In this document: piece after piece, positions 1 through 64,000 of the stretch | Numbering within the stretch: position 1 is the first letter of the stretch | Layout: the number at the start of each line of letters is the position of its first letter | Source: Sandarakinorhabdus sp. AAP62 | GTDB lineage: Bacteria > Pseudomonadota > Alphaproteobacteria > Sphingomonadales > Sphingomonadaceae | Direction: 5' to 3' | Length of the DNA stretch: 64,000 nucleotides | NCBI RefSeq assembly: GCF_000331225.1 | Contig: NZ_ANFY01000009.1 | Coordinates: 1 to 64,000 of the forward strand | Program-made: the position numbers and the translations under genes | Notes under the pieces: generated by a model | Database searches by the model: none | The model's input: the letters and a program-made list of their open reading frames with translations, nothing else | Told to the model about the DNA's origin: nothing

Positions 1-352
1 AGCGCCGGCCCCGGCACCAGCCCCGGTTGCCGCGCCGCCCGCGCCGCCGCCGGCGCCGGTGGCGGCCAGCGCTCCAGCTCCGATGCCGGTGGAAGCCCCG
101 GCACCGCGCCCCGTGGCCAAGGCCTGCAAGGGCGGCAAGCAGGCCTTCACCACCCTGCTCGATCTCAACGACAAGGTGTGCAAATGGCCGATCGGCCATC
201 CCGGGGACGCGGATTTCCATTTCTGCGGCCGCCCGTCCAACGCCGGCTTCCCCTATTGCAATGATCATTGCCTGGTTGCCTATCAGGCCCAGATGCCGCG
301 CAAGGATCGTCCGCGCCAGCTGCCGCCGCTGCCGGGTGCGCCCCGCCGCTGA
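1..352 (+). CDS. gcrA: GcrA cell cycle regulator, C-terminal part (5' end outside window)
   Basis: The reading frame is open from base 2 to a TGA at 350-352, so only the C-terminal part is present. It begins with an Ala/Pro-rich linker, then a cysteine-containing module with the pieces VCKWPIGHPGDADFHFCGRP and PYCNDHCLVAYQ. This pattern is typical of the GcrA C-terminal domain. GcrA is an alphaproteobacterial sigma70-associated regulator that binds methylated promoters and drives cell-cycle transcription; the DNA-binding N-terminus lies upstream of the window. The stop codon falls inside the first unit of a tandem hairpin repeat. The family call is confident; everything about the N-terminus is unseen. 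Confidence 0.85.
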   Translation, partial: APAPAPAPVAAPPAPPPAPVAASAPAPMPVEAPAPRPVAKACKGGKQAFTTLLDLNDKVCKWPIGHPGDADFHFCGRPSNAGFPYCNDHCLVAYQAQMPRKDRPRQLPPLPGAPRR

Positions 353-417
353 AACGGCGGTGATCAGACAGCGCCGCTGAAACGGCGGTGATCAGACAAC
401 GCCGCTGAAACAGCGGC
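344..417 (+). repeat. 28-bp tandem repeat, about 2.6 copies, each able to form a hairpin
   Basis: Units start at 344, 372 and 400, each beginning CGCCGCTGAAAC; the third is partial. Each unit holds a short stem, for example CCGCCG/CGGCGG at 343-348/355-360 and GCCGCT/AGCGGC in the last copy at 401-406/412-417. The array begins inside the last codons of gcrA and extends into the 3' UTR. There is no T-tract, so a canonical intrinsic terminator is not supported. It could stabilise the gcrA 3' end or be a simple slippage array. Confidence 0.8.
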
Positions 418-520
418 AAACAAGCAACGCAGCCGAGCGGCGGGTGCCGGCCGCTGCCGGCAACTGGCGTCTCGTGTCCGGCCCATGCTGTTTTGCCCCA
501 TTGCCGCTGCCAACGCCTCG

Positions 521-542
521 CTTTACGTTCGCGTAAAGGGAG
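521..542 (+). promoter_or_regulatory. SD-sequestering hairpin upstream of the flavin monooxygenase
   Basis: CTTTACG (521-527) pairs perfectly with CGTAAAG (532-538) across a four-base TTCG loop. The right arm includes the first bases of the Shine-Dalgarno run AAAGGGAG (535-542). In RNA the ribosome-binding site would be partly occluded, as in a simple RNA thermometer or translational switch. The pairing is directly visible; the regulatory role is inference. Confidence 0.45.
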
Positions 543-551
543 ATGCAGGCT

Positions 552-2021
552 GTGAGTTCCACCGAGTTCGACGTGTTGATCATTGGTGCCGGCCTGTCAG
601 GCATTGGCGCCGCCGTGCATCTGCAGCGCAATTGCCCAAACGAGACCTTCGCCATTCTTGAAAGTCGCGAGGCCGTGGGCGGCACCTGGGATCTGTTCCG
701 CTATCCCGGCATCCGGTCCGACAGCGACATGTACACGCTGGGTTACGACTTCAAACCGTGGACCTCGCCCAAGGCCATCGCCGACGGCCCCTCCATTCGC
801 GACTATATCCACGAAACCGCCGCCGAGCATGACCTCACTCGTCACATCCGCTTTGGCCACAAGGTCACCGCCGCAGCGTGGGACAGCGCCACTGCGCGCT
901 GGACGGTCACGACCAATCACGGCCCCCTCACCTGCCGTTTCCTCCACATGTGCAGCGGCTATTACAATTATGCCGAAGCCTATCGGCCGACATGGGATGG
1001 CGAGGCCGACTTCAAGGGCACCATCATCCACCCGCAATTCTGGCCGGAGCATCTCGATTACAGCGGCAAGCGGGTCGTCGTCATCGGCTCCGGCGCCACG
1101 GCCGTCACGCTGGTGCCCGTCATGGCCCAAACAGCGGCGCATGTGACAATGCTGCAACGCTCGCCCACGTGGATGGCGTCGGGCGCCAGTTCAGACCGCA
1201 TCGCCAATGCCCTCAAGGCGATCCTGCCGGCAAGGCTGGCCTATCGCCTCATCCGCTGGAAGAATGTCAGCTTCAACCAGTGGTTCTACAAGCAGACGCG
1301 CGAACGCCCGGCCAGGGTGCGCGAAGCACTGCTGAAGCGCCTCGCCCGGCAACTTCCCGCCGGCTACGACCTCGAAACCCACCTCACCCCGCGCTACAAT
1401 CCGTGGGATCAGCGCCTGTGCCTTGTGCCGGATGGTGATCTGTTCACGGCCATCACCGCCGGCAAGGCCGAAATCGTCACCGATCATATCGAGAAGTTCG
1501 AGGCCGGCGGCATCCGCCTCAAATCCGGCAAGCTGCTCGAAGCCGATATCATCGTCACGGCCACCGGCCTGAAGCTGCAAGCCCTTGGCGGCATGCAGCT
1601 CACGGTCGGCGGCCAACCCCGCCGCATCGCCGATTGCATCGCCTACAAGGGGCTGATGTTCTCCGGCATCCCCAATCTGGCGTGGACCTTCGGTTACATC
1701 AACGCCAGCTGGACCCTGCGCGCCGACCTGATCGCCGATTATGTCTGCCGCCTGCTCAATCACATGCGCGCCACGGGCGTGGACATCGCCACCCCCACTG
1801 CGGCGCCCGACGTGGTGCCGGAACGGCTCGCGATGGATCTCTCCTCCGGATATGTCCAACGAGCCGCCGATGCCCTGCCCCGCTCGGGCAACCGCGCACC
1901 CTGGCTGGTCGTCCCCAGCTATCATTATGACCGCAAGATCCTGCTCGATGGCTCGTTGACCGAGGAAATGGTCTTCGCCAAGGCGCACAGCGTCACCCCC
2001 ATGCTGGAGGCCGCCGAATGA
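552..2021 (+). CDS. FAD-dependent flavin monooxygenase, Baeyer-Villiger type
   Basis: About 489 aa. A dinucleotide-binding motif GAGLSGIGAA lies near residue 12, followed by GGTWD and a Baeyer-Villiger-like signature FKGTIIHPQFWP near residue 155, then a second nucleotide-binding motif VVIGSGATAVT. These features indicate an NADPH- and FAD-dependent monooxygenase that inserts oxygen into ketones or oxidises N/S atoms; the substrate is unknown. The Shine-Dalgarno AAAGGGAG (535-542) abuts an ATG at 543 with no spacer but sits 9 nt before a GTG at 552, so I prefer 552. The stop overlaps the next start (ATGA at 2018), implying coupling with the serine hydrolase. Confidence 0.85.
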   Translation: MSSTEFDVLIIGAGLSGIGAAVHLQRNCPNETFAILESREAVGGTWDLFRYPGIRSDSDMYTLGYDFKPWTSPKAIADGPSIRDYIHETAAEHDLTRHIRFGHKVTAAAWDSATARWTVTTNHGPLTCRFLHMCSGYYNYAEAYRPTWDGEADFKGTIIHPQFWPEHLDYSGKRVVVIGSGATAVTLVPVMAQTAAHVTMLQRSPTWMASGASSDRIANALKAILPARLAYRLIRWKNVSFNQWFYKQTRERPARVREALLKRLARQLPAGYDLETHLTPRYNPWDQRLCLVPDGDLFTAITAGKAEIVTDHIEKFEAGGIRLKSGKLLEADIIVTATGLKLQALGGMQLTVGGQPRRIADCIAYKGLMFSGIPNLAWTFGYINASWTLRADLIADYVCRLLNHMRATGVDIATPTAAPDVVPERLAMDLSSGYVQRAADALPRSGNRAPWLVVPSYHYDRKILLDGSLTEEMVFAKAHSVTPMLEAAE

Positions 2022-3466
2022 AACGTCTCGCTGCCACCCTGGCCCTGCTGGCGACCACCGCCAGCGCGCAGTCCATCACCCCACCCACCGATACCGCCAC
2101 CCAGGAAGCCATCCGCCTGATCGACGCCTGGGCCGATGCCGGCCAGGTCTATGGCCGCTGGCCGGCCTATTCGGTGGCGATCGGGCACCATGGGCGCCTG
2201 CTGTGGTCGAAAGGCTATGGCACCGTCGATGCGGCGAAAATAGTGCCGGCCAAGGGCGACACCATCTACTCCATCTGCTCAATCTCCAAACTGTTCACCG
2301 CGGTCGCCGTGATGCAGCAGTGGGAGGCGGGCAAGCTGCGGCTGGATGAACCGGTCACCACCTATCTGCCCTGGGCCGCGCCCAAGCCCGACGGCCGCGA
2401 TTCCATCCCCGTCACCCTGCGCGCCCTGCTCACCCATTCGGCCGGTGTCCAGCGCGACAGCGACGTCGGCAACTGGACCGGCCCCAATTATCTCTTCCCC
2501 ACCCGCGACCATCTGCAGGCCGAAATCAGCCAGCACGAACCGCTCTACCCGGTCGGTCGCACCTACCAATACAGCAATATCGGCGTCACCCTGGCCGGCG
2601 AGGCGGCGGTGGCCGTATCGGGCCGGGATTACAACAGCCTGGTCACCAGCGGCATCATCGCCCCGCTCGGCCTGAACGACACACGCCCCGATCACCCCTA
2701 TCAGCTGCTCGGCACCCGCATGGCCGTGGGCTGGAGCCCGCTCGATCGCGCCGGCAACCGTACGCTGCTCAGCCGCTTCGATGCGAAAGCCATCACGCCC
2801 GCCGCTGGCTTCACCAGCACCGCGGAAGATCTGGTGCGCTTTGGCCTGTGGCAGATCGGCCTGCTGGCGCAGGAAACCGCACCCGCAAAACCGGATGTGC
2901 TCAAACCCAGCACGCTGCGCGAAATGCATCGCATCCAGTTCATCGACAAGGTGAATTACGGCAGCTGGGGCCTTGGTTTCTTTAACGAAGACGCCGACGA
3001 AGGCCATTATATCGGCCACGATGGCAGCTGCCCCGGCTACCACACCGCCATGCTGATCCGGCCCGACAGCGAAACCGCCGTCGCCGTGATGACCACCGAC
3101 AATCACGAAACCTGGGACGACACCACAACCGTCCACAAGCTGCTCGACGCCCGCCGCGCGCATGCATGGAAAGGCCCCGCCCCCGTCACCGCTCGCCTCG
3201 AAGACTATGCCGGCCGCTACACCAACAACACCTGGAACAACGAGACAATCATCCTTCCCTGGAACGGCGGCCTCGTCACCCTCGACCTGCCCGATCCAAA
3301 GGCCGCAGAACATCTCTCCTATCTCAAACCCATCGCCCAGGATCGCTTCCGCCGCATCGCCAAGGACGGCAGCGAGATGCACGAAGTGACGTTCAAACGG
3401 GACGCGTCAGGGCGCGTGGTGGCAAAGGAGGAATATTACAACCGGTCGGTTCGGGAGGTTAAGTAA
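2018..3466 (+). CDS. Exported serine hydrolase, beta-lactamase/esterase (class C-like) family
   Basis: 482 aa. It starts with a signal peptide (MKRLAATLALLATTASA, cleavage before Q). The penicillin-binding fold motifs are visible: SISK at residues 88-91 (nucleophile Ser88, Lys91), YSN at 185-187, and a HDG triad in IGHDGSCPGYH in the C-terminal half. The family covers esterases, D-aminopeptidases and beta-lactamases; its members are usually not true antibiotic resistance enzymes. The gene overlaps the upstream monooxygenase by 4 nt. A Baeyer-Villiger enzyme makes esters or lactones and this could hydrolyse them, but a signal peptide places it in the periplasm, so that link is speculative. Confidence 0.85.
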   Translation: MKRLAATLALLATTASAQSITPPTDTATQEAIRLIDAWADAGQVYGRWPAYSVAIGHHGRLLWSKGYGTVDAAKIVPAKGDTIYSICSISKLFTAVAVMQQWEAGKLRLDEPVTTYLPWAAPKPDGRDSIPVTLRALLTHSAGVQRDSDVGNWTGPNYLFPTRDHLQAEISQHEPLYPVGRTYQYSNIGVTLAGEAAVAVSGRDYNSLVTSGIIAPLGLNDTRPDHPYQLLGTRMAVGWSPLDRAGNRTLLSRFDAKAITPAAGFTSTAEDLVRFGLWQIGLLAQETAPAKPDVLKPSTLREMHRIQFIDKVNYGSWGLGFFNEDADEGHYIGHDGSCPGYHTAMLIRPDSETAVAVMTTDNHETWDDTTTVHKLLDARRAHAWKGPAPVTARLEDYAGRYTNNTWNNETIILPWNGGLVTLDLPDPKAAEHLSYLKPIAQDRFRRIAKDGSEMHEVTFKRDASGRVVAKEEYYNRSVREVK

Positions 3467-3470
3467 GGGG

Positions 3471-3486
3471 GCCTCCGCACGGAGGC
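3471..3486. terminator. Candidate bidirectional terminator between convergent genes
   Basis: GCCTCC (3471-3476) and GGAGGC (3481-3486) form a 6-bp stem with a GCAC loop between the stops of the serine hydrolase (plus) and the glycosyltransferase (minus). Only a weak CTCTT follows on the plus strand and none on the minus strand, so termination strength is uncertain. Confidence 0.45.
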
Positions 3487-3548
3487 ACTCTTACGCCTTC
3501 AAATCCACTGCCTCATGGACGACCAGACGGCCTCATTGCCGGGGTTTC

Positions 3549-4565
3549 TTACCGCCCGAAGGCCATCAACGCCGCTGCCGGTGACAGGCGCGCGCGGACG
3601 GCGGATGGGGGTGGCAGTTGGTTCAGGCCGCGCAGGGCGGCCATGGCTTCGGCCGCTTCGCCGCGCAGGGCCAGTTTGGCGATGGCGGCCATGGACCAAG
3701 CCCAGGTGGCTGGCACGGCCAGGGGCCGGAAGCGCAGCATGAAGCGCAGGCGGTTGCGGTAGTTGAAATAGTGGGAGAAGGCGCTGGCCCGCTGTGTGGG
3801 GGAGCCGCTGCCGATGCTGGTGCCGGTGTGGTGATAGATGATGGCATCGCTGCACAGGCGGAAGGGCAGCGTGCCGCGGCGGGCGGCCCAGTCAATTTCC
3901 TCATAGTAGAGGAAATAATCATCCGCCATCAGGCCAACCTGGTCGATGAAGGCGCGGGAGGCGACCATGGCGGCGCCGGAGATGAAATCGAGGCTGGCCG
4001 GATCGGGCAGCGTGGCGGCTTCGGGCAGCAGCCCCTTGTTGACATTCTCGGCCACGCCGGTCCAGCGCCGGATGCGGCCGCCGTCGCTTTGCAGCAGGTT
4101 GGGTGGGTGCTGATAGCGGATCCGCCCGCCCATCAGGCCGAAGGCGCCGGGCAAGGCTGCGGCGCGTCCGAAGGCGGCGGCAGTATCGGGCAGGACTTCG
4201 CAATCGGGATTGAGCACCCAGAACAGCCCCACCGCCGGTTGTGCGCGCAGCAGCGCCAGGCCGAGGTTGCAGCCGCCGGCATAGCCGAGATTGTGCGGGG
4301 CGCGGATGATGGTGATCGGCGCCAGATCGAGCGGCGGGCCATCGTAGGGCCGATCGGCGTCCATTTCAGACAAGGCCACGCCGGCCGACTGCGCTTCGCG
4401 AGCCACCACGGCGGTGCTGTCATCCGGGCTGGCATTATCGACGACGACGATGCGCAATTCCTGCCCGACACTGGCCAGCAGGCTGCGGATGCAGGCCCCG
4501 ATCACGTCGGCCGAATGGAACGCAACGATGACGACGCCCAACAGGGGCTGACCGATGGAATTCAC
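3549..4565 (-). CDS. Glycosyltransferase family 2 (rhamnosyltransferase-like)
   Basis: About 338 aa. The N-terminus LLGVVIVAFHSADVIGACI is the first strand and helix of a GT-A fold. VVVDNASPDDS near residue 45 and WVLNPDCEVLP around residue 120 are the nucleotide-sugar and metal-binding regions. This pattern matches WbbL-like transferases that add rhamnose or another sugar to surface glycans. It is the third gene of the phaC transcript. A TTG at 4592 would overlap the cupin gene; a GTG at 4565, 4 nt after the cupin stop, matches family N-termini better. The sugar donor and acceptor are unknown. Its position behind PHA synthase does not suggest an obvious shared role. Confidence 0.8.
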   Translation of the reverse strand: MNSIGQPLLGVVIVAFHSADVIGACIRSLLASVGQELRIVVVDNASPDDSTAVVAREAQSAGVALSEMDADRPYDGPPLDLAPITIIRAPHNLGYAGGCNLGLALLRAQPAVGLFWVLNPDCEVLPDTAAAFGRAAALPGAFGLMGGRIRYQHPPNLLQSDGGRIRRWTGVAENVNKGLLPEAATLPDPASLDFISGAAMVASRAFIDQVGLMADDYFLYYEEIDWAARRGTLPFRLCSDAIIYHHTGTSIGSGSPTQRASAFSHYFNYRNRLRFMLRFRPLAVPATWAWSMAAIAKLALRGEAAEAMAALRGLNQLPPPSAVRARLSPAAALMAFGR

Positions 4566-4569
4566 GGAT

Positions 4570-5118
4570 TCAACGCACCAGCGGCCGGTCAATCAGCACG
4601 GCCAGCAGCATCGCCGGGCCGCCATGGGCCACCCAGGCGTGGTTGGTGCCGCGCTGGATCACCACCTGGCCGGGTTTGACGCGGGTTTCGCTGCCTTCAA
4701 GGATGAGCGAGACGTCACCGCTGAGCAGGCAGATGATATCCAGCGAGTGGGTTTCGTGCATGGCCGAATGGCGGCTTTGATCGACGATGTGATGATCGCC
4801 GTGCACGGTGGCAAAGGCGGCGCGGGTGGCGGCATCCAGCGCTTCCTTGGGTACGCCTTCGGGTTGCGGCGTGACAACGAACCAGCGCACCTGCACATTG
4901 CCCGCACGCGGTCCCAGCACGGGGGTGGCCGTGCCCAGATCGTCGTGCAGCTTGGGATCGAGCGGCCCGCTGGCGGCGTCTTCCCAGATTTCGAACAGGC
5001 CGCCGACATCAACGGCGCCGGCGCTGGAGGATGGCGGGCCATCGATGATGATCACCGAACGGCCGTCGGCATCGTCGCCGGTGATGATGCGGCGCATCGC
5101 GGTCGTGAAATCGTCCAT
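4570..5118 (-). CDS. Cupin-domain protein
   Basis: 182 aa. A beta-rich single cupin occupies the C-terminal half, with VHGDHHIVDQSRHSAMHETH supplying several histidines for metal binding, then VSLILEGSETRVKPGQVVIQ and NHAWVAHGG, the usual second cupin motif. The N-terminal half resembles small-molecule-binding cupin proteins with no assigned reaction. The ATG at 5118 shares one base with the phaC stop (TGATG), so it is translationally coupled to PHA synthase. An in-frame upstream extension exists but lies wholly inside phaC. Metal dependence and substrate are not predictable here. Confidence 0.75.
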   Translation of the reverse strand: MDDFTTAMRRIITGDDADGRSVIIIDGPPSSSAGAVDVGGLFEIWEDAASGPLDPKLHDDLGTATPVLGPRAGNVQVRWFVVTPQPEGVPKEALDAATRAAFATVHGDHHIVDQSRHSAMHETHSLDIICLLSGDVSLILEGSETRVKPGQVVIQRGTNHAWVAHGGPAMLLAVLIDRPLVR

Positions 5119-6896
5119 CAGATGCGCTCCTTCACATAGGCGCCGGGCGCGTCCTCGATGGCCTTGTAGGGCCCCTCGCCCGGCACGCGCGGCTTTACCT
5201 GCGGGCCGGAACGCGGCGTGAGCCACGCGAGCCAATCCGGCCACCAGCTGCCCTTGTGCTCGGTGGCGCCGGCGATGAATTCATCAAGGTTGGCAGCCGA
5301 GGAATCGCCGGTCCAATGTTGATATTTCTTCGCCGACGGCGGGTTGACCACGCCGGCAATATGCCCACTGCCGGCCAGCACGAAGCGGGCTTCGTTGCTG
5401 AAGGCCTTGGTCAGCTTGAAGGCCGATCGCGCCGGGGCGATATGATCTTCCTTGCCGCCCTGGATATAGATCGGCGTCTTCACCGTCTTGAGATCGATCG
5501 GCACGCCGCAGACATTCATGCCGCCGGGTTTGACCAGCAGATTCTCGCGATACATGTCGCGGATATATTGCTGGTGCCAGCGGGCCGGCACATTGGTGGC
5601 GTCGCTGTTCCAATAGAGCAGATCGAAGGGGAAATAATCCTTCCCCAGCATGTAGTTGTTCACCACATAGTTCCAGATCAGATCGTTGGAGCGCAGCAGG
5701 TTGAAGGTGGTGGCCATGAAGCGACCATCGAGCACCGGCTTGTCTTCCGTCACCTTGTCCAGCGTTTCGACACTGGGATCATCGACGAAGAATTTCAGCT
5801 CGCCGGCTTCCTCGAAATCGACCTGGGCGGTGAAGAAGGTGGCGGTGGCGATGTTGGCGGCGTCACCCCGGCTTTCCAGCACGGCCATGGCGGCGGCCAG
5901 AGTCGTGCCGGCCACGCAATAGCCGATGGCGTGGGTGCTGGGCGTGTTGCAGATCTCGCGCACGGCATTCACGGCGGCGAAAATGCCTTCCTCCACATAG
6001 GTATCCACCGTGGCATCGGCGATGCTGGCATCGGCGTTCTTCCAGCTGGCGACGAAAACGGTGATGCCCTGCTCCACCGCCCAGCGGATGAAGCTTTTTT
6101 CGGCGGTGAGATCGAGAATGTAGAATTTGTTGATCCACGGCGGGAAGATCACCAACGGTATCTCGTACACCGTCTGCGTGGTCGGCGTATATTGGATGAG
6201 CTGCAGCAGCCGGTTCTGAAACACCACCTTGCCCGGCGTGATGGCGACGTTGCGGCCGACTTCAAAGGCGTTTTCGTCGGTCATCTTCATGCGGCCGGTC
6301 TGCAGATCGCCGAGCAGATGTTCGAGGCCTTTCAGGAGATTGGCACCGCCGGTTTCCGCCGTCGCCTTCAGCACTTCGGGATTGGTGAGGGCGAAATTCG
6401 ACGGGCTCATCGCGTCGACAAACTGCTTGATGATGAACTGCGCCTTGGCTTTTTCGGCCGGCTCCAGCCCATCAAGGCTGTGCGCGGCTTCCATGAAATG
6501 GCTGGCGGTGAGCAGATAGGATTGGCGCAGGAAATCGAACGCCGGACTTTCGGCCCAGGCGGCATTGGCGAACCGCTTGTCCCTGATGGCCGGCTTTTCA
6601 GCATCGGGCGACAGGAAGCTCTGCCACAGCGCCATGGCATCTGTCATGTATTTCTGCTGCATCTCCAACAGTTTGGCCGGATCGGACAACATGGCCGTCC
6701 ACGCCTTCTGCCAGGTCGACATGAAGCCCATCGGATCGGTGACCATCGGCGGCGCCGTATGTTCCCTGGTCCAGAATTCCATCATCATCTGCTGGCCCTT
6801 GCCCATCAGATCGGTGACTTTCCGGAAATTCTCCTGCGCCTGGGCTTGGCTGAAGCCAAGATCCTTGGTGTCGGACGTGTCGGGCGTGACGGGCAT
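5118..6896 (-). CDS. phaC: Class I poly(3-hydroxyalkanoate) synthase
   Basis: 592 aa, the usual length for class I PhaC. It polymerises (R)-3-hydroxyacyl-CoA into PHA on carbon-storage granules. The alpha/beta-hydrolase core carries the catalytic triad: Cys327 in GYCVAG, Asp484 in GGKEDHIAP and His512 in GSGHIAG. The lipase-like box is GYCVAG where most class I enzymes have GYCxGG, a single Gly-to-Ala change two residues after the catalytic cysteine. The start is supported by AGGAG about 10 nt upstream. It leads a three-gene minus-strand run (phaC, cupin, glycosyltransferase); phaA, phaB and phasin genes are not in the window. Confidence 0.93.
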   Translation of the reverse strand: MPVTPDTSDTKDLGFSQAQAQENFRKVTDLMGKGQQMMMEFWTREHTAPPMVTDPMGFMSTWQKAWTAMLSDPAKLLEMQQKYMTDAMALWQSFLSPDAEKPAIRDKRFANAAWAESPAFDFLRQSYLLTASHFMEAAHSLDGLEPAEKAKAQFIIKQFVDAMSPSNFALTNPEVLKATAETGGANLLKGLEHLLGDLQTGRMKMTDENAFEVGRNVAITPGKVVFQNRLLQLIQYTPTTQTVYEIPLVIFPPWINKFYILDLTAEKSFIRWAVEQGITVFVASWKNADASIADATVDTYVEEGIFAAVNAVREICNTPSTHAIGYCVAGTTLAAAMAVLESRGDAANIATATFFTAQVDFEEAGELKFFVDDPSVETLDKVTEDKPVLDGRFMATTFNLLRSNDLIWNYVVNNYMLGKDYFPFDLLYWNSDATNVPARWHQQYIRDMYRENLLVKPGGMNVCGVPIDLKTVKTPIYIQGGKEDHIAPARSAFKLTKAFSNEARFVLAGSGHIAGVVNPPSAKKYQHWTGDSSAANLDEFIAGATEHKGSWWPDWLAWLTPRSGPQVKPRVPGEGPYKAIEDAPGAYVKERI

Positions 6897-6942
6897 CTGG
6901 GTGATCTCCTGCAGGTCTCACTGTGCCCCGTGTTGGCCTGCT

Positions 6943-6971
6943 TTGCCAAGCCCGGCCTGATGCGCTATCGA
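6943..6971 (+). promoter_or_regulatory. Candidate sigma70-type promoter for the alaC leader
   Basis: TTGCCA (6943-6948) and TATCGA (6966-6971) are separated by 17 bp, close to the TTGACA/TATAAT pattern. Transcription would begin near 6978, directly before a 6-bp hairpin (CGGCCC 6981-6986 with GGGCCG 6992-6997) and the leader peptide. Predicted from pattern and position only. Confidence 0.5.
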
Positions 6972-7016
6972 AATAGATGTCGGCCCGCTGGGGGCCGGCA
7001 CCAAGGGACGTTTCGG

Positions 7017-7118
7017 GTGATCAACCAGGCCATCATCATTGCCGCCGCCGGCGCTGCATCCGCAGCCGCCGCCGCTGCTGCATTGATTGCAGCACTGGCC
7101 GCAACGCCGCCGCCCTGA
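7017..7118 (+). CDS. Alanine-rich leader peptide (attenuator peptide) upstream of alaC
   Basis: A 33-codon frame begins with GTG at 7017, 8 nt after the Shine-Dalgarno-like AAGGGA (7003-7008), and ends with TGA at 7116-7118. Seventeen of 33 codons are Ala (8 GCC, 6 GCA, 3 GCT, no GCG although GCG is common in neighbouring genes), five are Ile, and it ends Thr-Pro-Pro-Pro. It is followed 32 nt later by a strong intrinsic terminator and then by an alanine aminotransferase gene. That arrangement is the classic one for a ribosome-mediated attenuator sensing charged tRNA-Ala. A real small hydrophobic membrane peptide is the alternative. Confidence 0.6.
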   Translation: MINQAIIIAAAGAASAAAAAAALIAALAATPPP

Positions 7119-7192
7119 GAGACTGCACGCAACAATCAGTCTTTCCCACCAGCGGCGGCGGAACAAATAGGTTCCCCCGCCGCTTTTCTTTT
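7041..7192 (+). promoter_or_regulatory. Putative alanine attenuator: antiterminator segments plus terminator
   Basis: The 5' arm of the terminator (AGCGGCGGCGG, 7151-7161) can pair with two upstream segments: CCGCCGCCGCT at 7066-7076 inside the Ala-codon run (11 bp perfect), and CCGCCGCC at 7107-7114 in the Pro codons at the end of the leader (8 bp). A ribosome reaching the leader stop would cover the second segment and let the terminator form; one stalled at Ala codons would leave a segment free to form an antiterminator. A small hairpin GCTGCA/TGCAGC (7077-7082 with 7088-7093) lies between. The mechanism is inferred by analogy to trp, his and ilv attenuators. Confidence 0.55.
7151..7192 (+). 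terminator. Strong intrinsic terminator in the alaC leader
   Basis: AGCGGCGGCGGAAC (7151-7164) pairs with GTTCCCCCGCCGCT (7171-7184), 14 positions with one mismatch and a six-base loop, followed by TTTTCTTTT (7184-7192). It points toward alaC and ends 47 nt before its start. The gene upstream, phaC, is on the other strand, so it does not end any annotated gene other than the leader. Confidence 0.85.
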
Positions 7193-7239
7193 GACCCACT
7201 GTTGCCTAAGGCAACGCCTTCAGCCCAACGGAACTGACC

Positions 7240-8451
7240 ATGCAGGACGATTTTTACCGCATCAAACGTTTGCCGCCCTACGTGATCGCGGAAGTGAACG
7301 CGATGCGGGCCGCAGCACGGGCGCGCGGCGACGACATCATCGATCTGGGCATGGGCAATCCCGATCTGCCGCCGCCGCCGCATGTGATCGCCAAGCTGGC
7401 CGAAGTGGCCGCCAAGCCGGATGCCCATGGCTATTCGGCGTCGAAGGGCATTCCCGGCCTGCGCCGCGCCCAGGCCGCCTATTATGATCGCCGCTTTGGC
7501 GTTGATCTGGACCCCGAGTCCGAAGTCGTCGTCACGCTGGGGTCGAAGGAAGGCCTCGCCAACCTCGCCCAGGCGATCACCGCGCCGGGTGACGTGGTGC
7601 TGGCGCCCAACCCGTCCTATCCCATCCACACCTTCGGCTTCATCATTGCTGGCGCCACCATCCGTTCCGTGCCGACGACGCCGGACGAGCGTTATTTCGA
7701 GGCGCTGGAGCGGGCGGTGCGATTCACGGTGCCGCGCCCGAGCGTGCTGGTGATGGGCTATCCCAGCAACCCCACCGCCGAAGTCGCCGATCTGGCTTTC
7801 TATGAGCGCGTCGTGGCCTTCGCAAAGAAGCACAATATCTGGGTGCTTTCGGATCTGGCCTATTCGGAAATCTATTTCGATGGCCAGCCCACGCCGTCGA
7901 TCCTGCAGGTGCCGGGCGCCAAGGACGTGGCGATCGAGTTCACCTCGATGAGCAAGACCTATTCGATGGCCGGCTGGCGCATCGGTTTCGCCGTGGGCAA
8001 CAAGACGCTGATTTCGGCGCTGACCCGGGTGAAATCCTATCTTGATTACGGCGCCTTCACGCCGATTCAGGCTGCCGCCGTGGCCGCGCTGAATGGCCCG
8101 CAGGATATCGTCGCGCAGAACCGCGAGCTCTATCACCGCCGCCGCGACGTGCTGGTGGAAAGCTTTGGCCGCGCCGGCTGGGAGATTCCGCCGCCGCGCG
8201 CCTCCATGTTCGCCTGGGCCCCGCTGCCACCAGCACTGGCACATCTCGGCAGCCTCGAATTCTCCAAGCAGTTGCTCACCGAAGCCGGTGTCGCCGTGGC
8301 GCCGGGGGTGGGCTATGGCGAGGATGGTGAAGGTTTCGTGCGCATCGCCATGGTCGAGAACGAGCAGCGCCTGCGCCAGGCCGCGCGCAATATCCGCAAA
8401 TATCTCCAATCGATGGGCGTCAACACGCCTGCTGCCAACGCGGGTGCCTGA
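7240..8451 (+). CDS. alaC: AlaC-like alanine aminotransferase (class I/II PLP aminotransferase)
   Basis: 403 aa. It catalyses transfer of an amino group between alanine/pyruvate and glutamate/2-oxoglutarate. The chain reads very like Escherichia coli AlaC: RLPPYV at 10-15, DIIDLGMGNPD at 32-42, HGYSASKGIPGLR at 63-75, VTLGSKEGLANL, YPSNPTA at 174-180, the PLP Lys239 in SMSKTYSMAGWRIGF, and SYLDYGAFTPIQ. Such proteins are sometimes labelled LL-diaminopimelate aminotransferase, but the AlaC resemblance is stronger. The alanine-rich leader upstream agrees with a role in alanine synthesis. Homoserine dehydrogenase starts 3 nt after the stop and is likely co-transcribed. Confidence 0.88.
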   Translation: MQDDFYRIKRLPPYVIAEVNAMRAAARARGDDIIDLGMGNPDLPPPPHVIAKLAEVAAKPDAHGYSASKGIPGLRRAQAAYYDRRFGVDLDPESEVVVTLGSKEGLANLAQAITAPGDVVLAPNPSYPIHTFGFIIAGATIRSVPTTPDERYFEALERAVRFTVPRPSVLVMGYPSNPTAEVADLAFYERVVAFAKKHNIWVLSDLAYSEIYFDGQPTPSILQVPGAKDVAIEFTSMSKTYSMAGWRIGFAVGNKTLISALTRVKSYLDYGAFTPIQAAAVAALNGPQDIVAQNRELYHRRRDVLVESFGRAGWEIPPPRASMFAWAPLPPALAHLGSLEFSKQLLTEAGVAVAPGVGYGEDGEGFVRIAMVENEQRLRQAARNIRKYLQSMGVNTPAANAGA

Positions 8452-8454
8452 ACC

Positions 8455-9744
8455 ATGGTGAAGAGTTTGCGGATTGGCCTTGCCGGCCTGGGCAATGTGG
8501 GCGCCGGGGTCGTGAAGATCCTCAGCGCCAATGCGGAACTGGTGGCGAAACGCGCCGGGCGGCCAATCGTGGTCACGGCTGTCTGCGCGCGCGATCGCAG
8601 CCGGGATCGCGGCATCAGCCTCGATGGTATCGCCTGGGTGGATGATGCCGCCGAACTTGCCACCCGCGATGATGTCGATGTGGTGGTGGAGCTGATCGGT
8701 GGCAGCGACGGCCCGGCGCTCACGCTGGCCCGCCGCACGCTGGCCGCCAGCAAGCCGCTGGTGACCGCCAACAAGGCGATGCTGGCGCACCACGGCCTGG
8801 AACTGGCGCAAAGCGCCGAAAAAGCCGGCCTGCCGCTGAAATATGAAGCGGCCGTGGCTGGCGGCATCCCGGTGATCAAGGGGCTGGCCGAAGGTGCGGC
8901 CGCCAACCGTATCACCCGCGTCTATGGCCTGATGAACGGCACCTGCAACTATATCCTGTCGCGCATGGAAGCCGAAGGGCTGGATTTCGGCACCGTGCTC
9001 GCCGACGCGCAGGCACTGGGCTTTGCCGAGGCAGACCCGAGCTTCGACATTGACGGTATCGACACGGCCCACAAACTCTCGATCCTTGCCGCACTGGCCT
9101 TCGGTGCGCGCATCGATTTCGCCGGTGTTGCCGCGCACGGCATCCGCGCCATCGCCAGCGCCGATATCGCGCAGGCGGCTGCGCTGGGTTTCCGCATCAA
9201 GCTCGTCGGCCTGGCCGAAGCGGAAGATGGCCAGTTGTTCCAGCGCGTCCACCCGGCGCTGGTGCCGATCGATCACCCGATTGCCACCACCATGGGCAGT
9301 TTGAATGCCGTGGTGGTGGAAGGCGATTTCGTCGGCCGGCTGTTCTTCCAGGGACGCGGCGCCGGTGAAGGGCCCACGGCCAGCGCCGTGGTGGCCGATC
9401 TGGTCGATATCGCGCGCGGCGACGTGCGGCCGCCGTTCGTGATGCCGGTGGCTGATCTGGCTGCGCTGCCCCGCGCGCCGGCGGCGGACCGGCGCGGACG
9501 CTATTATCTCAGGCTCTCCGTGGCGGATCGGGCCGGCGTGCTGGCCGAACTGACGGCAGCGCTGCGCGATAGCGGCGTATCCATCGAAAGCCTTGTGCAG
9601 CGCGGCACCACCGGCAGCGATGCCATGGTGGTGATGGTCACCCATGAGGCCCGCGAAGCCGATGTGATCGACAGCCTGGCCCGCATGGCAGCCTCGCCGG
9701 CGGTCACCGGGCAGCCGGTGATGATGCATATCCTCGATTTCTGA
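8455..9744 (+). CDS. hom: Homoserine dehydrogenase
   Basis: 429 aa. It reduces aspartate semialdehyde to homoserine in threonine, isoleucine and methionine synthesis. The NAD(P)-binding motif GLGNVGAG lies at residues 11-18, followed by VTANKAM, the active-site stretch KYEAAVAGGIPVIKGL, and MNGTCNYIL. A C-terminal ACT domain starts at YYLRLSVADRAGVLAEL, which usually gives feedback control by threonine. It follows alaC by 3 nt, so the upstream attenuator would also govern homoserine synthesis. Full length for a monofunctional alphaproteobacterial enzyme. Confidence 0.95.
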   Translation: MVKSLRIGLAGLGNVGAGVVKILSANAELVAKRAGRPIVVTAVCARDRSRDRGISLDGIAWVDDAAELATRDDVDVVVELIGGSDGPALTLARRTLAASKPLVTANKAMLAHHGLELAQSAEKAGLPLKYEAAVAGGIPVIKGLAEGAAANRITRVYGLMNGTCNYILSRMEAEGLDFGTVLADAQALGFAEADPSFDIDGIDTAHKLSILAALAFGARIDFAGVAAHGIRAIASADIAQAAALGFRIKLVGLAEAEDGQLFQRVHPALVPIDHPIATTMGSLNAVVVEGDFVGRLFFQGRGAGEGPTASAVVADLVDIARGDVRPPFVMPVADLAALPRAPAADRRGRYYLRLSVADRAGVLAELTAALRDSGVSIESLVQRGTTGSDAMVVMVTHEAREADVIDSLARMAASPAVTGQPVMMHILDF

Positions 9745-9839
9745 CGCGTCCGTGTCGGGCTCGATTTTTGCAGCCTTCCGCCTTTCGCCTGCCGGGCGTA
9801 AAGCGTGGCAGGTTTGATTCGACGGTGGGAAAAACAGAT

Positions 9840-10832
9840 ATGGCTTCCAGCCCAGTGCAGCCCTCGACGGCGCTTGATCGTGTGCTCGTGCTCGAAATGG
9901 TGCGCGTCACCGAATATGCCGCGATTGGCGCGTCCAAGCTGATCGGGCGCGGCGATGAAAAGGCCGCCGATGCCGCCGCCGTGGAAGCCATGCGCGGCGC
10001 GCTCAACATGCTGGATTTCGATGGCACCGTGGTGATCGGCGAAGGCGAGCGCGACGAAGCGCCGATGCTGTTCATCGGCGAAAAGGTCGGCAAGGCCATC
10101 GGCACCGGCCCGCGCATCGATATCGCGCTGGATCCGCTGGAAGGCACCACCATCACCGCCAAGGCCGGCCCCAACGCGCTGGCCGTGCTGGCGATTGCCG
10201 AAGAAGGCGGGCTGCTCAATGCGCCCGACGTGTACATGGACAAGATCGCGGTCGGCCCCGGTTATCCCGAAGGCGTCATCGATCTGGCCAAAAGCCCGAC
10301 CGAAAATGTGAAGGCCGTCGCTGCCGCAAAGGGCGTGGCTCCCGGTGACATCATCATCTGCGTACTGGATCGCCCCCGCCACGAAGCCCTGATCGCCGAA
10401 CTGCGGTCACTGGGCTGCGGCATCATGCTGATCCCCGATGGCGATGTGGCCGGCGTGATCGCCACCACCAATCCCGATACCGGCATCGATCTCTACATGG
10501 GGTCGGGCGGCGCACCTGAGGGCGTGCTGGCCGCCGCTGCCATGCGCTGCGTGGGCGGGCAGATGCAGGGCCGCCTGCTGTTCCGCAACGATGATGAGCG
10601 CGGCCGCGCCCGCCGCTGGGGCATCACCGATCTCGATCGCATCTACAGCCTCACCGACATGGCCAAGGGCGATTGCATCTTTGCGGCGACCGGCGTGACC
10701 GATGGTTCGATGCTGAAGGGCGTCAAGCGTCGCAAGGATGGCATCATCACCACCGAAAGCGTGGTGATGCGCGCATCGACCGGCACGGTGCGCCGGGTGA
10801 GCGGCGAGCATCGCGCCGCGCGGCATCCGTAA
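9840..10832 (+). CDS. glpX: Class II fructose-1,6-bisphosphatase
   Basis: 330 aa. It hydrolyses fructose 1,6-bisphosphate to fructose 6-phosphate in gluconeogenesis. GlpX signatures are clear: GEGERDEAP at 68-76, the metal-binding DPLEGT at 98-103, and GGAPEGVLAAAAMRC. I start at the ATG at 9840 (MASSPVQ), about 10 nt behind GGTGGGAA; an upstream in-frame start at 9768 would add a non-conserved tail. It follows hom by 95 nt, probably with its own promoter. In this lineage it often sits next to hom and recJ, as here. Confidence 0.94.
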   Translation: MASSPVQPSTALDRVLVLEMVRVTEYAAIGASKLIGRGDEKAADAAAVEAMRGALNMLDFDGTVVIGEGERDEAPMLFIGEKVGKAIGTGPRIDIALDPLEGTTITAKAGPNALAVLAIAEEGGLLNAPDVYMDKIAVGPGYPEGVIDLAKSPTENVKAVAAAKGVAPGDIIICVLDRPRHEALIAELRSLGCGIMLIPDGDVAGVIATTNPDTGIDLYMGSGGAPEGVLAAAAMRCVGGQMQGRLLFRNDDERGRARRWGITDLDRIYSLTDMAKGDCIFAATGVTDGSMLKGVKRRKDGIITTESVVMRASTGTVRRVSGEHRAARHP

Positions 10833-10865
10833 GTGCGGTTCGCCTTTGTCTGAAGACTGAACCCA

Positions 10866-10929
10866 CTCATGCCGAGCTTGTCGAGGCACGCAGCGATTGC
10901 CGCCCGTGCCTCGACAAGCTCGGCATGAG
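10866..10929. repeat. 25-bp perfect inverted repeat with 14-nt spacer
   Basis: Left arm 10866-10890 starts CTCATGCCGAGCTTG and right arm 10905-10929 is its exact reverse complement. The arms contain the GAGCTTGTCGAGG/CCTCGACAAGCTC core common in REP-like intergenic palindromes of sphingomonads and pseudomonads. It lies between glpX and recJ on a 161-bp spacer. It could act as a factor-dependent terminator or be a mobile REP remnant. No T-tract. Confidence 0.85.
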
Positions 10930-10993
10930 CGGATTGTTCCATGCTCAACAAACCAGCCTTGTTCGAATCCGCGTCCACCCGCATTGATGTGGA

Positions 10994-12763
10994 ATGGACC
11001 AACGCCCCGTCTTCAACGTCACCGCTTCCCTTACCGGCCAACGCTGGGCCTGGCGGGGCGGCATTGCGCCCGGTGACGGCGCGCTGACTGGCCGCGCCGA
11101 CAATGAACTCCTGCACCAGTTGTTCCGCGCCCGCGGCGCCGATGCGGCGGATTTTGGCCGGCTGGCCGCGCCCACCCTGCGCGACTGGCTGCCCGATCCG
11201 GCGATCTTTGCCGACATGGAGCGCGCGGCGGAACGCATCGCCGACGCCGTGAAGGCGGGCGAACATATCATCATCTATGGCGATTATGACGTGGATGGCG
11301 CGACCTCGGCCGCGGTGATGATCCGCTACTTGCGCAACGTCGGCGGCAAGGTTGGCCATTATATCCCGGACCGGCTGCTGGAAGGCTATGGCCCGTCCGC
11401 CGAGGCGCTGGTGGCGCTGAAACAGGCCGGCGCTGATCTGGTGGTGACGGTCGATTGCGGCACGCAGGGCTTTGCCGCGCTGGAAGCGGCACAGGCAGCG
11501 GGGCTGGATGTGATCGTGGTCGATCACCACAAGGCCGGCACCGCCCTGCCCCCGGCCATCGCGCTGGTGAATCCCAATCGGCTGGATGAAGCGCCCGACG
11601 CCGCCGCGCATGGCCATCTGGCGGCGGTGGGCGTGGCTTTCCTGCTCTGCGTGGCGCTCAATCGGCTGCTGCGGGCGCGTGGGGCGTTTGCCAATCGCGA
11701 CGAACCCAATCTGATGGAGCTGATCGATCTGGTGGCGCTGGGCACGGTGGCCGATGTGGCGGCCTTGCGGGGGCTCAATCGCGCCTTTGTCACGCAGGGG
11801 CTGAAGGTGATGGGCCGACGCGCCAACATCGGCATTGCCGCGCTGTGCGATGCGGCGCGACTGAGCCGGGCACCGCAGTCGCGCGATCTCGGCTTTGCGC
11901 TGGGTCCGCGCGTCAACGCTGGCGGGCGCGTGGGCCAGGCTGATCTGGGCGTGCGGCTGCTCACCACCCATGATGCCGGCGAAGCGGCGCAGATTGCCGC
12001 CGAACTTGACCGGCTGAACCAGGAACGCCGCGCCATCGAACAGGCGGTGACTGATGCGGCGCTGGGCACGGCGCTGCCGTCTCCCGGCTGCACCATCGTG
12101 GCCGGTGAAGGTTGGCACCCCGGCGTGATCGGCATCGTCGCTTCCCGCCTGAAGGAGAAGATGAACCGCCCGGCCATCGTGATTGCCATTGGCGAGGACG
12201 GCATCGCCAAGGGTTCGGGGCGCAGCATCACCGGCGTCGATCTGGGTGCGGCGGTGCTGGCCGCCAAGGACATGGGCCTGCTGGTGGCGGGCGGTGGCCA
12301 TGCCATGGCGGCGGGCCTCACCGTGGCAGCCGACGGCATCGCTGCGCTGGATGAATTTCTCAACGACCGGCTGGCGGCAGCGGTGAGTGAGGCGACCGCC
12401 GATCGCGCCCTCTCCATCGACAGCGCCGTCGCCCCGCGCGGGCTGAATGCCGGGCTGGTGGACGTACTGGAAGCCGGCGGCCCCTATGGCCAGGGCTGGC
12501 CCGCCCCGCGCATCGCCGCCGGGCCCTTCCAGATCGTCGATTCCCGCATCGTCGGCGAAAATCATTTGCGGCTGCAGCTGACGGGCCCCGATGGCGGCCG
12601 TATCAAGGCAATGGCCTGGCGCCAGGGCGACACCGAATATGGCGCGGCGCTGATGGGTGCACGCGGCCGGCCGGTGCACGTGGCTGGCCGCGTGAAGCGC
12701 GACGAATGGACCGGCGGCAACGCGGTCGAACTGGAACTGGATGACGCTGCATTCACCGATTGA
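10994..12763 (+). CDS. recJ: Single-stranded-DNA-specific 5'-3' exonuclease RecJ
   Basis: 589 aa. It degrades single-stranded DNA during recombination and mismatch repair. The DHH-phosphoesterase motifs are present: YGDYDVDGATSAA near residue 94, VTVDCGTQG, VVDHHKAG near residue 175, then DLVALGTVADVA. The DHHA1 domain has GEGWHPGVIGIVASRLKE and the glycine-rich GGGHAMAAGLT, and an OB-like C-terminal domain ends the chain. Length is typical. It reads toward tRNA-Glu, 68 nt away. Confidence 0.95.
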   Translation: MDQRPVFNVTASLTGQRWAWRGGIAPGDGALTGRADNELLHQLFRARGADAADFGRLAAPTLRDWLPDPAIFADMERAAERIADAVKAGEHIIIYGDYDVDGATSAAVMIRYLRNVGGKVGHYIPDRLLEGYGPSAEALVALKQAGADLVVTVDCGTQGFAALEAAQAAGLDVIVVDHHKAGTALPPAIALVNPNRLDEAPDAAAHGHLAAVGVAFLLCVALNRLLRARGAFANRDEPNLMELIDLVALGTVADVAALRGLNRAFVTQGLKVMGRRANIGIAALCDAARLSRAPQSRDLGFALGPRVNAGGRVGQADLGVRLLTTHDAGEAAQIAAELDRLNQERRAIEQAVTDAALGTALPSPGCTIVAGEGWHPGVIGIVASRLKEKMNRPAIVIAIGEDGIAKGSGRSITGVDLGAAVLAAKDMGLLVAGGGHAMAAGLTVAADGIAALDEFLNDRLAAAVSEATADRALSIDSAVAPRGLNAGLVDVLEAGGPYGQGWPAPRIAAGPFQIVDSRIVGENHLRLQLTGPDGGRIKAMAWRQGDTEYGAALMGARGRPVHVAGRVKRDEWTGGNAVELELDDAAFTD

Positions 12764-12786
12764 GGCAGGTTTTTGAAATTGTCTGT

Positions 12787-12815
12787 TGACGCCGCAGCCT
12801 TGGCCCAATAACAGG
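12787..12815 (+). promoter_or_regulatory. Candidate promoter of tRNA-Glu
   Basis: TTGACG (12787-12792) and TAACAG (12810-12815) are 17 bp apart, placing a transcription start near 12822, about 10 nt before the tRNA. The -35 is near consensus and the -10 moderate. Confidence 0.5.
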
Positions 12816-12831
12816 CGGCCTCTCGCTGCTG

Positions 12832-12907
12832 GCCCCTTCGTCTAGCGGTCTAGGACGTCGCCCTTTCACGGCGAAAACACGGGTTCGAGTCCCGTAGGGG
12901 TCACCAT
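12832..12907 (+). tRNA. tRNA-Glu (anticodon TTC)
   Basis: A 76-nt cloverleaf with GGCCCCT/AGGGGTC acceptor stem (one G-U pair), a TCGCC/GGCGA anticodon stem with loop CTTTCAC (anticodon TTC), and T-arm CGGGTTCGAGTCCCG. The 3' CCA is encoded. It decodes GAA and GAG. It is a single gene between recJ and an alpha/beta hydrolase, with a terminator 18 nt downstream. Confidence 0.97.
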
Positions 12908-12925
12908 CCATCAGCGAGCATTGGC

Positions 12926-12949
12926 GGCAGGCGAAAGTCTGCCGTTTTG
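12926..12949 (+). terminator. Intrinsic terminator after tRNA-Glu
   Basis: CGGCAG (12926-12931) pairs with CTGCCG (12940-12945) across an 8-base loop, followed by TTTTGCGTTT. Position and orientation fit the end of the tRNA transcript. Confidence 0.75.
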
Positions 12950-13029
12950 CGTTTCGGGGCGGTCACTTGCGCTCGCAGGCGCTCAGGTGCAGGGTAGTGA
13001 TCCTTTCCGCTGCCATGCGAGGCACGCCC

Positions 13030-13809
13030 ATGACCAAAGCCGCGATGAACGCCGCCGCTACCGAGTCCACACCGATGAAGCCACCCAGCCTGTTGCTCAC
13101 CCTGTCGGAAGGGCGCGGACTGATGGAGTTTGCCGCCGGCATGGCGCTGCGTCCGATGATGATGACCGCGCCGCGCGGCGATGGCCACCCGGTGTTGGCG
13201 TTGCCCGGCTTCATGGCCAGCGATCGTTCCACTGGCTTCCTGCGCAAATATCTGATCGATCTGGGCTATGACGCCCGCGCCTGGGGCAATGGCCGCAATC
13301 TTGGCCGCTTCTACAAGATGCGCGACGTGCTCAGCCGCCAGCTGCTCGATATCCATGCCGAAACCGGGCGCAAGGTGTCGCTGGTCGGCTGGAGCCTGGG
13401 CGGCGTCTTCTCGCGCTATCTGGCGCTCACCCATCCCGAAGCCGTGCGCGGCGTTGTCACCCTGGGCAGCCCCTTTGCCGGCGACATCAACGCCACCAAC
13501 GCCAAACGACTGTATGAATTCATGTCGGGCGAAGGCGAACCCGATCCCAATGATCTGCAGCGGCTCGCCGGCGATCTGCCGGTGCCCAACAGTTCCATCT
13601 ATACCAAGCTCGATGGCGTCGTGAACTGGCGCACCTGCATCGCGCCACCGGCCGCAAATGCGGAAAATATCGAAGTGCACCTGGCCAGTCATCTCGGCAT
13701 CGGCGGCAACCCGGCGGCGCTGTGGGCGATGGCCGACCGTCTGGCCCAGCCAGAAGGCCAGTTCACACCGTTCAATCGCAAGGGGCCGTTCGGCTTCGCC
13801 TACGCCTGA
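13030..13809 (+). CDS. Alpha/beta hydrolase, lipase/esterase-like
   Basis: 259 aa. The nucleophile elbow GWSLGG is clear, preceded by VLALPGFMASD (oxyanion region) and followed by GVVTLGSPFAGD and the likely catalytic His in VHLASHLGIGGNP. It resembles cytoplasmic lipase-like hydrolases related to triacylglycerol lipases. No signal peptide is evident. I start at 13030, 6 nt after GAGG; an ATG at 13015 lacks a ribosome site. It lies 85 nt upstream of a wax ester/diacylglycerol acyltransferase, so a role in neutral-lipid turnover is a reasonable inference, not shown. Confidence 0.75.
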   Translation: MTKAAMNAAATESTPMKPPSLLLTLSEGRGLMEFAAGMALRPMMMTAPRGDGHPVLALPGFMASDRSTGFLRKYLIDLGYDARAWGNGRNLGRFYKMRDVLSRQLLDIHAETGRKVSLVGWSLGGVFSRYLALTHPEAVRGVVTLGSPFAGDINATNAKRLYEFMSGEGEPDPNDLQRLAGDLPVPNSSIYTKLDGVVNWRTCIAPPAANAENIEVHLASHLGIGGNPAALWAMADRLAQPEGQFTPFNRKGPFGFAYA

Positions 13810-13894
13810 TCCGGGCCTCTTGACTTTGAGAGGCGCAAACCAGCAGTCTGCCAAGCGGGAGAAACGCCTGAACAACAGGTAGCGGGGGGATCAT

Positions 13895-15439
13895 ATGGCC
13901 GAAGCCGTCAAGCTGTCATCGATGGATGCGGCCTTCCTCTATTTCGAAACGCCGGAAATGCCGATGCATGTCGGCTCGCTGTCGATGTTTCAGCTGCCCG
14001 AAGGCTATTCGGGTGATTTCTTCGAAGACTTCAAGGCCCAGATCATCGACCGCCTCGCCGACGCGCCGATGCTGAAGCTCAAGCTGTCCCGCACCGTGCT
14101 GGATTTCGATCATCCCAGCTGGGTGGAAGACGAACAGTTCGACATCAACCGTCACATCTTCCGCGGCAGCCTGGCGGCGCCGGCCGATATGGATTCGCTG
14201 CGCCGGATCGTTGGCTGGATGCATGCCAAATTGCTCAACCGCGCCCGGCCGCTGTGGGAATTCTACCTGTTCGAAAACATGCCGGGCAACCAGGTTGGCC
14301 TGTATGTGAAGATCCACCATGCGCTGATTGATGGCGGTGCCGGCATGGCGCTGACCAAGATCATCTATGACGTGGTACCCAATCCGGAACCGCGGGTGCG
14401 CGAAGCCGTCGCCAAACCCGAGGAAGCCGCCAGGCCGGCGGCCCCGGCGGGCCTTGTCGAAACCGCCAGCAGCGCGATGGAATCCTATCTCCGCTTCTGG
14501 CAGGCGCCGTTCAAACCCGATGCCGCCGGCGGTTTCAGCCTGCCGCGATCGGGCAAGACCGATGTCGGCTCCATGTTGATGGACCATATTGCCGGCCAGG
14601 TTGAAATGGGCGTGAAGTTCGCTGCCGCCCTGCCCGCCATGGCCGGAGCCGCTGCCAAGAGCCTGCCGCAGCTGGCCGATGTGTCGAAACTGGCCGAGCT
14701 GCGCAATCTGGTGTCACCCAAGACGCCGCTCAACAAGTCGATCAGCTCCGAACGCGCCTTTGCCACCATAACCCTGCCCTTGAGCCGGGTGAAGGCGGTG
14801 GGCAAGGCCGCCGGCGGCTCCATCAACGATGCCGTGCTGGCGATTTCGGCCGGGATGCTGCGTCGCTACCTGCTGGAAACCAACAGCCTGCCGCCGCGGC
14901 CGCTCACCGCCGGGGTGCCGATTTCCCTGCGTGAGGAAGGCAATGCCAACGCCAACAACCAGGTGTTTGCCATGCTGTGCCCGATCGCCACTGATATCGC
15001 CGATCCAAAGCAGCGACTGGCCACCATCATTGGCGAGAGCAGCAAGTCCAAGGCGATGGTCAGCCCGTTCAAGGATTTCGTGCCGCTGATGAGCAATGCC
15101 TCCACGCTGGGCCTGCCGATGGCGGCGCAGGTGCTGGCACTGCTCTATTCGCGCTCCGGCCTGTCGGATGTGCTGCCACCGGCCACAAACGTGTGCATTT
15201 CGAACGTGCCGGGGCCGCGCATGTCGCTTTACGGCGCCGGGGCGGAGCTGCTGCACCTTTATCCGGTGTCGATCGTCACCCACGGCATGGCGCTGAACAT
15301 CACGGTGCAAAGCTACCGCGATCAGCTGGAATTCGGCCTGATTGCCGGCGCCAACATCCTGCCCGATGTGCAACGCCTGGCCGGAATGATGGCCGACGAG
15401 CTGGACGTGCTGGAACAGGCGTTCGAACTGGCGGCCTGA
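13895..15439 (+). CDS. Wax ester synthase/diacylglycerol acyltransferase (WS/DGAT)
   Basis: 514 aa. It transfers acyl groups from acyl-CoA to diacylglycerol or fatty alcohol, making storage triacylglycerol or wax esters. The catalytic HHALIDG motif is at residues 141-147, LSSMDAAFLYFETPEMPMHVG near the start and NVPGPRMSLYGAG late in the chain are family hallmarks. A purine-rich GCGGGGGG precedes the ATG. Neighbours are a lipase-like hydrolase and a UbiB-type kinase. With phaC 7 kb away, the cell appears equipped for both polyester and neutral-lipid storage. Confidence 0.92.
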   Translation: MAEAVKLSSMDAAFLYFETPEMPMHVGSLSMFQLPEGYSGDFFEDFKAQIIDRLADAPMLKLKLSRTVLDFDHPSWVEDEQFDINRHIFRGSLAAPADMDSLRRIVGWMHAKLLNRARPLWEFYLFENMPGNQVGLYVKIHHALIDGGAGMALTKIIYDVVPNPEPRVREAVAKPEEAARPAAPAGLVETASSAMESYLRFWQAPFKPDAAGGFSLPRSGKTDVGSMLMDHIAGQVEMGVKFAAALPAMAGAAAKSLPQLADVSKLAELRNLVSPKTPLNKSISSERAFATITLPLSRVKAVGKAAGGSINDAVLAISAGMLRRYLLETNSLPPRPLTAGVPISLREEGNANANNQVFAMLCPIATDIADPKQRLATIIGESSKSKAMVSPFKDFVPLMSNASTLGLPMAAQVLALLYSRSGLSDVLPPATNVCISNVPGPRMSLYGAGAELLHLYPVSIVTHGMALNITVQSYRDQLEFGLIAGANILPDVQRLAGMMADELDVLEQAFELAA

Positions 15440-15503
15440 AGCCCTCTGCCAGCGTCAAAGCCCCACACTGGCATCTGTGCGCCGGCCAAGGCATTGACGC
15501 CGC

Positions 15504-16826
15504 ATGCAGCGCCCCCGCACCGTCCCCTCTTCCCGCCTGTCGCGCCTTGCCGGTTTTGGCCGGCTGGCCGGCGGCATTGCCGGCAATGTGCTGGGCGGCG
15601 GCGCGCGCGAAGTGCTGAAGGGGCAGAAACCCGATCTGCCCAGCCTGTTGCTCAATCCCGCCAATGCCAGGCGTCTGGCCGATGAGCTGGCCCGGCTGCG
15701 CGGCGCGGCCATGAAGCTGGGGCAGTTGATCTCCATGGATGGCGGCGAGGTGCTGCCGCGCGAGCTGGCCGACATCCTTGCCCGGCTGCGGTCCGAAGCG
15801 GATCCGATGCCGGAAAAGCAGCTGGAACAGGTGCTGGTCACCGGCTGGGGGGCGGCGTGGCGCGGCCAGTTCCAACGGTTTGACATGGCACCGATGGCGG
15901 CGGCCTCGATTGGCCAGGTCCACCGGGCGGTGGCGCTGGATGGCCGCGACCTGGCCATCAAGGTGCAATATCCCGGCGTGGCCGGCAGCATCGATGCCGA
16001 TGTCGACAATGTGGCGACGCTGGTGAAGCTATCCGGCCTGCTGCCGGCCGGTTTTGCCGTCGATCCGCTGCTGGCCGAAGCGAAGCGCCAGTTGCACGAA
16101 GAGGCTGACTATGCGCGCGAAGGCGAAATGCTGGCGCGCTACGGCGCACTCGCCGCCGATTGGCCGGAGGTAACGGTGCCGGAGCTCGCGGCGGACCTGT
16201 CGCGGCCGACCATATTGGCCATGAGCCATGTGAAAGGTGTCGCCATCGACAAGGCCGCAGCCCTGCCCCAGGCCGAGCGCGACCGGCTGATGACGCTGAT
16301 GCTGCGCATCCTGATGGCTGAACTGTTCGACTGGCGAGTGATGCAGACCGATCCCAATTTCGCCAATTACCGCTATGATCTCAACAGCGGCCGGCTGGTG
16401 CTGCTCGATTTCGGCGCGGCGCGCGTGGTGCCGGATGCCATCAGCGACGGCTATCGCGCGCTGCTGGCATCCGGATTGGCGGGCGATGATGCGGCCCTGC
16501 TCGACGCCATGGCGGGGATCGGCATATTGCCGCCGAATGCGCCCGCCATGATGCGCGAGACCATCCTCGCCATGGCCCGCGACGGCTTTGCGCCGCTGCG
16601 CATGGCCGGACCTTTCGATTTCGGTGCCGGTGGCCTGGCCAGCAACTTGAAGGACCAGTCACAGATATTGGTGGGCCTGCGCGAACATTTCATCGCGCCC
16701 CCGCCCGACATCCTGTTCATCCAGCGCAAGATCGCCGGCATGTATCTGTTGGCCGCCCGCCTGAAGGCGCGCGTGGACGTGGCGGCGCTGGTGCGGCCCT
16801 ATATCGCCAGCCCCGCCCTTCAATAG
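15504..16826 (+). CDS. ABC1/UbiB-family atypical kinase
   Basis: 440 aa. The family-defining KLGQ is at residues 71-74 (KxGQ), with AASIGQVHRA (the alanine-rich loop) and LAIKVQYPGV following, then EADYAREGEM and the DFG-like LLDFGAARVV. Members are ATPases/kinases of the UbiB/ADCK group, usually tied to ubiquinone or other isoprenoid lipid metabolism at membranes. This shorter soluble form lacks C-terminal membrane helices and is not the ubiE-linked ubiB, so the symbol is withheld. It is on the same strand as the WS/DGAT gene, 64 nt downstream. It ends in a 7-bp convergent overlap with the next minus-strand gene. Confidence 0.85.
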   Translation: MQRPRTVPSSRLSRLAGFGRLAGGIAGNVLGGGAREVLKGQKPDLPSLLLNPANARRLADELARLRGAAMKLGQLISMDGGEVLPRELADILARLRSEADPMPEKQLEQVLVTGWGAAWRGQFQRFDMAPMAAASIGQVHRAVALDGRDLAIKVQYPGVAGSIDADVDNVATLVKLSGLLPAGFAVDPLLAEAKRQLHEEADYAREGEMLARYGALAADWPEVTVPELAADLSRPTILAMSHVKGVAIDKAAALPQAERDRLMTLMLRILMAELFDWRVMQTDPNFANYRYDLNSGRLVLLDFGAARVVPDAISDGYRALLASGLAGDDAALLDAMAGIGILPPNAPAMMRETILAMARDGFAPLRMAGPFDFGAGGLASNLKDQSQILVGLREHFIAPPPDILFIQRKIAGMYLLAARLKARVDVAALVRPYIASPALQ

Positions 16827-17209
16827 CAACGGATCATCTTCACCTTGTTGCCCTGATCCAGCACGAGACGCTGCGGGGCCATGCCCTTGACGTTCAGGAC
16901 CAGATCGAGCTGACCGCCCTGCATACGGCCCGACAGTGTCGCAGGCTCGCCGGCCGGGCCCTCTTCCATCGCCGATTGCGGGCCTGGGGTATGGGCGCTG
17001 TAGCGCCCTTCGATCCGGAAGTGACCATCCTTGCCGGCAACGACCGGGGCAAAGTTCGCGCTGGCACAGTCGGTTTCCAGCGTCACCCCGCTGGCGGAAA
17101 AGCGCAACAGATAGCGGCCGCCACTCCAGGTGCCATCGGGCGCGGAGGCGGCCATCAGCAGCAGCCCGATGCAAGGCGCGGAAATGGCGATGGGCATGCG
17201 GTAAGACAT
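16820..17209 (-). CDS. Small exported protein of unknown function
   Basis: 129 aa. The N-terminus MSYRMPIAISAPCIGLLLMA is a signal peptide, with a cysteine near residue 13 that is not a clear lipobox. The mature part is beta-rich (DGTWSGGRYLLRFSASGVTL) and ends KVKMIRCY, with two cysteines. The start is set by AGGAGA about 5 nt upstream. I do not recognise the family; it resembles small periplasmic META/lipocalin-like domains only loosely. It is separated from the PEP-CTERM gene by a terminator, so is probably a single transcription unit. Confidence 0.6.
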   Translation of the reverse strand: MSYRMPIAISAPCIGLLLMAASAPDGTWSGGRYLLRFSASGVTLETDCASANFAPVVAGKDGHFRIEGRYSAHTPGPQSAMEEGPAGEPATLSGRMQGGQLDLVLNVKGMAPQRLVLDQGNKVKMIRCY

Positions 17210-17227
17210 GATGTCTCCTGAAACGCG

Positions 17228-17257
17228 AAAAGGGCGCGCGCCAGCAAGCTCGCGCCC
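17228..17257 (-). terminator. Intrinsic terminator of the PEP-CTERM gene
   Basis: Read on the minus strand, GGGCGCG (17257-17251) pairs with CGCGCCC (17238-17232) across a 12-base loop, followed by TTTT (17231-17228). It lies 25 nt after the stop of the PEP-CTERM gene. Confidence 0.7.
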
Positions 17258-17281
17258 CCGCGATACCAATTTCGCCAGGCG

Positions 17282-19030
17282 TCAGGCGAAACCGTTTGCT
17301 CCCTCCCGGCGCCGACGGCGAGCAATTGCGCCGATCATGCCGAAGCCGGCCAGCATCGTCGCCCATGTCCCCGGTTCAGGCACGCCGTTCACGGCAACCT
17401 GGGCAACCCACTGGCCCCAGCGCGAGAAGCCGGAGGCTGCCGGATAGCCGGGCCGCGAGACTTCATAGGCCTGATCGGCGAACTGGCCGATCAGCCAGAA
17501 GCGGCTGGAATTGACCGGATCGAGCGTGACGGCAGCATAATCGCCCCAACGCTGACGCCCGGCCGGCGTGCCGCTCAATTCCGGCGCACCGTTCAGATAG
17601 CCCGCGGTCAGGCTTTCCTTGACCAGGATCGGATCGCCAAGCTGCACGATCCGGCCATCGCTGAGGATCCGGTAGGTATTGGCATAGATGCCGATCTTGC
17701 CGGTCAGCGGATCAAAGCCCGACCGGTTGTAGGCGATGACGGCGCGCTGATCCGACACAGCAATTGCGCCCTGATAGAAATCATAGGCACCATCGCCAAT
17801 GTCGATCACCTGGATGATCGCCTTGGTGGTCGAATCGGAGACGACCAGCTGCACGCGGGTAAAGTCCGTGCCTTCGGGCGTGACGGTGTGAACGAAGTAG
17901 GTCTTGCCGTTCAGCTCCCAGGCGTTGCCGGAAATGCGGTCATCCAGCACATCGATGTTGCGCAGCGGCACCGGGCTGCCAATCGGCACACGGCCCGGCT
18001 GGCGGCCCGGAGCGTTGCTGTCATAGCCGGTGGTCAGCAGCGTTGCCACCGACTGGGTGGCCGTTGTCGATCCCGCATTCAGGATGTCATAGGCCAGGGT
18101 GCCATTGATGAAGGCCGAAGCTGCCACGACATGGCCGGTGCCATCGCTTTCATGGGAGTTGACCCCCTGAATGGCAAAGCCGCGCGTGGTGTCATTGTTC
18201 TGGCTGCCGTTGACGAATGGCGTATTGAAGGTCGTTCCCGAAACGGTTGGACCACCGGCATCGAACAGCCCCGCCTTGTTCAGCACGAACAGCGACGTGC
18301 CGCGATACAGCGTCGATCCACCCGGCGTGGCCGCAGCGAAATTGTTGGTGCCGATGTAGATGGCGTTGTTGTCCATCGCCAGGGTCGGATAGTCGGCGAT
18401 GGTCGCACAGCCGGTGCACAGCGGCGCCAGGCCCTCGAACCTTGTGGCCTTCCACTCGCCAAGCGCATCGGCGGTGGTGGATACCGCTATGTTGATATCG
18501 CGCAATTGGGCGCCGAAGCCGATGGCGATCCAGCGATCAGTGCTATGGTCAAACAGGATGCGCGGGTCACCGCCGGTGGCGCCCTGGCCCAACTGGTTCC
18601 AGAAGCCATTGTCTGTTGAGGCGCCAAGCAGGTTGCCGGTGCTCTTTGAGAAGACCGCGAAACCGCCGTTGATGAGCTGAACGAACTGCGTGGTGCCAAC
18701 CGCGCCCATCGTATCGGGCGGAACCAGCGCGCGGCCAAGCAGGCGCGTGTCATAATCGCCAAGGGCCGCGAACGAGCTGATGATGCGCGAATCGGGGTGA
18801 GGCTGGTTGCCGAACACGGTTGGCGACGGGCCGAAGAAATCCTGGCCCACAGTGGTGAGCAGCGGGGTGCCGCCGGGCTGGCCCGGATCGACGGTAACAC
18901 GCGGCAACCGTTCGGTGAGACGCGCGCTCTTCGTTTGCGTTGGATCGCCGAAAGCGGGATCAGTCGCCAGCGCCGGCGCAGCGGACGACAGGAGAACGCC
19001 GCATGCGGCGAGCAGGAACATCGGCTTCAT
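17282..19030 (-). CDS. Exported protein with PEP-CTERM sorting tail
   Basis: 582 aa. An N-terminal signal peptide (MKPMFLLAACGVLLSSAAPA) is followed by a long secreted domain with repeated beta-like segments and no motif I recognise. The C-terminus has the PEP-CTERM module: VPEPGTWATMLAGFGMIG, a short hydrophobic stretch, then ARRRRREG. Such tails are recognised by the exosortase system, which processes and attaches proteins at the outer membrane or exopolysaccharide. Nine residues follow the arginine cluster, slightly longer than usual. The start at 19030 is chosen by the signal peptide; the upstream region 19080-19145 is markedly AT-rich and may hold the promoter. No exosortase gene is in the window. 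Confidence 0.8.
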   Translation of the reverse strand: MKPMFLLAACGVLLSSAAPALATDPAFGDPTQTKSARLTERLPRVTVDPGQPGGTPLLTTVGQDFFGPSPTVFGNQPHPDSRIISSFAALGDYDTRLLGRALVPPDTMGAVGTTQFVQLINGGFAVFSKSTGNLLGASTDNGFWNQLGQGATGGDPRILFDHSTDRWIAIGFGAQLRDINIAVSTTADALGEWKATRFEGLAPLCTGCATIADYPTLAMDNNAIYIGTNNFAAATPGGSTLYRGTSLFVLNKAGLFDAGGPTVSGTTFNTPFVNGSQNNDTTRGFAIQGVNSHESDGTGHVVAASAFINGTLAYDILNAGSTTATQSVATLLTTGYDSNAPGRQPGRVPIGSPVPLRNIDVLDDRISGNAWELNGKTYFVHTVTPEGTDFTRVQLVVSDSTTKAIIQVIDIGDGAYDFYQGAIAVSDQRAVIAYNRSGFDPLTGKIGIYANTYRILSDGRIVQLGDPILVKESLTAGYLNGAPELSGTPAGRQRWGDYAAVTLDPVNSSRFWLIGQFADQAYEVSRPGYPAASGFSRWGQWVAQVAVNGVPEPGTWATMLAGFGMIGAIARRRRREGANGFA

Positions 19031-19129
19031 TTGACTACCCCCAATTGCACAACAAACCTGCCGCGTGAACGGCACAGTGAAGCGTGTCACAATTACGGCC
19101 AACCGCAAGCAAAAAATATGAATGTTAAA

Positions 19130-19609
19130 TTAATAGTTCGTTATCATTGGCAAGGTGCAGGCGTCGACCCAGCCGCAAGCGACAAGGCTCGCAAGCCGCT
19201 CCGGCGCAATCTCAACGGAGGAAAGGCGGTCACCACCAGCCGGGAAAACGGTGGGAAAGGCCTTCAGCGACACATCCACCCACACTGGCACATCGGTGGC
19301 CAGCCCGAACGGGCAGACGCCGCCAACGGCATGGCCAGTCACCGCCAGCGTTTCCCCGGCATCCAGCATGCGCGGCTTGCCACCCAGCGATTCCCGCGCC
19401 TTACGGTTGTCCAGCCGGGCATCGCCGCGCGTCACCAGCAGCAACACTTCGCCATTCACCCGCATCGCCAACGTTTTCGCGATCCGCGCCGGTTCCACAC
19501 CCAGCGCGGCGGCGGCTTCGGCAACCGTCGCGGTCGACGCGCCAGGGATGATCATCGGCACATCAGGGGCATGGACAGCCAGCCAGCGGAGCACGTCATC
19601 ATGAGCCAT
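19130..19609 (-). CDS. YbaK/EbsC-family aminoacyl-tRNA deacylase
   Basis: 159 aa. It is a stand-alone tRNA-editing domain that hydrolyses mischarged aminoacyl-tRNA. STATVAEAAAALGVEPARIAKTLAM carries the active-site lysine of the family, and ESLGGKPRML, GVCPFGLATDVPVWVDVSL and the closing VDACTLP are typical. The start at 19609 (MAHDDVL) removes a non-conserved upstream extension. It is divergent from the exported-protein gene at 19719. Whether it edits Cys-, Ala- or other tRNA cannot be told. Confidence 0.85.
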   Translation of the reverse strand: MAHDDVLRWLAVHAPDVPMIIPGASTATVAEAAAALGVEPARIAKTLAMRVNGEVLLLVTRGDARLDNRKARESLGGKPRMLDAGETLAVTGHAVGGVCPFGLATDVPVWVDVSLKAFPTVFPAGGDRLSSVEIAPERLASLVACGWVDACTLPMITNY

Positions 19610-19718
19610 GGCTCTGGAATTGCCCGCAATTGCGGCAACGCACAAGAGTATTGGTTTGACAACACACCTGGGCTGCGGCAGCGAAGCCGCATCGTCACCT
19701 GTTCCGAAGGGGAAGACC

Positions 19719-20468
19719 ATGCGACTCGCATCTTGCGCGCTGGCGGCACTGTTGTTGGCCGGCACCGTTCATCCACACGCTGCGGCTCAGCCCGCTGCCG
19801 AACCCACCGCCGCTGATCTGGTGGCCAGGAACCTGGCCGCGCGCGGCGGCAGTGCGGCGCTGGCGGCGCTGAAATCGGTGCGCCTCGAAGGCAAGCTGAT
19901 CTTCCCCGGCGGTTTCGAGCTGACCTACAACGAAGTGCGCTCCGGCGGTGCGACGCGGTTCGAAGCGGCGCTGCAGGGCCTCGCGCTGGTACAGGCCTAT
20001 GACGGCAAGGGCGGTGCCTGGCGCATCAACCCGTTCCAGGGCCGCAAGGACGCCGAGAAGATGAGCGACGACGAAGCCCGCAGCCTGGCCGACAGCGCCA
20101 GCATCGCCGGCGTCCTGCTGTCTGCCGCCAGCGATGGCAGCAGCACCACCTATCTGGGCCGCGAGGATTTCGACGGCACCAATTGCTACAAGCTGAAGGT
20201 GGCGCAGCCGGATGGCGATGAATTCGTCTATCTGATCGACCCTGATTCCATGCTGGAAGTGAAGATCATCGAAACCCGTCGCATCCGCGGCGCCGTGCAG
20301 GTGAGCGAAAGCGAACTGGGCGATTATGAAGCCGTGGGCGGCGTGATGTTCCCGATGTCGATCGAATCCGGCCCGCAAGGATCAAGCCAGCGCCAGCGCA
20401 TCATCGTTGCCAGGGGCACCGCCAACGCGGACGCCCCAGCGACGCTGTTCGCGCAGCCGACCAATTGA
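19719..20468 (+). CDS. Exported LolA-like protein
   Basis: 249 aa. A signal peptide (MRLASCALAALLLAGTVHPHAAA) precedes a beta-sheet protein starting TAADLVARNLAARGGSAAL, a phrase common at the start of outer-membrane lipoprotein-sorting (LolA/LolB-fold) proteins of unknown cargo. DYEAVGGVMFPMSIES near the end fits the same fold. The start is supported by GAAGGGGAAG 5 nt upstream. It stops 14 nt before the sortilin-like propeller and is likely co-transcribed with it and the TonB receptor. Lipoprotein or lipid binding is only a fold-based guess. Confidence 0.65.
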   Translation: MRLASCALAALLLAGTVHPHAAAQPAAEPTAADLVARNLAARGGSAALAALKSVRLEGKLIFPGGFELTYNEVRSGGATRFEAALQGLALVQAYDGKGGAWRINPFQGRKDAEKMSDDEARSLADSASIAGVLLSAASDGSSTTYLGREDFDGTNCYKLKVAQPDGDEFVYLIDPDSMLEVKIIETRRIRGAVQVSESELGDYEAVGGVMFPMSIESGPQGSSQRQRIIVARGTANADAPATLFAQPTN

Positions 20469-20482
20469 AGAGAGGACAGGAC

Positions 20483-23400
20483 ATGACCCGCATTGCTCTG
20501 CTGGCCGGATCGGCCCTCACCCTCGCCCTCCCCGCCTTTGCCGCCGAAATGGCCGCACCGCCAGCCGGTGCCGGTATTTCCGGTTTGGGCATCCGCAACA
20601 TCGGTTCGGCGGCCATGTCCGGCCGCATTGCCGCCATCGCGGCGCGCACCGAAGATGATGGCAAGGTCACCATATTCGTGGGCGCGGCATCGGGCGGCGT
20701 GTGGAAATCCGAAGACGGCGGCACGACATTTGCGCCCAAGTTCGATCGCCAGCCCGTGCAATCGATCGGCGCCGTCACGCTGGACCCGACCAACAAGCGC
20801 ACGGTTTGGGTCGGCACCGGCGAGACCTGGACCCGCAACAGCGTTTCGGTGGGCGACGGCGTCTACAAATCCACCGATGGCGGCGACAACTGGACCCACA
20901 TGGGCCTGCCCGGCACCGAACGGATCGCCGATATCGTCGTGCACCCGACCAACAGCGATGTGGTGTATGTCTGCGCCACCGGCGCGCTGTGGAGCGACAG
21001 TGCCGAACGCGGCGTCTACAAGACCACCGACGGCGGCAAGAGCTGGGCGCATATATTGAAGGCTCCCAATCTGTCCACCGGCTGCTCCTCGCTCAGCCTC
21101 GATCCGTCCAACCCGGAAAAGCTGATCGTCGGGCTGTGGGATTTCCGCCGCAAGGGCTGGACCTTCCGTTCTGGCGGCGATGGCCCCAACGCCCCGTCGG
21201 GCAGCGCCATGATGGTCAGCGACAATGGTGGTGCGCGCTGGACGAAGCTGGACGCCGCCACCGCCAAGGGCCTGCCGGCCGGGCCGTGGGGCCGCATCGA
21301 GGTGGTGCACGCTCCATCCAACCCCAAGCGCGTCTATGCCTTTGTCGAACATGTGAAATCCGCGCTCTATGTCTCGGATGATGGCGGGCAGAGCTTTGAA
21401 GCGCGAGATCGCAGCCAGATGATGGTGTGGCGGCCCTTCTACTTCTCCAAGCTGGTGGTGGACCCGACCAATGCCGATCGCCTGTTCAAGATGAACCTGC
21501 AGGTGATCGTATCCGACAATGGCGGCAAGAGCTTTTCCAACACCGCCGGCGGCAGCCATGCCGACTGGCACGATCTGTGGGTGAACCCCAAGAACCCCAA
21601 GCATCTGATCGGCGCCGATGATGGCGGCCTGTGGATCAGCTATGACGGCGGCAGCAAATGGTGGCACGCCCGCAACCTGCCGATCAGCCAGTTCTACCAT
21701 GTCGCCATCGACGAGAAGGATCCGTATCAGGTCTATGGCGGCCTGCAGGACAATTCATCCTGGGTGGGCGACAGCGAATATCCGGGCGGGATCACCAATC
21801 ACCGCTGGGAAAATCTTTATGGCGGCGATGGTTTCTGGGTGCTGCCCGATCCGGCCAGCCCCGATCATGTCTATGCCGAATATCAGGGCGGCAACATCGC
21901 CTGGATCAACCGCAAGACCCTGGAACAGAAGGCGATCCAGCCCAAGGCCGGTTACAAGGAGAAACTGCGCTTCAACTGGAACACGCCGATGGCGCTGAGC
22001 CCGCACGACAAGAGCGTGCTGTATCTCGGCAGCCAATATCTCCACCGCACCCGCGACCATGGCAACACGTGGGAGCGCATCTCGCCCGATCTTTCCACCA
22101 ACAATCCGGCCAAGCAGCAGCAGGAGAAATCCGGCGGCATCACGGTCGACAACTCGTCGGCGGAAATGCACACGACGATCTATTCGATCAGCGAAAGCCC
22201 CAAGGCCGCCGGCACCATCTGGGTTGGCACCGATGATGGCAATGTGCAGGTAACAAGCAATGGCGGCGGCAGCTGGACCAATGTCACCAGGGCGCTGAAG
22301 CTGGGCCCGGACAATACGGTAAGCTGGGTCGAAGCCAGCCAGCATGATGCGGCCACCGCCTATGTCGCAGTCGATCGTCACAGCTTTGGCGACATGGCCC
22401 CGCACCTGTTTGTCACCCGCGATGGCGGCAAGTCGTTTGCCCGCATCGCTGGCCCGGCCACGTCTGGCATCCGCGGCTATGCGCACGTGATCAAGGAAGA
22501 CCGGGTTGACCGGAACATACTTTATGCCGGCACCGAATTCGGCCTGTTCATCAGCCGTAACGGCGGCGCCAATTGGGAGGAATTCCGCCCTGGCAATTTC
22601 CCGGCCGTGGCGGTGCGCGACATCGCCCAATCGAAGAAGGGCGATGATCTGGTGCTGGCCACCCACGGCCGCGGCATCTGGGTGATCGACGATGTCTCGC
22701 CACTGCGCAGCCTCACGCCCGCCGTGGTGGCCGCCAACGTCACGCTGCTGGCCTCGGCGCCGGTGGAACAGCGCATCCAGGGCAATGGCGGCTGGTCGGA
22801 AGGCGATGCCAATTTCGTCGGTGACAATCCGGCTTCGGGCGCCGTCATCACCTATTACCAGAAGGCCCGCCACGTCATCGGGCGCATGAAGCTGGAAATC
22901 ATCGGCCCCGATGGCAAATTGGTGGAGGAATTGCCGACCGCCAAGCGCAAGGGCCTCAATCGCGTCGAATGGTCGATGCGCACCAAGCCGCCGGTGGTCC
23001 CGCCAGCAGCCAGCATCGCCGGCAATTCGATCCTGGGCCAGCGCTATCTGCCCGGCCAGTACAAGGTGCGGCTGACCAAGGCCGGCGAAGTCACCGAAGT
23101 GCCGCTCACCGTGGTGACCGATCCGCGCGCGACCTACACGGTGGCCGACCAGCAGGCGCAGTTCGATGCGGCTGAACGGGTGAAGACATTGTTCCGCCGC
23201 ATGACTGGCCTCACCTTCGGGCTGGTGGCGATGAAGCAGGGCGCCGAAAAGGCCGCTGCCGATCCCGCGGCCACTCCAGCGGCAAAAAAGGCTGCGCTGG
23301 AACTGGTAATGAAGACCGATGAACTGCGCAGGCAGGTCGTCGCCACCACTGAAGGCGGCGCCATCACTGGCGAAGAGCGTCTGCGTGAAAACATGGACTC

Positions 23401-23701
23401 GGCCTATGGCCAGATCATCAGCACCGAAGGCCGGCCGCCAGCCTATGCCATCGCCCGGGTCGATGCGCTGGAGAAGGAGCTGAAGGAAGTCGAGGACGCC
23501 TTTGCCGCCCTGAAGGCAACGAAAGCGGCGGCCCTCAACAGCGCGCTCAAACTGGTCGGCATCACGCCGCTCAGCCTGGCATCTGTCGAAGTGGACATGG
23601 CGCCAACCGGCGGCCAGCTGACGGCCCTGGGCCGCGGCCTGGTTGGCGCCCGTTACTTCGGCGATTTCCGCAACCTTGCCTTCCCGCGCAAGAAGCGGTG
23701 A
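20483..23701 (+). CDS. Exported sortilin/VPS10-like beta-propeller protein
   Basis: 1072 aa. A signal peptide (MTRIALLAGSALTLALPAFA) precedes two propeller-like arrays with many Asp-box turns of the form S-D-D/N-G-G-x-x-W or F: GVWKSEDGGTTF, GVYKSTDGGDNWTHMG, GVYKTTDGGKSWAHI, ALYVSDDGGQSF, HLFVTRDGGKSF and LFISRNGGANWEEF. This repeat pattern matches sortilin-type and bacterial glycoside-hydrolase-like BNR propellers. The C-terminal 250 residues are a non-propeller module. No enzymatic residues are certain. GAGAGGACAGG precedes the ATG at 20483. The stop overlaps the GTG of the TonB receptor. Confidence 0.8.
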   Translation: MTRIALLAGSALTLALPAFAAEMAAPPAGAGISGLGIRNIGSAAMSGRIAAIAARTEDDGKVTIFVGAASGGVWKSEDGGTTFAPKFDRQPVQSIGAVTLDPTNKRTVWVGTGETWTRNSVSVGDGVYKSTDGGDNWTHMGLPGTERIADIVVHPTNSDVVYVCATGALWSDSAERGVYKTTDGGKSWAHILKAPNLSTGCSSLSLDPSNPEKLIVGLWDFRRKGWTFRSGGDGPNAPSGSAMMVSDNGGARWTKLDAATAKGLPAGPWGRIEVVHAPSNPKRVYAFVEHVKSALYVSDDGGQSFEARDRSQMMVWRPFYFSKLVVDPTNADRLFKMNLQVIVSDNGGKSFSNTAGGSHADWHDLWVNPKNPKHLIGADDGGLWISYDGGSKWWHARNLPISQFYHVAIDEKDPYQVYGGLQDNSSWVGDSEYPGGITNHRWENLYGGDGFWVLPDPASPDHVYAEYQGGNIAWINRKTLEQKAIQPKAGYKEKLRFNWNTPMALSPHDKSVLYLGSQYLHRTRDHGNTWERISPDLSTNNPAKQQQEKSGGITVDNSSAEMHTTIYSISESPKAAGTIWVGTDDGNVQVTSNGGGSWTNVTRALKLGPDNTVSWVEASQHDAATAYVAVDRHSFGDMAPHLFVTRDGGKSFARIAGPATSGIRGYAHVIKEDRVDRNILYAGTEFGLFISRNGGANWEEFRPGNFPAVAVRDIAQSKKGDDLVLATHGRGIWVIDDVSPLRSLTPAVVAANVTLLASAPVEQRIQGNGGWSEGDANFVGDNPASGAVITYYQKARHVIGRMKLEIIGPDGKLVEELPTAKRKGLNRVEWSMRTKPPVVPPAASIAGNSILGQRYLPGQYKVRLTKAGEVTEVPLTVVTDPRATYTVADQQAQFDAAERVKTLFRRMTGLTFGLVAMKQGAEKAAADPAATPAAKKAALELVMKTDELRRQVVATTEGGAITGEERLRENMDSAYGQIISTEGRPPAYAIARVDALEKELKEVEDAFAALKATKAAALNSALKLVGITPLSLASVEVDMAPTGGQLTALGRGLVGARYFGDFRNLAFPRKKR

Positions 23702-25665
23702 CGCCAAGCCTGCTGGCGCTGCTGTTGGCGCAGACTTCCCCGGTGGCGGCCCAGACCGTCACCGGGGAAGCTGCACTGCAACCGAGTCTGCCCGCCGAAG
23801 CCCTGATTACCGTCACCGCACCGGCGCTGCCCGGTCGCGTGCTCACGCCCGTTGTCGGCCTTTCCGGCGGCGCGTTGCTTGATCGCCAACCCCGCAGCGT
23901 TGGCGATGCGCTGCGTGGCCTGCCGGGCGTTTCGGTGCGCACCAATTCGCGCGGCGAAACCATCGCCCGTGTGCGCGGCAGCGATGAACGGCAGACGCTG
24001 GTCTTCCTCGATGGCGCGCCGCTGGCGGTGCCATGGGATGGCCGGGTGGATATCGGCCTGTTGCCGGCGGGTCTGATCGGCGGCCTTTCCGTGCGCAAGG
24101 GGGCCGGTGCCATCGAATATGGCGCCAACGCAGTGGCCGGCGTGCTGGACCTGACCACGCGTGCCAGCGGCGGCGTGGGCGTGGCGCAAGCCGGGCCTTA
24201 CGGGATGACCAATCTCTCCGCCGCTGGCGTGCTGCCGCTGGGCGGTGTGTCGCTGACGCTGGCTGCGGCGCATCAGGCCCAATCGGCGCTGCCGGTGGCG
24301 CAATTGGCCGCCCTGCCCTTCAACCAGCCTGACCCTGATCGCCGCCTCAACACCGATCTTGCGGCGACCAGTCTCTTTGGCGGCCTCGGCGGCACCGCCG
24401 GCAGCCTGATCTGGCGCGTCAGCCTGCTCACCATCGACGCCCGGCGCGGTATCGCGCCCGAAAGCGACCGCAGCCCGGCGCAGGCGCGGTTCTGGCGCAC
24501 GCCCGAGTGGTCGCTGACCCAGGCCCAGATCGCGCTGGAACTGCCACTGGGCACCGCCACCGCCCGCGCCGTCCTCTGGCGGCAATGGTTCGGCCAGCAG
24601 ATCGAGGCCTATCGCGACGCCAGCTACACGATGCTGCGGGCCCGCGAATTCAATGATGATGATACGCTGGGCGGCCGCTTCACGCTGAGCCATGGGCTGG
24701 GCCCGGCCACCTTGCGCTGGAGCCTGTCTGGCCAGACCAGCGACCATCGCCAGACCGACATCGCCATCGCGCCCAATACGCTGCCCAGTACGCAGGCCGC
24801 CGCCCTGCTCTATCGCCAGACCCTTGCTTCCGGTGGAGTCGAAGCTGATGTGCCGTTGGGTGGAACCCGGCTGACGCTCGGTCTGGGCCTCGATCGCGCC
24901 ACCACGCCGCGCACCGGCGACAAGCCCGCCCAACCCTCCCGTCAGGCCGCCACTTTCTCGGTCGCCCTTGCCTTGCAGCCTGCCGAGCGGCTTTCGCTCA
25001 CCCTGTCTGGCGGCCGCCGCAATCGCTTTGCCTCCGCGCGGGAGTTGTTCGGCGAAGCGCAGGGCCGCTTCCTGGCCAATCCGGCGCTGCTGCCCGAACG
25101 GGCCTGGCTGGCCGATGCGGAACTCGGCTGGCGCACGAAAGGCTTCACCCTCACGCTCACCCCGTTCTGGCAGCGCGTCGATGGCAGCATCGGCCAGCGC
25201 ATCATCAGCGTGAACGGAAACAATCTGCGCCAGCGCTTCAACCAGGCCGCCGCCACCAGCATCGGTCTCGACGCGGCGCTGCAGGTGCCGCTGGCCGCCG
25301 GGCTGACGCTGGAACTCACCGGTTCGGCGCTCGACACCAGCAGCGCCGGCCAGCCTCTGCTGCAACGTCCGGCCCACGAGGCCATGCTGGCACTGGACTG
25401 GGCCCGACGCGGCGCCTTCGATTTCCGCGCCGAAATGCGCCGCATCGGCCCGGCCCGCGATCTGGCGCCCGATGGCCGCCAGGCGCGGCTGGCCCCGGCC
25501 ACTGAAATCAACCTGCGCGCCCGCATTCCCGTGCTGCGGCTGGGCAAGCTGCCGATCAGCGCCACCGCCGCCATCGACAATCTCACCAACGCGGTGATCC
25601 TGCCGCAACAGGGCCTGCCGCAGCCCGGCCGCAGCCTGCGCATCGGCCTCATTGTCGGGGGTTGA
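23698..25665 (+). CDS. TonB-dependent outer-membrane receptor
   Basis: 655 aa. Signal peptide (SLLALLLAQTSPVAAQ), then a plug domain with LRGLPGVSVRTNSRGETIARVRGSDERQT, VFLDGAPLAVPWDGRVDIGLLPAGLIGGLSVRKGAGAIEYGANAVAGV, and a C-terminal beta-barrel ending in LRIGLIVGG. The start is a GTG at 23698 overlapping the propeller stop as GTGA, so the two are translationally coupled. The ligand is unknown; the barrel is somewhat short for a TonB receptor. A terminator follows at 25702. Confidence 0.85.
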   Translation: MTPSLLALLLAQTSPVAAQTVTGEAALQPSLPAEALITVTAPALPGRVLTPVVGLSGGALLDRQPRSVGDALRGLPGVSVRTNSRGETIARVRGSDERQTLVFLDGAPLAVPWDGRVDIGLLPAGLIGGLSVRKGAGAIEYGANAVAGVLDLTTRASGGVGVAQAGPYGMTNLSAAGVLPLGGVSLTLAAAHQAQSALPVAQLAALPFNQPDPDRRLNTDLAATSLFGGLGGTAGSLIWRVSLLTIDARRGIAPESDRSPAQARFWRTPEWSLTQAQIALELPLGTATARAVLWRQWFGQQIEAYRDASYTMLRAREFNDDDTLGGRFTLSHGLGPATLRWSLSGQTSDHRQTDIAIAPNTLPSTQAAALLYRQTLASGGVEADVPLGGTRLTLGLGLDRATTPRTGDKPAQPSRQAATFSVALALQPAERLSLTLSGGRRNRFASARELFGEAQGRFLANPALLPERAWLADAELGWRTKGFTLTLTPFWQRVDGSIGQRIISVNGNNLRQRFNQAAATSIGLDAALQVPLAAGLTLELTGSALDTSSAGQPLLQRPAHEAMLALDWARRGAFDFRAEMRRIGPARDLAPDGRQARLAPATEINLRARIPVLRLGKLPISATAAIDNLTNAVILPQQGLPQPGRSLRIGLIVGG

Positions 25666-25690
25666 GGGCGCTGCCCCAAGTCGCTATAGC
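25662..25690 (+). promoter_or_regulatory. Candidate promoter upstream of argD
   Basis: TTGAGG (25662-25667) and TATAGC (25685-25690) are 17 bp apart, overlapping the end of the TonB receptor gene. Transcription would begin near 25697, immediately before the hairpin at 25702. Confidence 0.45.
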
Positions 25691-25701
25691 GCACAGCCAA
25701 G

Positions 25702-25726
25702 AGGCGGCTTGTTTTGAGCCGCCTTT
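25702..25726 (+). terminator. Intrinsic terminator-like hairpin between TonB receptor and argD
   Basis: AGGCGGCT (25702-25709) pairs with AGCCGCCT (25717-25724) across a 7-base loop, followed by TTTA. It most simply ends the envelope-gene transcript. Because a promoter-like element lies just upstream, it could also fall in the argD 5' UTR. Confidence 0.65.
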
Positions 25727-25787
25727 ATGCGTTGCCGGCTTCCGCATCCTGAGGCCGCCAGTCTTCGAGAGACAGGGACGAACCGCG

Positions 25788-26975
25788 ATGACCATCACCC
25801 CGCTCATGCCCGTTTATGGCCGGTGCGAGGTTGCGCCGGTGCGAGGCGACGGCTGTTACCTTTATGACGCGGAAGGCCGCGAGTGGCTGGACATGGCCAG
25901 CGGCATCGCGGTGAACTGCCTGGGCCATGGCCACCCGCACCTGGTGGGCGCCATCCAGAAACAGGCCGCCACGCTGATGCACACGTCGAACCTGTACAAG
26001 GTGCCGGCGCAGGAGCATCTGGCCCAGCGCCTGGTTGACTTGACCTTTGCCGATACGGTGTTCTTCACCAACAGCGGCGCCGAAGCCATCGAATGTTCGG
26101 TGAAGACGGCCTTCGCCTATCATTATGCCACCGGCAACCCGCACAAGCATCGCATCATCACCTTCTCCAACGCCTTTCATGGCCGCACCCTGGCCACGAT
26201 CTCGGCCACCGATCAGGAAAAGCTGCGCAAGGGCTTCGAGCCGCTGCCGGACTGGTTCAAGGTGGTGCCGTTCGATGATCTCGCTGCTGCTGAAGCGGCC
26301 ATCGACGACACGGTGGGCGCGTTCATGGTCGAACCGATCCAGGGCGAAGGCGGCATCCGCCCGGCCAGCCCGGAATTCCTCAAGGGCCTGCGTGCGCTGG
26401 CCGACAAGCATGGCCTGCTGCTGATCCTGGATGAAGTGCAGTGCGGCGTCGCCCGCACCGGCAAATTGTTCGCACATGAACTCTATGGCGTCACGCCCGA
26501 TATCATGGCGATTGCCAAGGGCATCGGCGGCGGCTTCCCGGTCGGCGCCTGCCTGGCCACCGAAAAGGCCGCCACGGGCATGGTGGTCGGCACCCACGGC
26601 AGCACCTATGGCGGCAACCCGCTCGCCATGGCCGCCTGCGAAGCCGTGCTGGACATCGTGACGGAACCGGCCTTCCTCGCCCAGGTCACCGAAATGGGCG
26701 CGCGCCTGACCCAGGCGCTGGAGCAGATGATCCCCAATCATGATGATTTGTTCGAAAGCGTACGCGGCAAGGGCCTGATGATCGGCCTGAAGCTGAAGAG
26801 CGACAGCCGCGCCTTTGTCGGCCACGCGCGCAGCCATGGCCTGTTGATGGTGGCGGCTGGTGACAATGTCGTGCGCCTGTTGCCGCCGCTCACCATCGAG
26901 GAAAAGCAGATCCGCGAGTGCGTGGAGCGCCTGTCGGCCGCTGCGCGCAGCTATCAACCGGCTGCTGCTGCATAA
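25788..26975 (+). CDS. argD: Acetylornithine aminotransferase
   Basis: 395 aa. It converts N-acetylglutamate semialdehyde and glutamate to N-acetylornithine in arginine synthesis. PLP-fold signatures: [13 protein letters not shown] at 38-50, [11 protein letters not shown] around 93-103, [15 protein letters not shown], and the PLP-binding Lys244 in [13 protein letters not shown] start at 25788 ([10 protein letters not shown]), preceded by AGGGA. The next gene is argF, the typical alphaproteobacterial pairing. Confidence 0.95.
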
Positions 26976-27080
26976 CAACTCCCCGCCCGCTTGCGGGAGG
27001 GGCAGGGGTGGGCCGTGCAGCCTTACCCCATGGCTCCCCACCCCCAACCTCTCCCCCAAAGGGGAGGGGAGGAAATAAGA
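26976..27080. repeat. C/G-rich palindromic spacer between argD and argF
   Basis: The 107-bp gap holds two arms of complementary C- and G-runs: CCCGCCCGCTTGCGGGAGGGG near 26986-27003 and CTCTCCCCCAAAGGGGAGGGGAG near 27051-27073. Both form strong hairpins and belong to the common intergenic palindromes seen across proteobacteria. The second ends just before argF and its G-run may double as the ribosome-binding site (GGGGAGG). Confidence 0.6.
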
Positions 27081-27082
27081 AA

Positions 27083-28009
27083 ATGCCCCATTTCCTTGAT
27101 CTTGCCACTGCCACTCCGGCCGGTCTGCGGGCCATCCTGGATGACGCTCACGCCCGCAAGGCGGCGCGAACCGGCTGGCCGAAAGGCCGCGTCGATGCCG
27201 ATGCGCCGCTGGCCGGCCATGTGCTCGGCATGATCTTCGAGAAGCCCAGCACCCGCACCCGCTTCTCCTTCGACATGGCGGCGCGCCAGCTCGGCGCCAC
27301 CACCATCGTTTCGTCCGCCGGCGAGATGCAGCTGGGTCGCGGCGAGACAATTGCCGATACGGCCCGCGTGCTCAGCCGCATGGTCGACGCGCTGATGCTG
27401 CGCACCAACAATCACGAAAAGCTGGAGCAACTGGCCGAACATGCCACGATCCCGGTGATCAACGGCCTCACCGATCTGTCGCATCCCTGCCAGGTGATGG
27501 CTGATATCATGACCTTCGAGGAACGCGCCGGTCGCACGGTAACCGGTTCGACCTGGGCCTATGTCGGCGATGGCAACAACATGACCAACTCGCTGATCGA
27601 AGCCAGTTCGCTGCTGAAATTCGATCTGAAAGTGGGCGTGCCGCACGGGCTGGAGCCGGATTCGGGCGTGATGGCCACCGCCTGTGCCCGCGGCGGCTGC
27701 ATCGATCTGGTGCACAATGCCGAAACCGCCGTGGAAGATGCCGATGTTGTCGTCACCGATACCTGGGTGTCGATGGGCCAGGCCGATACCAAGGAAAAGA
27801 TGGCCGCTTGCGAACCCTTCCAGGTGAATGACGCGCTGATGGCCAAGGCGGCGCCCGGTGCCGTCTTCCTGCACTGCCTGCCCGCCCATCGCGGCGACGA
27901 AGTGACCGATGCGGTGATGGACGGCCCGGCCTCGGCCGTGTGGGACGAAGCCGAAAACCGCCTGCACGTGCAGAAATCCATCCTGCTGTGGTGCCTGGGA
28001 CGCCTGTGA
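27083..28009 (+). CDS. argF: Ornithine carbamoyltransferase
   Basis: 308 aa. It makes citrulline from ornithine and carbamoyl phosphate. Carbamoyl-phosphate binding STRTR is at residues 56-60, with [15 protein letters not shown] and the C-terminal [13 protein letters not shown], all diagnostic of ornithine rather than aspartate transcarbamoylase. Start at ATG 27083, after a GGGGAGGGGAGG run. It shares one base with the next gene's ATG (TGATG), coupling it to hslO. Confidence 0.96.
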
Positions 28010-28899
28010 TGGTGACCGAAGGCCTTGCCCCCACGGCCGATCGCACGCTGGGTTTCATGGTGCCGGCCCGCAACGCGCGCGGCATGGTGGTGCGGCTGGA
28101 TGCAACGCTGAACGCCATTTTGGCCGCACACCCCTATCCGCCGCCGTTGATCCGCCTGCTCGCCGAAGCCCTGACGCTGACCGCCCTGGTGGGCGCCACC
28201 ATGCGGCAGGACGATGGGCAGGTGACGGTGCAGGCCTCGGCCAAGGGCGGCGTGGTTGATCTGCTGGCCTGCGACTGGCGCGCGGGTGAGCTGCGCGGCT
28301 ATCTCAAATATGACGAACAACTGACTGTTTCAGAAGGCATGTCGCTTCCCGAACTGTTCGGCAAGGGCTATCTGGCAATCACCGTTGACCAAGTGAGCTC
28401 GGAAGAGCGCTGGCAGGGCATCGTGCCGCTGGAAGGCCATGGCCTGGCCGGCGCACTGGAAGGCTGGTTCAGCCAGTCCGAACAATTGCCGACGCTGATG
28501 CGCATTGGCGTGACCGGCAGTTCAACGACGGGCTGGCTGGCCGGCGGCTTGCTGATGCAGCATCTGGCCCGCTCTGAAATCGGCGGCGAGCGGCTCGATG
28601 CCGGCGAACAGCACCCGGATTGGGAACATGTCGCAGCGCTCGCCGCCACCACATCGACCGAGGAACTGGCCGACGCCGAGTTGACCCCCGAAGCGCTGCT
28701 GTGGCGCCTGTTCCATGAAGAGCAGGTGCGCGTGGTGCCCGGCCCCACTCCGGTGAAGGGCTGCCGCTGTTCCGCCGCCCATATCAGGGACGTGCTGATG
28801 CGCTTCCCGGACGCCGAACGCGCCGGCATGCGGGATGACAGCGGCGTGATCTCGGTGGATTGCCAATTTTGCAGCCGGGTGTTCGGGATCGCTGCATGA
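28009..28899 (+). CDS. hslO: Hsp33 redox-regulated chaperone
   Basis: 296 aa. Hsp33 is switched on by oxidation of four zinc-bound cysteines. All four are visible at the C-terminus: CRCS, then CQFC, in the CxC...CxxC order. The N-terminal domain begins [26 protein letters not shown]. It overlaps argF (TGATG) and its stop overlaps queC (ATGA), so it lies within an arginine-queuosine operon. The grouping with argF is common in alphaproteobacteria. Confidence 0.93.
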
Positions 28900-29561
28900 G
28901 CAAGCTTGCGGTCGTGTTGCTGTCGGGCGGGCTGGATTCGACCACGGTCGCCGCCATCGCCCGCGCGCAAGGCTGGCGCATCCTGGCGCTGACCATCGAT
29001 TACAACCAGCGCCACCGCATCGAGCTGGAGCATGCCGCGCGCGTGGCCGAGGCGCTTGGCGCCGAACGCCATATCGTGCTGCCATTGGATCTCACCGGCT
29101 TCGGCGGATCGGCCCTCACCGCCGATATCGCCGTGCCGAAAGGCGGCGTGGAACCTGGCATTCCGGTCACCTATGTGCCGGCGCGCAACACCATTTTCCT
29201 GTCCGTCGCGCTGGGCTGGGCGGAAGCAGCAGGCGCGCGCGATCTGTTCATCGGCGTCAATGCGCTGGATTTTTCCGGCTATCCCGATTGCCGGCCGGAA
29301 TTCATCGCCGCCTTCGAAGCCATGGCCAACACCGCCACCAAGGCCGGCGTGGAGGGCGAAGGGTTCAAGGTCCACACCCCGCTGATGATGCTGGACAAGG
29401 CCGGCATCATCGCGGCGGCGCAGGCCGTGGGTGCCCCGCTGCACCTCACCTGGTCCTGCTATGACCCCTTGCCCGCCGGTACGCCCTGCGGCCTGTGCGA
29501 CAGTTGCCGCCTGCGCGCCAAGGGCTTTGCCGAGGCCGGCGTCGCCGATCCGGCGCTATGA
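28896..29561 (+). CDS. queC: 7-cyano-7-deazaguanine synthase
   Basis: 221 aa. It turns 7-carboxy-7-deazaguanine into preQ0 using ATP and ammonia, in queuosine synthesis. The ATP-pyrophosphatase P-loop [10 protein letters not shown] is at residues 8-17 and the C-terminal zinc site is [17 protein letters not shown], giving four cysteines. The ATG overlaps the hslO stop; the TGA overlaps the queE start (ATGA at 29558). Confidence 0.96.
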
Positions 29562-30190
29562 GCTACGCCGTCAAGGAATTGTTCCTCACCTTGCAGGGTG
29601 AAGGCGCGCAGACCGGCCGGCGGGCGGTGTTCCTGCGCTTTGCCGGCTGCAATCTGTGGACCGGCCGCGAACAGGACCGCGCCAAGGCCATCTGCACCTT
29701 CTGCGACACCGATTTCGTCGGCACCGATGGGCCGGGTGGCGGCAAGTTTGCCGATGCCGAGGCACTGGCAAATGCCGTGGCCGCCTGCTGGGGCGAGACA
29801 GGGGCGCACCGTCTCGTCGTCTGCACGGGCGGCGAGCCGCTGCTGCAACTCGATGCACCGCTGGTCGATGCGCTGCACGCCCGCGGTTTCGAGATCGCCA
29901 TCGAGACCAATGGCACCCAAACCCCGCCACCCGGCATCGACTGGATCTGCGTCTCGCCAAAGGCAGATGCACCGCTGGCGCTGACGGCGGGCAACGAACT
30001 GAAACTCGTCTATCCGCAGCCCAAGGCGATGCCGGAACGGTTCGAAGCGCTGGATTTCCAGCATTTCTTCCTGCAGCCGATGGATGGGCCGCGCCAAGCC
30101 GAAAATATCCAGGCGGCGATCGCCTATTGCCTCGCCCACCCGAAATGGCGGCTGAGCCTGCAGACCCACAAGCTGACAGGGATCCCCTGA
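29558..30190 (+). CDS. queE: 7-carboxy-7-deazaguanine synthase (radical SAM)
   Basis: 210 aa. It forms 7-carboxy-7-deazaguanine from 6-carboxytetrahydropterin. The QGEG at 13-16 and the cluster-binding cysteines Cys31, Cys46 and Cys49 (Cx14CxxC, an expanded radical-SAM spacing typical of QueE) are present, followed by [10 protein letters not shown]. It ends the argD-argF-hslO-queC-queE run. QueD and the GTP cyclohydrolase are not in the window. Confidence 0.94.
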
Positions 30191-30236
30191 CTGTCCCTCG
30201 TCACCCCGGCGTTCGCCAGGGTCACGCATTGCATGG

Positions 30237-31958
30237 TCACCGCGCCACCGTCACCTTGGACTTCTCCTGCGCCATCCATGCCCGCATTTCGGCTTCCATC
30301 ACCGGCAACGGCACCGATCCGAGGCCCAGCAGCGTGTCGTGGAAGCGGCGCAGGTCAAAGCCGGAGCCCAGCGTCGTCTCAGCTTCGGCGCGCAATTTGC
30401 GAATGCTCATCTCGCCCAGCTTGTAGGCCAGCGCCTGACCGGGCCAGCTGATATAGCGATCCACCTCGATCTCGATATCGTGGCGAGCCAGCGCGGTATG
30501 CTCTTCCAGATAGGCGATGGCCTGATCACGGCTCCAGCCCATCATATGGAGGCCGGTATCGACCACCAGGCGGCTGGCACGCCAGTTTTCGAAGCTGGCA
30601 CGGCCGAACTCCTCATAGGCGTTGCGATACATGCCGAGTTCCTTGCCGAGATATTCGGTGTAGAGCCCCCAGCCCTCGCCATAGCCGGAAAAATAGGTCC
30701 GGCGGCGGAAGGGCGGCGCGGCCGGAGCCTCCAGCGCCATGGCGCCCTGATGGCTGTGGCCGGGCACGCATTCGTGCAGGGTAAGCGCGGTAAGCATGAA
30801 CAGCGGCCGCGATTTCAGATCATAGGTGTTCATGTAACAGGCATCGAGCCCGCCGCGCCCGGAGGTGTAGGTGGGCGCGATCGCGTCCGGCACCGGCCGC
30901 AGCGTGAAGCGATAGCGCGGCAGGGTGGTGAAGATCTGGCCCAGCTTCCCGTCCATGCGCTTGATCACATAGGCGGAGAAGCCGAGCAGCTCATCCGGCG
31001 TGCGCGCATAAAATTGCGGATCGGTGCGAAGAAAGACCAGGAAATCCTTGTATTCGGCCTTGAAGCCTGATTGCACCATGGCGGCGCGCAGATCGGCATC
31101 GATGCGCGCAACCTCTTTAAGGCCGATCTGGTGGATGGCTTCGGGGGTCAGATCGGTGGTGGTGAATTCCCTCACCTGATCGCGATACCAGGCGACACCA
31201 TCGGGCAGATCGCGCGCTGCCGTCGTGGTGCGGGCGCCGGGCACATATTCGCTGCGCAGGAAGGCGAGCATTTTCGTTTGCGCCGGGTTGACGATGGTAT
31301 CGATGACCTCGCGGGCCTCGGCGCGCAACTGATCCTGCTCGAACGCCGAGATGGTGGCCGGCATCGCTGTGAATGGTGCGTAAAAGGGACTGTCCTTGCC
31401 CGGCTTGATCTGCTTTTCCAGCGTCGCATCACGGCCCTTCAACGTGACGGCCGGTGGCGTGAAACCGCGCTTCAGGCCGGCGCGCATGTTGGCGGCATGT
31501 TCATCAAACCAGCGCGGAATGTCGCGCATCCGGCTGATATAATTGCGATACTCCGCTGCGGTGCGGAACGGCACCTGCGCCGGCAGATAGTTCCACACGT
31601 TCACATCGCTGTTGATCGGCATCTCGTAGTTGCGCCACTTGATGCCCACCACCTCGGCGCGCAGCGATTCGGCCAGCACCGCCTTGTTCACTCGTTCGGC
31701 CGGCGACAGTTCGGCATCGGTTATGGCGGCGATATTGTCGAGCACCGCCTGCCACTTGGCCTGCCGTTCGGCCTGGCACGCCGGTGTCACGCACGGCAGC
31801 CGTGGGCCGGGCCTGGTGTCGAGCCCGTCCTGCATCTGGCCGGTCTGCGCAAGGCGCCATTGCCATTCGGCGTCATAGATCGCCTTGAATTTCTGGTCTG
31901 CCGTTTGGGCCTGCGCAGAACCCGCCAGCAGCAACGCGGCGACGATAGCGCGAATCAT
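30237..31958 (-). CDS. Exported DUF885 protein (predicted metallopeptidase)
   Basis: 573 aa. A signal peptide (MIRAIVAALLLAGSAQA) precedes a long helical protein with the DUF885 signature TLHECVPGHSHQGAMALE, whose HExxxGH arrangement predicts a metal-dependent peptidase. PPFRRRTYFSGYGEGWGLY near the C-terminus is also typical. Members are often annotated as proteins of unknown function. The start follows GGGAGGGGGG. It is on the minus strand, behind queF; its role is not deducible from context. Confidence 0.75.
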   Translation of the reverse strand: MIRAIVAALLLAGSAQAQTADQKFKAIYDAEWQWRLAQTGQMQDGLDTRPGPRLPCVTPACQAERQAKWQAVLDNIAAITDAELSPAERVNKAVLAESLRAEVVGIKWRNYEMPINSDVNVWNYLPAQVPFRTAAEYRNYISRMRDIPRWFDEHAANMRAGLKRGFTPPAVTLKGRDATLEKQIKPGKDSPFYAPFTAMPATISAFEQDQLRAEAREVIDTIVNPAQTKMLAFLRSEYVPGARTTTAARDLPDGVAWYRDQVREFTTTDLTPEAIHQIGLKEVARIDADLRAAMVQSGFKAEYKDFLVFLRTDPQFYARTPDELLGFSAYVIKRMDGKLGQIFTTLPRYRFTLRPVPDAIAPTYTSGRGGLDACYMNTYDLKSRPLFMLTALTLHECVPGHSHQGAMALEAPAAPPFRRRTYFSGYGEGWGLYTEYLGKELGMYRNAYEEFGRASFENWRASRLVVDTGLHMMGWSRDQAIAYLEEHTALARHDIEIEVDRYISWPGQALAYKLGEMSIRKLRAEAETTLGSGFDLRRFHDTLLGLGSVPLPVMEAEMRAWMAQEKSKVTVAR

Positions 31959-31977
31959 GTTTCCCCCCTCCCTGTTA

Positions 31978-32427
31978 TCAGCCGCGGCCACGATAGGTCG
32001 GCACGCCCTGATCCGGCAGCCACAGGCCGTCCGGCACCGGGCCGGACTGCCAGAACACATCGATCGGGATGCCGCCGCGCGGATACCAGTAACCGCCGAT
32101 GCGCAGCCATTTCGGCTTCATTTCGGCCACCAGGCGCTCGCCGATGCCCACCGTCACATCCTCGTGGAAGCCGGCATGGTTGCGAAACGATCCGAGGAAT
32201 AGCTTCAAGGCCTTTGATTCAACAATGGTTTGATCAGGCACATAATCAATCACAATGTGCGCAAAATCGGGCGCACCGGTGACAGGACACAGCGAAGTGA
32301 ATTCCGGGCAGGTGAAGCGCACCAGGAACATCGCGCCAGGCCGCGGGTTGGGCGGATAGTCCAGCACCGCGGCGTCCGGGCTGGCCGGCAGGGCGCTGCT
32401 TTGGCCCAAATGCAACACGTCGACCAC
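31978..32427 (-). CDS. queF: PreQ0 reductase (NADPH-dependent 7-cyano-7-deazaguanine reductase)
   Basis: 149 aa, matching the short type I QueF. It reduces preQ0 to preQ1. The catalytic Cys47 lies in [13 protein letters not shown] with Asp54, and the substrate-binding [16 protein letters not shown] (Glu70-Ser-Lys) follows. It is divergent from sseA and about 1.8 kb from queC-queE, on the opposite strand, with DUF885 in between. The ORF ends 19 nt before the DUF885 start. Confidence 0.94.
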
Positions 32428-32476
32428 TTAATCTCTCCATTCCGTAACAAAGCGCGTGCCGGCGCTTACTCGGGGG

Positions 32477-32510
32477 GTGACATGCGCCGCCTGCGCAATT
32501 ATGTCACGCC
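32477..32510. promoter_or_regulatory. Inverted repeat in the queF-sseA divergent promoter region
   Basis: GTGACAT (32477-32483) faces ATGTCAC (32501-32507). The arms extend outward as GGGG/CCCC with one mismatch, and a nested TGCGC/GCGCA pair sits inside. It could be an operator for a dimeric regulator or a hairpin in the sseA leader. Visible symmetry only; no factor is known. Confidence 0.4.
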
Positions 32511-32546
32511 CCATAGCGTAGCGAGAACGCGCGTGGGGAGTGCCGC

Positions 32547-33386
32547 ATGAACCTTCTGGTGTCCACTGACTGGCTTGCCGCAGAGATGGGCAAATCCGAT
32601 CTGCGCATCATCGATGCCAGCCTGTTCCTGCCTGCCATGGGGCGCAATGCCCGCGCCGAATTCGAAGCCGCTCACATCCCCGGCGCCGTGTTCTTCGATA
32701 TCGAGGAAGTGTCGGACACCACCAACCCCCTGCCCACCATGTTGCCACCAGCCGAGAAATTCGCCTCGCGTTGCCAGGCGCTGGGCCTGGGTGATGGCAG
32801 CCGCATCGTCGTCTATGACAACAGCCCGCTGAAGTCGTCGGCGCGGCTGTGGTGGATGCTCAACCTGTTCGGCGCCCATGAGGTAGCCATCCTGGATGGC
32901 GGCTTTGGCAAGTGGCAGGCGGAAGGCCGCCCGGTGGAGAGCGGCAAGCCGATCGTGCGCCACCGCCATTTCACCGTTTGGGCCGACAAGGCGCTGGTGC
33001 GCGACACCGCACAGATGACCGACAATCTGCGCAGCAAGGCCGAACAGGTCGTCGATGCCCGTTCGGCGGCGCGCTTCACCGGTGCCGAGCCCGATCCGCG
33101 CCCGGGCGTGCGCCCCGGCCATATCCCGGGTTCGAAGAACATCCCCTATTCCGCGCTGTTCAACGAGGATGGCACCTACAAGTCGGCGGGCGATATCAAG
33201 GCATTGTTTGATGCCGCCGGGCTCGACTTGGGCAAGCCGCTGGTCGCCACCTGCGGTTCCGGCATCACGGCGCCGGTCGTGGCCTTTGGCGCCGCGTTGG
33301 CGGGCAAGCCCAATGTCGCCATCTATGACGGCAGCTGGAGCGAATGGGGCGCCAACCCGCATAATCCGGTCGTGACGGGCGCGTGA
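32547..33386 (+). CDS. sseA: 3-mercaptopyruvate/thiosulfate sulfurtransferase
   Basis: 279 aa, two rhodanese domains. The C-terminal active-site loop has Cys236 in ATCGSGITA, the CGSGxT signature of 3-mercaptopyruvate sulfurtransferases. The N-terminal domain begins LVSTDWLAAEMGKSDLRIIDAS. It moves sulfur from 3-mercaptopyruvate to cyanide or thiols. The next gene, a cystathionine lyase-like enzyme, begins 7 nt later, suggesting a sulfur amino-acid unit. Confidence 0.88.
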   Translation: MNLLVSTDWLAAEMGKSDLRIIDASLFLPAMGRNARAEFEAAHIPGAVFFDIEEVSDTTNPLPTMLPPAEKFASRCQALGLGDGSRIVVYDNSPLKSSARLWWMLNLFGAHEVAILDGGFGKWQAEGRPVESGKPIVRHRHFTVWADKALVRDTAQMTDNLRSKAEQVVDARSAARFTGAEPDPRPGVRPGHIPGSKNIPYSALFNEDGTYKSAGDIKALFDAAGLDLGKPLVATCGSGITAPVVAFGAALAGKPNVAIYDGSWSEWGANPHNPVVTGA

Positions 33387-33393
33387 CCGCCCG

Positions 33394-34599
33394 ATGACTG
33401 CAAGGCGCCCGCCGCGGCCAGACCTGTCGGCGCTGGGCACAGGCACAAGGTTGGCCGAGGTCGGCCGCGAACATGCCGTCGACATGGTCAACCCGCCCGT
33501 GGCGCGGGCGTCGACCATCCTGTTCGAATCGCTCGCTGATCTGGACCGGGCGATCGGCGATCCGGATGCCGGTCTCTATTACGGCCGGCGCGGCACCCAG
33601 ACCCATTGGGCCCTGGAAGACGCGTTGACCGGACTGGAACCGGGCGCTGCTGGCACAAAGCTGTTTCCATCGGGTGTGGCCGCCATCACTACCAGCCTGC
33701 TGAGCTGCCTGAAGGCCGGCGACGAACTGCTGGTGACTGACAGCGCCTATGAACCGAGCCGGACATTTGCCGACCATCTGCTCGGGCCGATGGGCATCAC
33801 CACGCGTTATCTTGACCCGCGCTGCGGCGCTGGCATCATTGACGTGATTTCTGAGAAGACCAAGGCCATCCTGCTGGAATCGCCTGGTTCTCTTTCATTC
33901 GAGATTCAGGATGTGCCGGCCATCACTGCGGTTGCACGGGCCCGCGGCATCACCACGCTGATCGACAATACCTGGGCAACGCCGTTGCGGCTGCAACCGT
34001 TGGCCCTGGGCGTGGATATCAGCATCCAGGCGCTGACCAAATATGTCGGCGGCCACAGCGACGTGATGATGGGCAGCGCGACGACCACCCCGGCGCTCTG
34101 GCCGCGGCTGAAGGCGACTGCTTACCGCCTTGGCCATTTCGTTTCGGCGGATGATTGCGCGCTGGTGCTGCGCGGCCTGCGAACGCTGGGCCTGCGGCTC
34201 GATCGGCACGAGCAGTCGGCGCTGACCATTGCGCGCTGGCTGGAAACCCACCCTGCCGTCGACCGGGTCTGGCACCCGGCCCTGCCCTCTCATCCCGATC
34301 ACGCGCTGTTCTGCCGTGATTTCAGTGGCTCCACCGGACTTTTTGCCATGGTGCTGAAGCAGGGCAGCCGGCCGCACACCGCCGCGCTGATCGACAGCCT
34401 CCAGCATTTCGGCATCGGTTTTTCCTGGGGCGGCTATGAATCGCTGGTGCTGCCCGTCGAGCTGGACCGCATCCGCACGGCGACGCAAACGCCCCTGCCC
34501 GGGCCGATCGTGCGGCTGTCGATCGGGCTGGAAGATGCCAGCGACCTGATCACCGATCTCGACGCCGGACTGGCGCGCTATCAGGCGCAGTTCCAGTAA
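33394..34599 (+). CDS. Cystathionine beta-lyase-family PLP enzyme
   Basis: 401 aa, Cys/Met-metabolism PLP fold. PSGVAAITTSLLSCLKAGDELLV starts the PLP domain, LIDNTWATP and Lys216 in ALTKYVGGHSD bind cofactor. The features fit MetC-type beta-lyases that split cystathionine to homocysteine, but gamma-lyases share the fold, so the symbol is withheld. It follows sseA by 7 nt and precedes the chlorite dismutase by 31 nt. Confidence 0.85.
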   Translation: MTARRPPRPDLSALGTGTRLAEVGREHAVDMVNPPVARASTILFESLADLDRAIGDPDAGLYYGRRGTQTHWALEDALTGLEPGAAGTKLFPSGVAAITTSLLSCLKAGDELLVTDSAYEPSRTFADHLLGPMGITTRYLDPRCGAGIIDVISEKTKAILLESPGSLSFEIQDVPAITAVARARGITTLIDNTWATPLRLQPLALGVDISIQALTKYVGGHSDVMMGSATTTPALWPRLKATAYRLGHFVSADDCALVLRGLRTLGLRLDRHEQSALTIARWLETHPAVDRVWHPALPSHPDHALFCRDFSGSTGLFAMVLKQGSRPHTAALIDSLQHFGIGFSWGGYESLVLPVELDRIRTATQTPLPGPIVRLSIGLEDASDLITDLDAGLARYQAQFQ

Positions 34600-34630
34600 C
34601 CTCGCCATGCCGGCCAGCGAACTGGCAGGC

Positions 34631-35161
34631 ATGACAAACCCCATCACCCAGTTTCGCGGCGGCGATCACGGCCCCTGGCAGGTGGTAAACCGGCGTCACC
34701 TCACTGGCCCGGCGATTCCGGCGTTCGACCGTCTCGCCATTGGACCCGAGCAGCCCGGACCGGCCCCCTGGCAGGCGCGCGGTTTCAACAGCAATCTGCG
34801 CTATACCACGGCGCGCGAACGCAGCGAGCTGTTGGCCAATGGCGCGCCGGCCGATCGGGGCGATCAGTGTGCGGTGCTGATCCCGATGAGCAAGAATGCG
34901 GCGTGGTGGGCGCTGGCCCAGGATGAGCGCCTCGCCATCTATGCCCGCGCCCGCCACATGCGCATCGGCATGACCGTGCTGCCCGCCGTGTCCCGCACGC
35001 TTTTTCATGGCCGCGATCTGGGTGAGCCGTTTGACTTTCTCACCTGGTTTGAATTCGCGCCCAGCGACGAACCGGCCTTCGACGCCATGCTGGCCCAACT
35101 GCGCGCCAGCGAGGAATGGGACTATGTCAGCGCCGAAAGCGAGATCAGGCTCAGGCGTTAG
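34631..35161 (+). CDS. cld: Small (dimeric-type) chlorite dismutase family protein
   Basis: 176 aa. It aligns by eye, almost end to end, with the short heme chlorite dismutase of Nitrobacter (about 183 aa): [12 protein letters not shown] near the start, [22 protein letters not shown] in the middle, and [14 protein letters not shown] and [18 protein letters not shown] at the end. The heme ligand position is His109 (in ARHMRIG) and, 13 residues on, the catalytic distal Arg122 (in AVSRTLF), the two residues that separate true chlorite dismutases from HemQ-like relatives. It would convert chlorite to chloride and oxygen. I start at 34631 because its N-terminus aligns; an ATG at 34607 is possible. 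No perchlorate reductase is nearby. Confidence 0.75.
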
Positions 35162-36286
35162 TCCACGTCCTCCACATCCACCGTCTCGCCGGTGACGCGC
35201 TGCGCCAGGGCGGCGGCCATGAACGGATCGACATCGCCATCCAGCACGTCGCCGGGGCTGGTGGAGGTAACGCCGGTGCGCAGGTCCTTCACCAGCTGAT
35301 AGGGCTGGAGCACGTAGGACCGGATCTGGTGGCCCCAGCCGATGTCGGTCTTGCTGGCTTCGGTCTTGGCGGCTTCCGCCTCGCGGATCGCAAGTTCACG
35401 CTCGTACAGGCGCGCCTTCAGCATCTTCATCGCGGTGGCGCGGTTCTTGTGCTGGCTGCGCTCGTTCTGGCAGGCAACGATCACGCCGGTCGGAATATGG
35501 GTGATGCGGATGGCCGAATCGGTGGTGTTCACGTGCTGGCCGCCGGCGCCCGACGCGCGATAGGTGTCGATCTTGAGATCGCTTTCCTTCACTTCGATCT
35601 CGATATCATCGTCCACCTGGGGATAGACCCACACCGAGGCAAAGCTGGTATGCCGCCGCGCCGCGCTGTCATAGGGGCTGATCCGGACGAGGCGGTGCAC
35701 ACCGCTTTCGGTCTTGGCCCAGCCATAGGCCTGGGCGCCCTTCACCAGCAGCGTGGCATTCTTGATGCCCGCGGTTTCGCCGCTGTTGAAATCGATCAGT
35801 TCGACCTTGTAGCCATGTTTTTCGGCCCAGCGCTGATACATGCGCAGCAGCATCGAGGCCCAATCCTGGCTCTCGGTGCCGCCGGCGCCGGAATTGACTT
35901 CGATGTAAGTGTCGTTGTTGTCGGCCTCACCCGACAGCAACGCGGCAACCTTGTCCTTCTCGGCCTTGGCGGCCAGCGCCTTCAACGCGGCCACACCATC
36001 ATCGGCCAGCGCTTCATCGCCTTCCATTTCGGCAAGTTCGATCAGCTCGCGCGTGTCGGCAAGATCACGCTCGATATCGCGGGTGGCGGTGATGGCTTCA
36101 TCAAGGCGGCGGCGCTCGGTCATCAGCGCCTGCGCGGCCTTTGGATTGTCCCACAGCTTTGGGTCTTCAACCCGTGCGTTCAGTTCATCGAGACGGCGAA
36201 GGGCGCGATCCCAGTCAAAGAGACCTCCTCAGCAGGTCCAGCGCCTGCTTGATCTGGAGGGTGGCATTTTCGGCTTCGGCTCTCAT
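35158..36286 (-). CDS. prfB: Peptide chain release factor 2, with programmed +1 frameshift
   Basis: About 375 aa after frameshifting. RF2 recognises UGA and UAA stops. The peptidyl-tRNA hydrolysis motif [10 protein letters not shown] (GGQ) is present, as is the codon-recognition region near [13 protein letters not shown]. The first 23 codons ([20 protein letters not shown]...) end at an in-frame TGA; a +1 slip there continues as [16 protein letters not shown]. This is the conserved autoregulatory arrangement of prfB. It is last in the minus-strand eno-amiC-mrcA-prfB run. The C-terminus ends DVEDVD. Confidence 0.96.
36213..36229 (-). promoter_or_regulatory. prfB programmed frameshift site
   Basis: Read on the minus strand, AGGAGG (36229-36224), a 3-nt spacer, then CTT TGA C with the stop at 36217-36215. 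The Shine-Dalgarno-like element 3 nt before a CTT-TGA slip is the canonical RF2 autoregulation signal: low RF2 slows reading of the TGA and increases +1 shifting, making more RF2. Confidence 0.93.
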
Positions 36287-36353
36287 CACGTGGTTCCAGT
36301 GAACAATGAAGCGGCGGGATAGAGGCCGCAGCGCCAGCGCGCAAGATGGCGCG

Positions 36354-38792
36354 TCAGTAGATACCGCCTTCGGATTCCAGGAACTCGGCGTCAGACCGGA
36401 TCGGGCCGGCCGAACGCCTGTCAAACACGTCGGCGGCACGGTTGATGCGGCGCGGCTCGCTGTCGGGCTTGAAGGCCTCCCAGATCACCGCCGGCTTGTA
36501 TCCGGCATCGGGCCAGACCCCAAACACGCGCTTGCCGGACCGGCGATCGATGCGGACCATCCGCACGCCGGGCGGGATGGCAAAGGGCAATGTTGGCCAG
36601 TCCTTCAGCGCCACCTGCCCCCATTGCCGCCAGATCGGCGCCGCCAGCGTGCCGCCCTGGGCTGAGCGGCCCATGTCGCGCGGCTGATCATAGCCCAGAT
36701 AAAGGCCGGCCACGATGTCCTGCGTGCCGCCGACGAACCACACATCGCGCGGGCCGTTGGTGGTGCCGGTCTTGCCGGCCAGCGGCCGATTCAGGGGCAG
36801 CAGCGCCGTGCCGGTGCCGCGCTGGATCACGCCCTCCATCACATGCAGGATCTGGAACGCCGTGCGCGCGTCCATCGCCTGTTCGATCCGGCCCTGCGGG
36901 CGCGGCATCGCCCCACCGTTCCAATCCGGCGCGTTGCAACCGGGGCAGCCGCGATTGTCCCGCCGCCAGATCACTTTGCCCGAACGATCCTGCACATAAT
37001 CAATCAGTCCCGGCTGCAACTTGCGGCCCTGGTTGAAGATCTGGGCATAGGCGTTGGTGAGCTTCATCACCGTGGTTTCGCCGGCCCCCAGCGCGATCGA
37101 CAGCACCGGCTGATAGTCGCCGATGCCCAGCGCCTTGGCCTGCGCCACGATGCGATCCATGCCGGTAGCGTCCGCGATGCGCACCGTCATCAGATTGCGC
37201 GACTGTTCGAGGCCCCAACGCAGCGTCTGCGGTCCGGCCGAGCGCATATTGTTGAAATTCTTGAAGCACTTGGTTCCCAGCAGCTTGGTCTGGAACACGC
37301 AATAGCTGCCATCGACCACGATGCTGGCCGGGGTGAAGCCATTGTCCATCGCGGTTGCATAAACGATCGGCTTGAACGTCGATCCGGGCTGGCGATTGGC
37401 CTGGGTGGCCCGGTTGAAGGCCTGGGCGCGGGCATCAAAGCCACCCACCATGGCGCGCACCCGGCCGCTGGCCACCTCTTCGACCACCATGCCGCCCGAG
37501 ACTTCCGGGGGCTGGCGCAGCGCCCAGCCGGCGGCGGTGCGAGTGACAACGATCACGTCACCGGGGCGCAGCACCTGGGCGGCCGAACGCTGGGTGGCGC
37601 GATAAGGCCGTGCGGCATTGCGGGCATAGAGCGTATCGCTGCGCCCATCGGTGAAACCGATCGTGCTGTCATTGCCCTGCTTGGCCAGCACAACGGCCTT
37701 CACCCATTGCGGATAGCCCAACGGCACCTGTGTGCCCGACAGCCGACCCGGCCAACCCCCAGAGTCATTGGCGCCAAGTTCGATGTTCTTCACCGGTCCG
37801 CGCCACGCCCGCCCTGCCTCAAAGCGGGTGAAGCCATCGCGCATCGCCTGTTCGGCTGCGGCCTGCATGAGCGGATCGAGCGAGGTGCGGATCCACAGAC
37901 CGCCGCCATAGATGCTGTTGGGCCCGTCTTCCTGCGCTTCGCCAAACTGGGCGATGAGCGTGCGGCGCACATCCTCGACGAAATAATCATCGCGCGGCCG
38001 CGGCAGCGCGCGATTGGGGATGGCATCCAGCGGGCTGGCCGCCGCAAACGCTCGCTCGGCTTCGCTGATATGGCCGTTTTCCGCCATCTGGTTCAGCACA
38101 TAATCGCGCCGGGCCAGCGCCCGCTCGCGCCGGCGCACCGGATCGTAAGTCGAAGGCGCCTTGGGCAGGATGGCGAGATAGGCCATCTGGGCCAGATCGA
38201 GTTGCTCCACCGATTTGCCGAAATAGGCCTGGGCGGCGGCTTCAACGCCATAGGCGTTGCGGCCCAGAAAGATCTGATTGAGGTAAATTTCGAGGATCTG
38301 CTGCTTTGACAAGGCGCTTTCCAGGCGGCGCGCCAGGATCGCTTCACGGATCTTGCGCCACAACGAGACTTCGTTGCCAACCAGGCTCTTGGCGACCTGC
38401 TGGGTGATGGTGGAGGCCCCCACCGGCCGCTTGTCGGAAAACAGTGATTCAATATTGGTGAAGACGGCCCGCACGATGCCGAGCCAATCGATCCCTTCGT
38501 GCTCGAAAAAGCCCTTGTCCTCCGCCGAGATATAGGCCTGCACCAGGCGGGGCGGCAGCTCGGCGTAGGGCACGAAGATGCGGCGTTCGCGCGTATAGCT
38601 TGTCACGATCTCGCCATTCACGTCGCGCACGGTCGATGGCAGCGCCGGGGTGAAGGCGGACAGCTCGGCTTCCGACGGCAGGCCCTTCGTTGCCTGCCAA
38701 TAGAAGATGCCGGCCAGCAAAAGCGGCAGGCCGATCAGCAGCAAAAGGCGATTGCGGGACACGCCAAGACGGATAGCGGGCAGGCGCGTCAC
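36354..38792 (-). CDS. mrcA: Bifunctional penicillin-binding protein 1A (glycosyltransferase/transpeptidase)
   Basis: 812 aa. One transmembrane helix (about 15-33), then the lysozyme-like glycosyltransferase domain with EDKGFFEHEGID at 91-102 (catalytic Glu91), RPVGASTITQQVAK and RRLESALSKQQILEIYLNQ. The transpeptidase domain has SxxK in GSTFKPIV and KTGT in KTGTTNGPRDVWF. It polymerises and crosslinks peptidoglycan. The start is a GTG at 38792, 7 nt after the amiC stop, without a strong ribosome site. Its neighbour amiC cleaves the same polymer. Confidence 0.95.
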   Translation of the reverse strand: MTRLPAIRLGVSRNRLLLLIGLPLLLAGIFYWQATKGLPSEAELSAFTPALPSTVRDVNGEIVTSYTRERRIFVPYAELPPRLVQAYISAEDKGFFEHEGIDWLGIVRAVFTNIESLFSDKRPVGASTITQQVAKSLVGNEVSLWRKIREAILARRLESALSKQQILEIYLNQIFLGRNAYGVEAAAQAYFGKSVEQLDLAQMAYLAILPKAPSTYDPVRRRERALARRDYVLNQMAENGHISEAERAFAAASPLDAIPNRALPRPRDDYFVEDVRRTLIAQFGEAQEDGPNSIYGGGLWIRTSLDPLMQAAAEQAMRDGFTRFEAGRAWRGPVKNIELGANDSGGWPGRLSGTQVPLGYPQWVKAVVLAKQGNDSTIGFTDGRSDTLYARNAARPYRATQRSAAQVLRPGDVIVVTRTAAGWALRQPPEVSGGMVVEEVASGRVRAMVGGFDARAQAFNRATQANRQPGSTFKPIVYATAMDNGFTPASIVVDGSYCVFQTKLLGTKCFKNFNNMRSAGPQTLRWGLEQSRNLMTVRIADATGMDRIVAQAKALGIGDYQPVLSIALGAGETTVMKLTNAYAQIFNQGRKLQPGLIDYVQDRSGKVIWRRDNRGCPGCNAPDWNGGAMPRPQGRIEQAMDARTAFQILHVMEGVIQRGTGTALLPLNRPLAGKTGTTNGPRDVWFVGGTQDIVAGLYLGYDQPRDMGRSAQGGTLAAPIWRQWGQVALKDWPTLPFAIPPGVRMVRIDRRSGKRVFGVWPDAGYKPAVIWEAFKPDSEPRRINRAADVFDRRSAGPIRSDAEFLESEGGIY

Positions 38793-38799
38793 TGGGAAG

Positions 38800-40101
38800 T
38801 CACTTCCCGGTCAGATGCCGCTCGATGGCGCGGGCGATGCCGCGGGCCATGCGCTGGCGGCCTTCGCTGGAGAACAGGCGCTCGGCATCGGCCTTGTTGG
38901 TGACATAGCCGGTTTCGAGCAGCACGGAGGGCACATCAGGCGCCTTCAGCACGGCAAAGGCGGCGAAATGGTGGAATTCGCCGCGAAAGCCGACCTCCTG
39001 CTCCTCCAGGCCATTCTGCAGCAGATCGGCAAATTGCACCGAGACATTGTTTGTGGCCCGCCGCGCCAGATCGACCATGATTTCACCAACTTCCGGCGCT
39101 TCGACGCCCAGGTTGACGCCGCCGATGATGTCCGCCTTGTTTTCGCGCGCCGCCAACCGCTCGGCGATGGCATCGCTGGCCACGGCCGACAACGTATAGA
39201 CCGAAGCACCGCGCGCCTGGTCATTCGGCGCGGAATCGGCATGGATGGAGATGAACAGATCGGCGCGGGCATCGCGGGCAATGCGGACGCGGCCACCCAG
39301 CGGGATGAAGCGATCATCGTCACGGGTCAGCTTCACCCGCACCCGCCCGCGATCGCGCAAGATGCGGGCGGCCTCGCGGGCGATGGCGAGCGTGATGTCC
39401 TTCTCGTAACCGCCGCTGACGGCGATGGCGCCGACGTCCTTGCCGCCGTGGCCGGCATCGATCACCACCAGCGGCTTGCCGCCGGTGCGGGACTTGACGC
39501 CGCTGCGGGTGGCTTGCGGTTCTGCCAGGGGTTCGGGGGCCGGCCGGGGCGGGGTGATTGCCGGCTTCCCGGCTGGTGGCTCGGCGGCCGGCTTCTCTGG
39601 TTCCGGCTTGTCAGGCGCGCCGCGCGTGCGGCCGAATTCCGGCGGCAGGCTGAAACTGCCGGTGGCCAGCGTGGGCAGTGGCGGCGGACCATCGCTGCGC
39701 AGGAGCGGCAAGGGCTTGCGGCCACGTGCCACGGCCGCGGCGAACACATCGGGCGGCGCGCGTTCCAGCAGCAGCGTCACCTGATTGCCCTGCGCCCGCG
39801 CCTCGCGAATGATCACCGGCGCTTTCAGATCGATGACCAGGCGGGCCGTGCCAGGCGCAAACATCGCGGCGCGCAGATTGGAAACACTGTTGGTGCCCGG
39901 CGCGGAAAGGCCCGGTTCGACGACGCCGACAAAATCCACCACCAGCCGGAACGGGGTGGAGAGCGCAAAGGCCTGCGCCGCCGGCAACGGGCCATCGGCG
40001 GTGATGATCACCCGGCCTGGCTGGCTTTCCAGCGCGGTGATGCGCGCCGCCCACACCGGAGCGGCCCACAACAGGCACAAAAGCAGCAGGAAACGGCGCA
40101 C
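38800..40101 (-). CDS. amiC: N-acetylmuramoyl-L-alanine amidase, AmiC type
   Basis: 433 aa. Signal peptide (RRFLLLLCLLWAAPVWA), AMIN targeting domain, a Pro-rich linker, then the amidase_3 domain with its zinc histidine in VVIDAGHGGKDVGAIAVSGG, SIHADSAPN, and the catalytic Glu in LLETGYVTN. It removes peptides from peptidoglycan during division. A TTG at 40137 extends the frame, but the GTG at 40101 follows AGGGG by 4 nt and gives a normal signal peptide, so I prefer it. eno lies 38 nt upstream. Confidence 0.92.
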   Translation of the reverse strand: MRRFLLLLCLLWAAPVWAARITALESQPGRVIITADGPLPAAQAFALSTPFRLVVDFVGVVEPGLSAPGTNSVSNLRAAMFAPGTARLVIDLKAPVIIREARAQGNQVTLLLERAPPDVFAAAVARGRKPLPLLRSDGPPPLPTLATGSFSLPPEFGRTRGAPDKPEPEKPAAEPPAGKPAITPPRPAPEPLAEPQATRSGVKSRTGGKPLVVIDAGHGGKDVGAIAVSGGYEKDITLAIAREAARILRDRGRVRVKLTRDDDRFIPLGGRVRIARDARADLFISIHADSAPNDQARGASVYTLSAVASDAIAERLAARENKADIIGGVNLGVEAPEVGEIMVDLARRATNNVSVQFADLLQNGLEEQEVGFRGEFHHFAAFAVLKAPDVPSVLLETGYVTNKADAERLFSSEGRQRMARGIARAIERHLTGK

Positions 40102-40139
40102 GGACCCCTGGATAGAGGCGGGAGCGCGGCGGAGCAACC

Positions 40140-42336
<2,197 letters not shown>

Positions 42337-42340
<4 letters not shown>

Positions 42341-42834
42341 CCGAGACCGCCACCATCGAAGATCTGGCCCGCGCAGCCGATGATGCCGGCGCGTCGCTGG
42401 TTGACGAGGTCAATGGTCTCGCCGATCGCCTGACCCCGCGCCGCATGGTGGATGAAGCGCTGACCGTGGTGAAACTGCGCGGCACCGATCTCGCCCGCGA
42501 TGCCGGCAATGTAGTGAAGGCGCACCCGGTGGCCACGGGCGCCGCCGTCGCGGCCGTGGGCCTGGCGCTCTACGCCGGCAACCGCATCAGCAAGGCCGAG
42601 CTCGACCTGGGCCATGATCTGGAAGATTACAGTGATTATGACGACAGCGCGCTGACGGCCGCCGCCACAGGCAGCGACCGCATCGACGATGCCCGCGAAC
42701 TGGTGAAGGACAATCCGGTGATCGCCATCCTGGCCGGCATTGCCGCCGGCGCGGCCCTCGCCTTGCTGTTCCCGACCAGCAGCGCGGAAAAGCGCAGCAT
42801 CGGCGCGCTGGCCCGGCGGCTCACCAACCGTTGA
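42337..42834 (+). CDS. Small membrane-anchored protein, third gene of the ElaB/YqjE-like set
   Basis: 165 aa. The N-terminal half is helical and charged, with one membrane-like segment (PVATGAAVAAVGLALYAG) and a second glycine-rich one (PVIAILAGIAAGAALALLFP) near the C-terminus. It resembles the DUF883/DUF3618 group that sits beside YqjE. The ATG overlaps the YqjE-like stop. Such trios are linked to stress or stationary phase envelope functions, inferred from family. Confidence 0.55.
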
Positions 42835-42886
42835 GTTTTTTGGCGTTGATCTCCCGTTCAGCATTGCCCTGCCAAGGCTGCCGGCC

Positions 42887-43519
42887 ATGAAACATGCTCA
42901 TCTGCTGATTGCGGCCGCGCTGGCCGCTGCCCTGCCCGCCCTTCCTGCTGCTGCTCAAGTTGGCGCCGCCACGGCCGCCAGCCCCGGCGACCCCGCCGCC
43001 CGGCCGTTCATCGAGAAACTGGTGAACGACGGCTTTGCGGTGTTGCGCGACAAATCGTTGAGCAAGCAGGCGTCTCGGGCCAAGTTCCGCACCATGCTCA
43101 CCCAGAATGTCGCGCTGGATGATATCGGCATGCGCCTGATCCGCCGCCAGAAGGCGACGCTCACACCCGCACAACTGGAAGCCTATCGCGCTGCCTTCCC
43201 GGAATTCGTGCTGAATGCCTATGCGGATCGACTTTACGACTATTCCGATGCCAAGGTTCAGGTGCAGCGCACGCTGGGCCGTGGGCCGTTCACGGAGGTC
43301 TATACCCGCGTCACCCGCCCCGGCGCGCAGCCCATTGATACAATCTGGCAGGTGAAATCGGCTGGCGGAAAGCTCATGGTCAACAATCTGGTGGTGGCGG
43401 GCGTCAACCTGTCGCTCACCCACGAAGCGGATTTCACGAGCTATATCGCCAAGAACGGCTTTGATGCGCTGGTCACTTTCATGAAGAGTGCCAATGCGAG
43501 AAGCGTCGCTGCAAAGTGA
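42887..43519 (+). CDS. mlaC: MlaC/Ttg2D-family periplasmic phospholipid-binding protein
   Basis: 210 aa. A signal peptide (HLLIAAALAAALPALPAAA) precedes the MlaC fold: FIEKLVNDGFAVLRDKSLSK, FRTMLTQNVALDDIGMRLI, and near the C-terminus a beta-rich lipid-binding part with KLMVNNLVVAGVNL. MlaC shuttles phospholipids between outer and inner membranes. Normally it lies in a mlaFEDCB operon; here it is alone between the small membrane trio and a carbonic anhydrase-like gene. It may belong with an MCE transporter elsewhere. Confidence 0.85.
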   Translation: MKHAHLLIAAALAAALPALPAAAQVGAATAASPGDPAARPFIEKLVNDGFAVLRDKSLSKQASRAKFRTMLTQNVALDDIGMRLIRRQKATLTPAQLEAYRAAFPEFVLNAYADRLYDYSDAKVQVQRTLGRGPFTEVYTRVTRPGAQPIDTIWQVKSAGGKLMVNNLVVAGVNLSLTHEADFTSYIAKNGFDALVTFMKSANARSVAAK

Positions 43520-43581
43520 AGAGCGTCAACAAAAACGGCCTGGCGGTGAACACCAAATAGCGATGACAATCGGGGGCATGC

Positions 43582-44163
43582 ATGACCAGCCAGATCGACA
43601 TTCACCCCACGGCGTTCGTGCATCCTTCGGCCCAGATCTATGGCCATGTCTCCATCGGCGCGCATGCCAGCATCTGGTGCAACGCGGTGATCCGGGCCGA
43701 GACGTCGCATGTCGAAATCCACGAGGGGGCGAACATTCAGGATTTCGTGATGATCCACACCGATCCGGGCAAGCCGGTGGTGGTGGGCGCCTATACCAGC
43801 GTGACTCACCATGTAACGCTGCACGGTTGCCAGGTGGGCGATCATTGCCTGATCGGCATCAACGCCACGGTGTACAATGGCGCGGTGGTGGGCAGCGGTT
43901 CCATCGTCGGCCAGCATGCCTACCTCAAGGACCGGTTCGAAGCGCCGGAAAACAGCATCGTCGTCGGCAGCCCGGCCAAGGTGATCGCCAGCCGCAACAA
44001 CCGGCTGCCCAACCGCATCAACGCCGAATTCTACATGCGCAATGCCGAATGCTACCGGCAAGGCAATCACCGCGCCTGGGCCGGGCCGGAGTTCGAAGCC
44101 TGGTTTGCCGCCACCATGCAGCGGCTGCAGAGCGAGTATGTGCAAAGCCCCACTGGCGCATAG
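43582..44163 (+). CDS. Gamma-class carbonic anhydrase-like hexapeptide-repeat protein
   Basis: 193 aa, left-handed beta-helix of the YrdA/PaaY type. The zinc-ligand histidines of gamma carbonic anhydrases appear in FVMIHTD and VTHHVTLHGC. Hexapeptide turns of the form [LIV]-G-x-x-x-x (SIGAHASI, VVGAYTSV, LIGINATV, VVGSGSI) fill the middle. It probably binds zinc as a trimer; catalytic CO2 hydration is not certain for this branch. Short spacing to the DUF4170 gene (25 nt) suggests a shared transcript. Confidence 0.85.
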   Translation: MTSQIDIHPTAFVHPSAQIYGHVSIGAHASIWCNAVIRAETSHVEIHEGANIQDFVMIHTDPGKPVVVGAYTSVTHHVTLHGCQVGDHCLIGINATVYNGAVVGSGSIVGQHAYLKDRFEAPENSIVVGSPAKVIASRNNRLPNRINAEFYMRNAECYRQGNHRAWAGPEFEAWFAATMQRLQSEYVQSPTGA

Positions 44164-44188
44164 CGGCATCTGCGGCTAGACGCCGCGC

Positions 44189-44401
44189 ATGAGCAAATTG
44201 CATCTGGTTTTTGGTGGCCGCGTGGCCGATCCGCAGGGCGTCGATTTCGTCGACCCGGCCAATCTCGACGTTGTCGGGATCTTCCCCGATTTCAAGACCG
44301 CCGAAACCGCCTGGCGCTCCGCCGCCCAGCGCACGGTTGACGATGCGACGATGAAATATGTCGTCGTCCACTTGCACAAGCTGCTGCAGCCGGACGCCTG
44401 A
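44189..44401 (+). CDS. DUF4170 protein
   Basis: 70 aa, a small protein well spread in alphaproteobacteria with no known function. The pattern LHLVFGGRVADPQGVDFVDP, then VGIFPDFKTAETAWRSAAQ and YVVVHLHKLLQP, matches DUF4170. It follows the carbonic anhydrase-like gene by 25 nt. No export signal or membrane segment. Confidence 0.85.
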   Translation: MSKLHLVFGGRVADPQGVDFVDPANLDVVGIFPDFKTAETAWRSAAQRTVDDATMKYVVVHLHKLLQPDA

Positions 44402-44479
44402 GCCGCTCTGCTCCCCTTGCATAAGGGAGGCTGCACGCATCCCCCCGCTGCCCTAGATTGGCCAGCGGGGAGACGATAC

Positions 44480-46045
44480 ATGCCGCAAGAGCAGAGCTTT
44501 GGTGCCATTCTCGATACCGTGGTGAAAACGTTGGACCCGGATCAGCCGGCGCTGGTGCATGGGTCGACACGCCGCAGTTGGGGAGAGGTCGGACAGCGCA
44601 GCGCCAGCCTGGCAGCCGCAATGTTGAACCATGGAGCCGTGGCCGGCGATCGCTGCGCGCTGTTGATGCGCAACAGCGCTGAATATGCGGAAAGCATGAT
44701 CGCCTGCCTGCGCGCCCGGCTGGTCCATGTGAACGTCAACTACCGTTATACCGGCGAAGAGCTGTGGTATATTCTCGACAACAGCGATGCGGCCGTGTGC
44801 GTCTATGATGCCGAATTTGCGCCGCTGGTCGATTCCATCCGCGGCCGCCTGCCCACGAAGGTCTGGATCCAGGTCGGCGGCGAAACGCCGGATTTCGCGC
44901 TGGATTTCGAAACCGAAGCCAGCGCCGGGCACATATTGCCACCCCAGGACCATCAGCCCACCGACATGCTGTTCATCTACACCGGGGGCACCACTGGTTT
45001 GCCCAAGGGCGTGATGTGGGATCAGGCGGCGCTGTGGGGCCTGATGAACGCCGGCATTGATCCGGTGCAGGTGCACGACATGACCGCCCATGCCGCCGAT
45101 CTCCGTGCCGGTGTTGGCCGCCGCAAGGCGATGATCCTGCCGCCGCTGATGCATGGCACCGGGCTTATCGTGGCGCTGGGCACGCTGTGTCGGGGCGGCA
45201 CCCTCGTGACCCTGCCCGGCGCCACCTTTGATGCCGGCCAGGCCACCACCACCTGCGCCAGCGAGGCCTGCGATTATGTCGTCATCGTCGGTGATGCCTT
45301 TGCCCGCCCGATCCTGAAGGCGCTGGATGCCGGCATCGGCAGCATCGCCAAAGTGGAGATCATGATCTCGTCCGGCACCATGTGGTCACCGGAGGTCAAG
45401 GCCGGCCTGCTCGGGCATGCGCCGAACCTGATGATCGTCGATTCACTCGGCAGTTCCGAAGGCCTTGGCCTGGGAGCCGCGGCCCAGACCAGGGACAATG
45501 CCGGGGCGCCGACCAAGTTCATGGCCGATGGCAACACGCTGATCATCGGTGACGACATGAAGCCGGTGCCAACCGGCACCATGGGTCGCATCGCGCGCGG
45601 CGGCCTGATCCCGCGCGGCTATTGGAAAGACCCGGTGAAGAGCGCCGCCACTTTCCCCGAAATCGACGGCAAGCGTTATTCCATCCCCGGCGATTTCGCC
45701 ATCATCGAGGAGGATGGCAGCTTCACCCTGCTTGGCCGTGGCAGCCAGTGCATCAACACTGCCGGCGAGAAGGTTTTCCCCGAAGAGGTGGAAGAAGCGC
45801 TGAAAACCCACCCTGCCATCGATGATGCCCTTGTGTTCGGCCTGCCCGATGAAAAATGGGGCCAGTGCGTGACCGCCGTGGTGGAAGCCCATGAGCCGGT
45901 GGACGTGGAGGAGCTGCGCGCCCACGTGCGCCTGCATCTGGCTGGCTACAAGACACCAAAGACCGTGCACATCGTGAAGAAAGTGCCGCGCGCGCCCAAC
46001 GGCAAGGCGGATTATGCCGCGGCAAAGGCAATGGTAACGGGCTGA
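44480..46045 (+). CDS. Acyl-CoA synthetase (AMP-forming)
   Basis: 521 aa, ANL superfamily. It activates a carboxylic acid with ATP to acyl-AMP and then acyl-CoA. The AMP-binding P-loop FIYTGGTTGLPKGV is clear, with DSLGSSEGLG (motif A5-like), GRGSQCINTAGEKVFPEEVE and the C-terminal catalytic lysine in RAPNGKADY. The second of the family's core motifs, a fatty acid type rather than acetate, fits a medium- to long-chain or aryl substrate, but which is unknown. SD GGGGAGAC precedes the ATG. Supplies acyl-CoA for storage or leucine breakdown is a guess. Confidence 0.85.
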   Translation: MPQEQSFGAILDTVVKTLDPDQPALVHGSTRRSWGEVGQRSASLAAAMLNHGAVAGDRCALLMRNSAEYAESMIACLRARLVHVNVNYRYTGEELWYILDNSDAAVCVYDAEFAPLVDSIRGRLPTKVWIQVGGETPDFALDFETEASAGHILPPQDHQPTDMLFIYTGGTTGLPKGVMWDQAALWGLMNAGIDPVQVHDMTAHAADLRAGVGRRKAMILPPLMHGTGLIVALGTLCRGGTLVTLPGATFDAGQATTTCASEACDYVVIVGDAFARPILKALDAGIGSIAKVEIMISSGTMWSPEVKAGLLGHAPNLMIVDSLGSSEGLGLGAAAQTRDNAGAPTKFMADGNTLIIGDDMKPVPTGTMGRIARGGLIPRGYWKDPVKSAATFPEIDGKRYSIPGDFAIIEEDGSFTLLGRGSQCINTAGEKVFPEEVEEALKTHPAIDDALVFGLPDEKWGQCVTAVVEAHEPVDVEELRAHVRLHLAGYKTPKTVHIVKKVPRAPNGKADYAAAKAMVTG

Positions 46046-46135
46046 GGGCACGGCCGGCGGCAAAGCCGCCGAGTCCGTTCAGGAAAGCCGAAAAAGTAGG
46101 CAAGGTTGCGTGGCAGAGCCACGCCGTCGGACGAG

Positions 46136-46164
46136 TCAAAAAGGGCGGCCTGTTGGGGCCGCCC
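46136..46164 (-). terminator. Intrinsic terminator of rpmE
   Basis: Read on the minus strand, GGGCGGCC (46164-46157) pairs with GGCCGCCC (46150-46143) across a 6-base loop, followed by TTTTT (46142-46138). It lies 65 nt after the rpmE stop. It may also act on the acyl-CoA synthetase transcript from the other side. Confidence 0.8.
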
Positions 46165-46228
46165 TCTTCGCTCGCCGTCCGCACTTGCGCCTGTGGGCGC
46201 GCGAAACGCGCGCTCCCGGCGCTGCGCG

Positions 46229-46459
46229 TTACTTCTTGCCCAGACCAAAGCTGGCGAAACGCTTGTTGAAGCGCGCCACCTGGCCGCCGGCATCGAGCAT
46301 GCGGCCGGTGCCGCCGGTCCACGCCGGATGGCTGGTCGGATCGATTTCCAGGTTCATCGTATCCCCTTCCTTCCCCCAGGTCGTGCGGGTCTGGTAGGTG
46401 GTGCCATCGGTCATCTTGACGGTGATGGTGTGATATTGGGGATGGATGCCGGACTTCAT
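46229..46459 (-). CDS. rpmE: 50S ribosomal protein L31
   Basis: 76 aa. Begins [20 protein letters not shown] and has the L31 core HPAWTGG followed by a basic C-terminus. It lacks the four zinc-binding cysteines of the CxxC-type L31, so it is the zinc-free form used by many alphaproteobacteria. Single gene on the minus strand with its own terminator at 46136-46164. Confidence 0.95.
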
Positions 46460-46525
46460 GATGGTTTCCTTCGGTGCGGACCGGTTCCGACCGGCCCTGG
46501 AAAATTGAACGCGCGGCATAGCGGC

Positions 46526-46554
46526 TTGACCGCCCGATTGCAACAGGCGTAACC
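46526..46554 (+). promoter_or_regulatory. Candidate promoter of the btuB leader
   Basis: TTGACC (46526-46531) with a GTAACC-like -10 (46549-46554) 17 bp downstream would start transcription near 46561, just before the cobalamin aptamer. The -10 is weak, so confidence is limited. Confidence 0.35.
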
Positions 46555-46562
46555 CAGCAACC

Positions 46563-46736
46563 GAACGGTGCCCGCCCTGACCGGCGGGAGAATAGGGAAG
46601 CCGGTGCGGGGAAAACCCAAGTCCGGCGCTGTGCCCGCAACTGTAAGCGGCCAGCTGATGCTTCACATGCCACTGGGAGAACCCGGGAAGGCGAAGCGCC
46701 AGCGCCATGAGCCGCAAGCCAGGAGACCTGCCGTTC
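46563..46736 (+). promoter_or_regulatory. Cobalamin (AdoCbl) riboswitch aptamer
   Basis: P1 closes GAACGG (46563-46568) with CCGTTC (46731-46736). Inside are the conserved GGGAAGCCGGTG, GTGCCCGCAACTGTAAGCGG, GCCACTGGGAGAACCCGGGAAGGCG and the B12 box GCCGCAAGCCAGGAGACCTG (46711-46730). Binding of B12 is expected to lower btuB translation. The sequence is an unusually clear match. Confidence 0.95.
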
Positions 46737-46822
46737 CCCGTGTCGCCCGTTCGGGCTGCCCGGGGTCGCCCCATGCCTGCCGGGTCCAGCGGTGCATGAG
46801 AGGAAGGACCGGCGCAAAGCCG

Positions 46823-46891
46823 GGCCTTTCGTTCGTGGCGACATTTGTCGCTCACCCGTGCCCGGCGTCTGTCCGGGCCGAACGAAAGGTC
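46823..46891 (+). promoter_or_regulatory. Riboswitch expression platform: hairpin just upstream of the btuB ribosome-binding site
   Basis: CCTTTCGTTCG (46825-46835) pairs perfectly with CGAACGAAAGG (46879-46889), extended by two pairs to 46823/46891, and an inner GCCCGG/CCGGGC stem lies between. The right arm ends next to GAGG (46892-46895), 5 nt before the btuB ATG, so the hairpin can hide the ribosome-binding region. No T-tract, so control of translation is more likely than termination. Confidence 0.6.
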
Positions 46892-46900
46892 GAGGCTTCC

Positions 46901-48826
46901 ATGCCGATTGCGTCATTTGCCACCCTATTGCTCGCCGCCGCCGCGCCCGCTGCCAACCCGTGCGCGGAAAAGCCCGAAGATTGCATCATCATCGCCGATC
47001 TGAAGGATCCTTCCTATATCACCGTGGCGGCCAGCCGCACGCCGGTGGCGCTGACCGGCACCGGCATCAGCATCAGCCAGATCAGGCAGCCACAGATCGA
47101 GGGCCTGTCGCTGCCGCTGGTGAAGGATTATCTCACCCTGGTTCCCGGCGTTGCGGTCGCACAGACCGGGCCGATGGGGGCACAGACCCAGGTCCGTATC
47201 CGCGGCGCGGAGGCCAATCACAGCATCAGCTTCATCGACGGCATCGAGATGAACGACCCGGCTTCCTCGGGCGAATTCCGGCTCGACACGCTGCTCAGCC
47301 ACGGCGTGGACCGCATCGAGGTGCTGCGCGGCCCGCAATCGGCCCTGTGGGGCAGCCAGGCCATTGGCGGCGTCATCAACATTGTTACCCGCGCGCCGCT
47401 GGCCGGCACCTTGTTCCATGGCGAATTGCAGGGCGGCAGCCTTGGCACCGTGCGTGGCGGCATCGGCGGTGGTTGGGCCGGGGAAAACCTCACCATCAGC
47501 GGGCAACTTTCCGGCCTGTCCAGCGACGGCTATGACATCGCCCGCAGCGGCGGTGACAGGGACGGCTATGACAATGTCACCGCCCATGGTCGCATCGAAT
47601 GGCGGGCAGCACCGGAACTGACCCTGCTGATGGTCGGCCGCCACCAGGATTCGACGTCGCGCTTTGACGGCTTCAACTTCGTCACCGGCGTGCCGCGGGA
47701 CGAGCCGCTGGCGACCCGGAGCCGCCAGACCGCCCTGCGCGCCGAAGCGGCACTGACGCTGCTGGACGGCACGTGGACAACACGCGCCAGTTTCATGGCG
47801 GTGCGCGCCGACAACATCAACCGCCGGGCCGGCAGTTTCCAGAACCGCAGCGATGGCGAGCGTGACCTGTTCCGTCTGCAATCGACCGGCCTGTTCGACG
47901 CAGCCGGCGCCAGCCACAGCCTCACCGCCGCCCTCGATGTCGAAACCGAGCGCTTCTCCAGCCGCGATGCCAATGCCCAGGCCGCATCGAACCAGCGCCA
48001 GCGCCGCCGGCAGACCAGCCTGGTGGGCGAATATCGCCTGACGCTGGACAGCGGTGTTTCAGCCGGTGCCGCCGTGCGTCACGACAGGAACGACCGCTTT
48101 GCCGATGCCACCACCGTGCGTTTCGACGCGGTGGCACCGATCGGCGATTTCCGCCTGCACGCCGCATTCGGCACCGGCATCGCCGATCCGACCTTCTTCG
48201 ATCAGTTCGGTTTCTTCCCGGGTTCCTTCCGTGGCAACCCCAATCTGGTGCCGGAACGCAGCCGCAGTTTCGAAGCCGGCATCGGCTGGGCCAGCGGCAG
48301 CACCAGCCTTGATGTCACCCTGTTCGACGCCAATCTGACCAACGAGATCATCGGCACCTTCGACAATATCACCTTCATCGCCGGCGTGGCCAACGCGACT
48401 GGCCGCAGCACGCGCCGCGGCGTCGAAGTCGCGGGCCGGGCCGAACTGGCCAAGGGGTTGGGCCTCACCGCCAACTACACATATCTGGATGCCAATCAGC
48501 AGCAGACAGCGGGCACCGCCATGGTGCGCGAAGTGCGCCGGCCCCGGCACAGCGGCAGCATCGCGCTCAATTACAGCAGCCGTGATTTCGATCTGTCGGC
48601 CGCCGCTGCAATCACCGGCGCGCGCGGCGATACCGATTTCGCCCGCTTCGTGCCGGTGACCCTGCCGGCCTACACGATCGTGACGCTGGCCGGCGCCTGG
48701 CACCTCACGCCACGCATCGACCTGACCGCCCGCATCGAGAACGCGCTGGATGCGACCCAGGTTGATGTGTTCGCCTATCGTGGGCCTGGCATCACCGTCC
48801 ATGGTGGCATCCGGTTCCGGTTGTGA
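46901..48826 (+). CDS. btuB: TonB-dependent vitamin B12 receptor
   Basis: 641 aa. A signal peptide ([14 protein letters not shown]) precedes the plug with [37 protein letters not shown] and [20 protein letters not shown], then a 22-strand-type barrel ending [11 protein letters not shown]. It brings cobalamin across the outer membrane. It is first of btuB-btuF-btuC-btuD and under a cobalamin riboswitch, which makes the B12 assignment firm. The start is ATG 46901 with GAGG upstream. Confidence 0.93.
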
Positions 48827-48849
48827 TGAACGGGCGCGCCCTTCCCATA

Positions 48850-48955
48850 TTGTCATGCCGGCGCAGGCCAGCATCCGCTGTGGATCGGGCGCGTGCTTTC
48901 ATGCCGAAGTTTGCCCAAGCGGCGCGATGGATGCTGGCCTGCGCCAGCATGACAA
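48850..48955. repeat. 27-bp inverted repeat (copy A); right arm inside btuF
   Basis: The left arm 48850-48876 and right arm 48929-48955 are reverse complements with one mismatch; both contain the core GCTGGCCTGCGCCAGCATGAC. The same element occurs as a perfect 26-bp palindrome at 53369-53446. The right arm of this copy falls within the signal peptide of btuF. It is likely a REP-type mobile repeat. Confidence 0.85.
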
Positions 48956-49689
48956 TGGGGGTGGTTGCCGTCGCAGCCACCCCATCGCGCATCGTCAGCC
49001 TCAACCTGTGCACCGATGAATATCTGCTGCTGACCGCGCGCCCGGGCCAGATCGCCAGCATCAGCCGGCTCGGCGCCGATCCACAGGAAAGCCCGCTCGC
49101 CGACCGGGCCCGGGGGCTGGCCACCAACAATGGCCAGTTGGGTGATGTGCTGGCCCAGTCGCCGCAGCTGGTGCTGACCATGGGCCATGATCCGCAAGCA
49201 ACAGCGTTGGCCGCCAGGCTGGGGCTGAAACTGGTGGCCCTGCCCTACCCCGCCAGCCCGGACGAGGTGGCGGCGCACGTGCGCCAGGTGGCGGCTTTGG
49301 TCGGCAATGCGCCGGCCGGTGCGGCCTTTGCCAGCAAGGTCGCCGCGCTCACCGCCACGGCCCCTCCCGCCCGCGCCGGGCTGATGATCGGTGGCAGCGG
49401 GCTGGCCCCGGCGATGAACGGGCTGGCGGCCGCCTGGTTGCGCCTGGCCGGCATCAGGCAGCAACGGGGCGGGCAGATCAGCCTTGAAACCCTGCTGGTG
49501 CAGCCGCCCGCCATCCTGATCCGCAATGTCTATCGCCCCGGCCAGCGATCGCTGCCGCAGGCGTGGACGCAGCATCCGGCGCTGCGCCAGCTGAAGGCCC
49601 GCCAGGTCGAAGCCGATGGCCGCGCCTTCCTGTGCGGTGGTGCCGCGATGCCGGCAGAGATCATGCGGCTGCGCAAGGCGCTCTCGTGA
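48901..49689 (+). CDS. btuF: Periplasmic cobalamin-binding protein (BtuF-like)
   Basis: 262 aa, a helical-backbone metal/corrin-binding ABC protein. The mature part opens RIVSLNLCTDEYLLLTARPG and includes LRLAGIRQQRGGQISLETLL and AFLCGGAAMPAEIMRLRKAL. Its signal peptide (MPKFAQAARWMLACASMTMG, then VVAVAA) is partly encoded by the right arm of a palindromic repeat: WMLACASMTM comes from the repeat. The next gene (btuC) overlaps by GTGA. An ATG at 48823 would add the repeat's other arm and lies far from a signal sequence, so I prefer 48901. Confidence 0.85.
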   Translation: MPKFAQAARWMLACASMTMGVVAVAATPSRIVSLNLCTDEYLLLTARPGQIASISRLGADPQESPLADRARGLATNNGQLGDVLAQSPQLVLTMGHDPQATALAARLGLKLVALPYPASPDEVAAHVRQVAALVGNAPAGAAFASKVAALTATAPPARAGLMIGGSGLAPAMNGLAAAWLRLAGIRQQRGGQISLETLLVQPPAILIRNVYRPGQRSLPQAWTQHPALRQLKARQVEADGRAFLCGGAAMPAEIMRLRKALS

Positions 49690-50624
49690 AGGCGGGGCTG
49701 GCCTTGCTATGCTTGGCTCTGGCGCTGGCGTCACTGGTGCTGGGGCCGGTCGATCTGGCAGCGCTTTGGGCGCGGGACCCTGATCTGGCGCGCAGCCTGT
49801 TCATCGAACTGCGCCTGCCGCGCACCGGCCTGGCGCTGGCCATCGGCGCCGGGCTGGGTGCATCGGGCGCGGCGGCACAGGCGTTCTTCCGCAACCCGCT
49901 GGCTTCTCCCGATGTGCTGGGGCCGTCCTCGGGCGCGGCGCTGGGTGCGGTGCTGGCGGGCTATTTCCTGGGTGCCGGGGTGATCGGCATGGCCATCGGC
50001 GGCCTCGCCGGTGCCGGTCTGTCGCTGCTGCTGCTGCTCGCGTTGGCCGGCACCGGTGCCGCCGCCACCCGGCTGGTGCTGGCCGGTGTCGCGGTTTCCA
50101 TGCTGCTCGGCGTCGCCATCAACCTGTCGCTCAGCCTCGCCCCGTCGCCGTTCGCACTCTATGATCTGATGTTCTGGTTGATGGGCGGCCTCAATGATCG
50201 CAGCATGACGCAGCTGGCCCTGGCCGCGCCGCTGATCCTTGCCGGCCTCTTCCTGCTGCTGCGCACGGCACCTTCGCTGGATGCCCTCACCCTGGGAGAA
50301 GAAGTGGCGCAATCGCTTGGGGTCGGCGTCGTCAGCGTGCAATGGCAGGTGGTGCTCGGGATCGCGCTGGCCACCGGGGCCGGCGTAGCGGTCGCCGGCA
50401 GCATCGGCTTCATCGGTCTGATCGTGCCGCACCTCGTGCGGCCATTCGTGGGCCATCGCCCCGGCGCCGCCATTGCGCCCGCAGCACTGGCCGGCGCCGT
50501 ACTGCTCACTGCCGCCGACATCGCCGTGCGGCTGGTCCCGGCCGGGCTCGACCTGCGGCTGGGCGTGCTCACCGCGCTGATCGGCGCGCCCTTCTTCCTC
50601 TGGCTGATCATGGGCCGGCGCTGA
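49686..50624 (+). CDS. btuC: Cobalamin ABC transporter permease
   Basis: 312 aa, a FecCD/BtuC-type permease with about ten membrane segments. The family features RTGLALAIGAGLGASGAAAQAFFRNPLASPDVLG and LGVGVVSVQWQVVLG, then AGSIGFIGLIVPHLVRP near the C-terminus, are clear. It starts at a GTG (49686) overlapping the btuF stop, and its stop shares one base with btuD (TGATG). It forms the inner-membrane channel for B12. Confidence 0.93.
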   Translation: MKAGLALLCLALALASLVLGPVDLAALWARDPDLARSLFIELRLPRTGLALAIGAGLGASGAAAQAFFRNPLASPDVLGPSSGAALGAVLAGYFLGAGVIGMAIGGLAGAGLSLLLLLALAGTGAAATRLVLAGVAVSMLLGVAINLSLSLAPSPFALYDLMFWLMGGLNDRSMTQLALAAPLILAGLFLLLRTAPSLDALTLGEEVAQSLGVGVVSVQWQVVLGIALATGAGVAVAGSIGFIGLIVPHLVRPFVGHRPGAAIAPAALAGAVLLTAADIAVRLVPAGLDLRLGVLTALIGAPFFLWLIMGRR

Positions 50625-51403
50625 TGCCAGAAACCTCGCTTCTTGAAGCAATTGCGCTGGCCCGCCCGCCGATGCTGGCCCCCACAAGCCTGACACTCCA
50701 CCCGGGCCAGGTGACGGGTGTGATTGGCGCCAATGGCGCCGGCAAGACCACGCTGCTGAAGGCGCTCGCCGGCCTGACGCGGGGGCCAGGCACGGTGCGC
50801 CTGGATGGCCGGCCCCTTGTGCCGCACCCGCAGCGCCTCGCCTGGCTGCCGGCCAGCCGCGATGCGGTGTGGCCGATGCGCGCTGCTGCCCTGGTGCAGC
50901 TGGGCCTGGGTCCGGCGGCCGCGCCAGATACCGCCGCGGTCACGGCAGCGCTGGCCGCCTGTGACGCCACGGCCTTGGCGGATCGCCCGGTCAACCAGCT
51001 TTCCACCGGCGAACGCGCCCGCGTGCTGCTGGCGCGCGCGATCGTGGCGCGGCCGGCGTGGCTGCTGCTGGATGAACCGATCGCCAATCTCGATCCCGGC
51101 CATCGGCTCGACGTGATGGCACTGCTGGCAGCCGAAGCCGCGCGCGGTGCGGGCGTCGTGCTGGCATTACACGATCTCGACCTGGCCCGCCGCTGCGATC
51201 GGCTGCTGTTGATCTCCGGTGGTGAACTGATGGCTGATGGACCGCCGGCAATGGTGATGACGCCTTCATTGTTGGCTGAACATTTCGGCGTCCAATCTGT
51301 TCATCATACTTGGCAACGAATACGAAATGATTTATTCACTTCTGATGTTCGCGGTTCGGGATCACAAGACAGCGTTGCTGGGAAGCATCCTCAGCCGGAT
51401 TGA
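50624..51403 (+). CDS. btuD: Cobalamin ABC transporter ATP-binding protein
   Basis: 259 aa. Walker A GANGAGKTT, the ABC signature LSTGERAR (LSTGE in place of the usual LSGGQ), Walker B WLLLDEP and a switch His in ALHDLDLARR. It powers B12 import through BtuC. The ATG shares a base with the btuC stop. The last 20 residues beyond the ATPase fold are unusual, and the stop lies 20 nt before the next small gene. Confidence 0.92.
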   Translation: MPETSLLEAIALARPPMLAPTSLTLHPGQVTGVIGANGAGKTTLLKALAGLTRGPGTVRLDGRPLVPHPQRLAWLPASRDAVWPMRAAALVQLGLGPAAAPDTAAVTAALAACDATALADRPVNQLSTGERARVLLARAIVARPAWLLLDEPIANLDPGHRLDVMALLAAEAARGAGVVLALHDLDLARRCDRLLLISGGELMADGPPAMVMTPSLLAEHFGVQSVHHTWQRIRNDLFTSDVRGSGSQDSVAGKHPQPD

Positions 51404-51422
51404 CCGGTTCGAGGACAGAGAC

Positions 51423-51713
51423 ATGAGCTGGGAACGGATCGACTCCCTGACATTGCACCGGGACGGCATGTTCGATTGGCACAATCAGACCCGTGTCGTC
51501 GAAGCCGGCAAGTCTCCGCAGGTCAGCGCCGAATATCTGCAGGGCGCCTGGCATGTGATCGGCGCCAGTGAGGGCCCGCACTATCTGCAGTTGGGCACCG
51601 ACGAAGGCGACATGTTCAGCTTTGCCATCCGCTTCGACGGCGCGAATATTTGCCGGCTGAACAAGAAGATCTGGACCTGTCAGAAAACCGGCGCGCAGGC
51701 CCAATACGCCTGA
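51423..51713 (+). CDS. Small protein of unknown function after btuD
   Basis: 96 aa, no signal peptide. It starts MSWERIDSLTLHRDGMFDWH, has an acidic middle and ends with two cysteines in RLNKKIWTCQKTGAQ. GAGGAC lies 8 nt before this ATG; an in-frame ATG at 51327 would overlap btuD by 77 nt and lacks a ribosome site. I do not recognise the family. Co-transcription with btuD is likely from the spacing, but a B12 role is not implied. Confidence 0.5.
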   Translation: MSWERIDSLTLHRDGMFDWHNQTRVVEAGKSPQVSAEYLQGAWHVIGASEGPHYLQLGTDEGDMFSFAIRFDGANICRLNKKIWTCQKTGAQAQYA

Positions 51714-51770
51714 CCGTCGCCGCATGATTGGCCATTGAGCGCATGGCCAACATCGGCCATACCCGCAACC

Positions 51771-53345
51771 ATGCCGCCAATTGGACAGCCCCTTCCCCCG
51801 TCCGCCCGCGCCACGGCCACGGCCATGGCCGATCTCATCGCCGATCTGCGCGAAAAGGCCGCCCGCATCGCGCTGGGTGGCCCGGCCGCCGCGCGCGAGA
51901 AACATGTGGCGCGCGGCAAGCTGCTGCCGCGCCAGCGTGTCGAGGCGCTGATCGATCCGCACAGCGCCTTTCTGGAAATCGGCCAGTTCGCTGCCCAAGA
52001 TATCTATGGCGAGGATGTGCCGGCCGCCGGCCTGATCGCCGGGGTCGGCCAGGTCGAAGGCCGGCTGTGCGTGATCGTCGCCAATGATGCCACGGTGAAG
52101 GGCGGCAGCTATTACCCGCTCACCGTCAAGAAGCATCTGCGCGCCCAGGAAATCGCGGCGCAGAATGGCCTGCCTTGCGTCTATCTTGTCGATAGCGGCG
52201 GTGCCAACCTGCCCCGGCAGGACGAGGTATTCCCCGATCGCGATCACTTCGGCCGCATCTTCTTCAACCAGGCCAACATGAGCGCCAATGGCATTGCCCA
52301 GATTGCCGCCGTGCTGGGCAGCTGCACGGCGGGCGGCGCCTATGTGCCGGCGATGGCAGACGAATCCATCATCGTGAAGAACCAGGGCACCATTTTCCTG
52401 GGCGGCCCGCCGCTGGTGAAAGCCGCCACCGGCGAGGAAGTGACGGCCGAGGATCTGGGCGGCGGCGACGTCCACACCCGGCTTTCCGGCGTGGCCGATC
52501 ATCTGGCGGAAAATGATGAGGATGCATTGCAGATCGCCCGCCGCATCGTTGCCACCCTGCCCGCCGCGCCCGCCGTGACGCGCGGGCCATCACGCCCGCC
52601 TTTGTTTGACGCGTCGGAACTCAACGCGCTCGCCCCCATCGACACGCGCGTGCCGGTGGACGTACGCGAGATCATTGCCCGCATGGTCGATGGTTCGGAA
52701 TTGCAGGAGTTCAAGCCGCGCTATGGCGAGACGCTGGTCACCGGCTTTGCCCAGATCGAAGGCTATCCCGTCGGCATCATCGCCAACAACGGCATATTGT
52801 TCAGCGAAAGCGCCCAGAAAGGGGCGCATTTCATCGAACTGGCATGCCAGCGCCGCATTCCCCTGCTGTTCCTGCAGAATATCAGCGGCTTCATGGTTGG
52901 CCGCCGGTTCGAGAATGAAGGCATCGCCAAACACGGCGCCAAGCTGGTGACGGCGGTTGCCTGCGCGGCGGTGCCGAAGATCACGGTCGTTACCGGCGGC
53001 AGTTTCGGCGCGGGCAATTACGGCATGTGCGGCCGCGCCTATTCCCCCCGATTCCTGTGGATGTGGCCCAACGCCCGCATTTCGGTGATGGGCAGCGAAC
53101 AGGCCGCCAGCGTGCTCGCCACGGTGAAAGGCGGCGGCTTCCGGAATGCCGCCGAAGAGGAGGCGTTCAAGGCCCCGATCCGCGCCCAATATGAAGCCCA
53201 GGGCCACCCCTATTACGCCAGCGCCCGCCTGTGGGACGACGGCATCATCGCGCCGGAAGACACGCGCGCTGTCGTGGCGCTCAGCCTCGCCGCCGCCCTG
53301 CAGCAGCCGGTGCCGGAAACCCGGTTCGGCACCTTCCGGATGTGA
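51771..53345 (+). CDS. liuB: Methylcrotonyl-CoA carboxylase carboxyltransferase (beta) subunit
   Basis: 524 aa. It transfers CO2 from biotin to 3-methylcrotonyl-CoA in leucine and isovalerate breakdown. The carboxyltransferase fold shows [56 protein letters not shown], and the acyl-CoA binding [15 protein letters not shown], matching LiuB rather than the propionyl subunit. The start is chosen for a family-like N-terminus; no good ribosome site is visible. It leads a liuB-liuC-X-liuD run. Confidence 0.93.
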
Positions 53346-53368
53346 GCCACATGCGCCTGCCTCTCGCC

Positions 53369-53446
53369 GTCATGCTGGCGCAGGCCAGCATCCACCCCAC
53401 CACAAGCACCCGCTGCGCGATGGATGCTGGCCTGCGCCAGCATGAC
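53369..53446. repeat. 26-bp perfect inverted repeat (copy B) between liuB and liuC
   Basis: The left arm 53369-53394 and right arm 53421-53446 are exact reverse complements. The core is the same as in copy A near 48900, and the sequence next to it (GCGCGATGGATGC) matches too. It separates liuB and liuC, which are otherwise close. If mobile, it has entered an operon without breaking a gene. Confidence 0.88.
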
Positions 53447-53465
53447 ATTTGGGGAGGGCATGCCG

Positions 53466-54245
53466 ATGCTGGATGAAACCATCGACGACTGGGGCACGGC
53501 GCGGCTCACGCTCAATCGCCCCGAACGCCACAACGCCTTCAACGCCGAACTGATCGCAGCGCTGGAGGAAGCCTTCACCCGGCTCGGCCAGTCCGGCGAC
53601 GTGCGCGCCATCGTGCTGGCCGGCAATGGCAAGAGCTTTTCCGCAGGCGCCGATCTCGACTGGATGCGCGCCGCCGCCGGCTGGACCGAGGCCGAGAACC
53701 AGGCCGACGCCATGAGTCTGTCCAACATGCTGGCCGCTATCAATGATTGCCCGAAACCGGTGATCGTGGTGGCGCACGGCCATGTGACAGGCGGCGGCGT
53801 GGGGCTGGTCGCCTGTGCCGATATGGCCGTCGCCATCGAGGGTGCGCAGTTCCGCCTGTCGGAAGTGCGGCTGGGCCTGACGCCGGCCACCATCTCGCCG
53901 TTCGTGCTGGCCAGGATCGGCGCGGCGGCGCGGCGCTGGTTCCTCACCGCCGAGGCGTTCACGGCAGAGGATGCCGCCGCCATGGGACTGGTGAACGAAA
54001 CCGCCATTGATGAAGATGCTGCCGAAGCCATGGTCGCCCACTGGCTGGCCCATATCGGCCAGGCCGCCCCCGGCGCGGTGGCTGATGCGAAACGTCTGGC
54101 GCTGGATTTCGCCGCTGCCGAAATCACCGAGGAGCTGCGCGAGGAAAGCGCGCGCCGCATCGCCGCCCGCCGGGTGAGTGAAGAAGGCCGCGAAGGCATA
54201 TCCGCCTTCCTGAGCAAGGGGAAACCATCATGGGTCACGGAATGA
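53466..54245 (+). CDS. liuC: Enoyl-CoA hydratase family, probable methylglutaconyl-CoA hydratase
   Basis: 259 aa, crotonase fold. RPERHNAFNAELIAALEEAF, SAGADLDWMRAAAGW (oxyanion hole and active site), GGGVGLVACADMAVA, and RLSEVRLGLTPATISPFVL are family features. Between liuB and liuD the expected step is hydration of 3-methylglutaconyl-CoA to HMG-CoA. The start at 53466 follows GGAGGG by about 7 nt; an ATG 6 nt earlier is too close. The stop overlaps the next ATG. Confidence 0.87.
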   Translation: MLDETIDDWGTARLTLNRPERHNAFNAELIAALEEAFTRLGQSGDVRAIVLAGNGKSFSAGADLDWMRAAAGWTEAENQADAMSLSNMLAAINDCPKPVIVVAHGHVTGGGVGLVACADMAVAIEGAQFRLSEVRLGLTPATISPFVLARIGAAARRWFLTAEAFTAEDAAAMGLVNETAIDEDAAEAMVAHWLAHIGQAAPGAVADAKRLALDFAAAEITEELREESARRIAARRVSEEGREGISAFLSKGKPSWVTE

Positions 54246-54691
54246 AGCCGCTGTTTGCCGCTGCGCTGCTGGTGGCGGCTCCCGCTGCCGCTGCACCGAA
54301 GGACGAGGTGCTCGCGGCCACCAACGCCTTCATGGCGGCGCTCAACAGGGGCGATGCCAATGGTGCCGAGGCGATGACGCATCCGACCTTGACCATCCAG
54401 GTGCTGCGCTTCCCGCCTGAAGGCGGCAGCAAGTACAGCGTGATGACGCGGCAGCAATTGTTCGACAATTTCCGCAATGCCCCGCCACGCAAGTTTGATG
54501 AGCGCATCGTGCGGTCCAGGGTGCTGGTCACCCGCGATCATGCCCATGTCTGGGCGCCCTACACGCTCGATATCGACGGCAAGCGCATCCATTGCGGCAT
54601 CGACAGCTTTGGCTGGAGCAAACTCGACGGCAAGTGGGTGCTGACCACCTTCGGCTGGACCGCCGATCCCAAGGGCTGCCCGCCAAAGTGA
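54230..54691 (+). CDS. Exported SnoaL/NTF2-like protein inside the leucine operon
   Basis: 153 aa. A signal peptide (KPLFAAALLVAAPAAAA) precedes a cone-shaped NTF2 fold: DEVLAATNAFMAALNRGDAN, VMTRQQLFDNFRN, and IHCGIDSFGWSKLDGKWVLT. It overlaps liuC by 16 nt and touches liuD, so it is co-translated, yet exported. Such domains bind small molecules, but no function is inferable. The start at 54230 follows AAGGGG by 8 nt; 54242 is an alternative. Confidence 0.65.
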   Translation: MGHGMKPLFAAALLVAAPAAAAPKDEVLAATNAFMAALNRGDANGAEAMTHPTLTIQVLRFPPEGGSKYSVMTRQQLFDNFRNAPPRKFDERIVRSRVLVTRDHAHVWAPYTLDIDGKRIHCGIDSFGWSKLDGKWVLTTFGWTADPKGCPPK

Positions 54692-54696
54692 AACCC

Positions 54697-56655
54697 ATGC
54701 AGAAAATCCTGATCGCCAATCGCGGGGAAATCGCCCGCCGCATCATCCGCACCGCGCACCGGATGGGCATTGCCACGGTCGCCGTGCATTCGGCCGCCGA
54801 CGCCGCTGCGCCGTTCGTCCGTGAAGCCGGCCAATCGGTGCCGCTGGCCGGTGACCGGCCCTATCTGGATGTGGACGCCATCATTGCGGCGGCCAAACGC
54901 ACCGGCGCCGATGCTGTTCACCCCGGTTACGGCTTCCTCAGTGAGAATGCCGATTTCGCCAAGGCCTTGAAAAAGGCCGGGATAATCTTCATCGGCCCGC
55001 CCGAAAGCGCCATGCGGGTGATGGCCCTGAAAGACACTGCCAAGGCCGCCATGAAAAAGGCCGGCGTGCCGATCACGCCGGGCTATCAGGGCAATGATCA
55101 ATCGCTGGTGCGCCTGCAAAAGGCGGCCGAGGGCGTTGGCTATCCGCTGCTCATCAAGGCGGTGGCCGGCGGCGGCGGCAAGGGCATGCGCGCCGTGCAC
55201 AACCCCGCCGAATTCCAGGAAGCCCTGATGGCCGCCCAGCGCGAAGGCGAAACCGCGTTCGGCAACCCGGCGGTGATGCTGGAAAAGCTGATCCAGCGCC
55301 CGCGCCATGTCGAAGTGCAATTGTTTGCCGACAATCACGGCAATGCCGTCCATCTGTTCGAACGCGATTGTTCGCTGCAGCGCCGCCACCAGAAGGTGAT
55401 CGAGGAAGCCCCTGCCCCCGGGCTTTCCGAGCGCCTGCGCCACACGCTTGGCGTTGCCGCCGTTACCGCCGCCCATGCCATTGGCTACAGCGGCGCCGGC
55501 ACGGTGGAGTTCATCCTCGATCTCGACACGGTGGACGAGGCCGGCGATCCTGCCTTCTACTTCATGGAAATGAACACCCGCCTGCAGGTGGAGCATCCGG
55601 TGACCGAATGCATCACCGGCGAGGATCTTGTTGAATGGCAGATCCGCGTCGCGCGCAGCGAGACATTGCCCAAGCGGCAGGAGGAACTGTCGGTCACCGG
55701 CTGGGCGATGGAAGCCCGGCTTTATGCCGAAGATCCGGACAGCGGCTTCCTGCCGGCCACCGGCACGATCAGCAATCTGGAATTCGGCACAGGCCCCGGG
55801 GTGCGCATCGATACCGGCGTCGAAAACGGCAGCCGCATCGGGCTGGACTATGATCCGATGATCGCCAAGGTCATCGCTCACGGCGCGACCCGGGCTGAAG
55901 CCATCGACCGGCTGGTCGGCGCGCTCGATGCCACGGTGGTGAGTGGCCTCAAATGCAACCGCGCCTTCCTGGCCCGATTGGCCGACACCAAGGCCTTCCG
56001 CGCCGGTGAGGTCGATACCGGCTTCATCGCCCGCCATGCCGCCGAACTGGCCGCCCCCGGCCTGTGCCCGGCCCCCGTGCTGCTCGCCGCCGCGCTGGGA
56101 TTGGGCCTGCCGCAGGACAGCGCCACCGCCAGCCTGTATGGCGCACTGAATTTCCGCATCAATCTGGCCGCCGAAACCCATGTCCGCCTGTGGTGGGATG
56201 AAAACCGGCACGCCATCAGCCTGCGCCATGTGGGCGGCCAGCGCTGGCGCGTCGGTGGCCTCGCCGGGGTTGGCGAAATATCTGCCATGCGGGTTGGTGC
56301 GCACGGCCTGGCGATCGACCTCGCCGGCCAGATGATGACCGCCACCGTGGTGCCCGGCACCGGCACGGTGGATGTGCGCCTCGCCGGCCAGAGCTGGCTG
56401 ATCGGCACCCGCCCGCCGCGCGTGAAGGATGCTGGCGGCGGCCACGCCCACATGATCGCGCCGATGCCCGGTCGCGTGCTGGCGGTCGACGTGACGCCGG
56501 GCCAGGCCGTGGCCGAAGGCGACCGCCTGCTGGTGCTGGAAGCCATGAAGATGGAGCACCGCCTGCTCGCCCGCGTCGCCGGCACTGTGCAGGCCGTTCA
56601 CATCAGCGTGGGCGATCAGGTCGCCGATGGCATGATGCTGGTGGAAATCGGCTGA
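54697..56655 (+). CDS. liuD: Methylcrotonyl-CoA carboxylase biotin-containing (alpha) subunit
   Basis: 652 aa. Biotin carboxylase N-terminus ILIANRGEIARRIIRTAHRM, ATP-grasp motif GGGGKGMRAVHN, EMNTRLQVEHPVTE, then a biotin-lipoyl domain with the biotinylation site LEAMKMEH near the C-terminus. It carboxylates biotin for LiuB. A GTG at 54688, overlapping the SnoaL-like stop, may be the true start; I give 54697 (MQKIL). Between the carboxylase and biotin domains sits a variable linker, normal for MccA. Confidence 0.94.
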   Translation: MQKILIANRGEIARRIIRTAHRMGIATVAVHSAADAAAPFVREAGQSVPLAGDRPYLDVDAIIAAAKRTGADAVHPGYGFLSENADFAKALKKAGIIFIGPPESAMRVMALKDTAKAAMKKAGVPITPGYQGNDQSLVRLQKAAEGVGYPLLIKAVAGGGGKGMRAVHNPAEFQEALMAAQREGETAFGNPAVMLEKLIQRPRHVEVQLFADNHGNAVHLFERDCSLQRRHQKVIEEAPAPGLSERLRHTLGVAAVTAAHAIGYSGAGTVEFILDLDTVDEAGDPAFYFMEMNTRLQVEHPVTECITGEDLVEWQIRVARSETLPKRQEELSVTGWAMEARLYAEDPDSGFLPATGTISNLEFGTGPGVRIDTGVENGSRIGLDYDPMIAKVIAHGATRAEAIDRLVGALDATVVSGLKCNRAFLARLADTKAFRAGEVDTGFIARHAAELAAPGLCPAPVLLAAALGLGLPQDSATASLYGALNFRINLAAETHVRLWWDENRHAISLRHVGGQRWRVGGLAGVGEISAMRVGAHGLAIDLAGQMMTATVVPGTGTVDVRLAGQSWLIGTRPPRVKDAGGGHAHMIAPMPGRVLAVDVTPGQAVAEGDRLLVLEAMKMEHRLLARVAGTVQAVHISVGDQVADGMMLVEIG

Positions 56656-56661
56656 GCGCCA

Positions 56662-57153
56662 TCAACCGCTCTGCACCCATCCCACCCAGGCATCATTCAC
56701 TGTCCACGGCTGGCCATCAAGGGCAACCACCACCAGGCGGGACCGCAGGCCATTGGAAGCCAGCGAGCCATCGGAGGCCGTGGCAAGCCGGACATAGCGG
56801 CCGAGCGTGCTGTCGAAGGTGGCCATTTCACTGTCTTCAACCGGGCCGCCATCCCAGCGATAGCGCGCGTTGACCCGGAACTGCCGGCCGCCGGCTTCAC
56901 CCGCCATGGCGATGAACGGATGCCAGCCCGGGCTGTCATCCAGATCGATCTGCAACTGCCCATCGGCGGCGAGCGTGATGACACCCAAAGGCGCGCTGCC
57001 GGTGACCAGCGCTTGCCATTGCAGCACCGATCGGGCGTCGATCGACCAATCGGGATAAGTGCCCGGCTGTGCTGCCGGCGACCGGGCTGATGCGGTGGCC
57101 AATTGTGCTGCGCGGCCCGTTTGGGCCACAAATCGCCTCAGCGCTTCGCTCAT
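56662..57153 (-). CDS. Protein of unknown function
   Basis: 163 aa, no clear signal peptide or membrane segment. Trp-rich and beta-like (YPDWSIDARSVLQWQALV, DLDDSPGWHPFIAMAGE, RWDGGPVEDSEM) and ending NDAWVGWVQSG. The start at 57153 follows GGGGAGAG. Not recognised. It is convergent with liuD (6-nt gap) and is separated from the regulator pair by a 13-bp hairpin. Confidence 0.5.
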   Translation of the reverse strand: MSEALRRFVAQTGRAAQLATASARSPAAQPGTYPDWSIDARSVLQWQALVTGSAPLGVITLAADGQLQIDLDDSPGWHPFIAMAGEAGGRQFRVNARYRWDGGPVEDSEMATFDSTLGRYVRLATASDGSLASNGLRSRLVVVALDGQPWTVNDAWVGWVQSG

Positions 57154-57231
57154 CGACACTCTCCCCGCCACCATGCTGCAGCATTCTAGCACAGCAGACG
57201 CAGCAAGGGAGCCGTGGCTACAACCTGTTGT

Positions 57232-57267
57232 GGCCCGGGCCGACGGGGCTCGTTGTCGGCCCGGGCC
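57232..57267. terminator. 13-bp perfect hairpin downstream of the XRE/membrane pair
   Basis: GGCCCGGGCCGAC (57232-57244) pairs with GTCGGCCCGGGCC (57255-57267) across a 10-base loop. There is no T-tract on either side, so it may be a factor-dependent terminator or mRNA-stabilising structure. An adjacent ACAAC/GTTGT stem lies at 57220-57231. Confidence 0.5.
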
Positions 57268-57316
57268 CTTCCGGCCGGGAAGTCTGTTCAATCGGGCGCG
57301 CACCGTGGCAATTGCG

Positions 57317-57790
57317 TCATCCCGCGTCCTCCGCATCGTCAACCACGCGTTCCCCCCACGCCAGGATGATGCCCGGCAGCGCCATCGAGGTGATGGCGAA
57401 ACCCGACAGCAGATCAAGCGCCTGTTCCCGGCCTGGCATCCAGCCATCGATGAACTTGGCCAGGATCGACCACAGGAAAAAGCCGAACAGCGCCATGATC
57501 ATGATCTGGTGGGTGGCAACATAGGATTTGTCGCGCAGTGCCCGTTCCCGCTCATCCAGCATGGCGTCGCTGGCCTGGGTCAGCTGCCCGCGGCCTTCGA
57601 TGAACAGCGCCACCGCACTGAACAGGCCGATCAGGCGCAGCCCCAGGAAACCCATCGGCGTCGTGCCATCCGGCGCCGCGAACACGGCGCCGCCCAGATA
57701 GCCGATGCCAATCCCGCCCAATACCAGCAGTGACAGGAAGCGCGCGGTGCGCAGCGACAGGCGCAGCGGCGGGTTGAGGGCTTGCTTCAT
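57317..57790 (-). CDS. Small membrane protein paired with XRE regulator
   Basis: 157 aa with four hydrophobic segments (FLSLLVLGGIGIGYLGGAVF, FLGLRLIGLFSAVALFI, MIMALFGFFLWSIL, AITSMALPGIILAW) around a charged loop (MLDERERALRDK). The ATG shares one base with the XRE stop (TGATG). Such two-gene units (small XRE plus DUF-type membrane partner) are frequent, yet the role is unknown. The charged DERERALRDK loop likely faces the cytoplasm, where it could meet the regulator. Confidence 0.6.
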   Translation of the reverse strand: MKQALNPPLRLSLRTARFLSLLVLGGIGIGYLGGAVFAAPDGTTPMGFLGLRLIGLFSAVALFIEGRGQLTQASDAMLDERERALRDKSYVATHQIMIMALFGFFLWSILAKFIDGWMPGREQALDLLSGFAITSMALPGIILAWGERVVDDAEDAG

Positions 57791-58053
57791 CAGGCGGCTC
57801 CCTTGGTGACGATCAATTGCTGTGCCAACGGCGTGAATGGCTCGAGACTGAACAATGTTTCCACCGGCACGCCGAACACACGGGCCAGCTTCAGCCCCAG
57901 TTCCAGGCTGGGGCCATAGTGGCCGCGCTCCAGAAAGCCGATGGTCTGCGGGTTGACGCCGACCTGTTCGGCCAGATCCTTGCGTGACAAGCCGGCTTCA
58001 GCGCGAAACAGCGCGAGGCGGTTGTGCAGGACCGGAGTTCCATTGTTCGTCAT
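57790..58053 (-). CDS. XRE-family transcriptional regulator
   Basis: 87 aa, a single helix-turn-helix. LALFRAEAGLSRKDLAEQVGVNPQTIGFLERGHYGPSLELGLKLARVF shows the two HTH helices and recognition helix. It resembles the compact YozG-like XRE group. The start is ATG 58053, with no Shine-Dalgarno; a GTG at 58056 is one codon earlier. The promoter palindrome at 58063-58076 makes autoregulation likely. Confidence 0.85.
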   Translation of the reverse strand: MTNNGTPVLHNRLALFRAEAGLSRKDLAEQVGVNPQTIGFLERGHYGPSLELGLKLARVFGVPVETLFSLEPFTPLAQQLIVTKGAA

Positions 58054-58062
58054 CACGAATCA

Positions 58063-58094
58063 TTGTGTATACACAACGAATACTGATGTCAACA
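58063..58094 (-). promoter_or_regulatory. XRE promoter with perfect TTGTGTATACACAA palindrome
   Basis: The 14-bp palindrome spans 58063-58076 and lies between a minus-strand TTGACA (58094-58089) and the start codon at 58053, overlapping a -10-like TATACA or TACACA. The predicted transcript begins within a few bases of the start codon, and there is no ribosome-binding site, so translation may be leaderless. The palindrome is likely the XRE operator, repressing its own gene. On the other strand the element is about 95 nt upstream of liuA. Confidence 0.6.
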
Positions 58095-58171
58095 CAGCGC
58101 GACTTTGCCCCCTTCCCGCTCCCCTTGCCAACGCCTAGAACGGGCACAACGGACCAAAGGAACCCCTCACG

Positions 58172-59335
58172 ATGCTGAGCCAATTGAACTTTGCCCATGG
58201 CGAGACCATCGACATGCTGCGCGATACGGTGCGCGCCTTTGCCGCCGCCGAAATCGCCCCGCGCGCGGCCGAGATCGATGCCACCAACACATTCCCGCGC
58301 GATCTGTGGCCCAAGATGGGCGAGCTTGGCCTGCACGGCATCACCGTGCCGGAAGCCGATGGCGGCATTGGTCTGGGCTATCTCGCGCATGTCGTGGTGG
58401 TGGAGGAACTCTCCCGCGCTTCCGCCAGTGTTGGCCTGTCCTACGGCGCCCATACAAATTTGTGCATCAACCAGATCGCGCGTTGGGGCAGCGCCGAGCA
58501 GAAGGCACGCTATCTGCCGGATCTGATCAGCGGGCAGCATGTCGGCAGCCTCGCCATGTCGGAACCGGGCGCTGGCAGCGACGTGATCGGCATGAAGCTG
58601 CGCGCCGAAATCCAGGGCAATGGCGATTATGTGCTCAACGGCAACAAGATGTGGATCACCAATGGTCCGCACGCCGAAACCCTGGTCGTCTATGCCAAGA
58701 CCGATCCCGCCGCCGGCCCGCGCGGCGTCACCGCCTTCCTGATCGAAAAGTCCATGGCGGGTTTTTCCACCGCACAGAAGCTGGACAAGCTGGGCATGCG
58801 CGGCAGCGACACCTGCGAACTGGTGTTCGAAAATTGCACCGTGCCGGCCGAGAATGTGCTGGGCGGGGTGGGCAATGGCGCCCGCGTGCTGATGAGCGGC
58901 CTGGATTATGAACGCGTGGTGCTCAGCGGCGGGCCACTCGGCATCATGCAGGCCTGCATGGATGTCGTCGTGCCCTATGTTCACGAACGCCAGCAGTTCG
59001 GCCAGCCCATTGGCCAGTTCCAGCTGATGCAGGGCAAGTTGGCCGACATGTATGTCGCCCTCTCCACCGCCCAGGCCTACACTTATGCCGTGGCCCAGGC
59101 CTGCGACCGCGGCGAAACCACCCGCAAGGACAGCGCCGGCTGCATCCTCTATTCCGCCGAAAAGGCGACGTGGATGGCGCTGGAAGCCATCCAGTGCCTG
59201 GGCGGCAACGGCTATATCAACGACTATCCCACCGGGCGCTTGTTGCGCGATGCCAAGCTGTATGAAATTGGCGCCGGCACATCGGAAATCCGCCGCTATC
59301 TGATCGGACGGGAATTGTTCGAAGAGACCAAGTAG
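58172..59335 (+). CDS. liuA: Isovaleryl-CoA dehydrogenase
   Basis: 387 aa. It oxidises isovaleryl-CoA to 3-methylcrotonyl-CoA with FAD, the step before LiuB/LiuD. Features: [46 protein letters not shown], the catalytic Glu in [14 protein letters not shown] that marks the isovaleryl class, and [19 protein letters not shown]. The start follows AGGAAC. It is on the plus strand but separated from liuD by three minus-strand genes. Confidence 0.93.
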
Positions 59336-59383
59336 GCGTGACAAAGCTTTTCTCTCCGTTATGCTGCGGGCGGGGAGAAAAAG

Positions 59384-60610
59384 ATGAAGACACTGATCGC
59401 TGCGGCGGCCGTGTTGCTGGCCACCAGTGCACTGGCCGCGCCGAAGCCCGATAATGCGCTGCTGAAGGCCGCCACGGCCGAGGCGCCGGCCGTCACGGGC
59501 ACGCTGAAATCGCTGGTGGAGGTCGAAACCGGCAGCGGCGATGCCGAAGGGCTGGAGACGCTGGGCCGCTATCTGGAAGCCCGCTTCACCCAGAGCGGCG
59601 GCAGCGTCAGCCGGGTGAAGCCCCTGCCCGGCACGGTGGGAGACATCATCGTCGCGCGCTGGAAAGGCACCGGCAAGGGCAAGCTGCTGCTGATCGCCCA
59701 TATGGATACGGTGTATCAGCGCGGTGCGCTGGCCAAGGCGCCGTTCAAGGTGGTGGAAGGCGATACTGGCCCGCTCGCCTATGGCCCCGGCATCGCCGAC
59801 GACAAGGCCGGCATTGCGGTTATCCTGCACACGCTGCCGCTGCTGAATGCCCGCGACTATGCCGAGCTGACCGTGCTGATCAACACGGACGAGGAGCGCG
59901 GCTCCGTTGGGTCCGGCCCGATCATCACCGAAATGGCCAAGGGCATGTCGGCCGTGCTCAGCTTTGAACCAACGGTGCATCCCGAAGCGATGGTGAACGG
60001 CACATCGGGCACCAACACGGTGATCGTCACCATTGCCGGCAAATCCGCCCACGCCGGCGCCGCGCCCGAAACCGGCATCAATGCGATGGTGGAAGCCGCG
60101 CACGTGATCGCGGTGACCAAGGATCTTGATCGCGGCCCGGGCAAGCGCCGCTTCAACTGGACGGTGGTGAACCAGGATCGCGGGGTTCGCAACATCATCC
60201 CCAACAATGTGACGCTGATTGGCGATCTGCGCACGTCAACGCTGGCCGATGTCGATCAGTTCCGGTCCGAACTGAACGAACGCCTGAAGACACCGGCGCT
60301 GGCCGGCGCCCAGGTGGTGGCCGAAGTGCGGGTGAACCGGCCGCCGTTCGACGTCAGCCCGGCCAGCAGCGCGCTGATCGAGGAGGCCCAGGCCATCTAT
60401 GGCACGCTTGGCCGCCGGCTGCCGCTGATGCCGCGCACGGGTGGCGGCACCGATGCCGGCTATGCGGCGCTGGCCGGTGTGCCGGTACTGGAGTTCCTTG
60501 GCCTGCCCGGCGCCGGCTATCACACCACCGACGCCGAATATGTGCATCTGGAAAGCGTGCCGAGCCGACTTTATCTCGCCGCCAGCCTGATCCGCCGGCT
60601 GGGCCGGTAG
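59384..60610 (+). CDS. M20-family metallopeptidase, probable glutamate carboxypeptidase
   Basis: 408 aa. A signal peptide (LIAAAAVLLATSALAA) precedes the M20 fold: LLIAHMDTVYQRG (metal ligand His and Asp), YGPGIADDKAGIAVIL, NTDEERGSVGS (catalytic and ligand Glu pair), and near the end PRTGGGTDAGYAALAG. The dimerisation domain sits in the middle. It likely trims C-terminal glutamate from peptides or folate-like molecules in the periplasm. GGGGAGAAA precedes the ATG. Confidence 0.85.
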   Translation: MKTLIAAAAVLLATSALAAPKPDNALLKAATAEAPAVTGTLKSLVEVETGSGDAEGLETLGRYLEARFTQSGGSVSRVKPLPGTVGDIIVARWKGTGKGKLLLIAHMDTVYQRGALAKAPFKVVEGDTGPLAYGPGIADDKAGIAVILHTLPLLNARDYAELTVLINTDEERGSVGSGPIITEMAKGMSAVLSFEPTVHPEAMVNGTSGTNTVIVTIAGKSAHAGAAPETGINAMVEAAHVIAVTKDLDRGPGKRRFNWTVVNQDRGVRNIIPNNVTLIGDLRTSTLADVDQFRSELNERLKTPALAGAQVVAEVRVNRPPFDVSPASSALIEEAQAIYGTLGRRLPLMPRTGGGTDAGYAALAGVPVLEFLGLPGAGYHTTDAEYVHLESVPSRLYLAASLIRRLGR

Positions 60611-60642
60611 ACGTTTGGAGCGCGCCCGGCTAAGGCCGGCGC

Positions 60643-61545
60643 ATGTCCAGCGGCCACCCCAACCGCCTTTCGGCGATCCTGCTGGTGCTGGCCGGCATCG
60701 GGGCGCTGTGCGTGCTGGATGCCTTCGCCAAATATCTGGCGCTGCGCCACGGCGCCGGCGTCGCCACCCTTGGCCGCTATGTGGCCGGCACCATCATCGG
60801 CCTGATGGTGTGGCAGTGGCAAGGCCGACCGTGGGTGGCGCCGGGCGGGCTGAAGCCCAATCTGGTGCGCGGCACGCTGATCGCGGCAATGGCGCTGGCG
60901 TTTTTCTGGTCGATTGCCAAACTGCCGATGGCACTGGTGCTCACCCTCACCTTTGTCGGGCCGCTGGCCGTGCCGTTCATGGCAGCGCTTTATCTGAAGG
61001 AGCCTGTGCAGCCGCGCTACATCGCGGCCGGCGCACTGGGCTTTGTGGGGGTGCTGGTCACCGTGGGCGGCATGCCCAGCCTGTCGGGCGACGATCTGCT
61101 GGCGGCCGGTGCGGCGGTGTTTGCCGCCATCCTGTATGGGGCGGCGGCGGTGATCCTGCGCTCCCGCGCGGCGGCCGATGGGGCGACGGTGATCACGCTG
61201 ATCGCTGCTGTCGTGCCGATGCTGTGGCTGTCTCCCGTGATCTTCATCACACCGACCGTGCCGCCGCTGGTCGATATCGGCCTGATGATGGCCATGGGCC
61301 TGGCTGGCAATATCGGCGTGCAGCTGATGGCGCGCGGCTATGTGCATTTGCAGGCACAGGTTTCGGCGGTGCTAGAATATAGCGCCCTACCCTGGGCTGC
61401 CCTGTTTGGCTGGCTGCTGTTCGATGAAGCAGTGGCCTTCACCACCGTGCTGGGCGCGGCGATCATCGCTGGTGCCTGCCTGTGGGCATCACGAGCCCCG
61501 GCAGCAGCGCCAGTCAGCGCGCCGCCGCCAGCGCCAGTTCCTTGA
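60643..61545 (+). CDS. EamA/DMT-family membrane transporter
   Basis: 300 aa with about ten membrane segments in two EamA repeats. The N-terminal repeat begins AILLVLAGIGALCVLDAFAK; the second has PAILYGAAAVILRS-like and EYSALPWAALFGWLLFDEAV. These exporters move metabolites such as amino acids or drugs; the substrate is unknown. It ends in a 32-bp convergent overlap with the next gene. No operon partner is evident. Confidence 0.85.
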   Translation: MSSGHPNRLSAILLVLAGIGALCVLDAFAKYLALRHGAGVATLGRYVAGTIIGLMVWQWQGRPWVAPGGLKPNLVRGTLIAAMALAFFWSIAKLPMALVLTLTFVGPLAVPFMAALYLKEPVQPRYIAAGALGFVGVLVTVGGMPSLSGDDLLAAGAAVFAAILYGAAAVILRSRAAADGATVITLIAAVVPMLWLSPVIFITPTVPPLVDIGLMMAMGLAGNIGVQLMARGYVHLQAQVSAVLEYSALPWAALFGWLLFDEAVAFTTVLGAAIIAGACLWASRAPAAAPVSAPPPAPVP

Positions 61546-61984
61546 GGCAGACCGCCTTGGCCCGGCCAATGGCGGCCACATCCGGCAGCAGTTCCACCGC
61601 TTCGCGTGCATCGGCCAGATAGGCGGCACGCGCGGCCGGCGGATGGCTGCCGTCCGGCGCACCACAAATGGCCTGCACACCCAGCACCGGTGAGCGCCGC
61701 AGATCAGTGACTGCCAGCACTTCCGACGGCGCCCGCGGCAAGGCTGCCGCCAGCGCGGCGCTCAATTGTCCAGCCTGGGCCGGTTCGGCCCCGCGCGCGA
61801 TTTCGGGCGCCATCGCGATCCAGTCGGCCGCGCCATTGCGGATCGCGCCCATCACCCGGCCCCAATCGCCGCCCGCCACCAGATGAGCGACGGCTGGCTT
61901 GGGGCCATTGCGATCGACATCGGCCGCGAATTGGCTGGCAGACAATATGCCGGCCAGCAGCAACAGGGAGGAAAATCCGCTCAT
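61514..61984 (-). CDS. Exported protein of unknown function
   Basis: 156 aa. A signal peptide (SGFSSLLLLAGILSASQFA) precedes an Ala-rich helical protein with two cysteines (VQAICGAPDG and KAVCLKELAL), a possible disulfide. I do not recognise it. Its 3' end overlaps the EamA gene by 32 bp in convergent orientation. It is 40 nt downstream of fabZ and may be on the same transcript. Confidence 0.55.
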   Translation of the reverse strand: MSGFSSLLLLAGILSASQFAADVDRNGPKPAVAHLVAGGDWGRVMGAIRNGAADWIAMAPEIARGAEPAQAGQLSAALAAALPRAPSEVLAVTDLRRSPVLGVQAICGAPDGSHPPAARAAYLADAREAVELLPDVAAIGRAKAVCLKELALAAAR

Positions 61985-62024
61985 GCGATGAATATGGGGA
62001 TGATGCCGTCTCGGCGCAATGGCC

Positions 62025-62510
62025 TCAGGCGGCGGCAGGCGGATCGGCGATCATCGCCGTGAAACTGCATTCGGCGACCAGTTTTCCATCCACTTCGGCG
62101 CGGCCGGTGAACTTGGCAACGCGGCCGCGATCCTGCACCACCTGCACCTTCAGATGCAGCAGGCAGCCCGGCTCCACGGGATTGCGGAACTTGGCGTTCT
62201 CGATCGCCATGAAGAAGACCAGCTTGTCCCCGCCGGTCGGGTCCTTGGCCCGCGCACCGTGAATGGCGAGCACGCCGGCCGTCTGCGCCAGGGCTTCGAC
62301 GATCAGCACGCCCGGCATGATCGGCTTGGCCGGGAAATGCCCGGCAAAGAACGGCTCGTTGATGGTCACCGCCTTGATGCCAGTCGCCGATTGACCGGGG
62401 ATCATGTCGATCACCCGGTCAACCAGCAGCATCGGAAACCGATGCGGCAGCAGGGCCATCACGGCCAGCACGTCCGCCGTGCTGGCCACTTGTGGCACGG
62501 CGTCGCTCAT
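62025..62510 (-). CDS. fabZ: 3-hydroxyacyl-[acyl-carrier-protein] dehydratase
   Basis: 161 aa, a hot-dog fold. The catalytic His lies in [22 protein letters not shown], with [14 protein letters not shown] and [14 protein letters not shown] also diagnostic. It dehydrates hydroxyacyl-ACP in fatty acid and lipid A precursor synthesis. The ATG shares one base with the skp stop (TGATG). The order bamA-skp-(lpxD)-fabZ is conserved; lpxD, normally between skp and fabZ, is absent here. Confidence 0.94.
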
Positions 62511-63124
62511 CAGCGGCGCGGCGGTGCAGCCGGAGCGGCCGGAGCCGGGGCCGCCGGCGCAGCACCCGCAGGCGGGGCCGGCGGGGTGATCGACACCTTG
62601 GGCAGCGCCTTGTCGAGACGGGCCACCACATCAGCGGTGACGTCGATGGCGGCGGCGTGCTGGATCGTCACCTGCTCGTCAACGGCGATGTTGGCGCCCT
62701 TTTCGCGCATGATCTGGCTGATGATCGGCTGGGCGCCATCATTGATCTGCTTCACGACCCACTGTTCGGCCTGCTGGATTTCCTGCTGGCGGCGCTGCAG
62801 TTCCTGATCCGCCTGCACGCGGCGGTTTTCGAAATCGCGCGCCTTGGTCTGCCAGGCCTGGATGGCGGCCGGCAGCGCGCCCTGCTGGGGCTGGGTATCG
62901 CGCAGCGTCTTTTCCTCGGCAGAAAGGCTGGTGCGCAGCTGGTTCAGGCGGGCGTTCAACGCATCGGCCTTCGGCTTCAGCTCGGCCTGCGCGGCCTTGG
63001 CGGCAGCCGAGGTGGCGATCATTTCCTGGCGGTCAACCGTCACGATCACGGCGGCCGGCAGCTGCTGCGCGAGCACCGGAGTGGCAACGCCGGCAAGCGC
63101 CAGCGCGATCAGAATCTTCTTCAT
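62510..63124 (-). CDS. skp: OmpH/Skp-family periplasmic chaperone
   Basis: 204 aa. A signal peptide ([19 protein letters not shown]) precedes a long coiled-coil with many Gln/Lys/Glu residues (the tentacles) and ends in a Pro/Ala-rich tail of about 30 residues, longer than in enterobacteria. It holds unfolded outer-membrane proteins on their way to BamA. The ATG overlaps the bamA stop (TGATG). Confidence 0.9.
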
Positions 63125-64000
63125 CAGAATGCAGTCCCTACGTTGAATTGGAAAAGTTGCGGATCATCGCCCGGTTGAGTCACCAGGGCCTTGGCAAGGT
63201 CGAACCGGAACGGCCCGAACGGCGAATTCCAGTTGACCCCGATACCCACCGAAACGCGCGGTTTCGGTGTATTCCCGAGGAATTCCTCGACAAAGCCCGA
63301 CGAGAAGCCATCGTTGGGCAAGCAGGGCGCCACCTGGCCAGGCACGCGCGGCGCCGGGCCGGACGGACCATCCTGGCAGGTGAGCGTGGGCGATTTCAGA
63401 CTCCACAGCGCCCCGACATCGGCAAAGATCGATGGGCGAATGCCCAGTTCGCTGCCCGCCGAACCCAGCGGAATGCGGATTTCCGCACGCGCCTGGTAAT
63501 AGGCGCGACCACCCAGCGCATCATCCAGCGCCTGGCGGCGATCCTGCACGATCGTGCCATCCAGATTGAGCGGACGACGCAGCACGCGCGGACCGACACC
63601 GCGGATGTTGAAGCCACGGAACTGCGGCTGCCCGAGGAAGAAGCGGTTGGTCAGGATCACGTCCTGCCCGCCATAGCCCGTCACATAACCGCCTTCCGCG
63701 CCCAGGTTCAGCACGAAGCCAGTGCCGAACAGCGGGGTGAACCAATCATAGTTGGCACGGGTGGTGATGAACTTGATGCCAATGGGCAGGCCGGCGATAT
63801 CCTGGTTGAAGCTGAAGCGCTGACCGGCCGACGGCAGGCGCACGTTGTTCAGGCTGTTGTACAGCAGCGAATAGCCGATGGTGGAAACGGTGCGATTGCC
63901 CAGCTGTTCGCACAGGAAGCGACCGGCGCGCAGCGGATCGCAGACGCCGTTGGTGAAGAAGATCGATTCATCCAGACCAATCTCTTCGCGGCTCAGGCCA
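63124..64000 (-). CDS. bamA: Outer membrane protein assembly factor BamA, C-terminal part (5' end outside window)
   Basis: The frame runs off the right edge; 292 codons are visible. This is the C-terminal barrel, with ANYDWFTPLFGTGFVLNLGAE, QPQFRGFNIRGVGPRVL (the VRGF-like motif on loop L6 reads FRGF), and the terminal aromatic FQFNVGTAF. BamA folds and inserts beta-barrel proteins. The POTRA domains are outside. It is first of bamA-skp-fabZ on the minus strand. Confidence 0.93.
   Translation of the reverse strand, partial: GLSREEIGLDESIFFTNGVCDPLRAGRFLCEQLGNRTVSTIGYSLLYNSLNNVRLPSAGQRFSFNQDIAGLPIGIKFITTRANYDWFTPLFGTGFVLNLGAEGGYVTGYGGQDVILTNRFFLGQPQFRGFNIRGVGPRVLRRPLNLDGTIVQDRRQALDDALGGRAYYQARAEIRIPLGSAGSELGIRPSIFADVGALWSLKSPTLTCQDGPSGPAPRVPGQVAPCLPNDGFSSGFVEEFLGNTPKPRVSVGIGVNWNSPFGPFRFDLAKALVTQPGDDPQLFQFNVGTAF

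Follow-up and report, generated by a model that had tools for sequence, protein, structure and literature searches.

Leader-peptide attenuators belong to textbook biology, and the textbook examples sense amino acids other than alanine. The leu and thr attenuators are also counted among the classical ones and, to our knowledge, the amino acids sensed by the classical group are Trp, His, Phe, Leu, Ile/Val and Thr, with alanine missing. The leader of whiB7 senses many amino acids. Among the classical amino-acid attenuators are those of trp, his, ilv and pheA, as given in the portion of the literature drawn on here (PMC1183508). In the mycobacterial ilvB1 attenuator, according to the accessible part of its description, the antiterminator has its 5' side hidden by a ribosome that has reached the leader stop codon and set free by one that stalls on the regulatory codons (PMC13236596). 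The locus described below is predicted to follow the same stop-codon masking logic, although ilvB1, as far as that account goes, uses branched-chain codons and belongs to a different lineage and a different gene. The leader-frame attenuator of mycobacterial whiB7 has been reported to respond to alanine starvation and has been linked to the alanine gene aspC (Poulton 2024, as cited in PMC13236596); to the extent of this secondary account it is the nearest precedent for alanine sensing, but the whiB7 leader controls a transcription factor and not a biosynthetic gene in cis. Within the Alphaproteobacteria, the uORFC-8-2 motif located before cysS in Rhodobacterales is described, in the excerpt available, as a leader frame with cognate codons and attenuator-like features (PMC8632094). 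It resembles the present locus in being an alphaproteobacterial leader frame with codons for the cognate amino acid and differs from it in that the amino acid is cysteine and the gene encodes an aminoacyl-tRNA synthetase.

The preliminary description of this DNA knew of no described alanine attenuator. For a biosynthetic attenuator acting in cis this stands within the open PMC literature, where none was found, which is weak evidence of novelty as subscription journals lie mostly outside that collection; the phrase "alanine leader peptide" had a sole match in the open PMC papers, which by its title concerns Treponema antimicrobial peptides. In its general form the statement has to yield to the reported answer of whiB7 to alanine starvation (PMC13236596, in the part used here).

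The window, that is, the whole 64,000-nt stretch of Sandarakinorhabdus sp. AAP62 DNA that was analysed, carries between phaC (minus strand) and an aminotransferase gene starting at position 7240 an element which, judged from its sequence and from modelled folds, is probably a classical ribosome-mediated (leader-peptide) transcription attenuator tuned to alanine (Table 1). Its anatomy includes a leader frame with a start codon and a ribosome-binding site, conserved regulatory codons, a terminator and a predicted antiterminator; this anatomy, its conservation, the covariation and the predicted alternative folds are computed results. Like the classical attenuators, it combines a short frame rich in codons for the presumed product, a terminator before the first gene, a competing antiterminator and a presumed race between ribosome and polymerase. 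Unlike them, it has alanine as the regulatory amino acid, its antiterminator is made of the leader end, a separate hairpin and the terminator left arm, and no clear 1:2 partner of the antiterminator is seen.

Table 1. Features of the phaC-alaC region and of the genes downstream, in window coordinates.
Feature	Coordinates	Strand	Basis or remark
Candidate promoter of the leader transcript (TTTGCCAAG ... GCTATCG)	6942..6970	+	TTTGCCAAG seen by eye in 10/12 aligned clade sequences; inferred
Shine-Dalgarno-like AAGGGA of the leader frame	7003..7008	+	Position; relatives have purine-rich stretches before the start
Leader frame	7017..7118	+	GTG start at 7017, 33 codons, 17 Ala, Pro-Pro-Pro end; in 12/12 clade genomes
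Hairpin H1, inside the Ala codons	7050..7070	+	97.2% of 72 cells paired; both-sided changes in two pairs
11-bp complement of the terminator left arm in the Ala codons (first segment of the preliminary description)	7066..7076	+	Exact match
Segment B, 9-bp complement of the left arm, in Thr/Pro codons at the leader end	7105..7113	+	5' side of the antiterminator
Hairpin P, directly 3' of the leader stop	7117..7145	+	Antiterminator apex; both-sided changes in three pairs; z -3.4 (window copy)
Intrinsic terminator stem-loop	7151..7184	+	-24.7 kcal/mol; left arm common to the antiterminator
U-rich tract TTTTCTTTT	7184..7192	+	Sequence after the terminator stem
alaC-like class I aminotransferase	7240..8451	+	403 aa; family models
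hom, homoserine dehydrogenase	8455..9744	+	429 aa; 3 nt after alaC

Leader frame, distribution and downstream genes

The GTG-start frame of 33 codons with 17 for alanine was confirmed. Its translation in the window copy is MINQAIIIAAAGAASAAAAAAALIAALAATPPP, its Ala codons comprise 8 GCC, 6 GCA and 3 GCT, and the resulting Ala fraction (17/33, or 0.52) exceeds that of every other short frame in the window (25-45 aa, one per stop codon, 523 in all), the runner-up standing at 0.39. In a genus sample of 24 genomes, the window's own included, an Ala leader together with the common terminator was present in 12, in each case before alaC, and these are all 12 members of one Sandarakinorhabdus-like clade. 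This clade has a support of 100/100 in an AlaC tree holding 11 of its 12 members, L106 having been left out because the contig breaks off within alaC. Among named relatives, Sandarakinorhabdus limnophila and S. rubra come nearest, their AlaC proteins being 97 and 96% identical.

A mechanical rule, which asks for a short frame containing 6 or more Ala at a fraction of 33% or above and, after it, a terminator-like stem, picked out 15 of the 24 genus genomes, namely the 12 together with L103, L104 and L094, the match in L094 being the tail of a secreted protein. Outside the genus, one of 97 loci matched (L082, where the frame lies in the final part of a different gene), probably by chance; six duplicate loci of genus species had been set aside from this set, in which a few loci have short upstream sequence (L021, 81 nt). 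For the class-wide sample, 289 genomes were searched, 134 had an alaC match and 109 upstream regions were taken (three from the window's family), and none of the 109 held an Ala-rich frame with a terminator. By rule a terminator lies near alaC in 29 of these regions; the eight of them that were read have no Ala-rich leader and several stand behind the end of the upstream gene, so they were rejected as attenuators. A covariance model built from 11 sequences returned one copy in 12 of the 24 genus genomes, immediately before alaC in every case and scoring 82-108 bits, with all other matches in those genomes at or below 35 bits; across 199 family genomes, under stricter filters, matches outside the clade reached at most 37.4 bits. 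Thirteen weak matches (seven from the genus and six from the family) were inspected as possible further copies and look like ordinary terminators. A short frame with at least 33% Ala ended near none of the 13, the best being a lipoprotein-like frame with 28% before L155. Elsewhere in the window's own genome, a 17-codon candidate leucine leader with 4 Leu codons lies before leuA.

The clade leaders contain 12-17 Ala among 25-33 codons with the starts adopted here. When 11 of the 12 leaders were aligned by codon, Ala reached 80% or more in 12 columns, within which the mean pairwise difference is 0.08 at the first codon position, 0.05 at the second and 0.42 at the third; gaps within the coding part of the clade DNA alignment are multiples of three. 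On this comparison, the leader Ala codons are under selection, with third positions free. The case set beforehand against an attenuator was that of a terminator kept while the Ala codons were not; what the alignment shows is that both are kept together in 12/12 clade genomes, as against 0/109 and 1/97 outside the genus. An Ile codon stands near the start in 11/11 aligned leaders. Near the end, Pro-Pro is seen in 11/11 and Pro-Pro-Pro in 8/11 (7107-7115 in the window), and this Pro run is either segment B spelled in Pro codons or a ribosome brake.

The enzyme encoded directly downstream carries, as its best NCBIfam equivalog, LL-diaminopimelate aminotransferase PRK09148 (756 bits, cut-off 648), which is the only model above its cut-off among the best 25 of 65; alanine transaminase PRK08175 comes second with 585 bits, below its cut-off of 647. 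The window's genome also has dapD, just over the cut-off (378.7 vs 375.4 bits), with which lysine synthesis would not have to depend on this enzyme. A role in making alanine fits the leader, but an argument from the leader to the enzyme would be circular. The LL-diaminopimelate aminotransferase name may be wrong, as the Ala leader suggests. As to the joint control of alaC and hom that was first proposed, the two genes are not always adjacent. In each of the 11 clade genomes whose contigs extend far enough, hom lies downstream; it follows alaC directly in 9 and is 408 nt off in L084 and 682 nt off in L089, and the contig of L106 ends too early to judge. Within the flanks examined, hom is directly downstream of alaC in 20 of 127 loci, so that the two are neighbours in few.

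Upstream signals, terminator and predicted antiterminator

A promoter-like element had been noted upstream of the leader. By eye, TTTGCCAAG followed by a TAT/TAA block can be made out in 10 of the 12 aligned clade sequences, which makes the element a candidate, but a consensus scan of 6800-7500 gave it no support, returning no sigma-70-type promoter. A GC-rich stem-loop lies at 6979-6999, just 5' of the leader ribosome-binding site, and was folded in the window and L093 copies; repeats resembling it are seen by eye in other clade members. An Rfam search of 6850-7300 yielded 11 matches at E up to 10 and none at gathering score, so that no known Rfam leader or riboswitch family was recognised in that interval.

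The strong intrinsic terminator reported before alaC was recovered, with a stem of 8 bp, one mismatch and 5 bp followed by TTTTCTTTT. Twelve of the stem pairs are paired in 11/11 aligned sequences and one both-sided change, G-C to A-U, occurs in 4/11. The consensus scan did not list it, probably because of the internal mismatch. From the U tract to the alaC start there are only 27-48 nt in the clade loci, and there is thus likely to be little room for a promoter in this gap. An inverted repeat, GTTGCCTAAGGCAAC, is found there at 7201-7215; in L085, L088 and L091, TAAGGA occurs at ribosome-binding-site distance from the start codon.

Alternative structures sharing the terminator left arm had been proposed, and a predicted fold of this kind, consisting of the leader end, hairpin P and the left arm, is found in 12/12 clade sequences. 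The pairings originally put forward fared unevenly. The 11-bp complement within the Ala codons is an exact match, but pairing of either the Ala codons or the leader end with the left arm is no better than in synonymous shuffles of the same peptide, and the Ala-codon pairing was rejected on that ground as the main antiterminator. The second complement, at the leader end, is present with a length of 9 bp rather than the 8 bp given. When the region lacking the terminator right arm was submitted to RNAalifold (11 sequences), one long hairpin formed by the leader end, P and the left arm was returned unprompted. Its z-scores in the 12 clade sequences run from -2.30 to -5.32 (mean -3.72), compared with -1.96 to +0.62 in ten genus sequences outside the clade. 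The modelled folds thus make the leader end with P and the left arm the likely antiterminator, better supported than the pairing within the Ala codons.

Hairpins P and H1 are both absent from the preliminary description. The sequence of P varies between species while its pairing is kept, the pair types at successive pairs being GC/AU/GU, GC/CG/AU and UA/AU/GC, the last broken in 3/11. RNAalifold reports both-sided changes at three pairs of P, two of which are also found in the P + T alignment test, and P, taken alone, stands out from shuffles at the 2% level or beyond in 9 of the 12 sequences, with no clear excess in L086, L087 and L090. In the 11-row alignment, 97.9% of 187 P + T cells are paired, against 51-64% when the alignment is slid. 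Both-sided cells number 10 where shuffles average 3.4, and the covariation score is 0.189 where they give 0.105; neither value was reached in any of 500 shuffles, a count that overstates significance because the sequences are related. Two further measures of P + T do not stand out, namely pairs with a both-sided change (3 vs 2.2 shuffled, reached in 163/500) and further pair types (7 vs 6.9, reached in 360/500).

A 1:2 pause or protector hairpin was looked for, and what was seen was H1 with its both-sided changes, one at an A-U/U-A pair and one at a C-G/U-A pair; H1 is not the partner of segment B. Between species, GCT...GCA flips to GCA...GCT, and in L092 GGC...GCC is replaced by GGT...ACC. 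For H1, pairs with a both-sided change (59/500) and further pair types (477/500) are not above shuffles, and by synonymous shuffles alone the hairpin is not established (median fraction 0.12, 12 sequences).

Predicted switching

In the mechanism that we infer, transcription would start upstream of 7017 and the ribosome would enter the Ala-rich leader while RNA polymerase advances. Where charged tRNA-Ala is scarce, the ribosome would lag within the 17 Ala codons, segment B, P and the left arm (from 7151) would zip into the antiterminator, and the polymerase would read through into alaC and hom. With ample alanine, the ribosome would instead reach Pro-Pro-Pro-stop and cover segment B and the foot of P, so that the terminator could form. 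After the ribosome has moved on, H1 probably ties up the CCGCC-rich Ala run so that it does not serve as a stray antiterminator. The start site, the translation of the frame, its timing relative to the polymerase, the response to alanine and the role of the enzyme in making alanine are all presumed in this scheme.

The scheme was examined by blocking 27 nt for a ribosome and computing the cost of giving up the terminator. This cost is 4.5-14.1 kcal/mol with the ribosome in the Ala run. Moving the ribosome to the leader end raises it by 3.5-7.8 kcal/mol for 8 of the 11 leaders, with no real rise in the other three (L086, L087 and L090). The mean rise over the 11 leaders is 3.8 kcal/mol, compared with 0.63 after shuffling of the B-P stretch, done 40 times per leader; in four leaders the rise exceeds all of their 40 shuffles, and in L088 and L089 it is matched by 23 and 17% of them, respectively. 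At equilibrium, the terminator is favoured for every ribosome position by about 3-17 kcal/mol, so the decision would have to be a kinetic one and the model needs co-transcriptional kinetics. Known attenuation is likewise treated as a race, in the part of the source used here (PMC1183508). Equilibrium folding of cut transcripts failed as a clean on/off readout: in transcripts that stop short of the right arm, pairing with the leader takes up most of the left arm wherever the ribosome stands, and with the ribosome at the stop codon 31-100% of the arm is still so paired (12 sequences). Masking of the antiterminator by a ribosome at the stop codon is accordingly a prediction of the model and not a clean switch.

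Alternative readings and possible origin

Outside the Ala-leader clade, the gap between phaC and alaC holds what by eye is a gene for a small secreted protein in eight genus relatives (L094, L097-L102 and L105). It is laid out as a signal peptide followed mostly by a CSAxVTDGCxQT...RAMTG-type stretch, and six of the eight regions contain a terminator by the mechanical rule. The clade leader is not this gene, since by eye it ends after 25-33 codons and has no Cys-containing mature domain. Two more relatives outside the clade, L103 and L104, have different Ala-rich short frames with strong terminators upstream of alaC; as independent copies of the attenuator they were rejected, the antiterminator not being significant in either (z 0.62 and -1.79).

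The Ala-rich signal peptides of the eight secreted-protein genes, the terminators in six of those regions and the other Ala-rich frames with terminators in L103 and L104 all speak for a reading in which the leader is the reduced relic, or a still functional copy, of a gene for a small protein that has a terminator of its own, and senses nothing, its Ala-richness going back to signal-peptide ancestry and alaC being transcribed by read-through or from a weak promoter. We consider this unlikely, given that the first two positions of the clade Ala codons are conserved and the wobble position is free, that P and the antiterminator are kept in the clade by compensatory changes and that the eight secreted-gene regions are without such an antiterminator (z -1.96 to +0.53); as an account of where the leader came from, it could still be right. 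The same anatomy could also answer to another signal, be it isoleucine, the overall speed of translation or ribosome pausing on polyproline at the end of the leader, a reading to which we give still less credence. It draws on the Ile near the start and the Pro-Pro near the end of 11/11 leaders, on the Pro-Pro-Pro in 8/11 and on the presence of hom, a gene of the threonine-isoleucine path, downstream in 11/11 clade genomes with enough contig, in two of them at a distance. However, Ala codons are more than threefold as many as Ile codons and fill the stretch where stalling would free segment B, hom is not always adjacent, and the conservation of the Pro codons has another possible cause because they also write segment B.

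That GC-rich DNA by chance placed GCC repeats beside an ordinary terminator is hardly credible. GCC repeats do naturally pair with GGC repeats, and the pairing of the Ala run with the left arm equals that of synonymous shuffles, but chance would also have to account for an Ala-rich frame with a terminator in 12/12 clade genomes as against 0/109 and 1/97 outside the genus, and for covariation in P + T beyond 500 shuffles. The attenuator tuned to alanine is the reading that we prefer.

For the attenuator, the signal peptide and terminator of the secreted-protein gene could have been the raw material of leader and switch, and L103 and L104 look like other reductions of the same gene; both suggestions are speculative and are drawn from position and composition only. 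Rather unlikely as a whole is the fuller proposal that this is the first cis alanine-specific biosynthetic attenuator and that it derives from a secreted-protein gene, with the signal peptide turned into the sensor, the gene's own terminator into the switch, and the Pro-Pro-Pro run into a brake holding the ribosome over the antiterminator.

Should the preferred reading be true, attenuation can sense even an amino acid that is very common, and the element would show a way in which an Ala run rich in CCGCC may be prevented from short-circuiting the switch. In these bacteria, it would also provide a functional argument that the aminotransferase annotated as LL-diaminopimelate aminotransferase supplies alanine.
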